Below, one piece after another: positions 1 to 64,000 of a DNA stretch of 64,000 bases. The stretch lies in NCBI RefSeq assembly GCF_016406125.1, contig NZ_CP066339.1, forward strand, positions 2,170,001 to 2,234,000, written 5' to 3'. This stretch comes from Alicyclobacillus sp. SO9. GTDB lineage: Bacteria > Bacillota > Bacilli > Alicyclobacillales > Alicyclobacillaceae. How positions within the stretch are numbered: position 1 is the stretch's first letter; each line of letters opens with the position of its first letter. A program made the translations under genes and the position numbers. The notes beneath the pieces were generated by a model. That model was not told the origin of the DNA, did not search any database, and saw only the letters and a list, made by a program, of their open reading frames with translations.

Positions 1-10
1 CTCCTCCTTT
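1..10 (-). promoter_or_regulatory. Ribosome binding site of a gene beyond the left edge
   Basis: The reverse complement reads AAAGGAGGAG, a strong Shine-Dalgarno, and must serve a leftward gene whose start codon lies just outside the window. Nothing of that gene is visible. Confidence 0.5.
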
Positions 11-83
11 CGTCTTGATGGTACAGAGTATGAGAAGAAAGAGTGCCGCGTAGCGGTATTCGCCCGTTTTTAGACTGTAATTT

Positions 84-99
84 GCAGGAATGATCCTGC
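84..99 (+). other. Small hairpin before a strong Shine-Dalgarno
   Basis: GCAGGA, loop ATGA, TCCTGC form a perfect 6-bp stem that ends directly before AAAAGGAGGTGA. No U-run follows, so it is not a classical terminator. It may shape access to the ribosome site of the 19-codon ORF that follows. Confidence 0.4.
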
Positions 100-116
100 G
101 AAAAGGAGGTGACGCT

Positions 117-176
117 TTGCTCGTGAAGTATCCTTACAAACTGGTGCCGGTGTCTAGCGGGATTGTTCAGACTTGA
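117..176 (+). CDS. Possible 19-aa microprotein or leader peptide
   Basis: A TTG codon lies 7 nt after the very strong Shine-Dalgarno AAAAGGAGGTGA (101-112) and opens 19 codons ending in TGA: MLVKYPYKLVPVSSGIVQT. A second possible start is GTG at 123. The 3' part overlaps the end of the convergent CoA-binding gene. I do not recognise the peptide. The ribosome site is much stronger than chance would predict, but the ORF is so short that coding cannot be shown from one sequence. Confidence 0.25.
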   Translation: MLVKYPYKLVPVSSGIVQT

Positions 177-582
177 CTAGGAGGCTATGCATAACCATAA
201 TGCAGCGGTCCATAATCATTGTTCTTCTGTTGTCATTCGCCAACTGCGCCGCGTCTTCGTCAAACACGCCCTGCTGTGCCCAAATAACCGGAGCGGAAGT
301 TTTAAGAACATCCTTCACGACGGATGTCAACGCTTCACTTCTTCGAAAGACGTCGACAATATCAACTGCAAACGGAATATCTTGAACAGATGCGTAGGCC
401 TGCATCCCAAGAACGGAATCCACCTTCGGGTTGACAGGAACTATCCGATATCCGCGCCGCTGCATCTCTTGTGCAACAGCATAGCTCTCCCGGTCAGGGT
501 TGTCCGAGAGCCCCACTACGGCAATACTTTTGGCTTGTTTTAAAATCGCTTTAATCTCATCATTTGACGGATTTTCAAACAT
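154..582 (-). CDS. CoA-binding domain protein (YccU-type)
   Basis: 142 residues, the usual size of the stand-alone CoA-binding (Rossmann) domain family COG1832. The N-terminal pattern KSIAVVGLSDNPDRESYAVA is the nucleotide-binding loop, followed by GYRIVPVNP and VDIVDVFRRSE, all typical of the family. The C-terminal WAQQGVFDEDA and DRCIMVMH segments also fit. Members bind CoA in crystals, but no reaction is established. The start is an ATG 7 nt downstream of AAGGGAGTG. It is a single-gene unit on the minus strand, and its 3' end overlaps the putative microORF on the other strand. Confidence 0.85.
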   Translation of the reverse strand: MFENPSNDEIKAILKQAKSIAVVGLSDNPDRESYAVAQEMQRRGYRIVPVNPKVDSVLGMQAYASVQDIPFAVDIVDVFRRSEALTSVVKDVLKTSAPVIWAQQGVFDEDAAQLANDNRRTMIMDRCIMVMHSLLVKSEQSR

Positions 583-741
583 GCAAAAAACACTCCCTTA
601 AAAGTCGTTTGTACCGATTCAATTGCGTACGAATAGATTGTAGGGAAATCATAGCACATCTGTAGCGTCGCGAGAGTCTGCTCTAAAAAACGTTACAGGT
701 AGTTCATAAAATTCTGGTGCAAAAGCACGAGTTATATGTAT

Positions 742-765
742 GGCGACAGCACATGTGCTGTCGCC
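742..765. repeat. Perfect 24-bp palindrome
   Basis: GGCGACAGCACA is followed immediately by its exact reverse complement TGTGCTGTCGCC. It lies between the CoA-binding gene and the small Gly/His-rich gene, both on the minus strand. There is no U-run on either strand. It could be an mRNA 3' stabilising hairpin of the upstream minus-strand transcript or a protein site. Confidence 0.6.
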
Positions 766-858
766 TGAACGCTGAATTTGTGTAGTTGTGAGTGCCGCGA
801 CAGGTGTCGTTGGTTGCCGGGGACAGCACCCGGATGATTGCAGCGTGAGCCATCGAGG

Positions 859-1116
859 TTAGCTGCTGCTGCTGCTTTCTCCTTCATAGCCGTGGCCCAT
901 CATGCCGTAGCCATGGCTTCCCATACCATATCCGTGACCATGCATACCAGCCGCGTGTCCCATACTGGTGCCGTATTCGTGGTGATAGCCCGTTACCGCA
1001 ACACCGCCGCCTCCAGCCGGACCAGCCATTCCGGCAGGAACCAAGAGGAAAAAGAGCACGAAAATGATGAGAAACACAACGGCCCAACGAGTATAGCCTC
1101 CAAATGTACCGTACAC
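859..1116 (-). CDS. Small Gly/His/Met-rich membrane protein, YjcZ-like
   Basis: 85 residues from a GTG start 6 nt after GGAGGG. Residues 6-28 (GGYTRWAVVFLIIFVLFFLL...) form one hydrophobic segment after a Gly/Tyr stretch, as in the tiny YjcZ-type sporulation membrane proteins of Bacilli. The remainder is unlike them: a Gly/His/Met/Tyr-rich tail with repeats such as GMHGHGYGMGSHGYGMMGHGY, ending in Glu and five Ser encoded by a run of AGC codons. The tail could bind metal; that is inference. Function is not known, and assignment to the YjcZ family rests only on size, composition, and the TM segment. Confidence 0.6.
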   Translation of the reverse strand: MYGTFGGYTRWAVVFLIIFVLFFLLVPAGMAGPAGGGGVAVTGYHHEYGTSMGHAAGMHGHGYGMGSHGYGMMGHGYEGESSSSS

Positions 1117-1248
1117 TAGAATCCCTCCTTTGAAGATACCTTATTGAATGTTGGGACAAATGTCTTACGACACGTACATGAGCGGAATTTGAAATCATCC
1201 AGAAACGGCGAATGATATGCGGTATTCGTGGAATTAGCGAATATACGT

Positions 1249-1269
1249 TATAATGTATAAAAATACTGA
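1249..1269 (+). promoter_or_regulatory. argC promoter region with ARG-box-like operator
   Basis: A TATAAT -10 (1249-1254) overlaps TGTAT-AAAA-ATAC (1254-1266), which fits the ArgR/AhrC operator pattern TGAAT-W4-ATTCA with the half-site variant TGTAT. The same TGTAT half-site occurs before the glutamate synthase and argF genes. A 13-nt stretch CGTTATAATGTAT (1246-1258) also matches one arm of the large inverted repeat at 4953-4986. The -35 is weak. Confidence 0.6.
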
Positions 1270-1287
1270 AGTGAGGTCGTTGCGAAA

Positions 1288-2337
1288 ATGACCCAGTTAG
1301 TCCACGGAGTGAGAGTCGGAATTGTTGGTGCAAGTGGATATTCGGGAGCCGAACTTGTACGAATTCTCCATCACCACACGGGTACAACAGTAAGTTACAT
1401 CGCCGGAAACCATTCAGAAGACCAATCTTGGTCTCAGCTGCGACCGTATCTTCCTGGATATAATGACCTTTTTATGGATGAGTTTGATTTAGACGTGTGT
1501 ATGAAACGCTGTGACGTGGTATTCGTCGCACTGCCCTCAGGAACATCTGGTAAGATTGCTGCTGAATTGTGGAAGGCGGGAATGCCAGTCATCGATTTAT
1601 CAGGAGACTTAAGGCTGTCTGCCGCAGAATATGAGCGATGGTACAAGCAACGGCCCTTGCCGGACGATGCGCTCAAAGCAGCTGTCTATGGACTGACTGA
1701 ATGGAATCGATATAACATACGTGAAGCGAAACTCGTTGCGAATCCAGGTTGCTACGCGACCGCGATTTTAATGGGTCTTAAGCCTCTGCAGAAGCTGGAG
1801 GCTGTACGGAGAGACCTCCCCATTCTTGTGGATGCAAAATCTGGGGTAACAGGAGCTGGGAGGAAACCTCGTGTCTCGGGCTTGTATGCTGAACTAAACA
1901 ATAACTTTTATGCTTATAAAGTGGGTGAGCATCAGCACACCCCTGAAATCGAACGGCATCTTGGGTGGAAGTCTTCTGTACTTCTCACAACGCAGTTACT
2001 GCCCATGCCCCGCGGAATTTATGCGAGTGCATATATCCACCTGAGTGACACAGCCATGCGTTTTGACGACGTCTCTGAACTCTATCAATCGGTCTACGAA
2101 AATGACCCTTTCGTCACTGTGCATTCGTTCGGAACGTTTCCAGAAATCAAACATGTTCAGGCTTCAAACCGATGTCATATCGGCCTCCATGTAGATAAGA
2201 GAACCAGTGTGCTTCAGGTTTTTTCGGTGATTGATAACCTCCAAAAAGGGGCTTCTGGGCAAGCGGTACAGAATATGAACGTGATGTTGGGATTCAAAGA
2301 GACCGAGGGCCTGGAGATGCTGCCGGTTTATCCGTAG
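1288..2337 (+). CDS. argC: N-acetyl-gamma-glutamyl-phosphate reductase
   Basis: 349 residues, normal for ArgC. It reduces N-acetylglutamyl-5-phosphate to the semialdehyde with NADPH in arginine synthesis. Visible are the Rossmann motif GASGYSG (14-20), the catalytic Cys155 in NPGCYAT, and a conserved His in the HQHTPEIE segment. It is the first gene of argC-argB-argD and lies behind an ARG-box-like operator. The nearest Shine-Dalgarno (GTGAGG) is about 12 nt from the ATG, a little far. In most Bacilli argJ follows argC; here argB comes directly, 29 nt downstream. Confidence 0.96.
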   Translation: MTQLVHGVRVGIVGASGYSGAELVRILHHHTGTTVSYIAGNHSEDQSWSQLRPYLPGYNDLFMDEFDLDVCMKRCDVVFVALPSGTSGKIAAELWKAGMPVIDLSGDLRLSAAEYERWYKQRPLPDDALKAAVYGLTEWNRYNIREAKLVANPGCYATAILMGLKPLQKLEAVRRDLPILVDAKSGVTGAGRKPRVSGLYAELNNNFYAYKVGEHQHTPEIERHLGWKSSVLLTTQLLPMPRGIYASAYIHLSDTAMRFDDVSELYQSVYENDPFVTVHSFGTFPEIKHVQASNRCHIGLHVDKRTSVLQVFSVIDNLQKGASGQAVQNMNVMLGFKETEGLEMLPVYP

Positions 2338-2366
2338 GTGGATAGTCATAACAGAGGGAGGCATAC

Positions 2367-3173
2367 GTGGTGCAGACTGTGGTGGTAAAAATCGGCGGTT
2401 CTCTGGCAGGCGGGCACTTGAACGTTCTGGCTGAAGCGATGACCGCTCTGCTTGAGGATGGGGCGGGTATTGTTCTAGTTCACGGCGGAGGCCCGCGTAT
2501 ATCTGACGCGCTGCGGCAACAACGATTGGAAATGCCATGGTTTGACGGGCAAAGAGTTACATCAGTTGACGCCGTACATGTTGTTCAGGATGTGCTGTGC
2601 CGCCAAGTAAATGCTGAACTGACACGAAGCTTAGCAGACGGCGGTATTCCTGCACATGGGGTTTGTGGAGCTGACGGCGTAATTACAGGGATGTTGTTTC
2701 CTAAACTAAAGCGGACAGCAGATGTCAAAGAAGTGAATGTACATAAGCTGACGGCAATGCTTCAGCATAGAGAAGTCCCTGTGGTGGCACCCGTTGGAAG
2801 AGCGGAAGATGGAGGGTTCTGTAATATTAACGCCGATTTGGCGGCAGCTTCGATTGCCAAAGCGCTGCAGGCTGAAAGGCTCATTTTCCTTACGGATGTG
2901 GACGGTATCTACTATGATTGGGACAAACAAAAAAAGCTGGAAGATGTTCATGCACAGGAGTTGCTGCGTTGGCTAGAGAAAGGAGCATTTGCTTCGGGAA
3001 TGATTCCAAAAGTGCGAGCGGTACTAAGAGCGCTCGGCGGCTCCGTAGAGAGTGCTTACGTTGTAAACGGCAGTAATGCAAAAACTGTGATGGGTGCAGC
3101 CCTAACATCCGAGCAGGGGACTTGGTCCTTTGCCGGGGGAACGAGAATTCTCAATGCGCGAAGGAGGAAGTGA
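2367..3173 (+). CDS. argB: Acetylglutamate kinase
   Basis: 268 residues of the amino-acid kinase fold. It phosphorylates N-acetylglutamate with ATP. The N-terminal VVVKIGGSLAGG and VLVHGGGPRISDAL motifs are the phosphate-binding glycine loops, and NINADLAAASIAKALQAE and FLTDVDGIY are the conserved substrate and nucleotide segments. Two adjacent GTG codons (2367, 2370) follow GGGAGG; either could be the start. The length and the absence of the N-terminal helix found in arginine-inhibited hexameric kinases suggest a dimeric, possibly feedback-insensitive type; this is an inference. It ends 4 nt before argD. Confidence 0.95.
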   Translation: MVQTVVVKIGGSLAGGHLNVLAEAMTALLEDGAGIVLVHGGGPRISDALRQQRLEMPWFDGQRVTSVDAVHVVQDVLCRQVNAELTRSLADGGIPAHGVCGADGVITGMLFPKLKRTADVKEVNVHKLTAMLQHREVPVVAPVGRAEDGGFCNINADLAAASIAKALQAERLIFLTDVDGIYYDWDKQKKLEDVHAQELLRWLEKGAFASGMIPKVRAVLRALGGSVESAYVVNGSNAKTVMGAALTSEQGTWSFAGGTRILNARRRK

Positions 3174-3177
3174 GGAC

Positions 3178-4341
3178 ATGACGGAATCAACAACGGACTA
3201 TAAAAAGGAAATGAACAGTTACCCGCTGATGAATAATTACGGCTATCCAAAACTTGAATTGGTCCGCGGAGACGGCATGTATTTGTACGACTCGAAAGGC
3301 AACGGGTACCTCGATTTTACAGCCGGGATTGCAGTTTGCAGCCTTGGTCATGTACATCCGGCTGTAACGGATGCCATTGTGAAACAGGCCCAGACCCTGG
3401 TCCACTCCTCCAATCTATTTCGCCATCCGCTTCGAACGGAACTGGCTGAACGCCTGTGTTCGCTTACGGGGTTCGATGCTGCCTTTTATTGCAACACTGG
3501 CACAGAAGCCAATGAGGCAGCATTAAAACTGGCACGGCGTGCTCAATGGCAGCATGGCCACAAAGACAAGACAAAGCTGGTGTCGCTTCCGGGCGGGTTT
3601 CACGGACGAACCATGGGCGCACTTTCAGTTACAAAAAAACCACAGTATCACGAAGGTTTTACACCGTTAGTTCCAAATTGCGAGACACCTTCAGAGATAG
3701 AAGGCGTACCGGATGCAATTGACGACAAGACAGCCGCTTGCATTGTAGAAATCGTCCAAGGAGAAGGAGGGGTTCACCCAGTTGACCCTGGGCTCTTGAG
3801 AGAAATAGAACGGCGCTGCCGAGCAACAGGTGCGCTGCTGATTGTCGATGAGGTACAAACGGGCATCGGGAGAACTGGCAGTTTTCTTTGTTCTGAGCAA
3901 GCGGGGATTAAACCAGATATCGTGACACTGGCTAAAGGACTTGGGAATGGAATTCCAGTGGGGGCCGTGCTTGCGACCGGAGAAACTGCAAGAGCATTTA
4001 CCCCGGGCAGCCATGGGACCACATTTGGCGGAAATCCAATTGCAATGGCCGCTGCTTTAGCTGTAGTAGATACGGTTGCTCAACCGGATTTTTTAGAGCA
4101 TGTACAGAGAATCGGAGCCTATTTGAAGCAACAGCTGGAGCAAATTGGGCGCAATGTTACGGGCCTTGGGCTGATGCTGGGTATGACTGTTGACGATGCA
4201 GCCGACTATGTGGCAAAGGCGCAGAGCGAAGGGGTACTTGTGACTGCCGTAGGCAAAGACCGTGTGAGATTTGTGCCTCCCCTGATTGCATCCCAAAGGG
4301 ATGTGGACGAGTTGATTCAGCGTTTGAGCCGAATTCGCTGA
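3178..4341 (+). CDS. argD: Acetylornithine aminotransferase
   Basis: 387 residues, a class-III PLP aminotransferase converting N-acetylglutamate semialdehyde to N-acetylornithine. YDSKGNGYLDFTAGIAVCSLGH, the EANEAALKLARR segment, VDEVQTGIGRTG, and the PLP lysine K253 in TLAKGLGNG are all present. The start ATG at 3178 is chosen because AAGGAGG lies just upstream; an in-frame extension to 3130 would overlap argB. It is the last gene of the argC-argB-argD unit and converges on the GNAT gene. No clear terminator is seen after it. Confidence 0.95.
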   Translation: MTESTTDYKKEMNSYPLMNNYGYPKLELVRGDGMYLYDSKGNGYLDFTAGIAVCSLGHVHPAVTDAIVKQAQTLVHSSNLFRHPLRTELAERLCSLTGFDAAFYCNTGTEANEAALKLARRAQWQHGHKDKTKLVSLPGGFHGRTMGALSVTKKPQYHEGFTPLVPNCETPSEIEGVPDAIDDKTAACIVEIVQGEGGVHPVDPGLLREIERRCRATGALLIVDEVQTGIGRTGSFLCSEQAGIKPDIVTLAKGLGNGIPVGAVLATGETARAFTPGSHGTTFGGNPIAMAAALAVVDTVAQPDFLEHVQRIGAYLKQQLEQIGRNVTGLGLMLGMTVDDAADYVAKAQSEGVLVTAVGKDRVRFVPPLIASQRDVDELIQRLSRIR

Positions 4342-4380
4342 CAAATCGGGACACGGCGTCACTTTAAATTTTCTGTCTAT

Positions 4381-4833
4381 TCATGTATAATAGATCATAG
4401 CAACTTCATCACAATGATGAAATTTCTTACAGTGAATGCAGTCCGTCCAGATTTTATGAGGCAGAGTTTGCTTATCCACAACTTGGAATCCGAGTTTTTC
4501 GAAGAATTGTGTCTGATAGGTAAGAGATAAGACCTGCCGAATTCCAAGTTGCCGAGCTTGGTCCAAAGTGGCTGAAACCAACTGACGTCCCAGACCAAGC
4601 CCCTGCATGCCTTGTTTGACTGCCAGGGAACGCACCTCTGCGAGGTCTTTCCAGAGGATGTGCAGTCCTGCAGTACCCAACACTTCGCCATCTGCGTCTG
4701 CAATGGAAAAACACTGAAGTGTCTCATACAGAGACTTTTCTGTGCGAGGTAGCATAAGTCCCTGTTTTGCGTAAGCCATGATTAATTCCTGCATATGGGG
4801 AACGTCCGCAGTCGATGCCATGCGGATTTGCAT
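4381..4833 (-). CDS. GNAT acetyltransferase, probable short N-acetylglutamate synthase
   Basis: 150 residues of GNAT fold. The acetyl-CoA loop is VRSLAVKQGMQGLGLGRQLV, preceded by VLGTAGLHILWKDLAEV and followed by QVLSLTYQTQFFEKLGF. The C-terminal KIWTDCIHCKKFHHCDEVAM pattern is characteristic of short ArgA-type synthases such as mycobacterial Rv2747, which acetylate glutamate without a kinase domain. Sitting inside the arginine locus, divergent from the glutamate synthase gene and sharing its operator region, it most likely makes N-acetylglutamate. This would matter because argJ is absent nearby. The start ATG at 4833 follows GGAGGAG by 8 nt. Another small-molecule acetyltransferase role is possible. 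Confidence 0.75.
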   Translation of the reverse strand: MQIRMASTADVPHMQELIMAYAKQGLMLPRTEKSLYETLQCFSIADADGEVLGTAGLHILWKDLAEVRSLAVKQGMQGLGLGRQLVSATLDQARQLGIRQVLSLTYQTQFFEKLGFQVVDKQTLPHKIWTDCIHCKKFHHCDEVAMIYYT

Positions 4834-4952
4834 GAGTGATTCTCCTCCAATTTTCCGATGAGCCCCTCTACAAAAGAGGTAATCCGTTAGGTTCCTGCTT
4901 GAATATTTATAACATGCATTCGCGTGTTTATGCAATGGATATCGCATTTTAG

Positions 4953-4986
4953 TTCGTTATATTGTATATTAATACATTATAACGAA
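4953..4986. promoter_or_regulatory. Large inverted repeat with ARG-box core, divergent operator
   Basis: Two 15-nt arms, TTCGTTATATTGTAT (4953-4967) and ATACATTATAACGAA (4972-4986), are reverse complements with one mismatch, around the 4-nt centre ATTA. The middle, TGTAT-ATTA-ATACA, fits an ArgR/AhrC operator core, and each arm holds a TATAAC/TATAAT-like element. It lies between the divergent GNAT (starts 4833) and glutamate synthase (starts 5121) genes and could control both. A weaker TGAAT-W4-AT element lies at 4900-4913. Confidence 0.65.
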
Positions 4987-5120
4987 TCGTGCGGAAGGAC
5001 GAAGAAATCATGCTTGGGTGACAAGTCGAAACGATGTCTTGGCGCATTCCTGTTCAATTTCGTTGAATATTGAATTTAAAAGGTCTATGAAAACAGTGTA
5101 TATGAAAGGAAGTGACACAC

Positions 5121-8100
5121 TTGGACCTGAACGCTGTAACCACAAATGTCACGAGAGAGCACGATGCGTGCGGAATCTTTGCACGCATTGAAAAATCTGG
5201 AGTACCTACCTACAAGACAGTACAAATGGGTCTTGATGCACTAAAGGCACTGCGTCACCGCGGAGGTTTCATTAACGGTGAGGGTGACGGATGCGGCCTG
5301 TTGCTGGATATTCCTGTGTCGATGTGGGAGGCTCGGCTTCGGGCCGTTGGACATGACATCGATGTAAGAAAGGATAAGCGTTTCTTTATTGGACACTTTT
5401 TTCTGGACAGAGACCATGCGGGAAGTCTGCAGTACATCATTCAAAACAGACTGGAACAATTTGGAGTCAGTGTCCTGTCGGTTGCAACCGATAATGTCAA
5501 TCGAGCGGCGCTCGGTCCCTTGGCCAGTCGGGAAGACCCCTTCTTCTTACAAGTAGCGGGACTGACTCCGTCAGAGGAAACGGATGTATTGTACCGATTG
5601 ACCATCGATCTCGAAACCATAGCAGGGGTACATGTAGTTTCTCTGAACCATCACAGTGTAGTTTATAAGGTTGTCGGAGATGGAAGTACGCTCGAAGCAT
5701 ACTTCAAGGATTTTTCCCATCCCGATTTTTCATCCTCGTCCGCGCTGGCGCACACTCGGTACTCAACGAATACCGGAACTACATTTAAACGTGTGCAGCC
5801 CTTTGCCTTGTTGGGACACAACGGCGAAATCAACACAATTGCTCGCTTTTATGAGGAAGCGGGCATGACGAACATTCCCGTTGACGCTGAGTTCAGCGAT
5901 TCACAAATGGTAGACAGCGTATTGCATAACTTCGTTGCTGAAAAGGGTTGGAGCCTGTTCGAGACCGCCGAACTTTTACAGCCGCCAATTTTAAATGAAA
6001 TTAAGCAGATGGATGCACAGCTTTCAGATATGTACATGTACTTCAGAGCTCTGTGGGGGCCTTTCAGTCAAGGACCGGCAGGCATGATGATGCGCTACGG
6101 AACCGAGGCTGTTTTTTCCGTGGACGCACTCGGACTGAGGCCGCTGTGGCTGGTCGAAACAGGTGATTCATATGTCTTTAGTTCGGAGCAAGGCATTGTT
6201 CCTGCGGATGAGTGGACGGAGGAACCGCGACCGTTAGCTCCAGGAGAAAAAGTTGGGGTATCCATGACTCAAGCTGCCCGTTTAGTGCCTTATGAAGAAC
6301 TTCAGCAACGCGTACTGGAGCGTTCAAGCCAACGCTACAAGTTCACAGGTGAACGTAAGACCATTCGCTTTCGCAGTCCTTATCAGGACCGTACAAGTGT
6401 TTCGCAGCTTTATGAGGACAACACGCCCATGGCCAGGAAGATGGCAGCGTTCGGGTGGCAGGATGACCACTTGAAATGGATGGATTTTGAAATTCAAACT
6501 GGCGCAGAACCAATTAAATCCTTGGGCTATGACGGTCCTTTGCCAGCCTTGCATAAGGACCCGAGGTTGCTGTCCGATTTCCTTCAGGAAACAGTGGCAG
6601 TTGTAACCAATCCAGCAATCGACAGAGAGCGTGAAATCGAGCATTTCAGTACCCGGACACTGCTCGGGCGCCGGCCTTCGTTTTCTGGTGAATATCCGAA
6701 ATTTGCGACGCGCATCGAGCTGCAGTCTCCGCTTGTCTTCGAAGAATTGCCATCTCGCTACGAGATTGAATCTGATGAAATTCGAACACTGGCTCATAGG
6801 AATGGAACGTTAACTTACGAGGATGCCTTGACAGCGTTGCATACCAACAGAAACGGAACTGTGGAAATTCTGATTCACCGTGAACAGGGTGAGGGCGTTG
6901 AGGCTGCGGTGGAGCGTTTCGCTCTTGAAGCGCTCGAAGCAGTTCAGGCAGGTGCACAAATGATTGTTCTGGATGACCGCCTGCAGTTCCGCAGGGGCAG
7001 TCACATCGATCCGTTTCTTGTCACGGCGGCTGTCCACAAATCTTTGCTGAGGTCTGCTTCCAAAAACGGCGGTGAGTACCTCCGCCGCCGCACCAGCATT
7101 CTTTTACGCAGTGCCGGGTTACGCAATCTGCATGACATTATGACTGCAGTCGGACTTGGTGCAGATGCGGTGAATCCGTACTTGATGTGGGAGATTGCGG
7201 CAGATAAGGGCGGTATCCAGGCGTTAACAAACCTGTACAAAGCCCTGACGAAGGGGATTGAAAAAGTCCTTTCTACCTTGGGAATCCACGAATTACGCGG
7301 CTATGAGCGCTTGTTTGGGGGAGTCGGTCTTGCTTCAAATATTGCTGATATTCTTGGCATCCCGAACTTTTGTTCCAACGAGGTCAGCGGCTACGGCTAT
7401 CAAGACATGGAAGATGGGGCAAAAGCTCGGCAGGAGCTGTATGAAACTGCAGACGAGCGCACTCTGAGGAAACTGAAGCTGTTTCAGATGTACCCTCGTA
7501 TCTGGAAAGCGGCGGGTACTGTAGCGCAGGGTGAGTTGGACTACGCTTCCTATCAAGAGCGCTTAAGCAAGTTTGAGTCAGATAATCCCATCAGCCTTCG
7601 CCATGCACTTCGATTGAAGTTTCCGACAGCAAAAGTGGTTGAGCCCAAATCGGTTATTGTGGATACAGGCATCGATAAACACAAGTATCCGCTGGTTATC
7701 AGTTCCATGTCGTTTGGCTCGCAGAACGAAACAGCGTACCGCGCCTATGCAGAGGCTGCGTATCGTGCAAACATTGTTGCGATGAATGGTGAAGGCGGAG
7801 AAATTAAGGATATTCTGACGAAGTATCCGAATCATCGCGGACGTCAGATTGCCTCAGGGAGATTTGGTGCAAATGCAGAGCTGTGTAATCACGCATATGT
7901 ACTTGAAATCAAAATTGGGCAAGGTGCAAAGCCGGGTGAAGGAGGACACCTCCCTGGGAGCAAAGTAACAGTTCAAGTTGCGAATGCACGAAATGCTTCT
8001 CCGGGAGTTGACTTGATTTCACCCTCCAATAATCATGACATTTATTCAATTGAGGACTTAGCACAAGTGATACAGGAATTGCACACGGTCAATCCTGAGG

Positions 8101-9701
8101 CAAAGGTAGCAGTCAAGGTACCTGTGGTACCTAACATTGGAACTATCGCCGTTGGGATTGTCAAAGCGGGAGCAGACGTCGTCAATCTAAGCGGTTTTGA
8201 TGGTGGAACGGGTGCAGCCCGAGCCCATGCTTTAAGACATGTGGGACTGCCCATTGAAATTGGTGTCAAACGTGTTCACGAGGCATTGTCTGAGGCCGGA
8301 CTCCGTGATGTTGCAGAAGTCTGGGCGGACGGTGGGATGAAATCGGGCACGGACGTGATGAAGGCCATTTTACTCGGAGCAAACCGCGTTGGGTTTGGAA
8401 CCATGGCAATGGTGGCCATTGGTTGCACATCTTGCCGAGCCTGTCATAAAGACACGTGTCACGTAGGGATTGCAACCCAAATGAACGATATGGCAGAAGC
8501 TTTGGAAAAGGGTGTAAAGTCATTCCAACCACGGGAGTTTGAAGCAGCCGTTCGTCATTTGTCAAAATTCTTTACTGACATTGGCGAGGAAGTAGCACGG
8601 CTGACGGCGGCACTCGGTGCACAGAGGACACAGGACCTGGTCGGACGCAGCGATTTGTTGGAGCAGTTTACGCTTCAAAATTCTATAGACCTGACAGAGT
8701 TGACACGCGTAAACCGAAGATTCAAAGGCCAAGGTACAATGATTTCTTACAGAGACTGGGTTGAAGAGTACGGGCTGAATCAAGTGTCAAGTGATGTCGC
8801 CATGGCGGCAGGAACAGAAGGAAATGCAGTCTCCGCAGCCGCAGACGCAACCCTGCGCAAAGTCTATTCGCACTCCTACAAATCAAAGCAGGGAGAAGAC
8901 AATCACTCCCTGTCAACGGTCTACACCCCAAAGCGCACTCTGGGAACATGGGAATCAGGGGCGCATGTGCGTGAAAAGGGGAGCATCGGCAAGTACGTTC
9001 TGCGGCACCCGTTCGTCGCTGGCAATGGTTTTGCATCCTACCACTCGGTGGGCATGCATTCCGCAGCGTTGGGTGGTGCACAGGACGGTGTTGGGAAGAC
9101 AGCGTACGGCGGCAAAATTGTCGTATTGAAGCACCGCACTCCTGACGGAAGATGGATTGGGGGTTCGGTCGGCAAATGTATTGCCTATGGTGCACAACAC
9201 GGACTGTTCCTTGTTCAAGGCAATGCAGATGCGAGAGCGTGCATCCGACTGTCGGGAGCCGATATCGTCTTCGGTGGTGAAGCCAAGGCGCCGGTAGGTG
9301 AGACGGGGGCCAGTATTGGAACGAGATCGAACCTGAAAGGCTTTGCCTTCGAGTATATGACCTCGGGCCGTGCTGTGGTTTTAGGAGACCCAGGGCCTTG
9401 GATTTGCGCCGGTATGACGGGCGGATCGGTTTATCTCCGCGTTCAGCGTGAAAGGGGCTTGACTGAAGAAGCCTTAAGACGCAGGATTGCGAAGGGTGCA
9501 AAGGTCTCTATGCAACCTCTGGATGATGAGGGAGAAGCAGACGTCATTGAATTGCTCAGTGCATATCAGAAAGAACTTCGCAGAAGCGGACAATTAGAAG
9601 AAGCAGACAAAGTCCAAAAATTGTTGGAGAGTCCAGGCGAACACTTCCGTGCCATTCGTCCTGGAGAAGACATTACGGACCAGACGATAGCCACAGAATA
9701 G
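5121..9701 (+). CDS. gltB: Glutamate synthase, large (alpha) subunit
   Basis: 1526 residues, full length for GOGAT alpha. It makes two glutamates from glutamine and 2-oxoglutarate. Order of domains: a glutaminase domain with nucleophile Cys17 in HDACGIF after a short propeptide, a central domain, the FMN-binding synthase domain (KPGEGGHLPGSKV, GFDGGTGAARAHALRHVG), a cysteine cluster for the 3Fe-4S centre near residue 1100 (CTSCRACHKDTCHVGIATQ), and a C-terminal GXGXG beta-helix. The start TTG at 5121 is preferred because AAAGGAAG lies at proper distance; GTG at 5112 is too close. No gltD (beta subunit) is adjacent, so the electron donor is unknown: GltD elsewhere or ferredoxin. The gene stands alone between an ARG-box region and its own terminator. 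Confidence 0.93.
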   Translation: MDLNAVTTNVTREHDACGIFARIEKSGVPTYKTVQMGLDALKALRHRGGFINGEGDGCGLLLDIPVSMWEARLRAVGHDIDVRKDKRFFIGHFFLDRDHAGSLQYIIQNRLEQFGVSVLSVATDNVNRAALGPLASREDPFFLQVAGLTPSEETDVLYRLTIDLETIAGVHVVSLNHHSVVYKVVGDGSTLEAYFKDFSHPDFSSSSALAHTRYSTNTGTTFKRVQPFALLGHNGEINTIARFYEEAGMTNIPVDAEFSDSQMVDSVLHNFVAEKGWSLFETAELLQPPILNEIKQMDAQLSDMYMYFRALWGPFSQGPAGMMMRYGTEAVFSVDALGLRPLWLVETGDSYVFSSEQGIVPADEWTEEPRPLAPGEKVGVSMTQAARLVPYEELQQRVLERSSQRYKFTGERKTIRFRSPYQDRTSVSQLYEDNTPMARKMAAFGWQDDHLKWMDFEIQTGAEPIKSLGYDGPLPALHKDPRLLSDFLQETVAVVTNPAIDREREIEHFSTRTLLGRRPSFSGEYPKFATRIELQSPLVFEELPSRYEIESDEIRTLAHRNGTLTYEDALTALHTNRNGTVEILIHREQGEGVEAAVERFALEALEAVQAGAQMIVLDDRLQFRRGSHIDPFLVTAAVHKSLLRSASKNGGEYLRRRTSILLRSAGLRNLHDIMTAVGLGADAVNPYLMWEIAADKGGIQALTNLYKALTKGIEKVLSTLGIHELRGYERLFGGVGLASNIADILGIPNFCSNEVSGYGYQDMEDGAKARQELYETADERTLRKLKLFQMYPRIWKAAGTVAQGELDYASYQERLSKFESDNPISLRHALRLKFPTAKVVEPKSVIVDTGIDKHKYPLVISSMSFGSQNETAYRAYAEAAYRANIVAMNGEGGEIKDILTKYPNHRGRQIASGRFGANAELCNHAYVLEIKIGQGAKPGEGGHLPGSKVTVQVANARNASPGVDLISPSNNHDIYSIEDLAQVIQELHTVNPEAKVAVKVPVVPNIGTIAVGIVKAGADVVNLSGFDGGTGAARAHALRHVGLPIEIGVKRVHEALSEAGLRDVAEVWADGGMKSGTDVMKAILLGANRVGFGTMAMVAIGCTSCRACHKDTCHVGIATQMNDMAEALEKGVKSFQPREFEAAVRHLSKFFTDIGEEVARLTAALGAQRTQDLVGRSDLLEQFTLQNSIDLTELTRVNRRFKGQGTMISYRDWVEEYGLNQVSSDVAMAAGTEGNAVSAAADATLRKVYSHSYKSKQGEDNHSLSTVYTPKRTLGTWESGAHVREKGSIGKYVLRHPFVAGNGFASYHSVGMHSAALGGAQDGVGKTAYGGKIVVLKHRTPDGRWIGGSVGKCIAYGAQHGLFLVQGNADARACIRLSGADIVFGGEAKAPVGETGASIGTRSNLKGFAFEYMTSGRAVVLGDPGPWICAGMTGGSVYLRVQRERGLTEEALRRRIAKGAKVSMQPLDDEGEADVIELLSAYQKELRRSGQLEEADKVQKLLESPGEHFRAIRPGEDITDQTIATE

Positions 9702-9733
9702 GGTTCAATTTCGGACGGAAGATGGATACAGAG

Positions 9734-9762
9734 CCGCGGTGCTTGGCACCGCTGTTTTTTTT
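9734..9762 (+). terminator. Rho-independent terminator of gltB
   Basis: GCGGTGC (736-742 within this kb), loop TTG, GCACCGC, then TGTTTTTTTT. A strong stem and U-run 35 nt after the gltB stop separates it from the argF transcript. Confidence 0.85.
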
Positions 9763-9782
9763 GCATAAATTCCGATTGCCAC

Positions 9783-9818
9783 TTGATGATTATACATATT
9801 CATGTATAATAATTCATA
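9783..9818 (+). promoter_or_regulatory. argF promoter overlapped by ARG box
   Basis: The -35 TTGATG (9783-9788) and -10 TATAAT (9805-9810) are 16 bp apart. CATGTATAATAATTCATA (9801-9818) matches the Bacillus AhrC operator consensus at 14 of 18 positions and covers the -10, a placement suited to repression by arginine-bound ArgR. Confidence 0.75.
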
Positions 9819-9863
9819 AGTTCTTGATAAGCATTCATCAAGTTGAAGCGGGAGGCGACCTGC

Positions 9864-10934
9864 GTGTACGCATGGAAAGAGGAAGTCACACCAGTTGGTT
9901 TAGGTGAAGGGATTGAACCTCTGGGCCAAGGATACTTGTCAGTTCGACTGCAAACAGCGTTAATGGCGGCACATCGTTTGTGGCACGGACGTGATTTACT
10001 AGATTATTCAGATGCAACTGTTGAAGACGTGGAAGCCCTTTTGAAGTTATCTGTCTTGCTCAAAGAGGCACAGAAGAGCGGTTTTCCACATGCGTTGCTC
10101 AAGGGGCAAACCCTCGGTATGATTTTTGAGAAGGCATCGACTCGAACGAGAATGTCATTTGAAGTCGGCATGTTGCAATTAGGCGGGCACGCTTTGTTCC
10201 TCTCAAGCAGCGCTACGCAAATAGGCAGAGGTGAGCCTCTTTCGGATACAGCTCAAGTGATGTCACGCTATGTAGACGCATTGATGGTTCGTACTTTCGC
10301 TCATACGGATTTGGAGTTGCTAGCGAACTCTGCAAGCGTTCCTGTTATTAATGGTCTTACAAATGAGCATCATCCGTGTCAGGTGTTGGCCGACATTCTG
10401 ACTCTGCTTGAATACAAGGGCACTCTTAAAGGATTGACAGTTGCATTTGTCGGGGACGGCAACAACATGGCGCATTCGTGGCTGCAACTTGCTCCTAAAT
10501 TTGGTATCAACATCAGGGTTGCAGCGCCGCCAGGGTATTTACCAGACAATGACATTGTGGAGTTTGCCAAAAAAGATGCCGTAAGTCAACGGGCTCAAAT
10601 TCTTGTTACCACTGATGCCGTACGCGCAGTCAAAGGGGCTGACGTTGTCTACACTGATGTCTGGACCAGCATGGGGGATGAGGAGGAAGCAGAGTTTCGT
10701 CAGCATATCTTTGCAAATTATCAGGTTAACGAAGAACTTGTTTCACATGCACACCCAGACTACTTGTTTATGCACTGCCTGCCCGCTCATCGCGGAGAAG
10801 AGGTAACAGCTGGTGTGATTGACGGAGAACATTCTGTGATTTTTGATGAAGCCGAAAATCGGCTCCACGTGCAAAAAGCAGTGCTTGCAGCAACTATGAG
10901 CAAAACGCAGGTTTTTGGGGAGGAATCAGAGTGA
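9864..10934 (+). CDS. argF: Ornithine carbamoyltransferase
   Basis: 356 residues. It makes citrulline from ornithine and carbamoyl phosphate. The carbamoyl-phosphate motif STRTR, the HPCQ motif in [13 protein letters not shown], and the ornithine-side [10 protein letters not shown] are intact. It is about 45 residues longer than a usual ArgF at the N-terminus ([19 protein letters not shown]...). The GTG at 9864 is chosen because GGGAGG lies 8 nt upstream. An internal ATG at 9963 would give the standard length but has no ribosome site. First gene of argF-argG-argH; its stop overlaps the argG start by 4 nt. Confidence 0.94.
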
Positions 10935-12217
10935 GTAAAGAAAAATTGGTGTTGGCATACTCCGGCGGTTTGGATACATCCGTAGCAATAGCTTGGTTGA
11001 AGGAAAACTTCGGTTATGACGTAATTGCGATGTGTGTGGATGTAGGTGAAGGCTTAGACTTGGACTTTGTGCAGCAAAAAGCTTTGGAAGTAGGCGCAGT
11101 GAAATCCTACCGTATCGACGCAGTGGAGCGGTACGCATCTGAGTTTGTGGCACCTGCGCTGAAAGCAAACGCCTTATATGAAGGAAAGTATCCATTAGCT
11201 TCGGCATTGTCCCGTCCGTTGATTTCACAACTACTCGTCGAAGTAGCAGCTAAAGAGGGGGCCACAGCTGTAGCTCATGGCTGTACGGGCAAAGGGAATG
11301 ACCAGGTTCGGTTTGAAGTCTCTGTGAAAGCACTCAATCCGGATTTGGAAGTTGTCGCACCCGTGCGTCAGTGGAGTTGGACGCGTGATGAAGAGATTGC
11401 TTACGCCAAGGAACACGACATTCCAATTGCCGCGACCAAGGAGAATCCATACAGCATTGACGCAAATTTATGGGGGCGCGCGATTGAGTGCGGAGTATTG
11501 GAAGACCCATGGGCCGAAGCGCCAACAGACGCATGGCTTTGGACCACGGAAGCAAAGGACGCTCCTGATGAACCGGAGTACATTGAAGTATCCTTTGACG
11601 AAGGCGTACCGGTGGCGCTCAATGGTGAGGTCCTTCAACTCGGTGAGCTGATTTCGAAGCTAAACAAGATTGCCGGCAAACACGGCGTCGGTCGCATTGA
11701 CTGTGTTGAGAACCGCTTGGTCGGAATTAAATCTCGTGAGGTGTATGAATCACCGGCAGGCGTAGTGTTAGTGCAGGCCCACAACGAACTGGAGTCGTTG
11801 ACATTGACCCGGGAAGTAGCTCAATACAAAGCCACTGTAGAGTTGGAGTACAACAAACTCATTTACAACGGACTTTGGTTCTCACCATTAAAGGAAGCTT
11901 TTGACGCATTTGTAGACACGACTCAGAAAAACGTGACGGGAGACGTCCGTGTGAAGCTCTACAAAGGGCAAGCACAAACTGTCGGTCGTAAATCACCGTA
12001 CTCACTCTACCGCCACGATTTGGCCACGTACTCTGCAGGAGACACCTTTGACCATCAGGCTGCTGTGGGCTTTATCAGCTTGTGGGGCATGCCGACAACG
12101 GTTTACGCAGGACTTCAGAACCAGTTGGGTGCTAAATCAGACCAGACACTGCCCGGTGTAAGTGTATCTGTCGCAGAGAAAGAATCGGTGGGGTCTGTAG
12201 AGGGGCCCAATGCATGA
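10931..12217 (+). CDS. argG: Argininosuccinate synthase
   Basis: 428 residues. It condenses citrulline and aspartate with ATP. The PP-loop [14 protein letters not shown] at the N-terminus and [13 protein letters not shown] are diagnostic. The C-terminus runs about 25 residues beyond the typical end ([18 protein letters not shown]) and is probably a disordered tail. The start GTG overlaps the argF stop and the stop overlaps the argH start, each by 4 nt, indicating translational coupling through the three genes. Confidence 0.96.
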
Positions 12218-13611
12218 AATTATGGGGAGGACGATTTTCGCAAGATACGAATGAGTTGGTAGAACAGTACACAGCTTCTATCGCCTTTGATAAGCGACTT
12301 GCAGAAGTCGACATCCGCGGCAGCATCGCGCATGCCAAGATGCTGGGAACTACGGGTATCATTGCGGAAGTTGATGCGAATCTTCTGGTGACAGGCCTCA
12401 ATGAGATACGACACGACGTAGAAGCTGACAAAATTGAATGGCGCGTTGAAGACGAAGATATTCATATGAATGTGGAACGCTTGCTTCACGAGCGCATAGG
12501 TCCAGTTGCTGGGAAACTGCACACGGGGAGAAGCCGTAATGACCAAGTAGCCTTAGATATGCATTTGTTTGTGAAAGAATCGATACAGGAGCTGCAGGCG
12601 GCAGTGAGCCGCCTGCAGCAGGTGTTGCTGGAGCAGTCGGAAAGACATCTCGACGTTGTCATTCCGGGCTACACTCATCTGCAACGGGCTCAGCCGATTT
12701 TATTCAGTCACCACCTCCTGGCTTACTTTTGGATGTTACAGAGAGATTTTGACCGACTAGAGGACGTTCATCGGCGAACAGATATGTCCCCTTTGGGTGC
12801 CGGAGCATTGGCTGGAACCACGTTTGCTGTTGACAGGCAGTATACAGCAAAGCTCCTTGGTTTTGCCGGCCTGTATGAGAACTCTCTGGATGCAGTTTCG
12901 GACAGGGATTATTTGATTGAGTTTCTCAACACGGCAAGCATTCTCATGATGCACCTGTCTCGAATGTCGGAGGAATTGATACTGTGGGTGAGCGAGGAAT
13001 TTGGATTCATCGAGTTGTCCGATGCTTACTGCACCGGGTCAAGTATGATGCCGCAGAAGAAGAATCCCGATGTTCCCGAAGTGATACGCGGTAAGACTGG
13101 CCGTGTATACGGACATTTGATGGCCCTGCTCACGACGCTGAAGGGTCTGCCGCTGGCGTATAACAAGGATATGCAGGAAGATAAGGAAGGCGTTTTTGAT
13201 ACACTGGACACGTTACTTCCAGCACTGGAACTGGTGCGTGGAATGATGAACTCATTCACAGTGCAGACACACCGTCTGAAAAAGGTTTTTGGACAGGATT
13301 TTTCCAATGCAACGGACGTCGCTGACTATCTGGTCCAAAAACAAATGCCTTTTCGTGAAGCTCATGCCGTCGTAGGCCAACTCGTGATGCAAGCCATTGA
13401 AAAGGGGACAAACCTTGCAGGACTCTCATTGGCTGATTACAAGGCGTGCTCTCCGCTGTTTGATAAGGATGTGTTTGCGGCAATAGAAGTTCGCCGCGTC
13501 GTGGATGCGCGACAAAGCCGTGGAGGAACGGGGACCAGTGCTGTGATACAGCAAATCGAATACGCAAAAGACACACTGCGGTCACAACGAAGCAAATCAA
13601 TTGGAATTTAG
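12214..13611 (+). CDS. argH: Argininosuccinate lyase
   Basis: 465 residues of the fumarase/aspartase superfamily, the last step to arginine plus fumarate. The N-terminus [16 protein letters not shown], the [13 protein letters not shown] motif, and the superfamily signature [15 protein letters not shown] are intact. It overlaps argG by 4 nt and closes the argFGH operon. No strong terminator follows, so some read-through into the lysC leader is conceivable. Confidence 0.96.
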
Positions 13612-13683
13612 GCATATTGTTGCGTTACCGCAATAAAGTAGGTACACTAGACTACCATAGAACCCCGTGATTAGACCTCGGCA

Positions 13684-13736
13684 GTCAGAATGCGAAGAAC
13701 CTATTCTGACCGGTGAGGTTCTTCATTAACTTGAAG
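13684..13736 (+). promoter_or_regulatory. Folded leader of lysC with interleaved hairpins
   Basis: GTCAGAAT (13684-13691) pairs with ATTCTGAC (13703-13710), while GAAGAACC (13694-13701) pairs with GGTTCTTC (13717-13724). Because the halves interleave, the two stems either form a pseudoknot or exclude each other. A third short stem CTTCA/TGAAG (13721-13725, 13732-13736) competes with the second. This does not match the lysine riboswitch that I would expect before lysC. It may be a translational switch. Confidence 0.45.
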
Positions 13737-13760
13737 AAGTAACAGATAGGAGTGGAGAGG

Positions 13761-14987
13761 TTGCGGATTGTACAGAAGTACGGCGGGACTTCGGTGGGGA
13801 GCTTGGAGCGAATTGAAGCTGTAGCTGACAGAGTTGCGAAAACAGTACAGGCCGGCAATGAATGTGCTGTTGTGGTCTCTGCCATGGGTAAAACCACGGA
13901 CCAGTTAGTAGAGCTGGCGAAAGGACTTACGAACAAACCGGATGCCAGGGAACTGGACGCGTTGCTGTCAACTGGAGAGCAGGTCTCAGCAGCGCTTTTG
14001 TCAATGGCGCTACACAAGCGCAATATTACTGCCAAGTCCTACACTGGCTGGCAGGCTGGTATCGAAACAGAGGCCATACATGGGACAGCGCGGATGACAA
14101 ATGTTCGTACGGAATTCCTGGAACAGGCTTTGAAGGACGGAATCGTTCCGGTTGTAACGGGCTTTCAAGGTATTGCCGGAGACTCAGTGACGACGCTTGG
14201 CCGCGGGGGCTCGGACACTACCGCAGTGGTGATTGCGGCTGCACTTGATGCAGATGTGTGTGAGATCTATACAGATGTTACGGGGGTCTTCACAACGGAT
14301 CCGCGAACCGTACCTAACGCTCGGAAAATCAAGTCTCTACAGCATGAGGAAATGTTGGAACTCGCGACATTGGGTGCTCAGGTTTTGCATCCGCGCGCAG
14401 TAGAAAATGCGAAGAAGTTCTCAGTACGTCTAGTGGTTAAATCTAGTTTTTCTGAAGAAGAGGGGACAGAAATCGTGGCTGATTTGGAGGGTCTTGAACT
14501 GCAAAAACCTGTAACGGGTATTGCAACTGAGAAGAGTGTCGCGCGAATCGCCGTGGTCGGTGTACCGGTCAATCGGCACGGTCTTGCCAAGATGTTTTCA
14601 AAGCTTGCTGAAGAAAGAGTAAACGTAGACGTTATCGTTCAGAGTGTTGTTAAGGAACGTGTTGTCGATGTTTCGTTTACCGTTCAGGAGCAAGATGTCG
14701 ATGAGGCGCTAGCGGTCGTCGAAGGTCTGAGAACCGAACTGGGCTTTGAAGATGTCATTAAAGAGTCAGGTTTAGCGAAAATTTCCATTGTCGGAGCCGG
14801 CATGATTAGTAATCCTGGGGTTGCGGGCGAAATGTTCGAAATTTTAGCAAGTGCGGACGTGACAATCAAGATGGTCAGCACTTCAGAAATCAAAGTGTCC
14901 TGTATTATCCCCGCTTCGCAACTGGCAACGGCCGTTTCATCTGTCCACAGTGCTTTCTTGGAGGGAGTACTGTCCGGAAGCAAGTAA
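13761..14987 (+). CDS. lysC: Aspartate kinase
   Basis: 408 residues from TTG at 13761, the same size as Bacillus aspartokinase II. It phosphorylates aspartate, opening the lysine, diaminopimelate, threonine, and methionine pathways. KYGGTSVGS is the N-terminal kinase motif, GRGGSDTTAV and YTDVTGVFTTDPR are conserved catalytic and nucleotide segments, and two ACT domains follow (about 265-335 and 345-408) for feedback binding. A GTG at 13752 is in frame but overlaps the ribosome site. The 5' leader folds into interleaved hairpins. Confidence 0.94.
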   Translation: MRIVQKYGGTSVGSLERIEAVADRVAKTVQAGNECAVVVSAMGKTTDQLVELAKGLTNKPDARELDALLSTGEQVSAALLSMALHKRNITAKSYTGWQAGIETEAIHGTARMTNVRTEFLEQALKDGIVPVVTGFQGIAGDSVTTLGRGGSDTTAVVIAAALDADVCEIYTDVTGVFTTDPRTVPNARKIKSLQHEEMLELATLGAQVLHPRAVENAKKFSVRLVVKSSFSEEEGTEIVADLEGLELQKPVTGIATEKSVARIAVVGVPVNRHGLAKMFSKLAEERVNVDVIVQSVVKERVVDVSFTVQEQDVDEALAVVEGLRTELGFEDVIKESGLAKISIVGAGMISNPGVAGEMFEILASADVTIKMVSTSEIKVSCIIPASQLATAVSSVHSAFLEGVLSGSK

Positions 14988-15042
14988 AAACGGAGAACTA
15001 CTCAAAAATGAGTCTTAGTTTTAGATTGTTCGAAATATTTCA

Positions 15043-15070
15043 TTGACATTCGTTCAATCCTTCTATAAAT
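15043..15070 (+). promoter_or_regulatory. SigA-type promoter of serA
   Basis: TTGACA (15043-15048) and a TATAAA/ATAAAT -10 (15064-15070) at 15-16 bp spacing lie immediately before the riboswitch, placing the transcript start near 15077. Confidence 0.6.
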
Positions 15071-15089
15071 TCAAGGAAACAAAAGAGAC

Positions 15090-15205
15090 AGTGTTCGCAT
15101 GACTGGCGGATTTTTAAGGGGATTACCTTGTGGGAGTGCGAATGAATGAAATTGCCGACCGCCTGGGCGCTGCTCGTATGAGGAGTGTGCCCTGCGGTTT
15201 TTATT
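15090..15205 (+). ncRNA. ZTP (pfl) riboswitch with terminator, upstream of serA
   Basis: P1 pairs TTCGCA (15094-15099) with TGCGAA (15137-15142). The conserved GACTGGCGG (15101-15109) is followed by the small hairpin AAGG/CCTT (15116-15129). The second conserved block CCGCCTGGGC (15159-15168) pairs its CCGCC with GGCGG (15105-15109), forming the family pseudoknot. The same CCGCCTGGGC strand alternatively pairs with GCCC-T-GCGGT (15189-15198) before a run of U, giving a terminator. Binding of ZTP, a signal of low 10-formyl-THF, should favour the pseudoknot and read-through into serA. This fits serine as the main one-carbon donor. Confidence 0.88.
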
Positions 15206-15286
15206 TTCGGCATGTCTCTCCAAGCAGCGACAGTCACGGCGGGAGAGGCGCAAGACAGAGACTATAAGGAGTTGGGAGAGAGGCGT

Positions 15287-16870
15287 ATGAAGGTCTTCGT
15301 AGCAGATGATATTTCCTCCTTGGGGCTTGACCGATTGAAGCAGTATCAAGAGATTGAGATTGAAAAAAGGACAGGTCTGAAAGAAGACGAACTCATTGCT
15401 GCCGTTTCCGATGCAGAAGCTTTGCTTGTTCGGTCACAGACAAAAGTGACACGAAAGGTCATCCAAGCTTGTGGGCAGCTGAAAGTGATTGGCCGGGCTG
15501 GCGTTGGAGTGGACAACATTGATGTTGATGCGGCTACAGAACACGGCATCGTTGTAATTAATGCTCCTGACGGTAATACAATTTCTGCTGCAGAACACAC
15601 CTTTGCAATGCTGATTTCACTGTCGCGGCATATTCCGCAGGCGCGTCAGACGATGCAGGAGGGAAAGTGGGACCGTAAGACTTTTGTCGGTGTTGAGCTG
15701 TCAGGAAAGACGCTTGCCGTTGTCGGAATGGGGCGTATTGGAACTGAAGTGGCCAAGCGTGCTAAAGCATTTGGAATGCGTCTTGTTGCCTACGATCCAT
15801 TTTTGACAGAAGACCGTGCCAAGACACTTGGTGTCACATTAAAGTCGCTTGAAGATGCGGTCGCAGAAGCCGATTTTGTGACTGTTCATACACCTTTGAC
15901 AAAAGATACGAAACATATTATTGATGAGAAAATGTTCGGAAAAATGAAAACCGGAGTCCGAATCGTGAACTGTGCCCGCGGCGGTATCATTGACGAAGTT
16001 GCCCTTTGCGAGGCACTGACAAGCGGCAAGGTTGCAGGTGCTGCTTTCGATGTTTTTGAAGAGGAACCCGTGACGGCAGACCATCCTCTGCTGCAATTTC
16101 CTCAAGTCATCACAACGCCCCACTTGGGGGCATCGACGGTAGAGGCGCAGGTCAATGTGGCTGTCTCTGTCGCAGAAGAAGTTGGGCATGTGCTGGTTGG
16201 AAAGCCGTTTAAGAACGCTGTAAACATACCTTCTCTAAGCGAAGAGCAGAAACAGTATTTACAGCCGCATCTAAATTTGGGTGAGCGCCTCGGGAAATTT
16301 GTAGGTCAATTGGCGTCTGGGGCTATGTCTGAAGTAGAAATGGTGTTTTGCGGTGAACTTGATGACAGTGATTTACCCTTTGTGTCGAGAAGTGTCTTGA
16401 AAGGGCTCTTGGGCTACAGATACGGTGACGAAGTCAACTTCATCAATGCTCCGACTTTGGCTAAGCAGGCAGGTATGACTATACGACAGGTCCGTGAATC
16501 GCAGCACAAGGTATTTACCCATCTTCTCAGTCTGTCGGTTCGGGTCAACGGAGAATTACACAAGGTAGCGGGTACGCTGTACAACGGTCTTGGTCCGCGT
16601 ATTGTTGAAATTGAGGGCTATCCAATCGACGCAAGTACAGAAGGAAAGATGATTTTCACAAAACACCATGACAGACCCGGGATGATTGGGCATCTTGGCA
16701 GCATGTTGGGCAAGGAACAGATTAATATTGCTGCGATGCAGGTGGGTCGTAAGGAAACGGGTGGAGAGGCAGTCATGCTTCTGACAGTGGATAAGCTGGT
16801 ACCTGAATCGGTAGTGCATGAGTTGTCGCAGCTGCCTGGCATTCATGAAGTACAGACCATTGTACTCTAG
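15287..16870 (+). CDS. serA: D-3-phosphoglycerate dehydrogenase
   Basis: 527 residues, the long SerA form with a C-terminal ACT domain. It commits 3-phosphoglycerate to serine synthesis with NAD. The Rossmann motif VVGMGRIGTEVAKRAKAFG, the substrate-side VIGRAGVGVDNID, and the HTPLTKDTKHII and TPHLGAST segments are intact. The last 75 residues (MIFTKHHDRPGMIGHLGSMLG...) are the ACT regulatory domain. The ATG at 15287 is preferred since the upstream in-frame extension lies in the riboswitch leader. It heads a serA-serC-HAD hydrolase series. Confidence 0.95.
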   Translation: MKVFVADDISSLGLDRLKQYQEIEIEKRTGLKEDELIAAVSDAEALLVRSQTKVTRKVIQACGQLKVIGRAGVGVDNIDVDAATEHGIVVINAPDGNTISAAEHTFAMLISLSRHIPQARQTMQEGKWDRKTFVGVELSGKTLAVVGMGRIGTEVAKRAKAFGMRLVAYDPFLTEDRAKTLGVTLKSLEDAVAEADFVTVHTPLTKDTKHIIDEKMFGKMKTGVRIVNCARGGIIDEVALCEALTSGKVAGAAFDVFEEEPVTADHPLLQFPQVITTPHLGASTVEAQVNVAVSVAEEVGHVLVGKPFKNAVNIPSLSEEQKQYLQPHLNLGERLGKFVGQLASGAMSEVEMVFCGELDDSDLPFVSRSVLKGLLGYRYGDEVNFINAPTLAKQAGMTIRQVRESQHKVFTHLLSLSVRVNGELHKVAGTLYNGLGPRIVEIEGYPIDASTEGKMIFTKHHDRPGMIGHLGSMLGKEQINIAAMQVGRKETGGEAVMLLTVDKLVPESVVHELSQLPGIHEVQTIVL

Positions 16871-16890
16871 CGTGGACATACCGTTTTCGC

Positions 16891-16925
16891 TTGAAACGAC
16901 CATTTTAGATTGAAGCGACCATTTT
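16891..16925 (+). repeat. Tandem direct repeat between serA and serC
   Basis: TTGAAACGACCATTTT (16891-16906) and TTGAAGCGACCATTTT (16910-16925) differ at one base and are 19 bp apart, ending just before the serC ribosome site. They may be a regulator half-site pair or simply a local duplication. Confidence 0.6.
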
Positions 16926-16939
16926 GAGGAGGTTGTAGT

Positions 16940-18028
16940 TTGTCACATCCAGCGCGAGTAGACAATTTTGGTGCAGGTCCTGCAGTACTCCCGGAATCCG
17001 TGCTGTTAGAAGTGCAGGAAGAACTGCTAAACTATCGGCAATCTGGGATGTCAGTCATGGAGATGAGCCACCGGGGCAAGGCGTACGAGGAAATACAGGA
17101 AGAGGCCGAGGCGCGACTGCGAAGACTGCTGCAGGTGTCTGACGAATATGAAGTTTTATTTTTGCAAGGCGGTGCCAGTCTGCAGTTCGCCATGCTTCCG
17201 TTAAATTTCCGCGGGGAGGGGTCAGAAGCTGCCTATGTTCTGAGCGGATCGTGGGCGAACAAAGCAATGCAGGAAGCAGAGACAACGGGAAGGGTGCGTA
17301 TTGCAGGAAGTTCCAAGGAGCAGGGTTTCCGGTCTATACCGACACAGTGGAACACGAAAGAGTCGGACGCCTATGTGCATATCACCACTAACAACACCAT
17401 CTACGGAACCCAGTGGAGACAATTGCCTGAAAAACAGTCAGTTCCATTGGTGGCTGACATGTCAAGCGATATGCTGTCTCGTCCCTTTGCCATGACAAAC
17501 TTTGACATGGTGTATGGCGGAGCACAAAAGAACCTTGGTCCCGCTGGCGTGACCTTGGTTTTGCTAAGAAGGGAATGGGTACAGCAGGCCGTGATGGAAG
17601 AAGTTCCAAAAGTCATGCGTTATGCGACCCATATTTCCGGTAAATCACGGTACAATACGCCGCCGGTGTTTTCCGTTTATGTCCTCGGAAAAGTTTTGAA
17701 ATGGCTGGAGAGTATGGGGGGATTGCGGGGCATTGAGCAACTGAACGAAGACAAAGCTGGTACCCTGTATACCGCCATTGATAAGAGTGAGGGTTTTTAC
17801 AGAGGGTATGCACAGGCAAGCAGCCGCTCTCGAATGAATGTCACGTTTAACCTTGCATCAGACGAACTAGAGCAGAAATTTTTGCGCGAAGCGGCGGAGT
17901 CTGGTTTTGTGGGACTGTCTGGGCACCGGTCTGTCGGCGGTTGTCGTGCCTCCATTTACAATGCCCTCTCTTTGGAGGCATGTAGTCGCCTGGCCGAATT
18001 TATGCAGACTTTTCGGAAGAACAATTGA
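16940..18028 (+). CDS. serC: Phosphoserine aminotransferase
   Basis: 362 residues, a class-V PLP aminotransferase converting 3-phosphohydroxypyruvate to phosphoserine. NFGAGPAVLP at the N-terminus, MSHRGKAYEEI, the TNNTIYGTQW block, and the PLP lysine K197 in YGGAQKNLGPAG are diagnostic. The TTG start is fixed by GAGGAGG 7 nt upstream. It follows serA by 69 nt containing a tandem repeat and precedes the HAD hydrolase gene by 18 nt. Confidence 0.95.
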   Translation: MSHPARVDNFGAGPAVLPESVLLEVQEELLNYRQSGMSVMEMSHRGKAYEEIQEEAEARLRRLLQVSDEYEVLFLQGGASLQFAMLPLNFRGEGSEAAYVLSGSWANKAMQEAETTGRVRIAGSSKEQGFRSIPTQWNTKESDAYVHITTNNTIYGTQWRQLPEKQSVPLVADMSSDMLSRPFAMTNFDMVYGGAQKNLGPAGVTLVLLRREWVQQAVMEEVPKVMRYATHISGKSRYNTPPVFSVYVLGKVLKWLESMGGLRGIEQLNEDKAGTLYTAIDKSEGFYRGYAQASSRSRMNVTFNLASDELEQKFLREAAESGFVGLSGHRSVGGCRASIYNALSLEACSRLAEFMQTFRKNN

Positions 18029-18046
18029 AAGTGTGGAGTGCAATCT

Positions 18047-19168
18047 GTGTATAAGACGATTCTGTTTGATGTAGACGGTGTGTTATTGAGTGAGGAGAGG
18101 TACTTTGATGCATCTGCCCTGACAATCTATGAATTGTTGAGCAGCTCTCGGTTTCTTGGCGTTTCCATAAGCTATCTTCCTGAATACAGGGATAACTTTA
18201 GTGACGAACAGATTCATCAGATACGATGGAGTGTTTTTGTTCAAGATACGGTTTTAAACGCAATGAAGAGCCTAGGCATCAATGCCAATTGGGATATGGT
18301 ATATCTTCAATTTTTGGTGCAGTTTCTAAAATACGCAGAAGCGGTCAGCGCTGGTCCAGAGTTTTCAAAATTCGCAGCAGTTGAATCTTGGACCGAAAAA
18401 TCTCTGCGGGAATTTGGCGGTATGCTGAAAGGATTGGATATTCAGACGGATTTTTCTGACTTTTCCAAGCTGTTTGAGGCATGTCGAACAAAACAGGATT
18501 TGTGGCTTGTTTTGGAACAGCGGTATCAATTGGTGTTTGGGACAAACCCGAAAATTGAGGCAGTGTTAAGAAGCTTGTGGGAGGTAGGACAGCAAACTTT
18601 TCAAGAATGGTATCTTGGGAAAAGCTATCTGCCGTCGCAGCCTGGTAACAAAACTGGTTTTGTCTTGAACGAGGTACCGGTCGTAAATCCGAAGGAAGTG
18701 AGCAAACTCTTTGCAGAGTGCGTTCGGCGCGGAGTTCGTATTGGGGTTGCCACCGGACGGCCGGAAGTGGAAACGAAAGTTCCGTTTGAAAGCTATGCCT
18801 GGGATGAATACTTTGATGAGGGATGCATTACTACTGCGTCCGACGTGCTTGAAGCGGAGACGAGCTACCCATCTTATCGCCCTTTGTCTAAGCCTCATCC
18901 GTTCTGCTACTTGCGAAGTTACATGGAGAGCCCTGACACCATTGCAGTTCTTCAAGAGGAGTTACCTCTTGAACATACGGTAGGGGACACGATTCTCATC
19001 GTTGGAGACTCCATGGCCGATTTGTTGGCTGCAAAGAGTCTGGGATGTGATTTTGCAGCAGTACTTACAGGACTTTCAGGTAAAGCAGCTCGACCTGAGT
19101 TTGAAACAGCAGGAGCCACATACATCTGGTCGGATGTGACGGATTTATGGTCGTTACTGAAAAAATAG
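18047..19168 (+). CDS. HAD hydrolase, candidate phosphoserine phosphatase
   Basis: 373 residues. All four HAD motifs are visible: LFDVDGVL (I, nucleophile Asp), GVATGRP (II), the lysine in SKPHPF (III), and ILIVGDSMADLLAAKSLG (IV). A large cap of about 190 residues lies between motifs I and II, far bigger than in classical SerB. Since serA and serC precede it directly and no serB is near, it may hydrolyse phosphoserine; this rests only on context. The start GTG at 18047 follows GTGGAG by 8 nt; GTG at 18038 is the alternative. Other phosphatase substrates cannot be excluded. Confidence 0.75.
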   Translation: MYKTILFDVDGVLLSEERYFDASALTIYELLSSSRFLGVSISYLPEYRDNFSDEQIHQIRWSVFVQDTVLNAMKSLGINANWDMVYLQFLVQFLKYAEAVSAGPEFSKFAAVESWTEKSLREFGGMLKGLDIQTDFSDFSKLFEACRTKQDLWLVLEQRYQLVFGTNPKIEAVLRSLWEVGQQTFQEWYLGKSYLPSQPGNKTGFVLNEVPVVNPKEVSKLFAECVRRGVRIGVATGRPEVETKVPFESYAWDEYFDEGCITTASDVLEAETSYPSYRPLSKPHPFCYLRSYMESPDTIAVLQEELPLEHTVGDTILIVGDSMADLLAAKSLGCDFAAVLTGLSGKAARPEFETAGATYIWSDVTDLWSLLKK

Positions 19169-19177
19169 TTATGGGAA

Positions 19178-19214
19178 ACGCTGGTAAGGGGAGGTATTTG
19201 CCCAGCGTGTTGTT
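19178..19214 (+). terminator. Possible weak terminator after the HAD gene
   Basis: ACGCTGG (19178-19184) pairs with CCAGCGT (19202-19208), followed by GTTGTT rather than a clean U-run. It closes the serine gene group if functional. Confidence 0.3.
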
Positions 19215-19319
19215 GGGGAATAACGGCAAATTTCTTCTTGTCTAAAATTCTAGAAAAACATCTTGCGGGGAGATATGGTTTCATGCTAAGATAACAATCG
19301 TCGCTTGACCAATCGACAT

Positions 19320-19413
19320 GGAGAGATGTCCGAGTTGGCCGAAGGAGCACGATTGGAAATCGTGTAGGCGGTTTAAACCCGTCTCGAGGGTTCGAATCCC
19401 TCTCTCTCCGCCA
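19320..19413 (+). tRNA. tRNA-Ser (GGA)
   Basis: The acceptor stem GGAGAGA/TCTCTCC, the anticodon stem CACGA/TCGTG enclosing loop TTGGAAA (anticodon GGA at 19355-19357), a long variable arm, and the T-loop GGTTCGAATCC are present. The CCA end is encoded at 19411-19413. Reads UCC/UCU serine codons. Confidence 0.95.
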
Positions 19414-19416
19414 TGT

Positions 19417-19493
19417 GGCGGCGTAGCTCAGTTGGTTAGAGCACACGGTTCATACCCGTGGCGTCGGTGGTTCGAATCCACTCGCCGCTACCA
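19417..19493 (+). tRNA. tRNA-Met (CAT), elongator type
   Basis: The acceptor stem GGCGGCG/CGCCGCT, the D-arm GCTCAGTTGGTTAGAGC, the anticodon CAT at 19451-19453 in stem CACGG/CCGTG, the T-loop GGTTCGAATCC, and an encoded CCA are present. The sequence closely resembles the Bacillus elongator tRNA-Met. An Ile2-type (modified CAT) cannot be fully excluded. It follows tRNA-Ser by 3 nt. Confidence 0.9.
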
Positions 19494-19537
19494 AAGAGCA
19501 CATATGAATCATCGAACTTGGTTGATTACAAGCAGAG

Positions 19538-19573
19538 TACGAGTTCTGTTGCCGCTTCGCAATGGAACTCGTA
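19538..19573 (+). terminator. Hairpin after tRNA-Ser/tRNA-Met, possible terminator
   Basis: TACGAGTTC, then TGTTGC/GCAAT, then GGAACTCGTA form a long stem with loop CGCTTC, followed by TTGTTT. The U-run is short, so this could be a terminator or a processing signal of the tRNA transcript. Confidence 0.5.
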
Positions 19574-19751
19574 TTGTTTATTCACTTGATGTGACAAGGG
19601 TCTTACGATGATGTAGTGACGGTGAATTCCGTTTCGATTTTTCCGTGGAGGGTTCAAATCCGTTTCAACGAGCAGGTAGAGGGCACGAGCGTATTCATGC
19701 AGGGCTGGACAGGCTGTCAGAGTGCCATTAAAATGATAAGAGATGCGTTGT

Positions 19752-19826
19752 GCCACCTTGGCTCAGGGGTAGAGCGGCTCACTCGTAATGAGCAGGTCGT
19801 CGGTTCGAATCCGACAGGTGGCTCCA
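19752..19826 (+). tRNA. tRNA-Thr (CGT)
   Basis: The acceptor stem GCCACCT/AGGTGGC, the D-arm GCTCAGGGGTAGAGC, the anticodon CGT at 19784-19786 in stem GCTCA/TGAGC, the T-loop GGTTCGAATCC, and an encoded CCA at 19824-19826 are present. Reads ACG threonine codons. Confidence 0.94.
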
Positions 19827-19917
19827 GTTTCTCGTTGTACGCGAATAAACCGCAGTTATGGAGAATATGGACGGCCGTTGGTTCGTTCGTCACGAGTTCA
19901 ATTGTAGTTGTTCATTA

Positions 19918-19945
19918 AAAAAACCTGCCCGAGTCGGCAGGTTTT
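19918..19945. terminator. Bidirectional terminator
   Basis: AAACCTGCC (19921-19929) pairs with GGCAGGTTT (19936-19944), with A and T runs outside the stem on both sides. It ends the tRNA transcript rightward and the DUF1292/YlbF gene group leftward. Confidence 0.85.
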
Positions 19946-19992
19946 GTGGTTTTAGGAGGGGACGTGTTACCCAAGTGAATAAATAGGAAAAT

Positions 19993-20304
19993 CTATACGC
20001 CCTCGCTGTCCTCGTCTTCTTCCAATTCATTGTAAGCAGAGACGACCTTTTCCCATTCTGCATCGTCTTCGATTTCGGACAATACCATTTGGTCGTCTTC
20101 CTCGCCGTCAATTCGAAAGATAACGCCTTCTTCGACGTCTTCATCAATGGGTAAGAGAATTGCGTATTCAGTTTCTTCAACGCGGATGACCTCGCCGAGG
20201 ATAAAATTGTGTTCCTTTCCATCCTCGTCTTCAAGAACTATTATCTCTTCTTCATCAAATTCGTGCTCATGCTCGTGTTCGTGGTCATGATTGTGTTCTG
20301 TCAT
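19993..20304 (-). CDS. DUF1292 protein (YrzB family) with His-rich N-terminus
   Basis: 103 residues. The core EEIIVLEDEDGKEHNFILGEVIRVEETEYAILLP and the acidic C-terminus with EWEKVVSAYNELE match DUF1292/YrzB, a conserved Bacilli family without a known function. The N-terminus is MTEHNHDHEHEHEHEFDEEE, an alternating His/acid stretch that may bind metal and is not a general feature of the family. The ATG at 20304 is chosen over an in-frame extension to 20385, because the domain begins there and AGAAGGG lies upstream. A second DUF1292-like protein is encoded at 21360-21833. Confidence 0.8.
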   Translation of the reverse strand: MTEHNHDHEHEHEHEFDEEEIIVLEDEDGKEHNFILGEVIRVEETEYAILLPIDEDVEEGVIFRIDGEEDDQMVLSEIEDDAEWEKVVSAYNELEEDEDSEGV

Positions 20305-20393
20305 AGAGTAACCCTTCTTTCTCCAATACGGAAAAATAACTAGCCCATCATAACATTGTGGGCAAAAGCCCGTCAATTCAGACACGTGCAGTG

Positions 20394-20792
20394 TTACTCG
20401 ACGTTATCTACGTTTGCTGACGGAACAACTTGCTTCATCACGGCACTAGCCAGGCGATCACTCACTTCTTGGAGGAGACGGTTTACTTTGGATTGCGCTT
20501 CTTGAAAGGCATTGACCTCTGGTATCGTCTCCAATTTCTCCAAAAGTGATTCAGATTCCTTGGATAAGTGCTGATAGTACTGTTCGGGAACGTTCCTCGA
20601 ACTAAACTCAGCAATTTGCTCCTGCAAATCCTTTAACTGCAACATCATAGACTGCGCATCAGAACACCTTTGGAGGTCTGCCTCAGCTTTTTTATATGCA
20701 TCAACTTCAGGCATTTCCATAATTCTATCGGCTAACTCTTCTGCTTGCACTAACAGGTCGTTGTGTGAAATGGTAAGTCCTCCTGTCGCCAC
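20394..20792 (-). CDS. YlbF/YmcA family protein
   Basis: 132 residues from GTG at 20792, or 125 from an ATT codon at 20771. An all-helical Com_YlbF-family protein: LADRIMEMPEVDAYKKAEADLQRCSDAQ and a central IPEVNAFQEAQSKVNRLLQEV repeat the family pattern. In B. subtilis YlbF (RicF), YmcA (RicA), and YaaT (RicT) form a complex affecting mRNA cleavage by RNase Y, sporulation, and competence. Only one Cys is present, so binding of the Ric-complex Fe-S clusters is doubtful. The good AGGAGG lies inside the reading frame, 7 nt before the ATT, so the true start may be ATT. Confidence 0.75.
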   Translation of the reverse strand: MATGGLTISHNDLLVQAEELADRIMEMPEVDAYKKAEADLQRCSDAQSMMLQLKDLQEQIAEFSSRNVPEQYYQHLSKESESLLEKLETIPEVNAFQEAQSKVNRLLQEVSDRLASAVMKQVVPSANVDNVE

Positions 20793-20795
20793 TCG

Positions 20796-21008
20796 TTAAA
20801 CATGGTGATATTTGTTGTACTCCTTATACGGCTCTGACGGGCTGTTCTCCCCACGGTCTCCGACAACGGCTAACACGATGCCAACGATGGCCAAGATGAT
20901 TAGTGCGGTATAGGAATGGACAATAACTCCGACAAGAACCAGTAAGAATAGAGAACTGAACAAAATATACTGAGTGGAAACACGCTGATGTTTGCGCTCC
21001 ATCATCAT
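20796..21008 (-). CDS. Small two-segment membrane protein
   Basis: 70 residues from ATG at 21008, preceded by GAGAGGAG. The hydrophobic stretch STQYILFSSLFLLVLVGVIVHSYTALIILAIVGIVLAVVG should make two short transmembrane helices. The C-terminal tail DRGENSPSEPYKEYNKYHHV is polar. No family recognised. It is immediately upstream of the YlbF-like gene in the same direction, probably co-transcribed. Confidence 0.65.
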   Translation of the reverse strand: MMMERKHQRVSTQYILFSSLFLLVLVGVIVHSYTALIILAIVGIVLAVVGDRGENSPSEPYKEYNKYHHV

Positions 21009-21224
21009 TTTGGCTCCTCTCCAATGTATCCTCACTTATGGCCATTATACGGCGCGTGAAAATTCTGGTCAAAGACTATTCCGGGATGCCGCAGGGTATA
21101 AGTGAAAAAGGTGCACATTCATTTTTGAAAATGTCACAACCGATACGTAAATAGACTTGACCGCGGCTCTGCGGACTTTTAGGCTAATACATAGGCAGGT
21201 AATGTCGTTAAGGGAGGGCTTTCC

Positions 21225-21359
21225 ATGTTGACAAATGGACTTATAGGTATGGCTGTGGCAGCCATTGGGCTGTTATTCATGTTAGGTATGAGTGCTTCGA
21301 TTACGCAGGAGAAGTTTGACAAGGCACTAGAGAAGCAGAGCGGGAAAGCGAACAGATAA
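21225..21359 (+). CDS. 44-aa membrane microprotein
   Basis: An ATG 7-8 nt after AAGGGAGGG opens 44 codons: one hydrophobic helix (GLIGMAVAAIGLLFMLGMSA) then a charged tail TQEKFDKALEKQSGKANR. Its TAA directly abuts the TTG start of the next gene, so translation is likely coupled. No function known. The strong ribosome site and coupling make it more credible than its length suggests. Confidence 0.6.
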   Translation: MLTNGLIGMAVAAIGLLFMLGMSASITQEKFDKALEKQSGKANR

Positions 21360-21833
21360 TTGGCACAGCAAATTTTGAACTTTCAATTTCCTGACGCGGA
21401 GCAGTATGCTTTTCTGTTTGAAAATGTCCACCTGGTGATGTTGACTTGGGAGCGGGATAACGCGAAATTCCTATTCCGCATTGGTTCCCATCGAGACGAC
21501 GGCGTATTGGAACTGGACTATCCGGGAAAAACATTTAACGACAGAGTTCTTGATACGCTGGAAAACATCTTTTTTATTCAGGTTCAAGAAGAAGGCGGCG
21601 ATCCGGCTTCCTACGTTTTGGGCAGCTACTTTGAAGTCGAGGGTCAAATGTTTGGCGCGTATTATGAACGTTCAGTGCAAGACCAACCGGGTGTAGTGCT
21701 GTTTAAAATTGTCGGGGAAGTTCCAGACCAGCAGCTGGAAGTACCTGAAGAGGCAGAATACAAAGCGGCTGTGGAGGCCTTTTCTGCTCAGCATGCTGAC
21801 ATTGTGGAGATTGATGAAGCCAACAATCGATGA
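21360..21833 (+). CDS. Hypothetical protein with a DUF1292-like C-terminal half
   Basis: 157 residues. The start is TTG immediately after the TAA of the microprotein, with no strong ribosome site of its own. Residues 80-145 (SYVLGSYFEVEGQMFGAYYE...GVVLFKIVGEV...EYKAAVEAF) line up with the DUF1292 protein at 19993-20304 (NFILGEVIRVEETEYAILL...GVIFRIDGEE...EWEKVVSAY). The N-terminal half (NFQFPDAEQYAFLFENVHLVMLTWERDN) is unrecognised. Function is unknown; a paralogue of the nearby YrzB-like protein by inference. Confidence 0.65.
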   Translation: MAQQILNFQFPDAEQYAFLFENVHLVMLTWERDNAKFLFRIGSHRDDGVLELDYPGKTFNDRVLDTLENIFFIQVQEEGGDPASYVLGSYFEVEGQMFGAYYERSVQDQPGVVLFKIVGEVPDQQLEVPEEAEYKAAVEAFSAQHADIVEIDEANNR

Positions 21834-21890
21834 GGCGGCAATGATAAACACGTAGTCAACTAGTTGGTATGCAAACTAGCTCCATAAACG

Positions 21891-21940
21891 AAGAGGGATA
21901 ACGCGACGAACGTATTGTCCGAAGCGAATCCCTCTTTTTC
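21891..21940 (+). terminator. Rho-independent terminator
   Basis: AGAGGGAT (21892-21899) pairs with ATCCCTCT (21928-21935) and is followed by TTTTTC. It closes the 44-aa/157-aa gene pair, facing a convergent gene. Confidence 0.75.
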
Positions 21941-21990
21941 GTTCCAACTGGCGCCTCTTGTTATGGTTCGGTTCAGTTACTCTGATGCGA

Positions 21991-22260
21991 CTACAGGTTA
22001 TGCGAGAGAAAGTCTGAGAATTCAGCAGCTTCCTCCTCTTCTGCTATCGAAAAGGCGCTTGCAATAAACTCGAGGTCTTCCGCATCGTCCTGGCCCACTA
22101 TCGCTGTGCGTCCATTCTGAATAATCGTGACCAAACTCTTTCCATAGAAGTTCTCCGTGCGTGTTATCGCAACGTCAAACCGAGTCGTGTTTCCGAGGTA
22201 GCCGACATAACGAGTCTGGGTTTGTTCCGTATTGTCATATAAGATGGACCAATCGTCCAA
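21991..22260 (-). CDS. DUF3055 family protein
   Basis: 89 residues matching the Bacilli DUF3055 family: LYDNTEQTQTRYVGYLGNTTRFDVAITRTENFYGKSLV followed by IQNGRTAIVGQDDAEDLEFIASAF and an acidic helix AEEEEAAEFSDFLSHNL. Function not established. It is 17 nt downstream of the ReoY-like gene on the same strand, likely one transcript. Confidence 0.75.
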   Translation of the reverse strand: MDDWSILYDNTEQTQTRYVGYLGNTTRFDVAITRTENFYGKSLVTIIQNGRTAIVGQDDAEDLEFIASAFSIAEEEEAAEFSDFLSHNL

Positions 22261-22277
22261 TGGCGTCGTCTCCTAAC

Positions 22278-22757
22278 TTAAAACCTTACATAACCTTGAG
22301 AGGTTTTCGCAAAATCATTTTCGCTTAAATCATTCAGTTCCCGACTAGCCTGCAGGAACAGGTCACGGTCTTTGTCATCTAAGGCGGCGTCAATCACGCG
22401 CCTCAGTTCGTCCTTCCGGCGGCTTCTGTCTTTGACTTCTTCCAAGACCTGTGTAACCTCTTCCGGTATGGGCAAGTCCGGCAAGTTAATAAAGACGTAC
22501 AACGTCTCGTTTCTCTGAAGGAACCGCTTCAGCAATGCGTGAATCTCCTTCGGATGGCTTGCTTTAACAATCCGGTTGTTTTCATAAATCCGAGCAATCA
22601 TACCGTGCCGTCCAATAATAAGCAATGGTACATTCTCCAGCACAATATTGGTAAGCTCGACTTGTTCATGAGAAGCAACCAAGAAATCCAGAATATATTC
22701 AGCGCCAGTGGGCAAAATTTTGGTCTTTAACTGAAGGAGTTCTTCCTTTGCTATCAT
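22278..22757 (-). CDS. UPF0302/IDEAL-domain protein, ReoY (YpiB)-like
   Basis: 159 residues. The N-terminal two thirds (YILDFLVASHEQVELTNIVLENVPLLIIG ... HPKEIHALLKRFLQRNETLYVFINLP) resemble the UPF0302 fold of B. subtilis YpiB. The C-terminus RRKDELRRVIDAALDDKDRDLFLQASREL is an IDEAL motif. In Listeria the homologue ReoY promotes ClpCP-dependent turnover of MurA, tuning peptidoglycan synthesis; murA is in this window. The ATG follows GAGGAGG. The similarity to YpiB is moderate, so the precise role is uncertain. Confidence 0.6.
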   Translation of the reverse strand: MIAKEELLQLKTKILPTGAEYILDFLVASHEQVELTNIVLENVPLLIIGRHGMIARIYENNRIVKASHPKEIHALLKRFLQRNETLYVFINLPDLPIPEEVTQVLEEVKDRSRRKDELRRVIDAALDDKDRDLFLQASRELNDLSENDFAKTSQGYVRF

Positions 22758-23189
22758 TGTAATCGCCTCCTCATTAGACGTCCGCGGGACAATGGGTCAA
22801 CTGCGGTTCAAACGCTACAAGGAGTTACATCCAGTAGGTACTAATTATTCTATGCTGCATATACGCGAAATGCATAGACCTCAGAGCAGGTATAAATCTT
22901 TGCTGTACCTATATTCTATCAAATAGGGTAAAGATATAGAAGTGAAATGACTGCCAATTCCGCAAAATTCCTTCATTATCCACAAACTCTACAACGTAAG
23001 AACCGGGAAAAGGAGATGAAGGATGTGGTCCCTTGCCTAAGACACGCCGTCTGAGCATATAAATTCTCACTTACGTTTTCGGATATAGTTTCTTTTCGTC
23101 ATATGGCGAAATTTCGAACACCGCTGAATTAGTCTTCATTTTCCTTTGCCGCCGTGATACGATTACTCCAGAATTCGGGGGTGTATCCG
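22758..23189. other. 432-bp stretch without a supported gene
   Basis: This divergent region holds the promoters of the ReoY-like (leftward) and isochorismatase-like (rightward) genes. I see an inverted repeat TCTATGC/GCATAGA (22849-22855, 22872-22878), an AT-rich segment near 22890-22950, and an AAAAGGAG at about 23009 followed only by reading frames of 5-12 codons. No convincing protein or known RNA is visible. Confidence 0.5.
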
Positions 23190-23657
23190 GTGAAAAAAGC
23201 ACTCATATGTTTAGATGTTCAAGAGGAATTCTTGGGTCAATCTTTGGACTACATAGCGACTTTGTGCCAGCGCTACCTGAACCGAAGTGGAGACGACTAC
23301 GATGCTGTCGTCTTGACTCATTGGGTTTATCCTGAGTTAGAGGGCAAAGATACGCTGATGTTGTCTCATCCAAAGGCACTTGTGGTTGGTAAGTCGACGT
23401 TTTCTGGGCTCACCGCAGAAGTTCAGCAGTTGTTTCAAGAAAAGGGAATTGAAGAAGTACACGTGGCCGGAATCGATGCTGAAATGGCAGTCTTGGCAAC
23501 CATGTTCTCGGTAGTGGACGCGGGATACAAGGTGAAAATTTTGGAACGGCTTGTGGCGTCTTACCACGGTCGCAATTGGGAGTCTATGACAATTGCGCGA
23601 CACGCCATTGGAACTGAAAATGTGATACCCCTTGGCGGCGACCGGGTGTACGTGTAA
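23190..23657 (+). CDS. Isochorismatase-fold protein lacking the catalytic cysteine
   Basis: 155 residues of the cysteine-hydrolase (isochorismatase-like) fold. The acidic motif ALICLDVQEEF at the N-terminus and the lysine in VVGKSTFSGL are present. The region where the nucleophile normally stands (TDxCVLAT) reads DAEMAVLAT, so Cys is replaced by Ala. The remaining MFSVVDAGYKVKIL follows the family. It is therefore probably not a hydrolase and may have a binding or structural role. The start GTG at 23190 is chosen over an extension to 23154 because the fold starts there and GGGGGTG precedes it. Confidence 0.7.
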   Translation: MKKALICLDVQEEFLGQSLDYIATLCQRYLNRSGDDYDAVVLTHWVYPELEGKDTLMLSHPKALVVGKSTFSGLTAEVQQLFQEKGIEEVHVAGIDAEMAVLATMFSVVDAGYKVKILERLVASYHGRNWESMTIARHAIGTENVIPLGGDRVYV

Positions 23658-23733
23658 ATCAAGCTTACTTCAAAGCATATAGTTTGCCCTTATACGATTA
23701 GGTTCTTCGGTACATTTTGGTCTGCAACTGAAC

Positions 23734-23769
23734 GCTTCCTCCGCACATACTACACTGTGGGGGAGGCGC
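23734..23769 (+). promoter_or_regulatory. Hairpin burying the ribosome site of the next gene
   Basis: CCTCC (23738-23742) pairs with GGAGG (23762-23766) and CACA (23744-23747) with TGTG (23756-23759). The GGAGG is the Shine-Dalgarno of the gene starting at 23777, and TTCTTTT follows the stem, so it may double as a terminator for the isochorismatase-like gene. Confidence 0.5.
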
Positions 23770-23776
23770 TTCTTTT

Positions 23777-23968
23777 ATGGATAGATGGGTGTATTTTGCC
23801 GGGCTTTATGAATCAAAGTTTGAAGCGTATTGCGCCGTGATGTGGGTCGAGGCCGATGAGCGAATTCGCGGAGATGTGTTACCCACAGAAGTACAGGTGT
23901 ATCGTACAACCCACGGCAAATTCGGTGTCCGCTTCCGCCGCGATGCGTCAGCACAAATCTCCATGTAA
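23777..23968 (+). CDS. 63-aa hypothetical protein
   Basis: The ATG is 10 nt after GGGGGAGG. The sequence WVYFAGLYESKFEAYCAVMWVEADERIRGDVLPTEVQVYRTTHGKFGVRFRRD looks like a folded alpha-beta protein with balanced composition, so it is probably real. I do not recognise a family. Its ribosome site lies in a stable hairpin, suggesting low or conditional translation. Confidence 0.5.
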   Translation: MDRWVYFAGLYESKFEAYCAVMWVEADERIRGDVLPTEVQVYRTTHGKFGVRFRRDASAQISM

Positions 23969-23973
23969 TTTAT

Positions 23974-24008
23974 CTGCAGGACTCAACGAAGGAGTGTGAG
24001 TCCTGCAG
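23974..24008. terminator. Hairpin between convergent genes
   Basis: CTGCAGGACTCA (23974-23985) and TGAGTCCTGCAG (23997-24008) form a perfect 12-bp stem, placed between the stop codons of two converging genes. U-runs are poor on both strands. Confidence 0.6.
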
Positions 24009-24018
24009 GCAAGTTATG

Positions 24019-24540
24019 CTACAAATCCGTCTCGGTATCTGCTTCTGAGCGAACGCTTTTATCAGAGGAATCGCTTGCAAGGGCATGGTCTTCATCACTG
24101 CTCATCACACTGTCGGAAGCGTCGCCGTCCAAATGCTGCAATTCCAACTTATCCAGTGCAGAAGCGGCGTCAGTACTCGGACCCGTTTTTGTGGAATTTT
24201 GTCTCTTTGCGGCTTTTTGCTGGGAATGAAGAAGGTCTGAGTAGTCTACACTGAAAAGCGTGTCGTCCTTGTCAGATTTCACGGATTTTTTCTGGGCTGA
24301 AGGATTAGCATCAGTGCTGTTTGGCCGCTGTCCGGAGGATGTCGTCAAGCTGCTGGTCAAAGCAACCAGCGGGCACCAGCCTGTGATGCCCTCCGCAATT
24401 TTCGCGGCTCCAAGACCTGTCAGGAGTGAACGGGAGAGTGGGGACCGACGTCCGGCAATGCCGCTGCCAAACATGATGAGCCCGGCGGACAGCCTGAGAT
24501 ACCGGTCCAGTGTCCCGATGTTGGGTTTAAATGGATTCAA
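24019..24540 (-). CDS. DUF2892 membrane protein with long Ser/Asp-rich tail
   Basis: 173 residues from TTG at 24540, 8 nt after GGAGG. Residues 1-60 (NPFKPNIGTLDRYLRLSAGLIMFGSGIAGRR...LGAAKIAEGITGWCPLVAL) are a DUF2892 domain with two short membrane helices, as in YgaP. The following 110 residues are polar and rich in Ser, Asp, Lys, and Ala (SDKDDTLFSVDY..., DSSDKSVRSEADTETDL) and look disordered. Such a tail is unusual for this small domain. No rhodanese domain is attached. Function unknown. Confidence 0.65.
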   Translation of the reverse strand: MNPFKPNIGTLDRYLRLSAGLIMFGSGIAGRRSPLSRSLLTGLGAAKIAEGITGWCPLVALTSSLTTSSGQRPNSTDANPSAQKKSVKSDKDDTLFSVDYSDLLHSQQKAAKRQNSTKTGPSTDAASALDKLELQHLDGDASDSVMSSDEDHALASDSSDKSVRSEADTETDL

Positions 24541-24615
24541 GCGGGATACCTCCTTGCTAGTGGTTTTGAGGATTCGTGAATGCAATTAGTATGTCCCGAA
24601 TCTTAGTTCTCTATG

Positions 24616-24660
24616 TTTGACTTTGACTATCCTTGACTATTTGTTTCGAGTCGGTAATAC
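24616..24660 (+). promoter_or_regulatory. clpP promoter with CtsR operator
   Basis: TTTGACT-ATC-CTTGACT (24622-24638) fits the CtsR heptad repeat (TTTGACC, 3-nt spacer with central T, TTTGACC in this orientation). An extra TTTGACT overlaps at 24616-24622. TTGACT (24633-24638) also serves as a -35, with TAATAC (24655-24660) as the -10 at 16 bp, so bound CtsR would block the promoter. Confidence 0.7.
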
Positions 24661-24703
24661 TAGTGAAGCAGGTACATACTGAATTCAAAGGGAGATGTGA
24701 TTC

Positions 24704-25288
24704 ATGAGTTTAGTGCCAATTGTGATTGAACAGACCAGCCGCGGGGAACGCAGCTACGACATCTATTCGAGGCTTCTGAAGGACCGTATCATCTTCTTAG
24801 GTACGGCAATTGACGATACAGTTGCAAATGCAGTAGTAGCTCAGCTGCTGTTTCTTGCCGCCGACGATCCCGATAAGGACATCCAGATGTACATTAACAG
24901 CCCCGGCGGTTCTGTCAGTGCAGGTTTGGCTATTTATGACACCATGCAACACATTAAACCAGCCGTTTCAACCATGTGTGTCGGTTTGGCGGCGAGTATG
25001 GGTGCAGTACTGTTGACAGCGGGAGCCAAAGGCAAGCGCTACGCACTGCCAAACTCCGAAGTCATGATTCATCAGCCGCTTGGAGGTGCCAGGGGTCAAG
25101 CGTCTGACATTCAGATTCACGCCGAGCACATTGTGAAAACCCGTCAGAAGTTGAATCAAATCCTCAGTGACCGTTCCGGAAAACCGTTGGAACAGGTTGA
25201 AATGGACACCGACAGAGACAGATTCATGTCTGCACAAGAGGCGCAGGATTACGGATTGATTGACGAAGTCATTCGGCAGAAGGACTGA
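24704..25288 (+). CDS. clpP: ATP-dependent Clp protease proteolytic subunit
   Basis: 194 residues, full length. A tetradecameric serine protease working with ClpC/ClpX/ClpE. The catalytic triad is visible: Ser98 in GLAASMGA, His123 in EVMIHQP, and Asp172 in DTDRDRF. The oxyanion segment [14 protein letters not shown] is intact. A short propeptide-like N-terminus [10 protein letters not shown] is usual. A CtsR box overlaps its promoter, predicting heat-shock control. Downstream lies a MidA-type methyltransferase gene. Confidence 0.97.
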
Positions 25289-25295
25289 CGTAGTC

Positions 25296-26372
25296 TTGAA
25301 CATGTTGCCACAGGGAATTACAGATAAAATTCATCAGGCGGGCACGATTTCTTTCGCCCGCCTGATGGACCTTGCCTTATACTCAGAACATGGATACTAT
25401 AGCGAGCGTGTTCAAATCGGACGAAAAGGAGCAGATTTTTTTACTGCCAGTCAAAGTCCGCTTTTTGGTATGACCTTAGCCGCAGCCATTGAAACAAAGT
25501 GGCAAGAGTGGGGCGAACCTCCTGAGTTGCAGGTTGTGGAAGTGGGTGCTGGACAGGGAGAGTTGGCGGAAACCATTTTGTCAGAGTTGACTGCATCAAG
25601 TCGAATAAATCACGTGTCCTATTGCATCCTCGAGCGGTCAGCGAAGTTGCGTCAAGTTCAGCATGAACGGCTTGAGCAGGCAGCACTCATCGGGCCCGCT
25701 AAAGTCATCTGGGAGGATCCGGTAAAGGATATCCCGACAATTATCATCGCTAATGAAGTCTTGGATGCGCTTCCTGTTGAAGTTGTCAAAAAGACACATC
25801 GCGGTTGGGAACTGCTAAGCGCTGGCCTGAATGCTTCGAATGGGCTTACTTGGCATTGGAATGAAGCCGATAGAAATGCGGCGGCACTCGCAAATGAGTT
25901 CATTAACTGCCCCGAAGGTACAGTCGCTGAAATATGTCTTTTCTATGAATCCACTATGGCACAGGTTATGGACAACTATTCTGCCCCTGTACAGGCACTC
26001 TGGTTTGACTACGGCATCTTTAAGGAAGAGTGGGAGGCAGGTGTTCGTCCGGAAGGAACACTGCGTGCTTATCTGAATCACGAAATTGTCGATCCTTATA
26101 CTCATTTGTTTGAAGCTGACATCACGGCGGATGCAAACTGGACACATGCCGAAGCGGTGAGTCGAAAATTCGGATTTTCAACAGAAGTAATCACGCAAGG
26201 GAATTTTCTTTTTCGTCACGATATTATGAAACGGGCTGTAGAACTTCAGCAATCTGAACCGACACTGCTGGCAGGTAGTCGTTGGACGCAGCAATTAAAG
26301 CAATTGGCTCTGCCTGGCGGCATGGGCGATCGCTTTTCAGTGCTTATATGCGAACGTTCTGTGGCGCGATGA
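25296..26372 (+). CDS. SAM-dependent methyltransferase, MidA/COG1565 family
   Basis: About 358 residues. TISFARLMDLALYSEHGYYSERVQIGRKGADFFTASQ is the family N-terminus and VVEVGAGQGELAETIL the SAM-binding glycine motif, followed by IANEVLDALPVEVV. The mitochondrial relative NDUFAF7 methylates an arginine of a complex I subunit; bacterial substrates are unknown. TTG at 25296 or ATG at 25302 are the likely starts, with AAGGA upstream. It follows clpP by 7 nt and may be expressed with it. Confidence 0.85.
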   Translation: MNMLPQGITDKIHQAGTISFARLMDLALYSEHGYYSERVQIGRKGADFFTASQSPLFGMTLAAAIETKWQEWGEPPELQVVEVGAGQGELAETILSELTASSRINHVSYCILERSAKLRQVQHERLEQAALIGPAKVIWEDPVKDIPTIIIANEVLDALPVEVVKKTHRGWELLSAGLNASNGLTWHWNEADRNAAALANEFINCPEGTVAEICLFYESTMAQVMDNYSAPVQALWFDYGIFKEEWEAGVRPEGTLRAYLNHEIVDPYTHLFEADITADANWTHAEAVSRKFGFSTEVITQGNFLFRHDIMKRAVELQQSEPTLLAGSRWTQQLKQLALPGGMGDRFSVLICERSVAR

Positions 26373-26391
26373 ATTGGAGGAAGCAAGGACG

Positions 26392-26478
26392 ATGCTGCGA
26401 AAATTGGCCATTGCGTGCCTGATTATTGGGCTGGGATTTTTAGTGTTTGGAATCCAATATATGCACCATATGAAGTGA
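26392..26478 (+). CDS. 28-aa membrane microprotein
   Basis: GGAGGAAGCAAGGACG precedes an ATG opening 28 codons: MLRKLAIACLIIGLGFLVFG followed by IQYMHHMK and TGA. It has a charged start, one transmembrane helix, and a short His/Met tail. It begins 19 nt after the methyltransferase stop. Similar tiny membrane proteins are common in Bacilli, but I cannot name this one. Confidence 0.5.
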   Translation: MLRKLAIACLIIGLGFLVFGIQYMHHMK

Positions 26479-26489
26479 TTTTTTATATT

Positions 26490-26545
26490 TATGTCATACT
26501 ATTTCTGATTAAGTGTAGAACATTTGGCGTTCTTTGTGTAATATA
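26490..26545 (+). promoter_or_regulatory. gapB promoter with two CcpN-like operators
   Basis: TATGTCATACT (26490-26500) fits the B. subtilis CcpN consensus TRTGHYATAYW at every position, and TGTGTAATATA (26535-26545) at 10 of 11, overlapping a TAATAT -10 (26539-26544). The layout resembles the known gapB control region, where CcpN represses during growth on glucose. Confidence 0.65.
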
Positions 26546-26589
26546 GAGGGGAAAAGTGATCCTCTATGCGCAAAGGGGCGTAATAAATC

Positions 26590-27636
26590 ATGACAATTCG
26601 TGTAGCGATTAACGGATTCGGACGTATTGGACGCATGGTGTATCGGCGAGCAGCTCAGATGAATGATATACACATTGTTGCTGTAAACGGGACAGCCGAT
26701 GTCGATGTGCTTGCTCATCTTCTCAAATACGATTCCGTTCACGGTACATGGAACGAAGAAATAGACGTAACTTCGGATGGTTTCGTTGTCGGAGGAAAGT
26801 TTACAAAAGTCCTTTCCACCAGGAATCCGGCGGAACTGCCGTGGAACCAACTCGACATCGATGTTGTCGTTGAAGCGACTGGTATGTTTCGAAGCCGAGA
26901 GACAGCAGGGATACATTTGCAAAATGGCGCTAGAAAGGTCGTCATTACTGCGCCAGCGTCTACGGACCGGGATGCAGACCTCACTGTGGTGATGGGTGTG
27001 AATCACGAACAGTACGACCCGCAGCGCCACCATATTTTGTCTGGAGCGTCTTGTACGACGAACTGTCTCGCTCCGCTGGTCAAAGTGTTAAATGATGCGT
27101 TTGGATTAGAACAGGGTATGGTTACAACTGTTCATTCATATACCAGTGACCAAAGGAGTCTGGACAATCCGCATAAGGATTTGCGTCGGGCTCGGGCATC
27201 GGCCGAGTCGATTGTCCCCACGAGTACGGGCGCGGCCAAAGCCATCGGACTCGTTATCCCAGAGTTAAAAGGCAAGTTAAACGGCTTGTCGTTGAGGGTA
27301 CCCACCCCGAATGTATCTGTGGTCGATCTCGTTGCAAATCTCTCCACCCCAGTGACCAAAGAGCAAGTCAATGAGGTTCTGGCAGCTTCGGCTGTGAGCT
27401 CTATGACCGGAATTGTCGCTTATACAGAAAAGCCCTTAGTCTCTGTAGATTTTAACGGAGACAGCCGTTCAGCGATTATTGACGGCCTGTCTACCATCGT
27501 TCTGGGTGAGACTTCTGTGAAAGTATTGGCGTGGTATGACAATGAATGGGGCTATTCCTGTCGCATCGTCGATTTGGTTCGACTGGCGGTACAGCCGCAG
27601 GTGGTCAACCCTTTAGAAATGATTGCACGTAGTTGA
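26590..27636 (+). CDS. gapB: Glyceraldehyde-3-phosphate dehydrogenase, gluconeogenic type
   Basis: 348 residues. INGFGRIGRMV is the Rossmann motif, and the active Cys155 lies in SGASCTTNC. The position that is Asp in NAD-preferring glycolytic enzymes (VND) reads VNG (N33-G34), and the sequence shares LAHLLKYDSVHG and NPHKDLRRARASAESIVP with B. subtilis GapB. It likely works with NADP in gluconeogenesis. The gene is alone, not next to pgk or tpi as gapA normally is, and is preceded by two CcpN-like boxes. A strong terminator follows. Confidence 0.85.
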   Translation: MTIRVAINGFGRIGRMVYRRAAQMNDIHIVAVNGTADVDVLAHLLKYDSVHGTWNEEIDVTSDGFVVGGKFTKVLSTRNPAELPWNQLDIDVVVEATGMFRSRETAGIHLQNGARKVVITAPASTDRDADLTVVMGVNHEQYDPQRHHILSGASCTTNCLAPLVKVLNDAFGLEQGMVTTVHSYTSDQRSLDNPHKDLRRARASAESIVPTSTGAAKAIGLVIPELKGKLNGLSLRVPTPNVSVVDLVANLSTPVTKEQVNEVLAASAVSSMTGIVAYTEKPLVSVDFNGDSRSAIIDGLSTIVLGETSVKVLAWYDNEWGYSCRIVDLVRLAVQPQVVNPLEMIARS

Positions 27637-27714
27637 AGCAACACAAGAGAGTGTAGTGACCGCGGTTTCCGATTCTCATGCGGCACTATTTTCATTGAAC
27701 GCAGTGGAAGTTCT

Positions 27715-27742
27715 GGACACGACATCTGTCGTGTCCGTTTTC
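27715..27742 (+). terminator. Rho-independent terminator of gapB
   Basis: GGACACGACA (27715-27724) and TGTCGTGTCC (27727-27736) form an almost loop-less perfect stem, followed by GTTTTC. Confidence 0.85.
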
Positions 27743-27751
27743 TATGGTAAA

Positions 27752-27856
27752 ATGGAAAACCGAAGTGAGAGATCAGCCCGCAAGTACTGGCACAGGACTG
27801 AAACTGCAGCAATGACGGCTACAGTAATGAAGGCTGCCTTAGTGAAGGCTGCATAA
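27752..27856 (+). CDS. Possible 34-aa ORF with Ala/Lys repeat end
   Basis: From ATG at 27752 the frame reads MENRSERSARKYWHRTETAA and then M-T-A-T-V, M-K-A-A-L, V-K-A-A, ending TAA directly before ATGGAG. The last three five-codon units come from a 15-nt tandem repeat. There is no clear ribosome site, so this may be only a leader segment. Confidence 0.2.
   Translation: MENRSERSARKYWHRTETAAMTATVMKAALVKAA
27812..27856 (+). repeat. Three 15-nt tandem units before the cysteine desulfurase gene
   Basis: ATGACGGCTACAGTA, ATGAAGGCTGCCTTA, and GTGAAGGCTGCATAA are consecutive diverged copies. They lie directly upstream of the desulfurase start region. Confidence 0.6.
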
Positions 27857-27871
27857 ATGGAGCGAATGAAC

Positions 27872-29017
27872 ATGGAGTTGTATTTTGATAATGCTGCGAC
27901 AACACCTTTACTCAGCGACGTAAAGAAAGTCCTGCAAGAACAAATGGATAATTACGGGAACCCGTCGTCTTTGCATCATCTGGGTGTCAAGGCAGAGCAA
28001 GTACTCACTCAGACCAGGAAGGACGTTCTTCGCTGCGCGGGCCGCAAGAACGATGATGTCATTTTTACCGGCAGCGGTACGGAAGCCAACAACCTGGCCA
28101 TTTTTGGCGTCGCACAGTTGCGGGACAGACCCGGCCATGCTGTAACAACGGCACTGGAGCACCCCTCGGTACTCGAAGCGTTTAAACGCCTGGAGCGGTT
28201 AGGGTGGAAGATTAGTTACGTAAAGCCAGATGACAACGGTGTTATCACTAGTGCACAGATTCTTCGCGAAGTGCAAGACGATACGGCGCTCGTGAGTGTC
28301 ATGCACGTCAATAATGAGACTGGAGACATTTTTCCAGTTTCAGAAATTTCCGCTGCACTAAAAGCTTATCCCAAGGTTCGGTTCCACGTGGATGGAATTC
28401 AAGCCTTTGGCAAAATTCCGAATGCGGCCGAAGTCAGCGGGGCTGACTTATATAGTCTCTCGGGTCACAAAATTGGGGCACCCAAAGGGATTGGTGCCCT
28501 GATTGTGAGACGAGGTGTTCAGTTGCAACCCCTCCTGTACGGAGGAGGTCAGGAGCGCGGTCTGCGTTCCGGGACCGAGAATGTGTTGGGGATAGCGGCG
28601 CTTGGGACAGCCAGTAAACTTGCAGCCAGGGACATGTCTGAAAGTTACCCCCATGTTTCAACATTGATGAGACAATTGCGCGAGGGCCTCAAGAACATCC
28701 CTGGGTGCGTTGTGGATGAACGTCCGCTGAATTTCTCGCCCTACATTGTCAGCACATCTTTTCCTGGACTTAAGGGTGAGGTTTTGGTCCACACGCTGGA
28801 GGAAGAGGGGCTGTATGTATCAACGGGATCGGCCTGTTCCACTCAAGGCGGGCACGCAAAGGCCAGTCATGTGCTCGAGGCCCTTGGCAGAGAAACACGC
28901 GAAATTACGGGGACTCTGCGTTTTTCTCTTGCCAGATGGCAAAGTGAGGAAGACGTGAACAAGGCCTTGGAAATTGTTAAAAGCCGCGCGGCGTGGCTTG
29001 CGGATATTATGAAATAA
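27872..29017 (+). CDS. Cysteine desulfurase (NifZ/IscS-type)
   Basis: 381 residues. A PLP enzyme taking sulfur from cysteine as a persulfide. YFDNAATTPL at the N-terminus, FTGSGTEANNLAI, the PLP lysine K200 in SGHKIGAPKG, and the sulfur-carrying Cys322 in STGSACSTQGG are all visible. It lies 18 nt before thiI, the arrangement of the B. subtilis nifZ-thiI pair, in which the desulfurase serves tRNA 4-thiouridine synthesis rather than Fe-S assembly. The ATG at 27872 is preferred because GGAG lies 9 nt upstream; earlier ATGs at 27857 and 27866 are possible. Confidence 0.9.
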   Translation: MELYFDNAATTPLLSDVKKVLQEQMDNYGNPSSLHHLGVKAEQVLTQTRKDVLRCAGRKNDDVIFTGSGTEANNLAIFGVAQLRDRPGHAVTTALEHPSVLEAFKRLERLGWKISYVKPDDNGVITSAQILREVQDDTALVSVMHVNNETGDIFPVSEISAALKAYPKVRFHVDGIQAFGKIPNAAEVSGADLYSLSGHKIGAPKGIGALIVRRGVQLQPLLYGGGQERGLRSGTENVLGIAALGTASKLAARDMSESYPHVSTLMRQLREGLKNIPGCVVDERPLNFSPYIVSTSFPGLKGEVLVHTLEEEGLYVSTGSACSTQGGHAKASHVLEALGRETREITGTLRFSLARWQSEEDVNKALEIVKSRAAWLADIMK

Positions 29018-29035
29018 TACTGAGGAGTTCATTCT

Positions 29036-30223
29036 ATGATTGAACATGTGATTGCACGGTATGGGGAAATTGTGCTGAAGGGTAAAAATAGATCGCACTT
29101 TGAGAAGGTCTTGCTTCGCAACATGCAGAGAGCTCTGAGGGACTGGCCGGATGTGAAGGTACAGCGCAGCGGAGGCCGGATGCTGGTTCATCTTCACAGC
29201 GCTCCCGTTACGCCGGTAGTTGAAGCCCTGCAAAGAGTGTTTGGGATTGTATCCCTCAGTCCAGTGTACTTTACGGATATTGATATCGACAAAATTGTCG
29301 AGACCGCATTGTTACTGATGGATGAGCATAAGCAAACTGGAGCTTCGGCGCGCACCTTTAAAGTTGAGGCACGTCGAAAAAATAAGTCATATCCGTTGAC
29401 ATCGCCACAGATTCAACAACAAGTTGGCGGCGCTCTGCTCGCCAAAAGCAGCGGTTGGACTGTGGATGTACATCGTCCGGACTTAACTGTACAAGTTGAA
29501 ATCGGACATCAGGAAGCGGCCGTATTTGGGACAAAAATCAAAGGCCTGGGCGGCCTGCCCGTAGGCAGCGGAGGAAAAGCGCTGCTGCTCTTGTCCGGAG
29601 GAATTGACAGCCCAGTAGCTGGGTGGCTTGGTATGAAGCGCGGTGTTCAGGTGGAAGCCATTCACTTTCACAGTTATCCTTTTACAAGCGAACGAGCGCT
29701 CCAAAAGGTTGAGGATTTGGCGGATATCCTGGCTGATTGGGGACACCCTGTTCGCCTGCATACGGTGCATTTTACTGAAGTGCAGACAGAGATTCGCAAG
29801 CACTGTCCAGACAACTTGGGAATCACTATTATGCGGCGAATGATGATGCGGATTGCTACGCAGTTTGCACAGCAGAACGGGATGTCAGCTCTCTTGACGG
29901 GAGAGAGTCTGGGCCAGGTTGCCAGTCAAACACTGGAGAGCATGCAAACGATAAACGCAGTGACGTCGTTGCCTGTATTGCGCCCCTTAATAGCAGAGGA
30001 TAAGGTGGATATTATCCACCGAGCCCGGGCCGTCGGCACCTATGAGACTTCTATTTTGCCGTACGAAGACTGCTGCACCATTTTTGTACCGAAGAGTCCG
30101 CGAACGAAACCGAGAATTGAAGAGGCAGAGACGGCTGAAGCAGGTCTGGATGTAGACGGGCTTGTGGAGAGAGCTGTCGCATCGATTACGACAAAAGTCT
30201 TTCACGGAACAGAGGATGTTTGA
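29036..30223 (+). CDS. thiI: tRNA 4-thiouridine synthetase
   Basis: 395 residues. N-terminal ferredoxin-like and THUMP domains (IARYGEIVLKGKNRSHFE...; FGIVSLSPV), then the PP-loop LLLLSGGIDSPVAGWL that adenylates U8 of tRNA, and the late segment PYEDCCTIFVPKSPRTKP. It lacks the C-terminal rhodanese domain of the E. coli protein, as in Bacillus. It is paired with the cysteine desulfurase gene just upstream. Confidence 0.95.
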   Translation: MIEHVIARYGEIVLKGKNRSHFEKVLLRNMQRALRDWPDVKVQRSGGRMLVHLHSAPVTPVVEALQRVFGIVSLSPVYFTDIDIDKIVETALLLMDEHKQTGASARTFKVEARRKNKSYPLTSPQIQQQVGGALLAKSSGWTVDVHRPDLTVQVEIGHQEAAVFGTKIKGLGGLPVGSGGKALLLLSGGIDSPVAGWLGMKRGVQVEAIHFHSYPFTSERALQKVEDLADILADWGHPVRLHTVHFTEVQTEIRKHCPDNLGITIMRRMMMRIATQFAQQNGMSALLTGESLGQVASQTLESMQTINAVTSLPVLRPLIAEDKVDIIHRARAVGTYETSILPYEDCCTIFVPKSPRTKPRIEEAETAEAGLDVDGLVERAVASITTKVFHGTEDV

Positions 30224-30268
30224 TGTAACCGTATTTCGTGCAACCTAACCTGGGGAGGCTGATGTAGG

Positions 30269-30520
30269 ATGCGAACGATTCGCGCTGTTTACAGGCTCTT
30301 TCGCGTCTTGGCAATCCTGTACACCGTTGTGCGAGCTGTGATGTCAAGCAGGTGGTTGTTTATTTTAGTCGCACTGTGGCGCATGTTGAGACGGTCGAAA
30401 ACGAAGCAACCGCTGGTGTCGGATATTGCTTTTATTGACGGGGCAGATCCGGTGGTCTACAAACGCACGGGTTGGCGCACGATTATACCAAGGCGCGTAG
30501 GTACCAGAGACACAAAATAG
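30269..30520 (+). CDS. Hypothetical basic membrane protein, 83 aa
   Basis: The ATG follows GGGGAGGCTGATGTAGG. The basic N-terminal part MRTIRAVYRLFRVLAILYTVVRAVMSSRWLFILVALWRMLRR could form one or two membrane helices and is strongly positive. The C-terminal half (SDIAFIDGADPVVYKRTGWRTIIPRRVG) is unrecognised. A terminator follows. Function unknown. Confidence 0.5.
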   Translation: MRTIRAVYRLFRVLAILYTVVRAVMSSRWLFILVALWRMLRRSKTKQPLVSDIAFIDGADPVVYKRTGWRTIIPRRVGTRDTK

Positions 30521-30535
30521 TCACAGATTCCTGAG

Positions 30536-30571
30536 CCTGAGGACGAAGAATCGGTCCTCAGGTTTATTTTT
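30536..30571 (+). terminator. Rho-independent terminator
   Basis: CCTGAGGAC (30536-30544) pairs with GTCCTCAGG (30554-30562), followed by TTTATTTTT. It ends the desulfurase-thiI-hypothetical transcript. Confidence 0.85.
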
Positions 30572-30637
30572 AGGTAATTTTGGGAATACCGATCAGTAGA
30601 AAAGGTATTTTACCGTTACTGTTCAGGAGGATGTGTT

Positions 30638-31279
30638 ATGGGACAGACCTTAAAGACCATGCGTCAAGACGCATGGACCATCGAAGACGACCAAATTCTT
30701 GCAGAGATTGTTCTCAATCATATTCGCAATGGCAGCACACAGCTGGCAGGTTTTAACGAGTCAAGCCGGAAACTCGGGCGAACAGCAGCTGCCTGCGGCT
30801 TTCGTTGGAACGCGTGCGTACGCAAACAATATCGTAACTCCATTGAAGGTGCAAAGGAGAAACGAAAGGAACGAAAGTCTGAGCAGATTGAAGCACAGTT
30901 GGAAGGGGGAGACCCGGACCATCCGACAGCTACATTGATGAGTTGGGCTCAGGTATTGCGCTTTTTGCGCCAGGAAAAGAGCACTGCTCAACACTGGGCC
31001 TCGCGCTGGCGCCAAGCGGAACGGCAGGCTTCTCACCTGCAGGAGAGTTATGACGCACTGAAGCAAGCGTATGAGGAAGTCAAAACGGAGCACGAACAGC
31101 TTCTCAGAGACCATGAAACAGTGGTGGCAGATTATCGGGCGTTGGTACAGATTGTTGACCGTGCGCGTAAGTCGGCTGTCTTTGACAACGACGAAATGCA
31201 GAGCGGATTTATGTACCGCATCGATGAGCACGGCAACTTGGAGCGGGTTGCCTCTGATTCCCTTTCGGCGGAATCTTAA
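30638..31279 (+). CDS. rsfA: RsfA/YlbO-family sporulation transcription regulator
   Basis: 213 residues. The N-terminal Myb/SANT-like DNA-binding region [57 protein letters not shown] matches the RsfA (YwfN) and YlbO family. A coiled coil follows (about 125-180, many Glu/Gln/Ala heptads), and the end is acidic. RsfA is a forespore regulator transcribed by sigF and sigG in B. subtilis. It may modulate forespore genes, some of which are in this window. Which paralogue it corresponds to is not certain. Confidence 0.8.
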
Positions 31280-31332
31280 ACTGAGTTTTACAGTTCAAGT
31301 TGTGCATGATTTCATGTACGAGGGGTTTCTGA

Positions 31333-31350
31333 AGAGGAACTCCTCTTTTT
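31333..31350 (+). terminator. Short terminator after rsfA
   Basis: AGAGG-AACT-CCTCT followed by TTTTTG, about 55 nt after the rsfA stop. Confidence 0.6.
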
Positions 31351-31492
31351 GTATTCCTGATGTCCACTTCATAGTCGTTTCCTTAGCACGAGACACCTGG
31401 AAAGGCCGCTAAACGTCGTATAGTTGTATCTGACTGTGGAACGATAGCTGTAACAACACTGAGTCTGGCTTTCCTGGGAGTGGACGGATGAG

Positions 31493-32734
31493 ATGCACCA
31501 ACTTGCAAAATGGATTGTCATTGGTTTCGTAGCTTTATCATCCTTGATGACAACGGGTTGCTACGACCGTCAGGAACTTGAGCAACAGGCTTTTGTCACT
31601 GTGATGGGCATCGATAAGGCCCCCAACAACATGGTCGATTGCTCCCTGCAAATTGCTGTTCCCAAGACGCCGGGGAGCGGCGGTGGATCGTCATCGGGAT
31701 CACCATTATCAGCTGCCGCACCCCTTACCTTTCGTGCACACAGCATCACTGAAGCATTAATGATGGCGAATACCAGCGTAGAGCGTTCCATCACCCTTTC
31801 TCACCTGAGTACCGTTATATTCGGAAGGAGTCTCGCTGAAGGCGGACTTCAGTCCGTTATTCAACCGTTTGTTCGCTACCGAGAGTTTCGCCGGACCATG
31901 TTTGTAGCGGTGGCTCAGGGAACAGCCCAGGAAGTCATGGCAAGTAACAAGCCGGTATTGGAACACTCGTCAAGTCGTATGGCTGACAGCATCTATGTCA
32001 TGGGTGGACGAGTCGGCCTGTTTCCTGTGACCCAACTCAACGATTTGATTACAGCTATGGAGACCCCGCACCAGGATGTGATTTTACCGCTATATGCAGT
32101 AAACCAAAGTATCAAGGATAACCCTAAAGGCGGAGCGATTAAATCGGGAGAAGTGTTTCAACCGGGCAGTGAGGCGCGGTCCGGAGGCAATCCTGTGGAG
32201 TGGATTGGAGGCGCCTTGTTTAAGGGCGATAAAATGAAGGATACGCTGTCCGGAACAGATATGATTTATCTTCGGATGTTGCGGGGAACGGTTAAGACGA
32301 CAAACATTGATTTTCAAATCAACAAGCAGAGGGAAGGAGCGGTCGGGATTTATATTCGCAAGGAAAGAAGTCCTGACATTAAGGTGGTGCTCTCCAATCC
32401 TGTGAAAGTGAAGGTGACGCTGGCGTTTGATGCCGATCTCGTCTCCGAACCCGCAACGAAACAAGCATCTGTGATTAGCCGAGAAGATAAGATAAAGCGT
32501 CTCATAGAGAAAAAGCTGGAAGAGCACATCAAAGAGGTACTGAAGAAGGTCTACAATCAGGATAAGCTGGACCCCATTCCGCTGTCGAATCACATTCGGG
32601 GGCACTTTCGGACTTATCATCAGTTTGTAAGCTATGATTGGACAAACAAACTGAAAACCCTGCAACCGGACGTTTCCGTCAAGCTGTCGATTCGAAGGTT
32701 TGGCAAGAGACTCGAGCCAGTTACAGAAAGGTAG
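31493..32734 (+). CDS. Spore germination lipoprotein, Ger(x)C family
   Basis: 413 residues. A lipoprotein signal peptide ends in LMTTGCYDRQELEQQAFV, with the lipid-bearing Cys23. MGIDKAPNNMVDCSLQIAVPK and the C-terminal WTNKLKTLQPDVSVKLSIRRFG match the C subunit of GerA-type nutrient receptors. A glycine/serine linker (GSGGGSSSGSPLS) is notable. The A (GerAA) and B (GerAB) subunits that normally share its operon are absent here, making it an orphan. It would sit on the outer face of the spore inner membrane. Confidence 0.88.
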   Translation: MHQLAKWIVIGFVALSSLMTTGCYDRQELEQQAFVTVMGIDKAPNNMVDCSLQIAVPKTPGSGGGSSSGSPLSAAAPLTFRAHSITEALMMANTSVERSITLSHLSTVIFGRSLAEGGLQSVIQPFVRYREFRRTMFVAVAQGTAQEVMASNKPVLEHSSSRMADSIYVMGGRVGLFPVTQLNDLITAMETPHQDVILPLYAVNQSIKDNPKGGAIKSGEVFQPGSEARSGGNPVEWIGGALFKGDKMKDTLSGTDMIYLRMLRGTVKTTNIDFQINKQREGAVGIYIRKERSPDIKVVLSNPVKVKVTLAFDADLVSEPATKQASVISREDKIKRLIEKKLEEHIKEVLKKVYNQDKLDPIPLSNHIRGHFRTYHQFVSYDWTNKLKTLQPDVSVKLSIRRFGKRLEPVTER

Positions 32735-32781
32735 TGGAAACTGCCGCCTGTGTTTCTGTGCCAGCTGAGTCATTGCCGTTT

Positions 32782-33432
32782 TCAAAACTTCGGCGGAGGC
32801 GAATTAGATTGGCGCTCGCCTCGTGGCATGGATAACTGCCTTGGAACTTGAGGTTGAATCGGCTGCTGTCCGGGCTGTTGCACCGGGACTTGAGGTTGAA
32901 TCGGCCGCTGTCCGGGCTGTTGCATCGGGACTTGAGGTTGAATCGGCTGCTGTCCGGGCTGTTGCATCGGATATTGGGGCTGCATTGGCTGGCCTGGAGG
33001 GCGCATGGTTGGGGAATTGGAGTCTTGGTATAATGGCCTTCCAGTTTGCGACTGCTGTGTTGAGCCGGAGTTGACGGATTTATGCTCATCGTCTTCGACG
33101 GTTGTTCCTTTTTTGCTGTCCTCGGAGGTTGACTCCCCGTTCATAGCTGCTACTGCGTATTGCGATACCCACTGAATCATTGCCACAAATACCGGGTTCT
33201 CCACCCATTTGAGCAGTTGTTTGCCGTCTATTTCCCTGTCTTGTGCGAGTCCTGCGCGCAGTGTGGATGATACATGTAAGATGAGACGAACATACTCACG
33301 AGTAGTGAGTCCCAACTGTTGCGCTTCGATTTGCAATTGACGCCACTCACGTGTGGCGGTGTTTAGGGGTGTTTTTCTTTTACGCGCTTTCGCATGCAGA
33401 CCTCTGCGAGTTTTTTGCCCTTTACTGGTCAT
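32782..33432 (-). CDS. Pro/Gln-repeat protein with helical N-terminal domain
   Basis: 216 residues. The start (MTSKGQKTRRGLHAKARKRKT) is strongly basic. Residues 30-95 (EWRQLQIEAQQLGLTTREYVRLILHVSSTLRAG...LLKWVENPVFVAMIQWVSQYAVAAM) look helical and folded. A disordered part follows, with three copies of a 14-residue unit of the form PMQQPGQQPIQPQV and a fourth partial copy. The gene converges on gerC and ends 48 nt from it. I recognise no family; a spore-coat or surface role is speculation. Confidence 0.6.
   Translation of the reverse strand: MTSKGQKTRRGLHAKARKRKTPLNTATREWRQLQIEAQQLGLTTREYVRLILHVSSTLRAGLAQDREIDGKQLLKWVENPVFVAMIQWVSQYAVAAMNGESTSEDSKKGTTVEDDEHKSVNSGSTQQSQTGRPLYQDSNSPTMRPPGQPMQPQYPMQQPGQQPIQPQVPMQQPGQRPIQPQVPVQQPGQQPIQPQVPRQLSMPRGERQSNSPPPKF
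32843..32997 (-). repeat. 42-bp tandem repeat inside the Pro/Gln-rich gene
   Basis: Units begin at 32843, 32885, 32927, and, degenerate, 32969, with exact 42-bp spacing. Copies 1-3 differ by only a few bases, indicating recent expansion or homogenisation. The period is a multiple of three, so copy-number change keeps the frame. Confidence 0.85.
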
Positions 33433-33588
33433 ACCTCTTCACCTCTGGTCTATCCAATGGCGGACAGAAGCCGGCTGTGTAGTGCATTCGCCCCTGATGC
33501 CAGATAACACAAGCGGCGCGAAGCTGTCGGGACACTCGGTTGGGGGGCTCGCTGAAGTGCTTGAGAGAGAATTTGACAGGCTTTCAGA

Positions 33589-34392
33589 CTATGACGAAAA
33601 TCCGCCGTCAACACGCAGGACTGTACCCGTGATGTATGCGGCCTTGGGAGACGCCAGGAAAACTGCCGCTTCGGCAACCTCTGTCGGTGTACCAAAGCGC
33701 TGAAGCGGGATTTCGTTCTGAACAATCTCTCTGTCCTCAGTTGTTAGTCCCTGAAGCATGTCAGTGTCCACAGCACCCGGTGCAATTGTGTTGACTGTAA
33801 CTCCTGTACTCCCCAACTCTTTGGCCATGGCCTTAGTGAAAGCAATGACTGCTCCTTTAGCGGCCGAATAGACACTCTCTCCCGCTGCGCCGGAAATACC
33901 CCAGACGGATGAAATGTTAATGATACGTCCGCCATCGCGGCGTTGCAAGTACGGCAAAACGGCTTTTGTGCAGAGAAAGGTCCCCGTCAAATTGGAACCA
34001 ATCACCCGTTCGTAGTCTTCCAGGGTCGTGTCTTCTAACATTCGGTACAACGCCGTTCCTGCGTTATTCACCAGAATAGAGGGGAGTCCCAACTCTGTTG
34101 CTGCTTCCATCAGGCGTAGTACCTGGCGTTTATCAGTAATGTCTGCTTGAACCGTAATGGCGTCAGTGCCGAGTCGTTCACACTCACCGCGAACCTGCTC
34201 AGCTTGGAGACTGGAGTTGCGGTGATTGACAACGACGCGAGCCCCGGCATTTGCCATTGCAACGGCAATAGCCGCGCCGATTCCTCGTGAGGCTCCCGTT
34301 ATGATCGCTGTTTTGCCGAGGAGGGGGCGCTCCAGCTTGATGCTGTCATTTTCTCTTGTATCACGGGTGTTCTCAGACGAACGCTCCATCAC
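33589..34392 (-). CDS. SDR-family 3-oxoacyl-ACP reductase-like protein
   Basis: 267 residues. Classical short-chain dehydrogenase: TGASRGIGAAIA (cofactor loop), NNAG, catalytic Ser in INISSVWG, YSAAK (Tyr/Lys), and a C-terminal VDGG. It is closest in pattern to FabG and to B. subtilis YmfI. VVNHR after the first strand suggests NADPH. A polar N-terminal extension of about 25 residues (MMERSSENTRDTRENDSIKLER) precedes the fold. It is not in a fatty-acid operon, so the substrate is uncertain. The start is GTG or the adjacent ATG after AAAGGATG. Confidence 0.8.
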   Translation of the reverse strand: MMERSSENTRDTRENDSIKLERPLLGKTAIITGASRGIGAAIAVAMANAGARVVVNHRNSSLQAEQVRGECERLGTDAITVQADITDKRQVLRLMEAATELGLPSILVNNAGTALYRMLEDTTLEDYERVIGSNLTGTFLCTKAVLPYLQRRDGGRIINISSVWGISGAAGESVYSAAKGAVIAFTKAMAKELGSTGVTVNTIAPGAVDTDMLQGLTTEDREIVQNEIPLQRFGTPTEVAEAAVFLASPKAAYITGTVLRVDGGFSS

Positions 34393-34529
34393 GCGAACAT
34401 CCTTTCATCATTTGTCTCTTCGGTTATTTTAGCATACGGCTGAGCCCATCTTTGCAAAGGGTGTATGAACCTGATAGTCTAAACACAAAGGCTCTCGGAA
34501 CTTTTATCCCAAGGCGGTTATGCCTATAA

Positions 34530-34543
34530 AGTAAGCGCTTTAA
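34530..34543 (+). promoter_or_regulatory. Candidate catabolite-responsive element (cre)
   Basis: AGTAAGCGCTTTAA has the AAGCGCTT core of CcpA sites, with two mismatches to TGWNANCGNTNWCA. It lies 45 nt before the HMG-CoA lyase gene, next to a TATAAA that may be its -10. This would give glucose repression of leucine breakdown. Confidence 0.4.
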
Positions 34544-34587
34544 CGCAACTGTTGCCTAAGCACAAGTTATGGACGGAGGTCTTATAA

Positions 34588-35490
34588 GTGAGTATTCCCA
34601 AGTCGGTTATAATCAAAGAAGTCGGTCCGCGGGACGGATTACAAAACGAGTCAGCCGTGGTGCCAACTGAGGACAAGGTAGAGCTGATACGACGGTTATC
34701 GGACTCGGGCCTGAAACATATAGAAGTAAGTTCCTTCGTCAACCCGAAATGGATTCCGGCCCTGGCGGATGCCAGTGATGTATTTGCGCAAATCGAGAGG
34801 AAAGACGGGGTTCTGTACAGTGCGCTGGTACCCAATGAACGGGGCCTGGAACGGGCACTGACAGCGAACGTTGACGCCGTCAACATCTTTATGTCGGCAA
34901 GCGAATCTCATAATAGGAAAAACATTAATAAGTCGATTGAGGACACATTTCCAGTTCTTTCACCGGTCGTGAAGTCGGCAAAGAACCAGGGCTTACCAGT
35001 TCGCGGATATGTGTCTACCGTGTTCGGCTGTCCATACGAGGGAAAAGTCAATATCGAGTCGGTTTTAAACGTCAGCCATCGCTTACTTGAAATGGGCATT
35101 GATGAATTGTCTCTGGGAGACACCATTGGAGTGGCTGTGCCGTCTCAAGTGACCGAGGTCATCGAAAAGCTGACGACAGAAATTCCCCGCGAGAAAATCG
35201 CTCTACATTTCCATGCTACGTACGGCACGGCTATGGCAAACATTTGGGCAGGGTTAAACAGTGGAATTTCCATCTTTGATGCTGCCGTGGGCGGTCTCGG
35301 CGGTTGTCCCTATGCTCCCGGGGCTTCTGGAAACGTGGCCACGGAAGACGTGCTGTACATGCTTCATCGCATGGGAATCGAGACTGGAGTAGATGAGTCA
35401 AAAATTCTGGATACTGCTGCTTGGCTTGAAAAAGTAATTGGGCGAAACGTCGCAAGCAACATGCGAGCAGTGCAAAGAGGTGCGTCTTAG
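34588..35490 (+). CDS. Hydroxymethylglutaryl-CoA lyase
   Basis: 300 residues. It splits HMG-CoA into acetoacetate and acetyl-CoA at the end of leucine catabolism. The TIM-barrel N-terminus KEVGPRDGLQNE, the ALVPNERG and VSTVFGCPYEG segments, LGDTIGVA, LHFHATYGTA, and the active loop GGLGGCPYAPGASGNVATED with the catalytic Cys are all present. GTG at 34588 follows GGAGG. It pairs with an enoyl-CoA hydratase gene, like B. subtilis yngG-yngF. A cre-like site is upstream. Confidence 0.93.
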   Translation: MSIPKSVIIKEVGPRDGLQNESAVVPTEDKVELIRRLSDSGLKHIEVSSFVNPKWIPALADASDVFAQIERKDGVLYSALVPNERGLERALTANVDAVNIFMSASESHNRKNINKSIEDTFPVLSPVVKSAKNQGLPVRGYVSTVFGCPYEGKVNIESVLNVSHRLLEMGIDELSLGDTIGVAVPSQVTEVIEKLTTEIPREKIALHFHATYGTAMANIWAGLNSGISIFDAAVGGLGGCPYAPGASGNVATEDVLYMLHRMGIETGVDESKILDTAAWLEKVIGRNVASNMRAVQRGAS

Positions 35491-35566
35491 GATGCCTGCG
35501 TCAATGTAGGTACCAGTGAACACCTTTGTATGGAATTTAAATTTGAGCTTGGAGAAGGAGAAGACT

Positions 35567-36346
35567 ATGGCCGAACTAGTACTAAAAGAGAAAAGAGCTA
35601 ATTCTGTAGTCTTGACTCTAAATCGCCCGGAGAGCGCTAACGCATTATCCGTAGCGCTGCTTACGGCATTGATTAAGGAATTGAATGAGCTTCAATTCGA
35701 CACGGACACTCGCACTGTTATCCTGACTGGTGCGGGTGAGAAAGTCTTCTGTGCCGGAGCTGACCTTAAGGAACGAAAAGGTATGTCGGACAGGGAAGTT
35801 CGCCAAACAGTGCATCTCATCCGTCAGAGCATGAATACAGTGGCCAGACTTCCGATGCCTGTGATTGCGGCAGTGAACGGAATGGCATTTGGGGGCGGAA
35901 CGGAACTGGCACTTGCGGCTGACATTAGAATCGCCGGTAGAAACGCAAAGATGGGTTTAACTGAAACAAGCTTGGCAATTATTCCCGGTGCAGGCGGTAC
36001 CCAGAGACTACCGCGGTTGATAGGGCTAGCCAAGGCTAAGGAATTGATATTTACAGCACGTCGGATTGATGCTGAGACTGCGCTTGCACTTGGATTGGTC
36101 AACCAGGTGGTTGAGCCGGGAGCCGTGCTGGACGCCGCATTCGAGTTAGCGACGGAAATCAGCGCGAATGGACCGTTGGCGGTACGGCAGGCAAAGTTGG
36201 CCATGAATCAGGGAAATGAAGTAGATTTGGCAACAGGACTCACGATTGAAGAACAGGCGTATGAAATTATCATTCCCACGAACGACAGACTCGAGGGGCT
36301 CAAAGCGTTTGCGGAAAAACGCAAGCCGGTGTATCGCGGTGACTAA
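35567..36346 (+). CDS. Enoyl-CoA hydratase, probable methylglutaconyl-CoA hydratase
   Basis: 259 residues of crotonase fold: LTGAGEKVFCAGADLKERKGM (oxyanion hole), AAVNGMAFGGGTELALAADIRIA, and the acidic residues in GLTETSLAIIPGAGGTQRLPRLIG. The ADLKER pattern resembles 3-methylglutaconyl-CoA hydratase (YngF/AUH). With HMG-CoA lyase upstream, the pair would turn methylglutaconyl-CoA into HMG-CoA and then acetoacetate. ATG at 35567 follows GGAGAAGGAG. A good terminator comes after. Confidence 0.85.
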   Translation: MAELVLKEKRANSVVLTLNRPESANALSVALLTALIKELNELQFDTDTRTVILTGAGEKVFCAGADLKERKGMSDREVRQTVHLIRQSMNTVARLPMPVIAAVNGMAFGGGTELALAADIRIAGRNAKMGLTETSLAIIPGAGGTQRLPRLIGLAKAKELIFTARRIDAETALALGLVNQVVEPGAVLDAAFELATEISANGPLAVRQAKLAMNQGNEVDLATGLTIEEQAYEIIIPTNDRLEGLKAFAEKRKPVYRGD

Positions 36347-36411
36347 GGAGAAGCGGCCCTAGCGACATGGCATTGAGACCAGGGCTAAGCGGTGTTGTCC
36401 TGGTACCTTGC

Positions 36412-36450
36412 AGGATGACTGCTCGTAACGGGCAGTCATCCTTGTATTTT
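36412..36450 (+). terminator. Rho-independent terminator
   Basis: AGGATGACTGC (36412-36422) pairs with GCAGTCATCCT (36432-36442), followed by TGTATTTT. It closes the HMG-CoA lyase/hydratase operon. Confidence 0.85.
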
Positions 36451-36621
36451 CCAAGTCTGAAGAGGGATGCAAAACTTTACTTTGCAATCTCTAGTTTGTA
36501 TCATTAGTAGGCGGATTCGGATAGGCGGAGTAAGGATATTTGCTCGGTCTATTTTCTCTCTATAGAACTCTATACCTTCAGAATTCTACACCTGCACAAC
36601 GTTAACAAGGGGGGATGGTCA

Positions 36622-38259
36622 ATGAAATACAGTCGACGTCAAACAAATACTGGGAATCAACTGGCCGACTTGCACATGCGAGATTTTGAGAAAGTGGCAC
36701 ATCTGTATGATGGCCAGAACCCCGGTCACTTGGATACATATCGGCAGCGGGCAGAGGCTCTGGAAATGCGCTTCTCGTCCGAACACCGGCATAATTTAGT
36801 TGCTGCACTCGTCCCTTACTTAAAGGCCACAAACGCCTCAAATTCCGCTCTCCAACAAGTGGAGCGACTTCGCGACCGACGGGCTGTAGCTGTCGTTACA
36901 GGTCAGCAATCAGGTCTGTTTCTTGGTCCTATGTATTCAATCTACAAGGCGCTGAGTGCCATCGGACTGGCATCTCGGCTGGAGGAAGATTTGAAAAGGC
37001 CGGTCGTTCCTGTTTTCTGGATTGCATCAGAAGACCACGATTTTGGGGAAGTCGACCATGCGTATCTTGTTGATTCCGAGAATGACATTCAGCGCCTTCG
37101 GTTATCCATCGAACCCCATCCACACCAAATGGTGTACCACCAGGGTCTGACTGCTGAAGCAGTAAATCAAGTGATTGCACAAGCTAACGCAGTGCTGCCG
37201 GACGCTTCCTTTAAAAGCGAATGCATTGCATCCATACGAGAGGCCTTTCAACCCGGGATGTCCCTGTCAACGTGGTTTGCTGTCGTGCTAAATCAGGTTC
37301 TGGGAGACTACGGTCTGGTTTTGGTTGATCCGTGTTTGCCACAATTACGAGAACTTGTAGCGCCCGTTTGGAGAACCACACTGGAGAATGTCTTGCCGTT
37401 GCGAAAGAACCTGGACGAAGTGTATCAAAATGTAAAGAGTCTAGGTGTGGAGCCTGCAGTCATCAGAGACCGGTCCAATACAACAATGTTCTATGTTGAG
37501 GATGGAAAAAGGTATGTACTGCAAGCTGACGATCGCGGTGAAATGCTGACTGCCCGTCAGTTGGATTTGACCCAGCCTCTGGGTGACTGGCTGAAACTGG
37601 CTGAGGAAAACCCGTCTGCATTTAGTTCCAATGTACTTTTGCGGCCTGTGGTCCAGGATAACTTACTACCCACACTTTGTTACGTTGGAGGCGGCGCCGA
37701 AATTTCCTACCACCCGCTGTCTGCGGGAGTCTTTCATACACATCAGTTGACTTTACCTCCGCTGTTGCTGCGTCAACGGATGACGCTTGTTCCGCCAGCC
37801 GTGCAGAGAAGTATGAACCAATTTCATGTCAACCATGACATCTATGAGCACCCTGTTAACCTTGTTGATAAGGCCTTGGCCAATGAAGGCGGAGATGAGA
37901 TTGCTTTCCAAATCTCTGCTTTGAAGCAGGACATTGAGTCAAAGTGGGAACGCTTTGCAGACCGGTTGGCTTATTTGGGCCCGCAGATTGAGGAAATTGC
38001 GAAAAATCAGGCACAAAAGGAGCAAGCAGGGGCAGAACGCGTGAGAAAAAAGACGGAACTGCTGCTTGAACGGCAACAACAGGACAAGGTCCGCAAGCTT
38101 CGGGGAATCGAACGTTGGCTGTGGACCGATGGACATTTGCAGGAACGCCGTCTCTCTCTGATTGCATTCTGGTCGCGATTTGGAGTTGACTGGATTAAAG
38201 AACTGCCTCGATGGGCGGATTATCAATGTCAAGGCGTTGTCTATCAGGTGGAGTTATAG
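36622..38259 (+). CDS. bshC: Putative cysteine ligase BshC, bacillithiol synthesis
   Basis: 545 residues, full length for BshC (YllA). It adds cysteine to glucosaminyl-malate, the last step of bacillithiol synthesis. The Rossmann-like core with VTGQQSGLFLGPMYSIYKALSAI, VFWIASEDHDFGEVDHAYLVD, and LLPTLCYVGGGAEISYH is diagnostic, and a coiled coil lies at about 435-500. ATG at 36622 follows AAGGGGGGATGG. Its position directly before mraZ is the standard Bacilli order. Confidence 0.95.
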   Translation: MKYSRRQTNTGNQLADLHMRDFEKVAHLYDGQNPGHLDTYRQRAEALEMRFSSEHRHNLVAALVPYLKATNASNSALQQVERLRDRRAVAVVTGQQSGLFLGPMYSIYKALSAIGLASRLEEDLKRPVVPVFWIASEDHDFGEVDHAYLVDSENDIQRLRLSIEPHPHQMVYHQGLTAEAVNQVIAQANAVLPDASFKSECIASIREAFQPGMSLSTWFAVVLNQVLGDYGLVLVDPCLPQLRELVAPVWRTTLENVLPLRKNLDEVYQNVKSLGVEPAVIRDRSNTTMFYVEDGKRYVLQADDRGEMLTARQLDLTQPLGDWLKLAEENPSAFSSNVLLRPVVQDNLLPTLCYVGGGAEISYHPLSAGVFHTHQLTLPPLLLRQRMTLVPPAVQRSMNQFHVNHDIYEHPVNLVDKALANEGGDEIAFQISALKQDIESKWERFADRLAYLGPQIEEIAKNQAQKEQAGAERVRKKTELLLERQQQDKVRKLRGIERWLWTDGHLQERRLSLIAFWSRFGVDWIKELPRWADYQCQGVVYQVEL

Positions 38260-38315
38260 TTGTTATTTGCTTTCTAAGAATCACATAGGGTTTCAAAACC
38301 ACATACGGGACGAAT

Positions 38316-38352
38316 GCCTTGTAAACAGCGTGGTCTGTTGCAAGGCTTTTTC
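38316..38352 (+). terminator. Rho-independent terminator of bshC
   Basis: GCCTTG (38316-38321) pairs with CAAGGC (38341-38346), with an inner AACAG/CTGTT stem, then TTTTTC. It separates bshC from the mraZ promoter. Confidence 0.8.
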
Positions 38353-38373
38353 TATTTAAAGAAATCCTAAACA

Positions 38374-38470
38374 TTTTTTAAGTCTGTTGCAGGAGAATAT
38401 AAAAATGAGACGAATGGTAATGAGAGTGGTGAGAAGTGGGTGAAAGTGGTGCCAAGTGGAGAATAGGTGG
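38374..38470 (+). promoter_or_regulatory. mraZ promoter and MraZ-box array
   Basis: A probable -10 TATAAA (38398-38403) lies 17-18 bp after a T-rich -35. It is followed by AGTGG at 38425, 38435, 38445, and 38455, exactly 10 bp apart (contexts AGTGGT, AGTGGG, AGTGGT, AGTGGA), and a shifted GGTGG at 38466. MraZ is known to bind direct repeats before its own gene and repress the dcw operon. The repeats end at the mraZ start. Confidence 0.85.
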
Positions 38471-38478
38471 TGAGTCGA

Positions 38479-38910
38479 GTGTTAATGGGGGAGTATCAGC
38501 ACACCCTTGATAACAAGGGACGCATGATTGTTCCGGTCAAGTTCCGGGAAGAACTGGGAACAACTTTCATCATGACACGAGGCTTGGACAAATGCTTATT
38601 CGTCTATCCACAACCCGAATGGGAAACACTTGAAGCAAAGCTAAAAGCACTGCCCATGACACGTGCAGATGCAAGGTCTTTTGTCCGATTTTTCTTCTCC
38701 GGCGCAACAGAGTGTGAATTGGATAAACAAGGTCGGATATTAATTCCGACTACCTTGCGGGATTATGCGCAACTGGAACGCGACTGTTATGTCCTGGGGG
38801 TGTCGAATCGAGTCGAGATATGGTCACAAGCCCTGTGGGACAGCTATTCAGAGAAGGCTGAAGAGTCTTTTGCAGATATTGCTGAAAACTTGGTCGACCT
38901 GTCTTTCTGA
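38479..38910 (+). CDS. mraZ: Transcriptional regulator MraZ
   Basis: 143 residues from GTG at 38479, the standard MraZ length. Two AbrB-like swapped-hairpin halves are seen: [23 protein letters not shown] and, after [26 protein letters not shown], the second. It forms ring oligomers that bind repeats upstream of its own gene. The array of four AGTGG boxes lies immediately upstream. An in-frame GTG at 38467 would add four residues but overlaps the last box. Confidence 0.95.
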
Positions 38911-38931
38911 CCGAATCAGGAGTGAATCAAT

Positions 38932-39873
38932 GTGTCGTCGTTTTCTCACCAGACAGTTTTACTTAAAGAAACGGTTGCTTTCCTTCGTCCGCGGTCGACT
39001 GGCCGGTATATCGATTGTACTTTGGGCGGAGCTGGACATACCCTTGAACTTTTACAGCAGAGCGCACCGGACGGCCAGTTGTTGTGCTTCGATCAAGACC
39101 TAACAGCCTTGAACAACGCGAGAGTCGTACTGGCTGATTTTCTTCAAACACGAGTCAATCTGGTCCATGCGAACTTCCGGGAAGTCGGCCAGGTTGCGAG
39201 GGACCAAGGTTTTTATTCCGTTGATGGTGTTGTGTTCGACCTCGGGGTCTCCTCACCGCAATTCGACGAAGCCGACCGCGGGTTTAGCTATCGTTACGAT
39301 GCGGTGCTAGACATGCGCATGGATACAAGCAACGATAAGACTGCGCTGCAATTGGTCAATGAATGGACTGAGCACCAGCTGAGTCGGGTGTTTTCTGAAT
39401 ATGGAGAAGAAAAATTTCATCGTAAAATTGCCCGAGCCATTGTGAAGAAAAGGGCAGACGAAGAGATACGAACGACGAGTGAACTAGCCGAAATTGTTAA
39501 GGGAGCAATCCCTGCAGCTGCCCGGCGTTCTGGCGGTCATCCCGCCAAAAAGGTGTTTCAAGCGCTTCGAATTGAGGTGAATGACGAATTGAATGCCTTA
39601 AGAGAAGCGCTCGAACAAGCGTTTGAACTATTGACACCGGGAGGAAGGATTGCTGCCATCAGCTTCCACTCCTTGGAGGATAGAATCGTGAAACAAACAT
39701 TCTTGAAGTTTGCCGAGGGTTGTATCTGTCCGTCCGATTTTCCTATTTGTCAGTGTGGGCGCACACCGAAAGCAGACATTGTAACCAGAAAACCAATCAT
39801 GCCGTCGGATGAAGAACAGCAGTCAAATCCGAGGTCAAAGTCGGCGAAATTACGAGTTGTACAGAAACGCTAA
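38932..39873 (+). CDS. rsmH: 16S rRNA (cytosine-1402-N4)-methyltransferase
   Basis: 313 residues. SAM-dependent methylation of C1402 in the ribosomal P site. HQTVLLKETVAFL, DCTLGGAGHTL (SAM loop), VFDLGVSSPQFDEADRGFSYRYDAVLDMRMD, and AISFHSLEDRIVK are the family signatures. A C-terminal Cys group (CICPSDFPICQC) is typical. Start GTG with AGGAG upstream. Second gene of the dcw transcript. Confidence 0.97.
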   Translation: MSSFSHQTVLLKETVAFLRPRSTGRYIDCTLGGAGHTLELLQQSAPDGQLLCFDQDLTALNNARVVLADFLQTRVNLVHANFREVGQVARDQGFYSVDGVVFDLGVSSPQFDEADRGFSYRYDAVLDMRMDTSNDKTALQLVNEWTEHQLSRVFSEYGEEKFHRKIARAIVKKRADEEIRTTSELAEIVKGAIPAAARRSGGHPAKKVFQALRIEVNDELNALREALEQAFELLTPGGRIAAISFHSLEDRIVKQTFLKFAEGCICPSDFPICQCGRTPKADIVTRKPIMPSDEEQQSNPRSKSAKLRVVQKR

Positions 39874-39969
39874 AAAGACAGGCTAGATTAAAGAGAAAAG
39901 AAAAATGGAAAAGGGCGAGCAAGGGGACCATGAGTCACCGAAGGCAAAAAATGAGGGAGGCAACATCTG

Positions 39970-40347
39970 ATGTTAGCTGTTAAATCGAACTACTCCGCAG
40001 AACGTCAGCGGGTTTCACAGCCCCAGAGACAGCAAAACAGGGATACCTCAGTAAGGCGCAGTCCAGCGGGGTTGCTTGACAAGCTCTCCATTGGTGCTGC
40101 AATCGTCCTGGTTCTAGGTGTGTTTTGGATGCTCGCTGGAAATGCAGCGAAAGTGAATGTGATGAATCATTCCGTAGCACAGCTTCAATCACAAGTGTCG
40201 ACAGTCTCTGCACAAGATGCAGCACTGAACACGCAAGTGGATGAACTGGAGCGTCCGTCTCGTATATTAAGTCTGGCATTAAACAAGTACCACATGAAAC
40301 ATGCAAACGCAGTTCACATTTCAACGAACGTTAAGACCGGAAAGTAA
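39970..40347 (+). CDS. ftsL: Cell division protein FtsL
   Basis: 125 residues, bitopic. A basic cytoplasmic N-terminus rich in Gln/Arg, one transmembrane helix (about 40-58, IGAAIVLVLGVFWMLAGNA), and an extracellular leucine-zipper-like coiled coil (NHSVAQLQSQVSTVSAQDAALNTQVDELE). Divergent in sequence but fixed by its place between rsmH and pbpB. It pairs with DivIC and recruits the septal synthase. Confidence 0.88.
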   Translation: MLAVKSNYSAERQRVSQPQRQQNRDTSVRRSPAGLLDKLSIGAAIVLVLGVFWMLAGNAAKVNVMNHSVAQLQSQVSTVSAQDAALNTQVDELERPSRILSLALNKYHMKHANAVHISTNVKTGK

Positions 40348-40361
40348 CGGCGGGTGACAGC

Positions 40362-42566
40362 ATGAAACAAGCTAAGAAGAGCCGTCATCGCAGACGAGTG
40401 CTGCTGATTCAAGGTGCGTTTTTGCTGGCGTTGGGAGCTGTGGTTATCCGAATGCAGGTACTGCAGCACGTTTTTGGGCCATTGCTTCTGACAAAAGCGC
40501 AAGTTAATCAAGACGGTGCCAAGACGTTGTTGGCACAGCGGGGGAAGATTCTTGATGCACAGGGTCAAGCCCTTGCCTATGATGTTCCCGCATTTATGAT
40601 GGACGTTAAGGTGAAATCCTTTCCTGATAAACAGGCATTGGCGCAAATGCTAGCTTCGGCTTTGAAGATCCCTGTCAGTCAAGCGCAGCCTTTGGTTGCA
40701 TCAAACAAGTACACATGGGTTCGGTGGCCGCGTTCAGTGAGTGAAATTCAAAAGGAAGCTATCAACAAGGCATTGAACAAAATGCGGGCAGAGGCTGTTC
40801 AGAAGGCTCAACAAACCCACCAACCCGTTAGTTCAGTGCCTCGCTTCACTCAGTTTGTAACCTTTAGTCCGACAGAGAAAAGAGTCTATCCGTTTGGCGA
40901 CTTTGCATCCAATGTACTTGGTTATGTGGACCACAAAGGTGGAGGACAGTCAGGTCTGGAGATGCAGTACAACAAGATTCTTTCCGGCAGCAACGGGAAG
41001 ATGACTTTCGTTCGCGATGGAGATGGATTTCCTATTCAGTCGACTGTTAAGACGACTGTACAGCCGAAGCCTGGAGAAGATATCCATACAACCATTGACA
41101 GCACGATTCAAAGCTATGTGGAAACTTCCATGAACAACATTGTTAGCAAGTATCATCCCAAACACGCGGCGATTATTGTCGAAAATCCGGATACCGGTGC
41201 AATCCTCGGTATGTCCAGCCGGCCAAATTTTAATCCGAACCAGTACTGGAACTCCAGTTCGGAAGCACTAAATACGAACTGGGCTGTTAACAGTACGTTC
41301 GAACCGGGATCGACATTCAAAGTATTAACGCTGGCCGCTGCGCTTGCTACCCATACTATTAATTTAAACCAGACCTTCATGTCCGGGCATATGTACGTTG
41401 ACGGTAAGCGAATCAATGACTGGAAGAGGTCTGGATGGGGCAAAATTACATTTCGTCAGGCTCTGGAATACTCGAGTAACGTGGGATTTGCTACGATTGC
41501 CTTAAAATTGGGTTGGAGCAATTTGTTGCATTACATGAAGAATTTCGGTTATTTATCTAAAACGGGAATCGGATTACCCAATGAAGCGACTTCCATCGTC
41601 TTCTCAAAGCAAAACCAGCACAAAATCGAATTGGCGACCTCGGGTTTTGGGCAGGGAATTGCCGTCACGCCGCTGCAACAGATTGCAGGAGTTGCAGCAA
41701 TTGCGAACGGCGGCAAGCTGATGAAACCCTACATTGTACAGCAGGTTACAACTGATTCCGGAAAGGTTGTAAAAAAGGTCCGTCCAACGGTTGTGAATGC
41801 CCATGTTGTACCGCAAAACATAGCAGCAACAGTGAGCCATGTGATGGCACTTGATGTGAGCAAAGGTATTGACAGCGTTGCTGCAATCAAGGGATACAGC
41901 GTCGCTGGAAAGACGGGGACGGCTCAAATTGAAAAACCGACGGGAGGATACTATGCGAATCGTTACATTGTGTCTTTCATCGGTTACGCCCCTGCCAAGA
42001 ATCCAAAGGTAGAAGTGTATGTCACTGTTTACAATCCGCACACGAAGCCTGGTGAAACATGGGGAAGCACGGTGGCAGCCCCTGCAGCACGCAACATCAT
42101 GAAAGAATGTCTAGCGTACTATCACGTGCCGCCTTCGAGTGGAGCACATACGAACGCGGCTTCTGCGACAAAGCCCAAGTCTGCGGTTCAGTACGTGCAA
42201 ACGCCGAATCTGACACGGTTGTCGAAAACACAAGCTTCCACAAAATTGAAGCAGGAGGGACTCACTGCAGAATGGCTCAACAGCGGCACAACCGTCTCGA
42301 AGCAGTGGCCAGAGGCTGGCATCGAAGTGGCCAAGGGCACAAAGATGTACCTCTACAGCGCGCAGAATACAGGTTCCACCAAAATCACAGTGCCAAATCT
42401 CACGGGCGCTTCACTCCGTGAAGCCGGCAACATTGCCACTGTCCTGGGCTTGAAGGTGTCCGTGACCGGTCAAGGCTATGTCACGTCGCAGTCAATTCAG
42501 CCGGGGACGCAGGTCAAGCAAGGCGCTGCACTGCACATTGTCCTGTCCTCACCCAAGCTAAATTGA
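40362..42566 (+). CDS. pbpB: Penicillin-binding protein 2B (septal transpeptidase)
   Basis: 734 residues. An N-terminal membrane anchor (11-32), a dimerisation/pedestal domain, and a transpeptidase with the active Ser317 in FEPGSTFK, the SSN motif in EYSSNVGFAT, and KTGTAQ. Two C-terminal PASTA repeats (about 600-664 and 668-734) end the protein, as in B. subtilis PBP2B. It works with FtsW at the septum. It starts 14 nt after ftsL. Confidence 0.95.
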   Translation: MKQAKKSRHRRRVLLIQGAFLLALGAVVIRMQVLQHVFGPLLLTKAQVNQDGAKTLLAQRGKILDAQGQALAYDVPAFMMDVKVKSFPDKQALAQMLASALKIPVSQAQPLVASNKYTWVRWPRSVSEIQKEAINKALNKMRAEAVQKAQQTHQPVSSVPRFTQFVTFSPTEKRVYPFGDFASNVLGYVDHKGGGQSGLEMQYNKILSGSNGKMTFVRDGDGFPIQSTVKTTVQPKPGEDIHTTIDSTIQSYVETSMNNIVSKYHPKHAAIIVENPDTGAILGMSSRPNFNPNQYWNSSSEALNTNWAVNSTFEPGSTFKVLTLAAALATHTINLNQTFMSGHMYVDGKRINDWKRSGWGKITFRQALEYSSNVGFATIALKLGWSNLLHYMKNFGYLSKTGIGLPNEATSIVFSKQNQHKIELATSGFGQGIAVTPLQQIAGVAAIANGGKLMKPYIVQQVTTDSGKVVKKVRPTVVNAHVVPQNIAATVSHVMALDVSKGIDSVAAIKGYSVAGKTGTAQIEKPTGGYYANRYIVSFIGYAPAKNPKVEVYVTVYNPHTKPGETWGSTVAAPAARNIMKECLAYYHVPPSSGAHTNAASATKPKSAVQYVQTPNLTRLSKTQASTKLKQEGLTAEWLNSGTTVSKQWPEAGIEVAKGTKMYLYSAQNTGSTKITVPNLTGASLREAGNIATVLGLKVSVTGQGYVTSQSIQPGTQVKQGAALHIVLSSPKLN

Positions 42567-42640
42567 AGGACAGGCTGATTCTAGCTGGGGGATTGTCCGC
42601 ATAGTTATGTTTTGAGAACAAGCTATGGGGGCGACTAGGA

Positions 42641-44620
42641 GTGCGGGTAACCCAGAGAACTATTCGGCGGCGATTTGTTCTGTTGCTGTTTACGCTTTTG
42701 GCAGGGATAGGTGCACTCATTGGGCGCCTTGCTTACATTCAAGTGATTCAATCTCCGTGGTTGACTCAAAAAGCGCACCAGTTGTGGAGTCGAAGCATCC
42801 CTGTTCAGGGGCTCCGCGGTTCAATTCTCAGTGCAAACGGAAAACCACTTGTGTATACTGCCAGTGCACCGACTGTGATGGCTATCCCCATCCAAGTGAA
42901 GGACAAAGGGCAGACTGCGTCCAAGCTGGCGGGTGTCCTCGGTATGGAGTCGGCGAAGGTCTTGAAGCTGCTGACGAAAAAGACCGCCATTGTATATATT
43001 GCTCCTGGGGGTCGCCGCATTACGGAGAATCAGGCGAAGGCAGTGCGCGCGCTGCATCTGCCCGGGGTGTATATCACCGAGGAAGGCAAACGTGCATACC
43101 CGGACGGCAACTTGGCCGCACAAGTCCTCGGTATTACAGGGGCCGACAATCAGGGCCTGACTGGCATTGAGAAGCAATATGACGCCCAGTTGGCCGGGCA
43201 AAAGGGATATATTAATATCCTGACGAATGCACGTGGAGAGAGAATGCCCGGTCAAGGCGAAGACTACATTCCGCCGACAAACGGTGAGGATGTAGAACTG
43301 AATATTAATACCCAGATTCAGAAATTCGTGCAAAGAGAGATTGAGCAAGCGGTGGCGGAGTATAATCCTGACGAAGTGACAGCCATTGTCGCGAACCCTA
43401 CGACAGGTGCCATCGTCGCAATGGCAAATTATCCGACGTTTAATCCTGCTCGCTGGAAGGATTACCCTGCCTCGACGTATAATCGCAATCTAGCGATTTG
43501 GAAAACGTTCGAACCCGGGTCAACTTTTAAAGTAGTCACACTTTCTGCTGCGTTGCAGGAGAATAAGGTGAATCTGAAGGACAAATTTTACGATCCCGGT
43601 TACTACGAGGTAGCAGGCCATAAAATCAAGTGTTGGAAAGCCGGCGGCCATGGCTCTGAATCTTTTTTGAATGTTGTAGAGAACTCCTGCAATCCAGGTT
43701 TTATTGCTATGGGAGAAAAACTTGGAAAACAGAGTTTGTTTTCCTTCATCCACAAGTTTGGTTTTGGCAAAAAGACGGGGATTGATTTGCCGGGAGAAGG
43801 AAACGGAATTTTGTTCAAGCTAAATAAAGTAGGACCGCTGGAACTGGCGACTACCGCGTTTGGGCAGGGCGTCTCTGTGACGCCAATCCAACAGGTCATG
43901 GCGATGAGTGCCATTGCCAATGGGGGTTTGTTGATGAAGCCTCATGTTGCGAAGGCGTTTCTAAATCACGATACAGGGAAGGTCGTTAAGGAGATTAAGC
44001 CTCAGGTGGTTCGCCGTGTTATTAGCAAGAGTACAGCAAACCAGGTTCGCTCTGCTCTAGAGAGTGTGGTGGCGCAAGGAACAGGTCGGGGTGCATATGT
44101 AGACGGATACCGTATAGCCGGCAAAACCGGAACGGCCCAGGTTGCAGAAAATGGGCACTACAGCAGCGGGCACTATATTGTGTCGTTTATCGGTATGGCT
44201 CCGGCGAACGACCCGAAACTTGTGGCCTACATTGCCATCGACCATCCTCGTCCGAAGAATCAGCCTGTATTCGGAGGTATTATTGCTGCACCGATTGTCG
44301 GACGCATCCTGGCGGACAGTCTGTCTGCACTGGGTGTTCCCAAAAGCAGCGCCGGAATTGCGCATAAGAAAAGAGTTACAGACCCCATGCTTGTGTCTGT
44401 TCCGGATCTCACGGGAATGACCGTACAGAAAGCGGCTCAAACGGCCATTCAAAGCGGAGCTCAACTGCGAACTGAAGTTGTGGGAAAGGGAAAGTATGTG
44501 ATTGCACAGGCACCCAAGGGTGGCACAAAGGTCCAAAACGGATCGAAAATTCGATTGTTCTTGGGGAACATGCCCGCAACCGGGCAGTCAACCGGACAGT
44601 CAACCGGGACAGGGTCTTGA
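42641..44620 (+). CDS. spoVD: Sporulation transpeptidase SpoVD
   Basis: 659 residues, close relative of the preceding PBP2B. Anchor at about 11-31, active Ser294 in FEPGSTFK, SCNPGF motif, KTGTAQVAENG, and a single C-terminal PASTA repeat (VSVPDLTGMTVQKAAQTAIQSGAQLR...), which distinguishes SpoVD from PBP2B. The end carries a short repeat TGQSTGQSTGTGS. It cross-links spore cortex peptidoglycan together with SpoVE. Start GTG at 42641. Confidence 0.93.
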   Translation: MRVTQRTIRRRFVLLLFTLLAGIGALIGRLAYIQVIQSPWLTQKAHQLWSRSIPVQGLRGSILSANGKPLVYTASAPTVMAIPIQVKDKGQTASKLAGVLGMESAKVLKLLTKKTAIVYIAPGGRRITENQAKAVRALHLPGVYITEEGKRAYPDGNLAAQVLGITGADNQGLTGIEKQYDAQLAGQKGYINILTNARGERMPGQGEDYIPPTNGEDVELNINTQIQKFVQREIEQAVAEYNPDEVTAIVANPTTGAIVAMANYPTFNPARWKDYPASTYNRNLAIWKTFEPGSTFKVVTLSAALQENKVNLKDKFYDPGYYEVAGHKIKCWKAGGHGSESFLNVVENSCNPGFIAMGEKLGKQSLFSFIHKFGFGKKTGIDLPGEGNGILFKLNKVGPLELATTAFGQGVSVTPIQQVMAMSAIANGGLLMKPHVAKAFLNHDTGKVVKEIKPQVVRRVISKSTANQVRSALESVVAQGTGRGAYVDGYRIAGKTGTAQVAENGHYSSGHYIVSFIGMAPANDPKLVAYIAIDHPRPKNQPVFGGIIAAPIVGRILADSLSALGVPKSSAGIAHKKRVTDPMLVSVPDLTGMTVQKAAQTAIQSGAQLRTEVVGKGKYVIAQAPKGGTKVQNGSKIRLFLGNMPATGQSTGQSTGTGS

Positions 44621-44741
44621 TTGACAAGGGAGTTCAAAAGCACTAGATTGGGCATGATAGAATGGAGACGATATGGTGGCTTATGTCGTCTCCTGATTGC
44701 CGGAATCGGTCTTCAAGGACTTCGGCAAGGGGGAACGTATT

Positions 44742-46223
44742 GTGTTATTGTCTCAATTGAAAGCTGCACTGTTGAAGTGCGATTCGCTTTATGATAAAGA
44801 GATTGAAGTGACAGGCATTACCTCTGACTCCCGACAGGTCAGAGAAGGAAGTCTGTTTGTGGCCTTAAAGGGCTATACAGTGGACGGACACGATTATATG
44901 AATCAAGCGGCTCAATCCGGAGCAGCTGCGGCTCTTGTTGAGGTGCCCAATCAGGAGGTGCGAATTCCGCAGCTGATTGTACCAGACTCGCGCAGGGCTT
45001 CTGCTATTCTTGCGGATGTCTACTTTCGACATCCTTCAATGCGGTTGAAAATGATTGGCGTTACCGGAACAAACGGAAAAACCACCGTGACACATCTCAT
45101 CGAACAGGTTCTTCAGTGGAACGGCTACAAAACAGGTCTTCTGGGCACAATTGGGAAACGCATTGGCGGAGTCACTACAGCTGTCGCCAACACTACGCCT
45201 GAAGCAGTTGAGGTTCAATCCATTCTCGCAGAGATGGCTGATAACGCATGTGACTACGGCATCATGGAAGTGTCCTCCCACGCTCTCGAATTGGGGCGCG
45301 TCAGCGGTACGAAATATCGAACTGCGGTTTTCACCAATCTTAGTCAGGATCACCTTGATTTCCACGAAACGATGGACAATTATCGCGCGGCAAAAGGTAA
45401 ACTGTTCTCCCGCTTAGGGAATTCCTTCGCTGACAGGTCAGACCAGATGTCCTACGCCGTCTTGAACGCGGATGACAGCACCTTCGCCTACCTCACACAA
45501 CAGACCGTAGGAGAGTACATTTCTTATGGCATCGAACAAGATGCAGACGTACGGGCTTCAAATGTGAAAGTTGCAGCCAGCGGTGTGAAGTTTCACGTAA
45601 ACAGCTTTGCCGGAGATACTGAGGTGCAGCTAAGGCTGACGGGCCGATTCAATGTGTATAATGCGCTGGCTGCAATGGCTGCGGCATTGATTGAAGGAAT
45701 CCCTTTGGACAAGGTTGTTTCTGCGCTCGAAGCCATAGAGGGCATCCCGGGGCGGTTGGAGCCCGTTCGAGGAGCAGACTTCACTGTGTTGGTCGACTAT
45801 TCTCATACGCCGGACAGTCTGGCAAATGCGCTTGCGACGGTCCGCGAGTTTGCTCGAGGACGGATTGTCACGGTTGTTGGGTGCGGAGGAGACAGAGATA
45901 AGGGAAAACGGCCGAAAATGGCGCGTGTCGCTGCAGATTTTAGCCACATGACAGTGCTAACTAGTGACAATCCGAGAACGGAAGATCCCGATGCGATTCT
46001 GGACGACATGGAGCAGGGAGTCCAAAAGTCAGACGCGTACATACGGATTACTGATAGAAGAAAGGCCATTGAATATGCAATTGAGGCCGCTCGTCCAAAC
46101 GATGTTGTATTGATTGCCGGTAAGGGACATGAAACCTATCAAATCATTGGGCGAACCAAGCACCACTTTGACGACAGAGAGGTTGCTCGCGAGGCTGTTT
46201 CAAAGGCTCAGCGCTCATTGTGA
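44742..46223 (+). CDS. murE: UDP-MurNAc-tripeptide synthetase (diaminopimelate-adding)
   Basis: 493 residues. It adds meso-diaminopimelate to UDP-MurNAc-L-Ala-D-Glu. GVTGTNGKTTVTHLIEQ is the ATP loop, NTTPEAVEVQSIL and the catalytic-lysine segment YRAAKGKLF follow, and the DNPRTEDP motif identifies the diaminopimelate type. GTG at 44742 follows AAGGGGGAA; an extension to 44697 has no support. No murF lies next to it, as in Bacillus. Confidence 0.95.
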   Translation: MLLSQLKAALLKCDSLYDKEIEVTGITSDSRQVREGSLFVALKGYTVDGHDYMNQAAQSGAAAALVEVPNQEVRIPQLIVPDSRRASAILADVYFRHPSMRLKMIGVTGTNGKTTVTHLIEQVLQWNGYKTGLLGTIGKRIGGVTTAVANTTPEAVEVQSILAEMADNACDYGIMEVSSHALELGRVSGTKYRTAVFTNLSQDHLDFHETMDNYRAAKGKLFSRLGNSFADRSDQMSYAVLNADDSTFAYLTQQTVGEYISYGIEQDADVRASNVKVAASGVKFHVNSFAGDTEVQLRLTGRFNVYNALAAMAAALIEGIPLDKVVSALEAIEGIPGRLEPVRGADFTVLVDYSHTPDSLANALATVREFARGRIVTVVGCGGDRDKGKRPKMARVAADFSHMTVLTSDNPRTEDPDAILDDMEQGVQKSDAYIRITDRRKAIEYAIEAARPNDVVLIAGKGHETYQIIGRTKHHFDDREVAREAVSKAQRSL

Positions 46224-46248
46224 ACAGAAGAACAAAGGAGGAAAGGGC

Positions 46249-47220
46249 GTGGATTATCAAGCGTTACTGCTGACCGCGGGCGCAGCCTTTGCCATTACGG
46301 CCCTGCTCGGCCCCATTTGTATACCTATTTTGCATCGCTTAAAATTCGGACAGCGAATTAGGGAAGAAGGGCCGTCTCATCACCAAACGAAAGCCGGAAC
46401 CCCAACCATGGGCGGAATCATTATGATTCTGGCATTAATTCTGACTACCGCTAAATTTGCCATGACGAGACCGCCTATGCTGATTTTGTTGTTTGCAACA
46501 GTTGGATTTGGCATCATCGGGTTTATTGATGATTTCATCAAAGTGGTAAAAAAACGAAATTTAGGTTTGCGCGCGAAACACAAGTTTGCGCTTCAGATTG
46601 CGGTTACTGTTGTCTTGTTTGGAATACTGTGGTTGTACTGGGGAAATACTCCCTATGCATTCCGAGTTGACATTCCATTTACGAATTTATCAGTCTACCT
46701 CGGCATCTTTTATCTGTTGTTTCTGCTGCTGCTTCTGACAGCGTCAACGAACGCCGTCAATTTGACCGACGGCCTTGACGGCTTACTGTCCGGGTCTGCA
46801 GGAGTCGTATTTGCAGCTTACGGATTTTATGCATTTTGGCATACCAACTACGACGTTGCCATGTTTTGTGCGGCCATGGTTGGAACCCTGGCGGGCTTTC
46901 TCCTGTTTAATCGCCACCCGGCGAAGGTGTTCATGGGGGACACCGGTTCGCTAGCCATAGGCGGCGGACTTGCCACAGTGGCGGTCCTGACGCACAGCGA
47001 ACTCATTCTAATTTTGTTTGGTTTGGTTTTTGTTATCGAAACGCTGTCAGTGATTATTCAGGTGACGTCTTTTCAGTTGTTTGGTAAGCGTGTATTCCGG
47101 ATGAGTCCGCTGCATCACCATTTCGAATTGTCGGGATGGAGTGAATGGGGTGTGGTGCTGGCGTTCTGGTTGTTTTCATTTTTGTCCGCGTTTGGAACCC
47201 TTGCTTTGCTCAAATCGTAA
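46249..47220 (+). CDS. mraY: Phospho-MurNAc-pentapeptide transferase
   Basis: 323 residues, about ten membrane helices. It loads the MurNAc-pentapeptide phosphate onto undecaprenyl phosphate, giving lipid I. HHQTKAGTPTMGGI, the Asp pair in GFIDDFIKVVKKRNLGL, NAVNLTDGLDGL, and FMGDTGSLAIGG are conserved motifs, and RMSPLHHHFELSGWSE is the His-rich C-terminal signature. GTG at 46249 is chosen because AAAGGAGG precedes it; the frame extends upstream inside murE. Confidence 0.96.
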   Translation: MDYQALLLTAGAAFAITALLGPICIPILHRLKFGQRIREEGPSHHQTKAGTPTMGGIIMILALILTTAKFAMTRPPMLILLFATVGFGIIGFIDDFIKVVKKRNLGLRAKHKFALQIAVTVVLFGILWLYWGNTPYAFRVDIPFTNLSVYLGIFYLLFLLLLLTASTNAVNLTDGLDGLLSGSAGVVFAAYGFYAFWHTNYDVAMFCAAMVGTLAGFLLFNRHPAKVFMGDTGSLAIGGGLATVAVLTHSELILILFGLVFVIETLSVIIQVTSFQLFGKRVFRMSPLHHHFELSGWSEWGVVLAFWLFSFLSAFGTLALLKS

Positions 47221-47248
47221 AGCAAACGGGTGAATGGAGGTAACTTGT

Positions 47249-48601
47249 GTGAGACTACAAGCGGGGCAGCGTGTCATAGTAATGGGACTAGCAAAGAGCG
47301 GTGAAGCTGTGGCTAGGTTGCTGCTGCGTCAAGGTGTAAACGTGATTGTCAACGACCAAAAAGACCCTGACGCAAAGAACACTGCGGTGAGAGAGTTGAG
47401 GGACCTGGGGGCGGAATTCGTCTTTGGCGGACACCCCTTATCACTGCTTGATTTTCACCCCGATTTCATTGTCAAGAATCCGGGGATTCCATATTCGGTG
47501 CCATTGCTGCAAGAGGCAAAACGACTGGCGGTTCCCATATATACAGAGATAGAGGTGTCATCGTGGCTGATGAAGTCACCTCTGTTCGCTATAACGGGAT
47601 CGAACGGGAAGACCACCACGACAACCTTGATTGGTCAAATTTTAGATCACGCTGGACAAAATCCAGTTGTCGCGGGGAATATCGGACGGGTGCTATCTGG
47701 AGTGATTGAGGATGTGGCACCACATCAGCCCGTTGTCCTCGAGGTGTCCAGTTTTCAATTAATGGGCACGGAAAGTCTTCATCCCAAGATTGCCGTACTT
47801 TTGAACTTGTATCCGGCACATCTTGACTATCACAAGACATTTGACAACTACGCTGCAGCGAAGATGCGTCTTTTTCAAAACATGACAGCGGAGGATACGG
47901 CAGTGCTGAACTACGACCAGCCGCAGATTCGGACGCGAGCTGAGCGGGTCATGGCTTCAATTGTCTGGTTCAGCCAAAGCACGGTATTGACCAAGGGTGT
48001 CTGGGTGGAGAACAGTCAAATTGTGGCAGACGTAGGAATGGGAAGAATGGAGATTATTTCTGTCTCTGACCTGGGACTGCCGCACAACCTTGAAAATACG
48101 TTGGCTGCTGTAGCGGTGGCTTTGCTTGCCGGAACGGCGCCGTCAGTGATAGCGGATGTCTTGTCCTCGTTTTCGGGTGTGGAACACCGGATGGAGTTGG
48201 TTGCGCGGGTTCATGACGTAACCTTTTATAACGATTCCAAGGCGACGAATCCACAGGCTGCACTACGGGCACTTCAGTCGTTTGACCAGAATGTGATTTG
48301 GATTGGCGGCGGACTAGACCGGGGGGATGATTACGCCGTCCTCCAAGATGCAATACAGGGACGAGTTAAGGCAGCTGTGCTGCTGGGACAATCTGCTGCT
48401 CGACTGGAGCAGGTGTGCAGCCAATCAGGTATTGCGCAAGTGAAGCTTGTTTCGTCCATTGAGGAGGCTGTTGCTGCCGCGGCTCTCGCAGCCGCTCCCG
48501 GAGATGTCGTACTGCTGTCGCCAGCCTGTGCGAGTTGGGACATGTTCAACTCCTTTGAAGAGCGTGGAAGCATGTTCAAGCAAGCGGTGCATAGACTGTA
48601 A
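47249..48601 (+). CDS. murD: UDP-MurNAc-L-Ala-D-glutamate ligase
   Basis: 450 residues. N-terminal nucleotide-binding domain (VIVMGLAKSGEAVARLL), central ATP loop GSNGKTTTTTLIGQIL, YNDSKATNPQAALRAL, and C-terminal WIGGGLDRGDDY and LSPACASWDMFNSFEERG. The GTG at 47249 has GGAGG 8 nt upstream; the in-frame ATG at 47234 contains that ribosome site and is unlikely. It is followed by a 108-nt gap holding a large hairpin. Confidence 0.95.
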   Translation: MRLQAGQRVIVMGLAKSGEAVARLLLRQGVNVIVNDQKDPDAKNTAVRELRDLGAEFVFGGHPLSLLDFHPDFIVKNPGIPYSVPLLQEAKRLAVPIYTEIEVSSWLMKSPLFAITGSNGKTTTTTLIGQILDHAGQNPVVAGNIGRVLSGVIEDVAPHQPVVLEVSSFQLMGTESLHPKIAVLLNLYPAHLDYHKTFDNYAAAKMRLFQNMTAEDTAVLNYDQPQIRTRAERVMASIVWFSQSTVLTKGVWVENSQIVADVGMGRMEIISVSDLGLPHNLENTLAAVAVALLAGTAPSVIADVLSSFSGVEHRMELVARVHDVTFYNDSKATNPQAALRALQSFDQNVIWIGGGLDRGDDYAVLQDAIQGRVKAAVLLGQSAARLEQVCSQSGIAQVKLVSSIEEAVAAAALAAAPGDVVLLSPACASWDMFNSFEERGSMFKQAVHRL

Positions 48602-48614
48602 CGACGGGGGTTGT

Positions 48615-48657
48615 CCCGATTCGGGCGCCTGTGCGGCAGGCGATCTGGCGAATCGGG
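48615..48657 (+). repeat. Large two-tier hairpin between murD and spoVE
   Basis: CCCGATTCG (48615-48623) pairs with CGAATCGGG (48649-48657), enclosing a second stem CGCCTG/CAGGCG (48626-48631, 48637-48642). No U-run follows, so it is not a standard terminator. It may stabilise or process the dcw mRNA at the junction to spoVE. Confidence 0.65.
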
Positions 48658-48709
48658 TGCCTGTGCGTGTCAGTATTCTGCTTGCAGAGTTGAATGGAGG
48701 CGTCTCCGG

Positions 48710-49819
48710 TTGGTGCGAACACGACAGAAGTTTGATTTTGTCATTGTCGGAGTCACACTGGTTCTGCTCGTCTTTGGGATTGTTATGGTTCACAGTGCAA
48801 GTTCTGTGTTGTCGCTGCATAAGTTTAACGATTCGTTCTTCTATGCGAAGCGGCAACTGCTGTTCGGAGGTCTGGGGCTTGTTTTGATGTTTCTCATGTC
48901 CAATTACGACTACCACAAACTGCGTCAATGGGCACCGAAAATTGCAGTAATCAGCTTCGTCTTTCTTGCCGTTGTGCTGATTCCAGGCATCGGCCAAAAC
49001 CGCGGTGGCTCACAGGCGTGGCTCGGAATTGGATCGTTCGGGATACAGCCGTCGGAATTCGCAAAACTTGGTTTAATACTGTTCCTGGCACACTATCTGG
49101 CAGATGCCGGCGACAAAATGCACTCGTTCTGGAAAGGTTTTGTTCCCCCTTTGGGCATGGCGCTGTTGGCTGTTGCGCTCATTATGCTGGAACCTGACTT
49201 GGGTCAGAGCGTGGTGATTATGGGGACCGCTGTCATCCTGCTGTTTGCGGCGGGAGCGCGCTATACACACCTAGGGGTGCTGTTTGGAACAGGACTAGTC
49301 GGGTTCAGTGTGCTTGTGGCTACAGCTAGTTACAGAGTTGCGCGAATTACAGCCTTTTTGAATCCGTGGAAAGACCCGCTCAAGAACGGTTATCAAATCA
49401 TTCAGTCCCTCTATGCGCTTGGCTCTGGCGGACTGCTTGGGCTGGGACTTGGCCAGAGCCGGCAGAAGTTTCTCTATTTGCCAGAGCCTCAAACCGATTT
49501 TATTTTCTCCATCATTGGTGAAGAACTTGGGTTATTGGGAGCCGCGTGCCTGCTTCTGTTGTTTGCGGTGCTGGTATGGCGGGGCTTTCGTGCAGCCCTG
49601 TTTGCTCCGGACAGATTTGGGTCATTGCTTGCGAGCGGTATCTCTGGCATGATTGCAGTGCAAGTGCTAATCAACATCGGCGTTGTAACTGGTTCCATTC
49701 CAGCAACAGGTATTACGTTGCCGTTTATTAGTTATGGAGGGTCTTCTCTGACATTGATGCTAACCGGAGTCGGAATCCTCCTTAACATCTCTCGGCAATC
49801 TTCCTATGTCATGAGCTAG
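48710..49819 (+). CDS. spoVE: SEDS glycosyltransferase SpoVE/FtsW
   Basis: 369 residues with about ten membrane helices. Peptidoglycan polymerase of the SEDS family: GVTLVLLVFGIVMVHSASS, the loop GSQAWLGIGSFGIQPSEFAKLGLI, MLEPDLGQS, and the C-terminal FISYGGSSL. Place between murD and murG is that of spoVE in B. subtilis, partner of SpoVD; since no second ftsW is in the window, it might also serve vegetative division. TTG at 48710 is chosen from GGAGG 9 nt upstream. Confidence 0.9.
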   Translation: MVRTRQKFDFVIVGVTLVLLVFGIVMVHSASSVLSLHKFNDSFFYAKRQLLFGGLGLVLMFLMSNYDYHKLRQWAPKIAVISFVFLAVVLIPGIGQNRGGSQAWLGIGSFGIQPSEFAKLGLILFLAHYLADAGDKMHSFWKGFVPPLGMALLAVALIMLEPDLGQSVVIMGTAVILLFAAGARYTHLGVLFGTGLVGFSVLVATASYRVARITAFLNPWKDPLKNGYQIIQSLYALGSGGLLGLGLGQSRQKFLYLPEPQTDFIFSIIGEELGLLGAACLLLLFAVLVWRGFRAALFAPDRFGSLLASGISGMIAVQVLINIGVVTGSIPATGITLPFISYGGSSLTLMLTGVGILLNISRQSSYVMS

Positions 49820-49887
49820 TTTTAGAAGCTCTGACTGCTGCCCCGTGAACCTGTGCGAGCAGCTGATGAAGGAGCTGAAGTATAGGC

Positions 49888-50991
49888 ATGAGGTTTTTGT
49901 TGACAGGCGGCGGTACGGGCGGCCACATCTATCCTGCTTTAACGCTCTGGCATACGATAGAGACGCGGATGCCTGATGCAGAGGTGCTGTACGTTGGGAC
50001 TGAAAGGGGATTGGAGCATGGCATTGTTCCTCGAGCAGGTCTCCCTTTTCAGACTATTTTTGCGGCGGGTTTGCGGCGCCAGGTAAGCTTGCAAGCCGTC
50101 AAAACGGTGTGGACTACATATCGGGGATACAGACAAGCGAAACGGCTTCTCAAGAAATTTAAGCCGGATGTTGTTGTGGGAACCGGGGGCTATGTGACAC
50201 TTCCAGTCGTCTACGCAGCAGCCAGACTTGGCATTCCATCGGTGGTCTGGGAAGCCAATGCGAGACCAGGATTGACAAATGTTTTGTGCTCACGTAAATC
50301 GAGTGCGGTGGCTGTCTGTTTTGAAGACAGTGGTCGATACTTTCCGAAAGCAAAAAAAGTGGTTTTGACCGGTAATCCGAGAGGCAGTGAAGTGTTGCAC
50401 TACGACCGCAAGGACTTGTTGTCTGCGCAAGAAGCTTATGGACTGGATGCGTCTAAGAAACTGATTTTGTGTTATGGAGGAAGCCGCGGCGCAGAAACAG
50501 TAAATCAGGTGTTGGTGGACTTAATTCCCCGCTTTCACAGCAAGCAAGATTGGCAACTACTTTACATTACCGGTGAAGCCCACTACGAATCCGTTCAGCG
50601 GCAATTGTCCGCTCCCCTGCCTGCCAATGTGGCTGTCGTACCCTTTGCCTACGATATGCCCCATTTGTTGCCGCAAGCTGCTGTTGTGGTTACGCGAGCT
50701 GGGGGCGCTACGTTGGCGGAGGTCTGTTCGCTCGGCTTAGCGGCCATTTTAATTCCCTCTCCGTACGTGACTGCAAATCACCAAGAAGAGAATGCGAGAC
50801 GTCTGGCTCAGGCAGGCGCTGCCAAAATGATTGTTGAAAATGAACTAACGCCTGACAAGTTGTGGTCCGAGCTGACAAAAGTGCTAGACAGTCCTGAAGG
50901 GGACAGTCTGCGCCGGGCCGCACTTAGTAAAGCTGCACCGGACGCTGTAGAGAAACTTTACGAAGTGGTCATGGCGGCTGTGACACGGTAA
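49888..50991 (+). CDS. murG: Lipid II synthase MurG
   Basis: 367 residues, GT-B fold. It transfers GlcNAc to lipid I at the inner membrane face. The N-terminal LLTGGGTGGHIYPALTL, GTGGYVTLPVVYAAARLGIPSVVWEAN, and the C-terminal VVTRAGGATLAEVCSLGLAAILIPSPYVTANHQ are the classic motifs. ATG with GAAGGAG upstream. Confidence 0.97.
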   Translation: MRFLLTGGGTGGHIYPALTLWHTIETRMPDAEVLYVGTERGLEHGIVPRAGLPFQTIFAAGLRRQVSLQAVKTVWTTYRGYRQAKRLLKKFKPDVVVGTGGYVTLPVVYAAARLGIPSVVWEANARPGLTNVLCSRKSSAVAVCFEDSGRYFPKAKKVVLTGNPRGSEVLHYDRKDLLSAQEAYGLDASKKLILCYGGSRGAETVNQVLVDLIPRFHSKQDWQLLYITGEAHYESVQRQLSAPLPANVAVVPFAYDMPHLLPQAAVVVTRAGGATLAEVCSLGLAAILIPSPYVTANHQEENARRLAQAGAAKMIVENELTPDKLWSELTKVLDSPEGDSLRRAALSKAAPDAVEKLYEVVMAAVTR

Positions 50992-51081
50992 ATCGTGTCC
51001 GGGACTTTGACACACACTCGGGCTTTTAGCCATAGGATGCTACACGGACCTGGGCAGGATACGTAGGTCGTGGAGGTTACA

Positions 51082-52002
51082 ATGAAGACACATGTTACAG
51101 AGGCATTTAGCAAACGCAACGTTGAACACGTGAAGTTTCACGAACCCCTGGCCCGCTACACGACGTGGAGAATCGGGGGCTTAGCGGACGTCCTTGTGGC
51201 TCCTGCAAGTGTGCAGGAACTTCGCGGGGCGCTTCAGGCTGCCTCGGACCTTGGGCTGCCTTGGACGGTCATTGGAAAGGGATCGAACGTCCTTGTGCAG
51301 GATGGCGGTGTCCGTGGTTTGGTGCTTCACATGGGCGGAGCGTTTGCCGATATCAGTGTACAGGGAACGAAAGTGATTGCACAAGCTGGACGTTCGTTTG
51401 TATCAGCTGCCAACATTTCACTTCGAAATGACCTTCAGGGACTAGAGTTTGCCACTGGTATACCCGGTTCAGTTGGCGGTGCCGTTATGATGAACGCAGG
51501 AGCCCACGGCGGTGAAGTGAGAGAGGTGTTGGAATGGGCTGATGCGATGGACTCCGAGGGCAGGGTTCATCATTTCACAAATGCTGATCTTCAGTTCGAT
51601 TACCGCTACAGCATTTTGAAAGATAATCCCATGGTGGTGGTAACAGCCTGCTTTAATCTTGAGCCGGGGAACGGCCAGCCGCTTTTGCAGGAAGTTAAGA
51701 GGTGGTCCGTCAGAAGAGCCGCTACGCAACCCTTGTCTCAACCGAATTGCGGCTCCGTCTTTCGAAATCCGCCGGGAAACTATTCCGCACGTTTGATTGA
51801 AACGGCGGGACTAAAGGGGCTGCGGCGCGGGGATGCACAAATTAGCGAGAAGCATGCAAACTTTATTGTCAACCTTGGTCATGCCACGGCCCGTGATGTG
51901 CTCTGGCTTATGAATCATGTCCAGGAAACCGTTGCAAACCAGTTCAACATTCACTTGGAGACCGAGGTTCGGATTATAGGTGAACCCGCCTCCGGGAGGT
52001 GA
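51082..52002 (+). CDS. murB: UDP-N-acetylenolpyruvoylglucosamine reductase
   Basis: 306 residues, type II MurB. It reduces the enolpyruvyl group to lactyl with NADPH and FAD. TTWRIGGLADVLV, IGKGSNVLVQDGGVRGLVL (FAD), GIPGSVGGAVMMNAGAHGGEV, YRYSIL, and NCGSVFRNPPG with the proton-donor Ser are visible. ATG at 51082 follows GGAGG by 5 nt. Its stop lies 5 nt before the murA start codon, over the murA ribosome site. Confidence 0.95.
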   Translation: MKTHVTEAFSKRNVEHVKFHEPLARYTTWRIGGLADVLVAPASVQELRGALQAASDLGLPWTVIGKGSNVLVQDGGVRGLVLHMGGAFADISVQGTKVIAQAGRSFVSAANISLRNDLQGLEFATGIPGSVGGAVMMNAGAHGGEVREVLEWADAMDSEGRVHHFTNADLQFDYRYSILKDNPMVVVTACFNLEPGNGQPLLQEVKRWSVRRAATQPLSQPNCGSVFRNPPGNYSARLIETAGLKGLRRGDAQISEKHANFIVNLGHATARDVLWLMNHVQETVANQFNIHLETEVRIIGEPASGR

Positions 52003-52007
52003 CGGGT

Positions 52008-53285
52008 GTGGACGTATTGGAGATCCGCGGAGGTCGGCCGCTTGAGGGGACCACAAGAGTTTACGGTGCAAAAAACGCAGCACTGCCGATTTTGGCGGCA
52101 ACGGTGATGACGGAAGGCACCTGCGAATTGTTCGAAGTGCCAAATCTCGAAGATATACACGTTATGCTCGACATTCTGCGTCACTTGGGTGCGGGAGTGA
52201 AACGGTTGGGCCAGACGCTGTATATCGATGCAAGCCACATTACAAAGACCGACGTTCCGCTGCATTTGATGCGCAAAATGAGGTCGTCGATTTTCTTAAT
52301 GGGCCCGTTGCTGGCGCGTTTTGGGGAAGTAACAGTTTCCAAACCAGGCGGTTGCGTGATTGGGCAGAGGCCGATTGATTATCATCTGCGCGGGATGAGG
52401 CTGCTCGGTGCGGTTATTCAAGAACAGCATGGTACAGTAAACTGTGTCTCAAACAGACTGAAAGGCACCAGTATTACGTTGGATTTCCCAAGCGTTGGTG
52501 CTACGGAAAATCTGATAATGGCGGCAGTTCTCGCTGACGGTGAAACTGTGCTCGAAAACGTCGCAAGAGAGCCGGAAGTGGTAGATCTGGCCAACTTTCT
52601 CAAAACCTGCGGAGCACAGATTGAAGGAGCAGGGGAAGATACCATTCGGATTCGAGGTGTGCACCATTTAAAGGGCTCCACGTACCGGGTGATTCCCGAC
52701 CGAATTGTCACAGGCACATGGATGATTGCCGCCGCGGCTACGCAGGGGAGTATTCATATCGAGGGCTGCGAACCTCTGCATTTGGGCGCTCTTATCAGCA
52801 AACTGCGAGACGCTGGAACGAAGATAGATATTGACGGAGACCAAATGTGGGTGCGAGGTCCGAAACAGCTCAAGGCGGCTGAAATTCGAACGGCGCCGTA
52901 TCCGGGCTTCCCCACAGACCTGCAGGCTCCAATGATGGCGCTGATGGCTGCAGCGCATGGCAGCACATTCATTCGTGAAGATGTGTTTGAGGCGCGTTTC
53001 AAGCATGTTGGAGAACTCATTCGGATGGGTGCAGACATTCGGGTAGACGGCCGAACTTCCTTGATTCGAGGAGTCGAGCAGCTCTCCGGCGCGGAGGTGG
53101 AAGCAACCGACTTGAGGGGCGGTGCAGCCTTGGTTGTGGCAGGTCTGTTAGCAGAGGGGACAACAAAAATTCACGGTCTCCATCATCTCGACCGTGGTTA
53201 CCAACAGCTCGACACGTATTTGCGAGACTTGCAGGCAGATATTCGCCGGGTCGAGTCTGAAGAAGCCGGAATGAGCATGCCCTAA
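52008..53285 (+). CDS. murA: UDP-GlcNAc 1-carboxyvinyltransferase
   Basis: 425 residues. First committed step of peptidoglycan synthesis, and the fosfomycin target. GAKNAALPILAA at the N-terminus, the active Cys116 in KPGGCVIGQRPID, and GFPTDLQAPMMAL are intact. GTG at 52008 has GGGAGG 8 nt upstream. Location after murB is found in some Bacilli but not B. subtilis. A strong terminator follows, so this is the end of the first dcw transcript. A ReoY-like regulator of MurA turnover may be encoded at 22278-22757. Confidence 0.96.
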   Translation: MDVLEIRGGRPLEGTTRVYGAKNAALPILAATVMTEGTCELFEVPNLEDIHVMLDILRHLGAGVKRLGQTLYIDASHITKTDVPLHLMRKMRSSIFLMGPLLARFGEVTVSKPGGCVIGQRPIDYHLRGMRLLGAVIQEQHGTVNCVSNRLKGTSITLDFPSVGATENLIMAAVLADGETVLENVAREPEVVDLANFLKTCGAQIEGAGEDTIRIRGVHHLKGSTYRVIPDRIVTGTWMIAAAATQGSIHIEGCEPLHLGALISKLRDAGTKIDIDGDQMWVRGPKQLKAAEIRTAPYPGFPTDLQAPMMALMAAAHGSTFIREDVFEARFKHVGELIRMGADIRVDGRTSLIRGVEQLSGAEVEATDLRGGAALVVAGLLAEGTTKIHGLHHLDRGYQQLDTYLRDLQADIRRVESEEAGMSMP

Positions 53286-53310
53286 GGCGGACGACGGTGT
53301 CTATATACCG

Positions 53311-53353
53311 AAAAAGTCAGATTGCCTCTTTGCCTGAGGCCGTCTGACTTTTT
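53311..53353 (+). terminator. Rho-independent terminator after murA
   Basis: AAAAAGTCAGA (53311-53321) pairs with TCTGACTTTTT (53343-53353), an 11-bp stem that works in either direction. It divides the dcw cluster between murA and divIB. Confidence 0.88.
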
Positions 53354-53485
53354 CTTTGCAAAAAGTGAATGAATAGACTTTCGCCAATCTGTGTTATGGA
53401 GTAAAATACTATACTTGAGATAGACTAAGTGTTGATACAAATGACAATCTATCATTTCGACGAAGAGGCCTTTGGAGGGACAATC

Positions 53486-54277
53486 TTGAATTCACAGAAC
53501 CTCGGTTCACCACGGGATCTAAGAGAACAACAGCGTCTCCGTCGAAAGCATCGGAACCGTGTGTTGGTTGTTTTGTTTTTTCTTATCTTGGGCGTAGTTG
53601 TTTTTCTGGAATCCCCTCTGACACGTGTACGTGAAATCACGGTCTCCGGGAATACTTCAATTGCGTCAAGTAAGCTGCTAAAGGCTGCCGTTGTGAAAAA
53701 GGGTATGAGCTTGTGGCAAGTGAACCCTAAAGCGATTGCGGCATCGATTAAGAAGAATGAGCCGTTGGTGAAAAAGGTCGCTGTGACGACTAAATTCCTG
53801 CAAGGAACCGTACACTTGCAAATTTCTCAGAAGCAACTGGTTGCGATTTTGCAGGAAAAAGGGACTTTTTACAACCTGTTAGCTGACGGAACCGTATATA
53901 GCATCCACAAGAACGGTGAAGGCTTTTCGCGTCCTGTCGTGATTCCTTCAAATATGAAAACAAAGGTGAAATTGGGACAACCTGTTGCGAATCCTAATGT
54001 AACAAAACTGTGCCGAGTGTTGTCTACATTACAGGGGGCACAAATTCAGCATATCTCGCAAATCAAAGTGGATAGTCTTGGAACAGTTTCCTTGTACATG
54101 GACAATGGCTACGAAGTGAATCTCACGGTGCAGAATCTCAAACAACAGTTACCAAATGTTCAAACTGCCGTTCATTACTTTTTGTCCAAACACTATCCTC
54201 CAGGCCTGGTGGATATGACAGGGCAACCGCCTTATAGTTACACTCCGTTTGCAAAAGGTAGAAAGGGGCACGGATAA
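53486..54277 (+). CDS. divIB: Cell division protein DivIB/FtsQ
   Basis: 263 residues. A basic cytoplasmic N-terminus (REQQRLRRKHRNR), one transmembrane helix (about 25-45), then a POTRA domain (SPLTRVREITVSGNTSIASSKLLKAA), the FtsQ beta domain, and a short tail. It stabilises the FtsL-DivIC-PBP2B complex at the septum. TTG at 53486 is preferred, with GGAGGG 8 nt upstream; an upstream extension to 53429 lacks a ribosome site. Confidence 0.9.
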   Translation: MNSQNLGSPRDLREQQRLRRKHRNRVLVVLFFLILGVVVFLESPLTRVREITVSGNTSIASSKLLKAAVVKKGMSLWQVNPKAIAASIKKNEPLVKKVAVTTKFLQGTVHLQISQKQLVAILQEKGTFYNLLADGTVYSIHKNGEGFSRPVVIPSNMKTKVKLGQPVANPNVTKLCRVLSTLQGAQIQHISQIKVDSLGTVSLYMDNGYEVNLTVQNLKQQLPNVQTAVHYFLSKHYPPGLVDMTGQPPYSYTPFAKGRKGHG

Positions 54278-54279
54278 GA

Positions 54280-55014
54280 TTGACGACCAAATCAAAACTA
54301 GCTGTCTCCCTGACCCTAGTCTCCATTGTCCTCGGTTTCATGATTTCCGTTCAGTATGAGCAATCGTCTCAATCACGGCAGTTGACGAGTGCTGTAAACC
54401 CAAGTCAGAAGCGGATTAAGGCGCTGGCGCAAAAGTACAATTTATTGCAAAAGGTCGGTCAGCAGGAACAAAAGCAGTTGGCAGTAACCACAACGCAATT
54501 GACACATTTTGAAAAACAGGCGGCTGGTAATAACCAGCAGTTGCAACAACTGTCACGTCAATTGGACGCGGCTCGAATTCTTGCGGGCACAACGGCAGTC
54601 AAGGGGGCAGGTATCGTCTTGACTGTTACAGACGGAAACCCTCCTCCCGGTAAGAACCCGGAAAACTACATTGCCCATGACTGGTATATGCGGCAACTGG
54701 TCAATGAACTGTTTGCGGCGGGCTCCGAAGCAGTCGCTATCAATGGTGTGAGGTTTGTCTCAACGTCTGGTATCTTTTGCGGCGGTCCGGTTGTAACGGT
54801 CAATAACAACCAGATTACGGCCCCGTTTAAAGTAGAAGCCATAGGCGACCCCCGAACCCTGGAGAGAGCCTTGAATATGCCGAACGGTGAAATCGATGCA
54901 CTGCGCAATAAAGACAACTTGAACGTCTCGCCAATTCAAACGTCACAGTCTTTGAAACTTCCAGCTTACACAGGTACGACGATTACACCGCTTCCTACAG
55001 CAAACGGAAATTAG
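54280..55014 (+). CDS. DUF881 protein (YlxW/YlxX family), copy 1
   Basis: 244 residues. One N-terminal helix (KLAVSLTLVSIVLGFMISVQY), a coiled coil (about 40-100, Gln-rich), and a DUF881 domain (GAGIVLTVTDGN..., LVNELFAAGSEAVAINGVRFVSTSGIFCGGPVVTVNN). It begins 2 nt after divIB. B. subtilis has two such proteins here, ylxW and ylxX. Role unknown, perhaps envelope or division related. Confidence 0.85.
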   Translation: MTTKSKLAVSLTLVSIVLGFMISVQYEQSSQSRQLTSAVNPSQKRIKALAQKYNLLQKVGQQEQKQLAVTTTQLTHFEKQAAGNNQQLQQLSRQLDAARILAGTTAVKGAGIVLTVTDGNPPPGKNPENYIAHDWYMRQLVNELFAAGSEAVAINGVRFVSTSGIFCGGPVVTVNNNQITAPFKVEAIGDPRTLERALNMPNGEIDALRNKDNLNVSPIQTSQSLKLPAYTGTTITPLPTANGN

Positions 55015-55028
55015 GAGATGAAGAGGTC

Positions 55029-55790
55029 GTGACGAAGTCGCAAAAGCGGACATTTGCGTTGACGATGACGGTAGTGTGCTTGTTGCTCGGATTTATGACA
55101 ACCGTTCAAATATCCACGTTGTCAGTGAAAAAATCCAAGGGCAGCGCGTCTGACTACTTGCATTTGATGACACAGATATCACAGCAACAGAAGACAAATG
55201 AATTGCTAAGTCAGCAAATTTCCAAGGCAAAGGCGCAAGTGGCGCAGTATCAGGCAACGGGATCGAACTGGAAAAGTAAGCGGCAGGCTTTGTTGAAGGA
55301 TGCGAAGCAAGTCAAGGCAGCTGCCGGCCTCACGTCACAATCAGGTGCAGGAATCACAATCACCTTACAGTCAAACCCTGGTTTGTCAAACTTTTCACAA
55401 GATCACCCGACCTTTGACCCGCAATTTGTTTTATCCTATATTGTGAATTTGCTGTATTCACAGGGGGCAAATGCAATCAGCATCAGCGGATACAATGGGA
55501 ATACGCAACGGCTGGTTACCACATCTGCCATCCGCGACATCGTTCAGACACAGAATGGCGGATACAACACAGTGGATGTCAACTACAGCCCGATGATAGC
55601 TCCGTTTACGATTACAGCGATTGGGAATACAAGCAGAATGAAAGCCATTTTGGTCGCGGAGAATGTAGTTCAGTTGTTAAAGACCTCTTACGCTGAATCC
55701 TGCGTGATTGACAGTTCAAAGCACTTGACTGTACCGGCCTACCACGGTGAAATGCCTGGAAAATATGCAAAGGAGGTGACGGGACAGTGA
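55029..55790 (+). CDS. DUF881 protein (YlxW/YlxX family), copy 2
   Basis: 253 residues, a paralogue of the preceding gene. The N-terminal helix (TMTVVCLLLGFMTTVQIS) and DUF881 domain (GAGITITLQSNPG..., IVNLLYSQGANAISISGYNGNTQRLVTTSAIRD) align along their length, showing an old tandem duplication. GTG start; the stop overlaps the sbp start by 4 nt. Function unknown. Confidence 0.85.
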   Translation: MTKSQKRTFALTMTVVCLLLGFMTTVQISTLSVKKSKGSASDYLHLMTQISQQQKTNELLSQQISKAKAQVAQYQATGSNWKSKRQALLKDAKQVKAAAGLTSQSGAGITITLQSNPGLSNFSQDHPTFDPQFVLSYIVNLLYSQGANAISISGYNGNTQRLVTTSAIRDIVQTQNGGYNTVDVNYSPMIAPFTITAIGNTSRMKAILVAENVVQLLKTSYAESCVIDSSKHLTVPAYHGEMPGKYAKEVTGQ

Positions 55791-56167
55791 TATGGCTGCC
55801 CGTTTTGGGACTGGTTATTGGCGTTGGTATCGGCTTGGTCAGCAATGTGAATATTCCTCCCGCTTTGTCAAGCTATCTTTCAATTGCCATTCTTGCATCC
55901 CTTGATACGGTTTTTGGTGGCATAAAAGCGAGTCTTGAAAAGAATTTCGATGGGTTTGTATTTATTACGGGATTTTTCTTCAATGCCATTGTGGCTGCGC
56001 TGTTGGCTTATATCGGGAATCAACTTAGCGTTGACTTGTATTTGGCTGCAGTCGTCGCGTTTGGTGTAAGAATGTTTCAGAACATCGCAATCATTCGTCG
56101 CATCATGTTTAACAAGGTCAACCACCGCCACAGCGATCAGTCTGCAGCGGACAAGCCGACGTCGTGA
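55787..56167 (+). CDS. sbp: Small basic protein Sbp (DUF1290)
   Basis: 126 residues with three to four hydrophobic segments: VLGLVIGVGIGLVSNVNIPPALSSYLSIAILASLDTVFGGIKA is the conserved start of the family. Despite its name it is an integral membrane protein. Function unknown. The fixed place between the DUF881 genes and ftsA is conserved in Bacilli. Confidence 0.92.
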   Translation: MIWLPVLGLVIGVGIGLVSNVNIPPALSSYLSIAILASLDTVFGGIKASLEKNFDGFVFITGFFFNAIVAALLAYIGNQLSVDLYLAAVVAFGVRMFQNIAIIRRIMFNKVNHRHSDQSAADKPTS

Positions 56168-56304
56168 GATACCAAATTTTACAGTCTCTGAAATTCTCAT
56201 TTTTGCGGAAAAAGTTTTGTCGAAAAAGAGGAATGAGCAAACTGCTGTGGAATTACACCTAGGAAATGTTTGTGTACTTGGCGCACTAGGGAGGTGCCAC
56301 GCGC

Positions 56305-57534
56305 TTGGCCAAAGGAGAATACATCGTAAGTTTAGACATCGGCACTTCGAAGGTTCGAGCCATAATCGGAGAGCAAAATGGCAGCACAATGAACGTCATT
56401 GGCGTCGGATCGGCTTCCGGTGAAGGAATCCGTCACGGGTCTATAGTGGACATAGATTTGACAGTTGAATCAATCCGTGAGGCGGTCGATCACGCCGAGC
56501 GTATGGTCGGGGTTCACATTACCTCAGCCTATGTCGGCATTACTGGCAACCATATACAACTGCTGGACAGCCATGGCGTCGTTGCAGTGTCTTCCTCAGA
56601 CAGGGAAATCGGTGAAGAGGACATTGAACGGGTCTTACAGCAGGCGCGTGTGGTAGCTTTGCCTCCAGAGCGGGAAATTATTGACGTTGTGCCGAAAGAA
56701 TTTGTTGTTGATGGTCTTAGAGGAATTATGGATCCGAGGGGTATGCTCGGTGTACGCCTTGAAGTGGAAGCCTATCTGATTACCGGAAGCCGTACGGCGA
56801 TACATAATGTCGTGCGATGTGTAGAAAAGGCAGGCATTGAAGTTGCAAATTTAGTCCTGCAGCCATTAGCAGCTGCGCACGTCGCCCTATCTCAAGATGA
56901 GCGAAATTTGGGTGTTGCATTAGTGGATGTAGGGGCTGGACAAACCTCTATATCTGTTTTTAATAATGGGGTGTTAGCTGGTTCATCCATCATTGAGATG
57001 GGTGGAGACTACGTAACACATGATATTGCCATTGGGTTGCGCACACAGACGGAAGTCGCGGAACAGATAAAGCTGCAGTACGGGCATGCCCTTCTGTCTC
57101 AAGCGTCAGACTCTGAGACATTCCAGATTCCGCGAATAGGAAGCAACCAGGATACGGAGTTTTCCCAGTACGACTTGGCCACAATTATTGAACCTCGCAT
57201 GCAAGAGATTTTTAGCCTCGTCATGAGAGAGGTTGAAAAGATGGGGTTTAGTCACGAACTCCCCAGCGGGTATGTATTCCACGGAGGAGTCATGTCAATG
57301 CCCGGTGCAGGGGAGTTGGCAAGTGAAGAACTGCAGTCGGCTACACGGGTTGCAATTCCTGATTTTCTCGGAGTTAGGGACGCTTCATATGTAAATGGGG
57401 TAGGGGTCTTGGCGTATACCCTGCGCTCACATTCGCGCAGTGCTCAGACCGAAGCGGCGCCTCATATGCGCCCAACGCAGACGGGTGGAAGTTGGCTGAC
57501 CCGCATCAAGGATTGGTTTAAGGATTTTATTTAA
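56305..57534 (+). CDS. ftsA: Cell division protein FtsA
   Basis: 409 residues, actin-like ATPase that tethers FtsZ to the membrane. IVSLDIGTSKVRAIIGE is the phosphate-1 motif, VALVDVGAGQTSISVFNNG phosphate-2, and HGGVMSMPGAGELA the adenosine motif. A C-terminal amphipathic helix WLTRIKDWFKDFI is the membrane tether. TTG start after GGGAGGTG. Since sepF is missing from its usual place downstream, FtsA may be the main anchor here. Confidence 0.96.
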   Translation: MAKGEYIVSLDIGTSKVRAIIGEQNGSTMNVIGVGSASGEGIRHGSIVDIDLTVESIREAVDHAERMVGVHITSAYVGITGNHIQLLDSHGVVAVSSSDREIGEEDIERVLQQARVVALPPEREIIDVVPKEFVVDGLRGIMDPRGMLGVRLEVEAYLITGSRTAIHNVVRCVEKAGIEVANLVLQPLAAAHVALSQDERNLGVALVDVGAGQTSISVFNNGVLAGSSIIEMGGDYVTHDIAIGLRTQTEVAEQIKLQYGHALLSQASDSETFQIPRIGSNQDTEFSQYDLATIIEPRMQEIFSLVMREVEKMGFSHELPSGYVFHGGVMSMPGAGELASEELQSATRVAIPDFLGVRDASYVNGVGVLAYTLRSHSRSAQTEAAPHMRPTQTGGSWLTRIKDWFKDFI

Positions 57535-57679
57535 GGTGAGTGTCCAACAGAGTAGGATCCGCTGTCGGGACAACCTCTTGCAAAGATAGACATTGATGGT
57601 GTCAGGCTGTATTCGCTGCAAAAATTCACGCCTGAAAACCTGCTTCGTTTGGAACCATGAGGCATGAGGAGGAGCAGCA

Positions 57680-58774
57680 ATGTTGGAATTTGACATGGAA
57701 GTCGATTCATTGGCAAAAATTAAAGTCGTTGGCGTTGGCGGCGGCGGATGCAACGCTGTGAACAGAATGATTGAATCCGGCATCGAAGGTGTCGACTTCA
57801 TTGTAGTAAATACGGATGCTCAGGCGTTGCAACTCTCTAAAGCACAGACTCATCTCCAGATTGGAGAGAAAGTCACAAGGGGCTTAGGGGCAGGTGCCAA
57901 TCCGGAAATCGGAAAGAAGGCAGCTGAGGAGAGCCGGGAGCTCTTAATGAATTCTCTTAAAGGTGCCGACATGGTTTTTGTGACGGCCGGCATGGGCGGT
58001 GGAACAGGAACGGGTGCAGCCCCCATTATTGCTGAAATTGCAAGGGAACTGGGTGCCCTTACGGTGGGGGTTGTAACAAAGCCATTTCGCTTTGAACAGC
58101 GACGCCGAATGATGCAGGCAGAAGCCGGTGTCGCCAACCTGAAGGAAAAAGTGGATACCCTGATTGTCATTCCCAATGACAGATTGCTTGAGATTGTGGA
58201 CCGAAATACACCAGTGGTGGAAGCTTTTAAGGAAGCAGACAATGTACTGCGCCAAGGCGTGTCGGGTATCTCCGATCTCATTGCAGTTCCAGGTCTGATT
58301 AACGTAGACTTTGCGGATGTGAAGGCAATTATGACAGAGCGAGGCTCTGCGTTGATGGGAATCGGTGTGGCCAGCGGCGAAAACCGGGCCACGGAAGCGG
58401 CGCAAAAGGCCATTAGCAGTCCGCTGTTGGAGACTTCGATAGATGGAGCGCACGGTGTGCTCATGCATATCTCAGGCGGAAACAATCTGAGTCTGTGGGA
58501 AGTCAACGAGTCTGCCGATATCGTATCTTCCGCCGCCGATCAAGAAGTAAACATGATTTTTGGTGCCAACATTAATCCGGAACTTGAAGATGAGATTGTA
58601 GTGACCGTGATTGCGACCGGTTTTGAGATGCAGGCGAACAGTGAAGTTGCTGCTACTCAGCCTCGACAGCGGTCAAGCGTGTTTGACAATACAGCTTCAG
58701 TTCAAAGTAACAACCAGTGGGATGTTCCAGCCTTTCTTCGCAGAAAAGAAGGGCGCTTTGGTCGCGACAAATAA
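57680..58774 (+). CDS. ftsZ: Cell division protein FtsZ
   Basis: 364 residues, tubulin-like GTPase. [34 protein letters not shown] (tubulin signature), and the T7 segment [11 protein letters not shown] are intact. The C-terminus has a linker of about 40 residues and a conserved peptide ([10 protein letters not shown]) that binds FtsA and other partners. ATG follows GAGGAGGAG. A terminator follows. Confidence 0.98.
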
Positions 58775-58817
58775 AGGCTTTGCTCTTCGTAAGCTGCCCC
58801 ATAACATACACCAGTGC

Positions 58818-58845
58818 AGCGCGTCAGATATGGACGCGCTTTTTC
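58818..58845 (+). terminator. Rho-independent terminator of ftsZ
   Basis: AGCGCGTC (58818-58825) pairs with GACGCGCT (58833-58840), followed by TTTTCT. Confidence 0.85.
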
Positions 58846-58862
58846 TGTCTTAATCTCCTCTT

Positions 58863-58930
58863 TTTCAACAAAAAGAATACTAGGTTTTAGTCAAGTTCCG
58901 ACAGGCTTTGTAATATAGATAAACTATACT
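58863..58930 (+). promoter_or_regulatory. spoIIGA promoter with Spo0A-box-like sites
   Basis: The reverse complement of 58896-58903 is TGTCGGAA, one base off the 0A box TGTCGAA, and the reverse complement of 58863-58872 holds TTGTTGAA. A TATACT -10 (58925-58930) has no good -35 at 17 bp, as expected for an activator-dependent promoter such as spoIIG of B. subtilis. Confidence 0.5.
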
Positions 58931-58961
58931 GTGACCATCCGCCGGTTGCGGGGTGATGACA

Positions 58962-59954
58962 GTGCCAGTGGTGTACATTGACGTCGTCTGGATTGTCAAT
59001 CTCGTCATGGACACAGTACTGCTAATGACAACAAGTTGGGTTGCGAAACGGCCGCTTCGGATGTGGAGAGTCTCTGCTGGAGGTCTGCTTGGGTCACTCT
59101 ACGCTTTGCTCTTGTTTTTCCCACCACTCTCATTGCTGACCACATGGCCCGGCAAAGCGATTGTTTCTCTGCTCATGGTCGGACTTGCAATACCCTGTCG
59201 CAACTGGCTCGAACTGCTTCGTATGTCAGTCCTGTTTTATCTTGTGTCCTTTGTTTTTGCCGGGGCTGCAATTGCCTTGAACTTTGCGATTCCCGGAACA
59301 TCGCTTGGTTCAGGCACCGTTGTGAACGGTAGTCAACTGGCCTTCAGTTCAAGCCTTCAGGGTCTAGCCTTAATTGTGGCCATTCCAGTGGGTTATGGCA
59401 CCCTTCGATTTACTTTGAACAGGGTCAAAGCAGTAAAGACGCAGGCAAACAGTCTCTATGAGGTGCAGGTGACTCTGTTTCAACGAAAAATTTGTTTCAC
59501 AGGTTTAGCGGATACAGGGAATCAACTTCGTGATCCGCTGTCGCGAAGACCTGTTTGCCTGCTTGACCAGGACATTTGGCTAAAGCTGTTTCCAGATGAC
59601 TTTCAAAACATGGTCAACAAGGGAACTGACGTGGTAACGGCAGTATCGAGACAATCAATGGATGGGTATCAACAAAGAATTGCAATGATTCCGTTTCGTG
59701 GAGCTGGAGGTGCGTCCCAAATCACGGTTGGCATACGTCCTGATAAGGTTGAGTTGGAACGAAACGGAGTCGAAGTCTCAGGAATATCTGAATGTCTGTT
59801 TGCAGCGCATCAAGGAAAATTTTCGGTGGACGGAAGGTTTCAGGGAATTCTTCACATTGAAGTAATAACGGGGGATGACAACTTTGAAAATGACTCTATT
59901 ACCTCCGCGACTCAGTCTCAAAATGCGGATTCAACTTCAACTTTTCTGGATTAG
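58962..59954 (+). CDS. spoIIGA: Sporulation sigma-E processing protease SpoIIGA
   Basis: 330 residues. Five membrane helices in the first half ([20 protein letters not shown]...) and a cytoplasmic aspartic-protease-like domain with the active motif [16 protein letters not shown]. It cleaves the pro-sequence of sigma-E at the sporulation septum after a signal from SpoIIR. GTG at 58962 lies 8 nt after GCGGGG; ATG at 58956 is possible. The last 20 or so residues are Ser/Thr/Asn-rich and their codons overlap sigE, which is not so in B. subtilis. Confidence 0.93.
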
Positions 59955-60633
59955 GATTCGAAAGAGTCTGGCTGGCGGGTATGAAGAAGTCTATTACGTG
60001 GGTGGCAGTGAAGCTCTGCCGCCGCCGCTTACTCGTGATGAAGAGGCGTATTTACTGGAAAAACTGCCGTCTGGCGACGAGGCAGTCAGGTCTATGTTGA
60101 TTGAGCGAAATTTACGGTTGGTAGTCTATATTGCCAGAAAATTCGAAAATACGGGCCTGAACATTGAGGACCTGGTCTCTATCGGAGCCATTGGTCTGAT
60201 TAAAGCGGTAAATACGTTCGACCCCAGTAAGAAGATTAAACTGGCGACCTATGCTTCTCGGTGTATTGAGAATGAAATTTTGATGTTTCTACGGAGAAAC
60301 AACAAAATCAGGTCAGAGGTTTCCTTTGATGAGCCGCTCAATGTAGATTGGGATGGAAATGAGTTACTGTTGTCAGACGTTCTGGGAACAGAGCCTGACA
60401 CAATTTATCGCAATCTTGAGGAAGAAGTAGACAGAGAACTGCTGTATGACGCTTTGCAGCAATTGTCAGACAGAGAGCAGACGATTATGAAACTTCGGTT
60501 TGGATTAGGCACCCAAGAAGAGATGACACAAAAGGACGTTGCAGACCTTCTGGGCATATCGCAGTCGTACATATCGCGACTTGAAAAAAGAATTATCCGG
60601 CGGCTACAAAAGGAATTCGATAAGATGATGTAA
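59884..60633 (+). CDS. sigE: RNA polymerase sigma-E (mother cell, early)
   Basis: 249 residues. A pro-sequence precedes the conserved cleavage region [21 protein letters not shown]. Region 2 ([57 protein letters not shown]) and region 4 ([14 protein letters not shown]...[18 protein letters not shown]) are intact. TTG at 59884, 9 nt after GGGGG, is preferred; it gives a pro-sequence about 10 residues longer than in B. subtilis. An internal ATG at 59923 would give a typical length but has no ribosome site. It overlaps spoIIGA by 71 nt. Confidence 0.94.
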
Positions 60634-60673
60634 GGCTTCACCTTGGAGACTGCAATTTTACCCAATTTATTGT

Positions 60674-60702
60674 GCATAAGTTTACCCCCTTCGGAAATAC
60701 TG
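60674..60702 (+). promoter_or_regulatory. SigF/SigG-type promoter before sigG
   Basis: GCATA (60674-60678) and GGAAATACTG (60693-60702) at 14 bp match the forespore sigma consensus (GYATA, about 15 bp, GGNNANAMTR). sigG of B. subtilis is transcribed by sigF and by itself. Confidence 0.7.
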
Positions 60703-60781
60703 TGGACGGACTCCGAAATATTCGTCTAGGTTCCGAAAGTTAGGTTTTGTTACAGGTCAGTCATCATAGGGGGAACAGGGC

Positions 60782-61561
60782 TTGAAGCACAATAAAGTGG
60801 AAATCTGTGGAGTGAATACGTCACAGTTGCCTGTTCTGAGCAACACAGAGATGCGGGAATTGTTTACGAAACTTCAGAGTGGACAGGACTGGGCCAGGGA
60901 AAAACTTGTTAACGGCAATCTTCGTCTGGTACTTTCCGTCATTCAGCGATTCAACAATCGCGGAGAGTATGTAGACGACCTGTTCCAGGTTGGCTGTATA
61001 GGACTCATGAAGGCAATCGATAATTTTGATTTAAGCCAGAACGTTCGCTTTTCGACCTATGCTGTGCCCATGATTATTGGGGAGATTCGGCGTTATTTGC
61101 GTGACAATAATCCAATCCGCGTCAGCCGGTCTTTGCGGGACATTGCCTACAAGGCGCTCCAAGTCAGAGACAGGCTGACTAATAAGAACTTGCGTGAGCC
61201 GACAGTCGTCGAAATTGCCAAGGAAATGGACGTGCCCAAAGAAGAAGTCGTTTTTGCTCTGGACGCCATCCAAGACCCTGTTTCGATGTTCGAACCAATT
61301 TACAATGACGGCGGTGACCCAATCTACGTAATGGATCAATTACACGATGATAAGAATCTTGACCATACGTGGGTGGAAGGCATTGCAGTGCGGGAAGCCA
61401 TGCACAAGTTGAACGACCGGGAGAAAAAAATCCTGTCCATGCGTTTTTACGAAGGAAAAACGCAAATGGAAGTGGCTGAGGAAATAGGCATATCGCAAGC
61501 ACAAGTTTCGCGTTTGGAGAAAGCTGCCATATCCCGCATGCAAAAGCACGTTGAGGCTTAA
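60782..61561 (+). CDS. sigG: RNA polymerase sigma-G (forespore, late)
   Basis: 259 residues. The N-terminus KHNKVEICGVNTSQLPVLSN is the sigma-G signature that binds the anti-sigma SpoIIAB. Region 2 (NLRLVLSVIQRFNNRGEYVDDLFQVGCIGLMKAIDNFDLSQNVRFSTYAVPMIIGEIRRYLRDN) and region 4 (REKKILSMRFYEGKTQMEVAEEIGISQAQVSRLEKAAI) are complete. TTG start. A sigF/sigG-type promoter lies about 80 nt upstream. Confidence 0.97.
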   Translation: MKHNKVEICGVNTSQLPVLSNTEMRELFTKLQSGQDWAREKLVNGNLRLVLSVIQRFNNRGEYVDDLFQVGCIGLMKAIDNFDLSQNVRFSTYAVPMIIGEIRRYLRDNNPIRVSRSLRDIAYKALQVRDRLTNKNLREPTVVEIAKEMDVPKEEVVFALDAIQDPVSMFEPIYNDGGDPIYVMDQLHDDKNLDHTWVEGIAVREAMHKLNDREKKILSMRFYEGKTQMEVAEEIGISQAQVSRLEKAAISRMQKHVEA

Positions 61562-61698
61562 TTTCTAAAGAGATGGTTCTAGCGCGATACTGACGTCTAA
61601 ATGAGCGGGCCCATTTCATATACATGAACATAATCTCGTTCGAAACGGCATTTTCGTTGAGTTGCAATGGCCGGTTTTAGGAAGGGGCGTGATAGTTC

Positions 61699-61995
61699 AT
61701 GGTACGAATTTCGGACCTGCAGTCTAAAGACGTCGTAAATGTTGCAGACGGAAAACGGCTGGGAACAATCGGTGACCTTGACGTCGATGTGAACAGCGGT
61801 CTGATTAAGGCGATTGTCATTCCTGCAGAATCCCGATTCTTTGGAATGGTTGGGGGCGGGCAGGATTATGTGGTCCCCTGGAACCAGATAATCCGCATCG
61901 GGTCGGATGTCATTCTCGTTGATTTACGTGCATCCAGGGAACCGGGTTACTACTTGCCCCCTGAGACCGGAAAACGGGGAACAGGCGGCTATTAG
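61699..61995 (+). CDS. ylmC: YlmC/YmxH family PRC-barrel protein
   Basis: 98 residues. A PRC-barrel fold: RISDLQSKDVVNVADGKRLGTIGDLDVDVNSGLIKAIVIPA...DYVVPWNQIIRIGSDVILVDL. Conserved after sigG in spore formers and annotated as YlmC/YmxH; function unknown. ATG after GGAAGGGGCG. About 115 nt of non-coding sequence separates it from ylmD. Confidence 0.9.
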   Translation: MVRISDLQSKDVVNVADGKRLGTIGDLDVDVNSGLIKAIVIPAESRFFGMVGGGQDYVVPWNQIIRIGSDVILVDLRASREPGYYLPPETGKRGTGGY

Positions 61996-62110
61996 GTGTA
62001 TGTTTACGCTCTGTCCGGACAAAGTATTGGGGAAAAGCCTGATTGTTCTTGACGCCGCTCGCGAAGAAAGGGATACTTACCGCAGGAATTTGTCGCGGGA
62101 GGTGGCGTGG

Positions 62111-62932
62111 TTGTTAACGGCTTGGACAGGAAATGCAACGGGCGGTACAACATGGATCCGCACGAATTGGCCGGGAGATACTGCTCGCGGCCTCTTTTCA
62201 TTTCGCCATGGCGGCGTCAGTGAAGGGCCGTACGCGAGCCTAAACCTTGGATTGTCGGTACATGACAATCCCCATGCGGTGGAGCAAAACCGAAGAATTG
62301 CGGCACAACAAGTCGGCGGTGACCTTGAAGACTGGGTTTTGGGTCAACAAGTACACGGTTCGCACGTTGCGGCTGTGAGCCTTGCAGACAAAGGCAAAGG
62401 AATTCATCATGTTCATCCGCCATTGCCCGAAACAGACGGCTTAATTACCAACGTTCCCGGCATTACTTTGGCGGTATTGGCTGCGGACTGTGTTCCCGTT
62501 CTGTTCTACGATTCAGAACGGCAGGTTATTGGAGCTGCTCATTCCGGCTGGCAGGGTACTGTTGCTCACATCAGCGTACGCGTTTTGGAAGAAATGAGTC
62601 GCATGTATGGTACCAAGCCGGAGAATGTGCACGTTGCCCTCGGACCTTCTATAAGACGCTGTTGCTACGAAGTGGACGAACGCGTCGCAGGCAAGATTAG
62701 AGCCGCGTTTGGCGAGCGGTATCTCGTCAGAAGACCGCTGATTCCTGGTAAATACCTCTTGGGAATACAGGACTGTATTCGCTCGGACCTGGAACAACAC
62801 GGTGTCAATGCAAAAAGTATTGTGGATGCAGGTGTCTGCACATCTTGCCGCGTTGAACACTTGTATTCGCACCGCAAGGAGCACGGGAGCACAGGTCGCA
62901 GTGCGGGCATCGTACGCCTTACACCGATTTAG
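62111..62932 (+). CDS. ylmD: Laccase-domain protein YlmD (purine nucleoside phosphorylase type)
   Basis: 273 residues. DUF152/YfiH fold. FSFRHGGVSEGPYASLNLGLSVHDN, the metal-site AADCVPVLFYD, AAHSGWQGTV, and DAGVCTSCRVEHLYSHRKEHGSTGR are the family motifs with the His/Cys zinc ligands. Homologues split purine nucleosides phosphorolytically. TTG at 62111 is chosen from GGGAGG 8 nt upstream and from family length; the open frame extends to 61907 but overlaps ylmC. Confidence 0.88.
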   Translation: MLTAWTGNATGGTTWIRTNWPGDTARGLFSFRHGGVSEGPYASLNLGLSVHDNPHAVEQNRRIAAQQVGGDLEDWVLGQQVHGSHVAAVSLADKGKGIHHVHPPLPETDGLITNVPGITLAVLAADCVPVLFYDSERQVIGAAHSGWQGTVAHISVRVLEEMSRMYGTKPENVHVALGPSIRRCCYEVDERVAGKIRAAFGERYLVRRPLIPGKYLLGIQDCIRSDLEQHGVNAKSIVDAGVCTSCRVEHLYSHRKEHGSTGRSAGIVRLTPI

Positions 62933-62997
62933 CAGGATTTACGGTCGACATGCGGAACTTAAATAGGTGCATACAAAATTGGGGGAGTGACGGTTAC

Positions 62998-63711
62998 TTG
63001 GAAGAGCACAACCCGTTTCAAGCACCCGCAGCGGCACTGTTGGAGGAAATTCGGTCGGCCTGTGAAAGAGCCGGACGAGATGCCCACCGAGTTGAAGTCA
63101 TCGGTGTGACAAAAACCGTGGACAAAAACGCGATCACCCCGCTGCTGGAGGCCGGAATCTGTCACTTCGGTGAGAATCGTTGGCAACAGGCGAAAGACAA
63201 AGTAACTTTGCCGAACACAGACTCCGCCGTGTGGCATTTCATCGGACGCTTACAGTCCAACAAGGTGAAGTACATTGTCCGGCACTTTCAGTGGATACAT
63301 TCATTGACTTCTGTTCCGCTTGCCAAAGAAGTTAGCAAGCGTGCAGAGCAGATTGGCGTAACAATGCAGTGCATGCTTCAAGTGAACGTGTCTGGTGAAG
63401 AAACAAAGGACGGCATTGCGTCAGATGAGATTGTGCCAATTCTTCAGGAGATACGGGAATTGCCGGGGGTTCGCATTCGCGGGCTCATGACAATGGCTCC
63501 GTTTTATGAGGATCCGTTGTTGACGCGACCTACCTTTGCAGCACTTAGGGAAGCGTTGACGGACACGCGGGAAAGGCTGTCTTGGCCAGACCTGACAGAA
63601 TTGTCCATGGGCATGTCACATGACTTCCAAGTTGCCGTCGAGGAAGGTGCCACCATGGTTCGAATCGGCCGTCGATTAATGAATGAATGGACAGAGCTAA
63701 AGCAGGAGTGA
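62998..63711 (+). CDS. ylmE: PLP homeostasis protein YlmE (YggS family)
   Basis: 237 residues, single-domain alanine-racemase-like barrel. The PLP lysine is in VEVIGVTKTVDKNAI, FGENRWQQAKDK follows, then WHFIGRLQSNKVKYIV and LSMGMSHDFQVAVEEGATMVRIGR. Members keep free PLP and amino-acid pools in balance. TTG at 62998 follows GGGGGAG; the frame runs open to 62950. The next gene is ylmG at 9 nt, where sepF would be expected. Confidence 0.93.
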   Translation: MEEHNPFQAPAAALLEEIRSACERAGRDAHRVEVIGVTKTVDKNAITPLLEAGICHFGENRWQQAKDKVTLPNTDSAVWHFIGRLQSNKVKYIVRHFQWIHSLTSVPLAKEVSKRAEQIGVTMQCMLQVNVSGEETKDGIASDEIVPILQEIRELPGVRIRGLMTMAPFYEDPLLTRPTFAALREALTDTRERLSWPDLTELSMGMSHDFQVAVEEGATMVRIGRRLMNEWTELKQE

Positions 63712-63720
63712 GCAGAAAAC

Positions 63721-63999
63721 ATGTGGTTTCAATTGGTAAACATCATAGGTAACATTCTTTATATTTACTTGTATCTGTTAATTGCAGTGGCCATCATGTC
63801 GTGGATCCCGGATGTGGCAGAAACACAACTTGGGCGGATTCTGCGGCGTATTACGGACCCCTACTTGAATTTGTTCCGCAGGTTTATTCCGCCGCTGAAC
63901 CTCGGAGGGATGATGCTGGACATTGCTTTCTTCATTGCATTTTTCGTGTATTACTTGGCCATTAACGAGGTTATCCGTTTGCTGAACAGCTTTGGATAA
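63721..63999 (+). CDS. ylmG: YggT-family membrane protein YlmG
   Basis: 92 residues with two membrane segments (VNIIGNILYIYLYLLIAVAIMSWI and LDIAFFIAFFVYYLAINEVI) around RRITDPYLNLFRRFIPPL, the YggT motif. A membrane protein tied to division and Fe-S or osmotic functions in other lineages; role in Bacilli not settled. The stop is at the window edge. ylmH and divIVA would be expected beyond. Confidence 0.92.
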   Translation: MWFQLVNIIGNILYIYLYLLIAVAIMSWIPDVAETQLGRILRRITDPYLNLFRRFIPPLNLGGMMLDIAFFIAFFVYYLAINEVIRLLNSFG

Positions 64000-64000
64000 T

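Follow-up and report, generated by a model that had tools for sequence, protein, structure and literature searches.

The serA-serC operon of Alicyclobacillus sp. SO9, with a third gene for a HAD-superfamily phosphatase, is very probably governed by a ZTP-class riboswitch that acts as an ON switch on transcription. The serA leader carries what is, by its sequence, a real ZTP riboswitch of known class, and its association with serA is no local oddity, since it is fixed across the Alicyclobacillaceae. The class, its mechanism and serA as a target are all known already. The main interest of the present analysis lies instead in the family-wide regulon that emerges around this leader and in a candidate phosphoserine phosphatase encoded within the serA operon.

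Scanning of the window (the whole stretch of 64,000 nucleotides analysed here) with cmscan against all Rfam families identified RF01750 (ZMP/ZTP, pfl motif) upstream of serA at 54.5 bits, above the gathering score of 39 bits, with an E-value of 4.3e-6 as reckoned for 64 kb and 4227 families. The match spans model positions 1-86 of 86, and a whole-genome aptamer search recovers the same interval. An earlier note on this DNA had proposed a ZTP riboswitch at 15090-15205; the covariance scan bears out that assignment and the interval is correct to within a few bases. The pfl landmarks listed there are likewise all present: GACTGGCGG, starting at 15101, CCGCCTGGGC at 15159-15168, the GGCGG/CCGCC pseudoknot and an overlapping hairpin with its U tract (Table 1). 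The binding-core letters GACUGGCGG, GGGAG and GCCGACCGCCUGGGC match the Rfam consensus, and the conserved core letters GACUGGCGG and CCGCCUGGGC are found in J1/2 and in the P3 loop. Folded alone, the 87-nt aptamer gives no signal above shuffles, which is the expected outcome, as the folding programme cannot represent pseudoknots.

Table 1. Features of the serA leader and operon in the window.
Feature	Position	Strand	Detail	Basis
Probable sigma-A promoter	15043-15071	+	TTGACA 15043-15048, TATAAA/TAAATT 15064-15071	consensus scan
ZMP/ZTP riboswitch aptamer (pfl motif, RF01750)	15089-15175	+		cmscan, 54.5 bits
P1 helix	15093-15099 with 15137-15143	+		structure and covariation
Pseudoknot	15105-15109 with 15159-15163	+	GGCGG with CCGCC	sequence complementarity
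P2 helix	15116-15119 with 15126-15129	+	AAGG with CCUU	structure and covariation
P3 hairpin	15154-15156 with 15166-15168	+	GCC with GGC, pseudoknot strand in the loop	cmscan, folding
Intrinsic terminator	15157-15175 with 15183-15199	+	U tract 15198-15207	folding
serA, D-3-phosphoglycerate dehydrogenase	15287-16870	+	527 aa	TIGR01327, 685 bits (cut-off 454)
serC, phosphoserine transaminase	16940-18028	+		TIGR01364, 478 bits (cut-off 443.6)
HAD-superfamily phosphatase gene	18038-19168	+		Pfam HAD matches only

Comparison with relatives provides independent support for the helices. In an alignment of 27 Alicyclobacillaceae aptamers, P1 and P2 covary: 7 of 20 pairs changed on both sides, a figure that none of 500 shuffles equalled, and the cells changed on both sides number 47, against a shuffled mean of 14.6. 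In P1, five of the eight pairs change on both sides, while the P2 strands, AAGG/CCUU here, read GUGG/CCAC in most relatives. Overall, 97.2% of cells are paired, a proportion that drops to 35-43% once the partner strand is slid. The pseudoknot and P3 are invariant in all 27 aptamers and hence offer no variation for covariation to score. Beyond this alignment, ACTGGCGG and CCGCCTGGGC were found in all 30 family leaders inspected.

Upstream of the aptamer lies a probable sigma-A promoter with 10 of 12 consensus matches, of a quality for which the scan found one instance and 0.4 were expected; TTGAC...TAT-like sequences, judged by eye, precede the aptamer in many Alicyclobacillaceae leaders. Downstream, the 5' arm of an intrinsic terminator includes both the pseudoknot strand and the 3' arm of P3, pairing CCGCCTGGGC with GCCCTGCGG, after which comes TTTTTATTTT. 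For the segment 15148-15211 the folding energy is -28.7 kcal/mol; 200 shuffles average -17.9 (z -3.8), and none of them reaches that value. A simple terminator scan did not flag this hairpin, probably because internal loops interrupt its stem, but it is apparent from the folding programme and from 29 relatives. The overlapping terminator is present in 30 of the 30 Alicyclobacillaceae serA leaders inspected; in each of them, 8 to 10 of the 10 letters of CCGCCTGGGC are predicted to pair with a downstream strand that precedes a T-rich stretch. That downstream arm varies, reading GTTCAGGCG in many relatives and GCCCTGCGG in SO9.

Since part of P3 and one pseudoknot strand are taken up by the terminator arm, aptamer and terminator are mutually exclusive, and ligand binding should therefore favour read-through. 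Left unconstrained, the leader folds with the terminator at -43.4 kcal/mol, against -28.9 kcal/mol when the aptamer is forced, a value to which the pseudoknot helix adds roughly -8.3 kcal/mol by a crude estimate. That the terminator fold is the more stable one agrees with a kinetic ON switch of the kind that NMR established for the ZMP riboswitch of Thermosinus carboxydivorans (PMC7337938). In both leaders the pseudoknot/P3 strand is common to aptamer and terminator, and the SO9 leader would likewise act as a kinetic ON switch; the Thermosinus switch has been studied by NMR, whereas the SO9 switch is a computed one.

Three other readings of the leader have to be weighed. The first posits a tandem gate, with ZTP acting as ON and glycine as OFF signal, in which a glycine aptamer is hidden between the terminator and serA. 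There is a precedent for it in a 2022 survey of tandem riboswitches, which reported ZTP followed by glycine aptamers before the gene that opens the 3-phosphoglycerate-to-serine pathway in Bacillus and Oceanobacillus and predicted that ZTP switches this serine-synthesis gene on (PMC9481103). The SO9 leader shares with that system the ZTP aptamer, the function of the target gene and the predicted ON direction, but its one ZTP aptamer stands alone, without a glycine aptamer. Glycine, THF and T-box aptamers were sought in 14980-15300 and none was found, not even at weak score; the glycine riboswitch gives no match there at E up to 5, and, RF01750 apart, no RNA family scores meaningfully in that interval. 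Moreover, the distance from the U tract to the serA start codon leaves only about 80 nt for a glycine aptamer. The tandem reading is thus largely refuted, and we regard it as very improbable. Equally hard to credit is an OFF switch, in which ligand would promote termination at serA. Such OFF action was proposed for two ZTP aptamers in tandem at moeA (PMC9481103), but the position of the pseudoknot strand and the P3 3' arm within the 5' arm of the SO9 terminator is the layout of an ON switch, and an increase in serine upon ZTP makes metabolic sense, which also favours ON control. Finally, a decayed aptamer without function, with serA expressed from some other signal, would account for a score below that of most relatives' aptamers (many at 60-72 bits), but core letters and terminator are intact and no family genome with a serA match lacks the aptamer there, which makes this reading highly unlikely.

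The ZTP-class ON switch thus being the preferred reading, the gene it would control is the next one on the same strand, 112 nt 3' of the aptamer, and its match to TIGR01327 agrees with the serA annotation of the earlier note. Its purine-rich ribosome-binding region lies at 15266-15283. An alternative start at an in-frame GTG (15185) was rejected: it falls inside the terminator, and alignments with relatives begin at the ATG at 15287. The intergenic gaps behind serA are short (about 70 nt to serC and 10 nt from serC to the HAD gene), and no convincing promoter or terminator was found between the three genes, which makes co-transcription as a single serA-serC-HAD operon likely. In 15 of the 16 family genomes compared, the HAD gene follows serA on the same strand at a distance of 1.1-1.3 kb, and SerB (TIGR00338) scores above cut-off in none of the genomes compared. 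By its sequence and position, the HAD protein is a candidate non-orthologous phosphoserine phosphatase that would complete the serine pathway.

The association of the aptamer with serA extends to the whole family. Each of the 41 serA matches, from 40 Alicyclobacillaceae genomes, is preceded on its own strand by a ZTP aptamer at a distance of 56-304 nt; one further family genome, 72% complete, gave no serA match. The leader of one of these genomes (G040, L045) is long, with about 300 nt from aptamer to serA; within it, the region from the terminator to the start codon holds a direct repeat, CTATCCAGTAA...GGGTCT, with a unit of about 80 nt. In a sister family of the same order (f2), a ZTP aptamer was found at none of 17 serA matches, and Rfam reveals no other leader at these loci. 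Outside the order, and as lower bounds among the serA matches listed for the class sample, direct ZTP-serA pairs occur in at least two families of Bacilli (f14, in G070, G107 and G121; f29, in G091). Among the matches listed in the same sample, the gene behind ZTP is serC in G216 and encodes a shorter SerA-like dehydrogenase in G108. In a genome from another Bacilli family (G135; L125, 179-258 and 1468-3045), a class V aminotransferase gene and then serA come after a ZTP aptamer, an order that suggests ZTP control of a serine or glyoxylate operon of another kind. Elsewhere in the Bacilli, a T-box leader was detected in or near the serA/serC locus at 12 of the 20 serA loci scanned.

The remaining ZTP aptamers point to a coherent set of targets. 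The 5.29-Mb SO9 genome contains three, one in the serA leader and two before folD genes; of its three folD genes, two lie behind a ZTP riboswitch and the third does not. The two ZTP-linked copies (L001, 492-1370, and L002, 597-1433, both on the reverse strand) are only 34% identical to each other, and in most family genomes a divergent folD lies behind ZTP, in the manner of an alarmone-induced spare. Across the order, 40 of 58 non-serA aptamers directly precede folD, and those examined among the others stand before glyA or purT, as judged by sequence and in some cases confirmed by family models. Serine hydroxymethyltransferase (glyA) was observed behind ZTP at L136, L137, L139 and L144, and formate-dependent GAR transformylase (purT) at L138, L140, L141 and L142. 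All ZTP targets examined in the family are thus one-carbon or purine steps, and the set formed by serA, folD, glyA and purT indicates that the ZTP regulon follows the route from serine to formyl-THF.

Cells make ZMP and ZTP as a signal of distress when formyl-folate becomes scarce. Serine, the product of the SerA-SerC pathway, supplies GlyA with one-carbon units, and 10-formyl-THF is then formed by FolD from the product of that step. From membership of the class, we infer that the SO9 leader senses this signal and that serA is switched on by it. When 10-formyl-THF is short, ZMP would accumulate and part of it would be converted to ZTP. Binding of the ligand to the nascent aptamer would stabilise the GGCGG/CCGCC pseudoknot and P3, so that the strand 15159-15168 would be withheld from the terminator hairpin (15157-15199) and the polymerase would continue into serA. 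In the absence of ligand, the terminator, as the more stable fold, would form and end transcription near 15200. More SerA would then mean more serine and, via GlyA and FolD, more one-carbon units for 10-formyl-THF, the restoration of which would relieve the block at PurH. This physiological benefit, presumed from the class and the targets, offers a metabolic rationale that is good but not proven. Formate-THF ligase (Fhs) is missing in 30 of 41 family genomes, and its loss would make serine the main one-carbon donor in them. SO9 itself has Fhs and so does not depend on serine alone for one-carbon units; in the sister family, the enzyme is missing from 12 of 18 genomes, yet these have no ZTP at serA. 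The absence of Fhs alone therefore does not explain the wiring, with which it is only partly consistent as a cause.

The earlier note ranked serA behind purH, folD and glyA as a target of ZTP riboswitches, and the commonest targets of the class are purH, fhs, pfl, glyA and folD (PMC2864571). The SO9 leader conforms to the RF01750 class in its full-length match, conserved core, pseudoknot complementarity, P3-overlapping terminator and location directly before a one-carbon gene, and differs from it in having serA as its target. A ZTP-class switch at glyA in Cupriavidus has been found to respond to trimethoprim (PMC10882993). In the literature searched, the founding 2015 paper and its tables apart, we found no description of a single-aptamer ZTP-serA arrangement as a fixed, family-wide feature.

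Taken as a whole, these observations raise the possibility, to which we give an even chance, that in the Alicyclobacillaceae ZTP drives the entire route from 3-phosphoglycerate to 10-formyl-THF, by way of serA-serC-HAD, a divergent spare FolD and, in some genomes, glyA, with purT added in some, and that the third gene of the serA operon encodes a phosphoserine phosphatase from a family other than that of SerB. If so, serine synthesis would be wired to folate stress across the family, in contrast to the T-box found near serA in many other Bacilli. The serA aptamer extends the predicted reach of ZTP signalling one step upstream of the folate enzymes, to the supply of serine as the carbon donor. 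The family provides a tidy natural regulon (serA, glyA, folD and purT) in which to examine how the ZTP alarmone sets one-carbon priorities.
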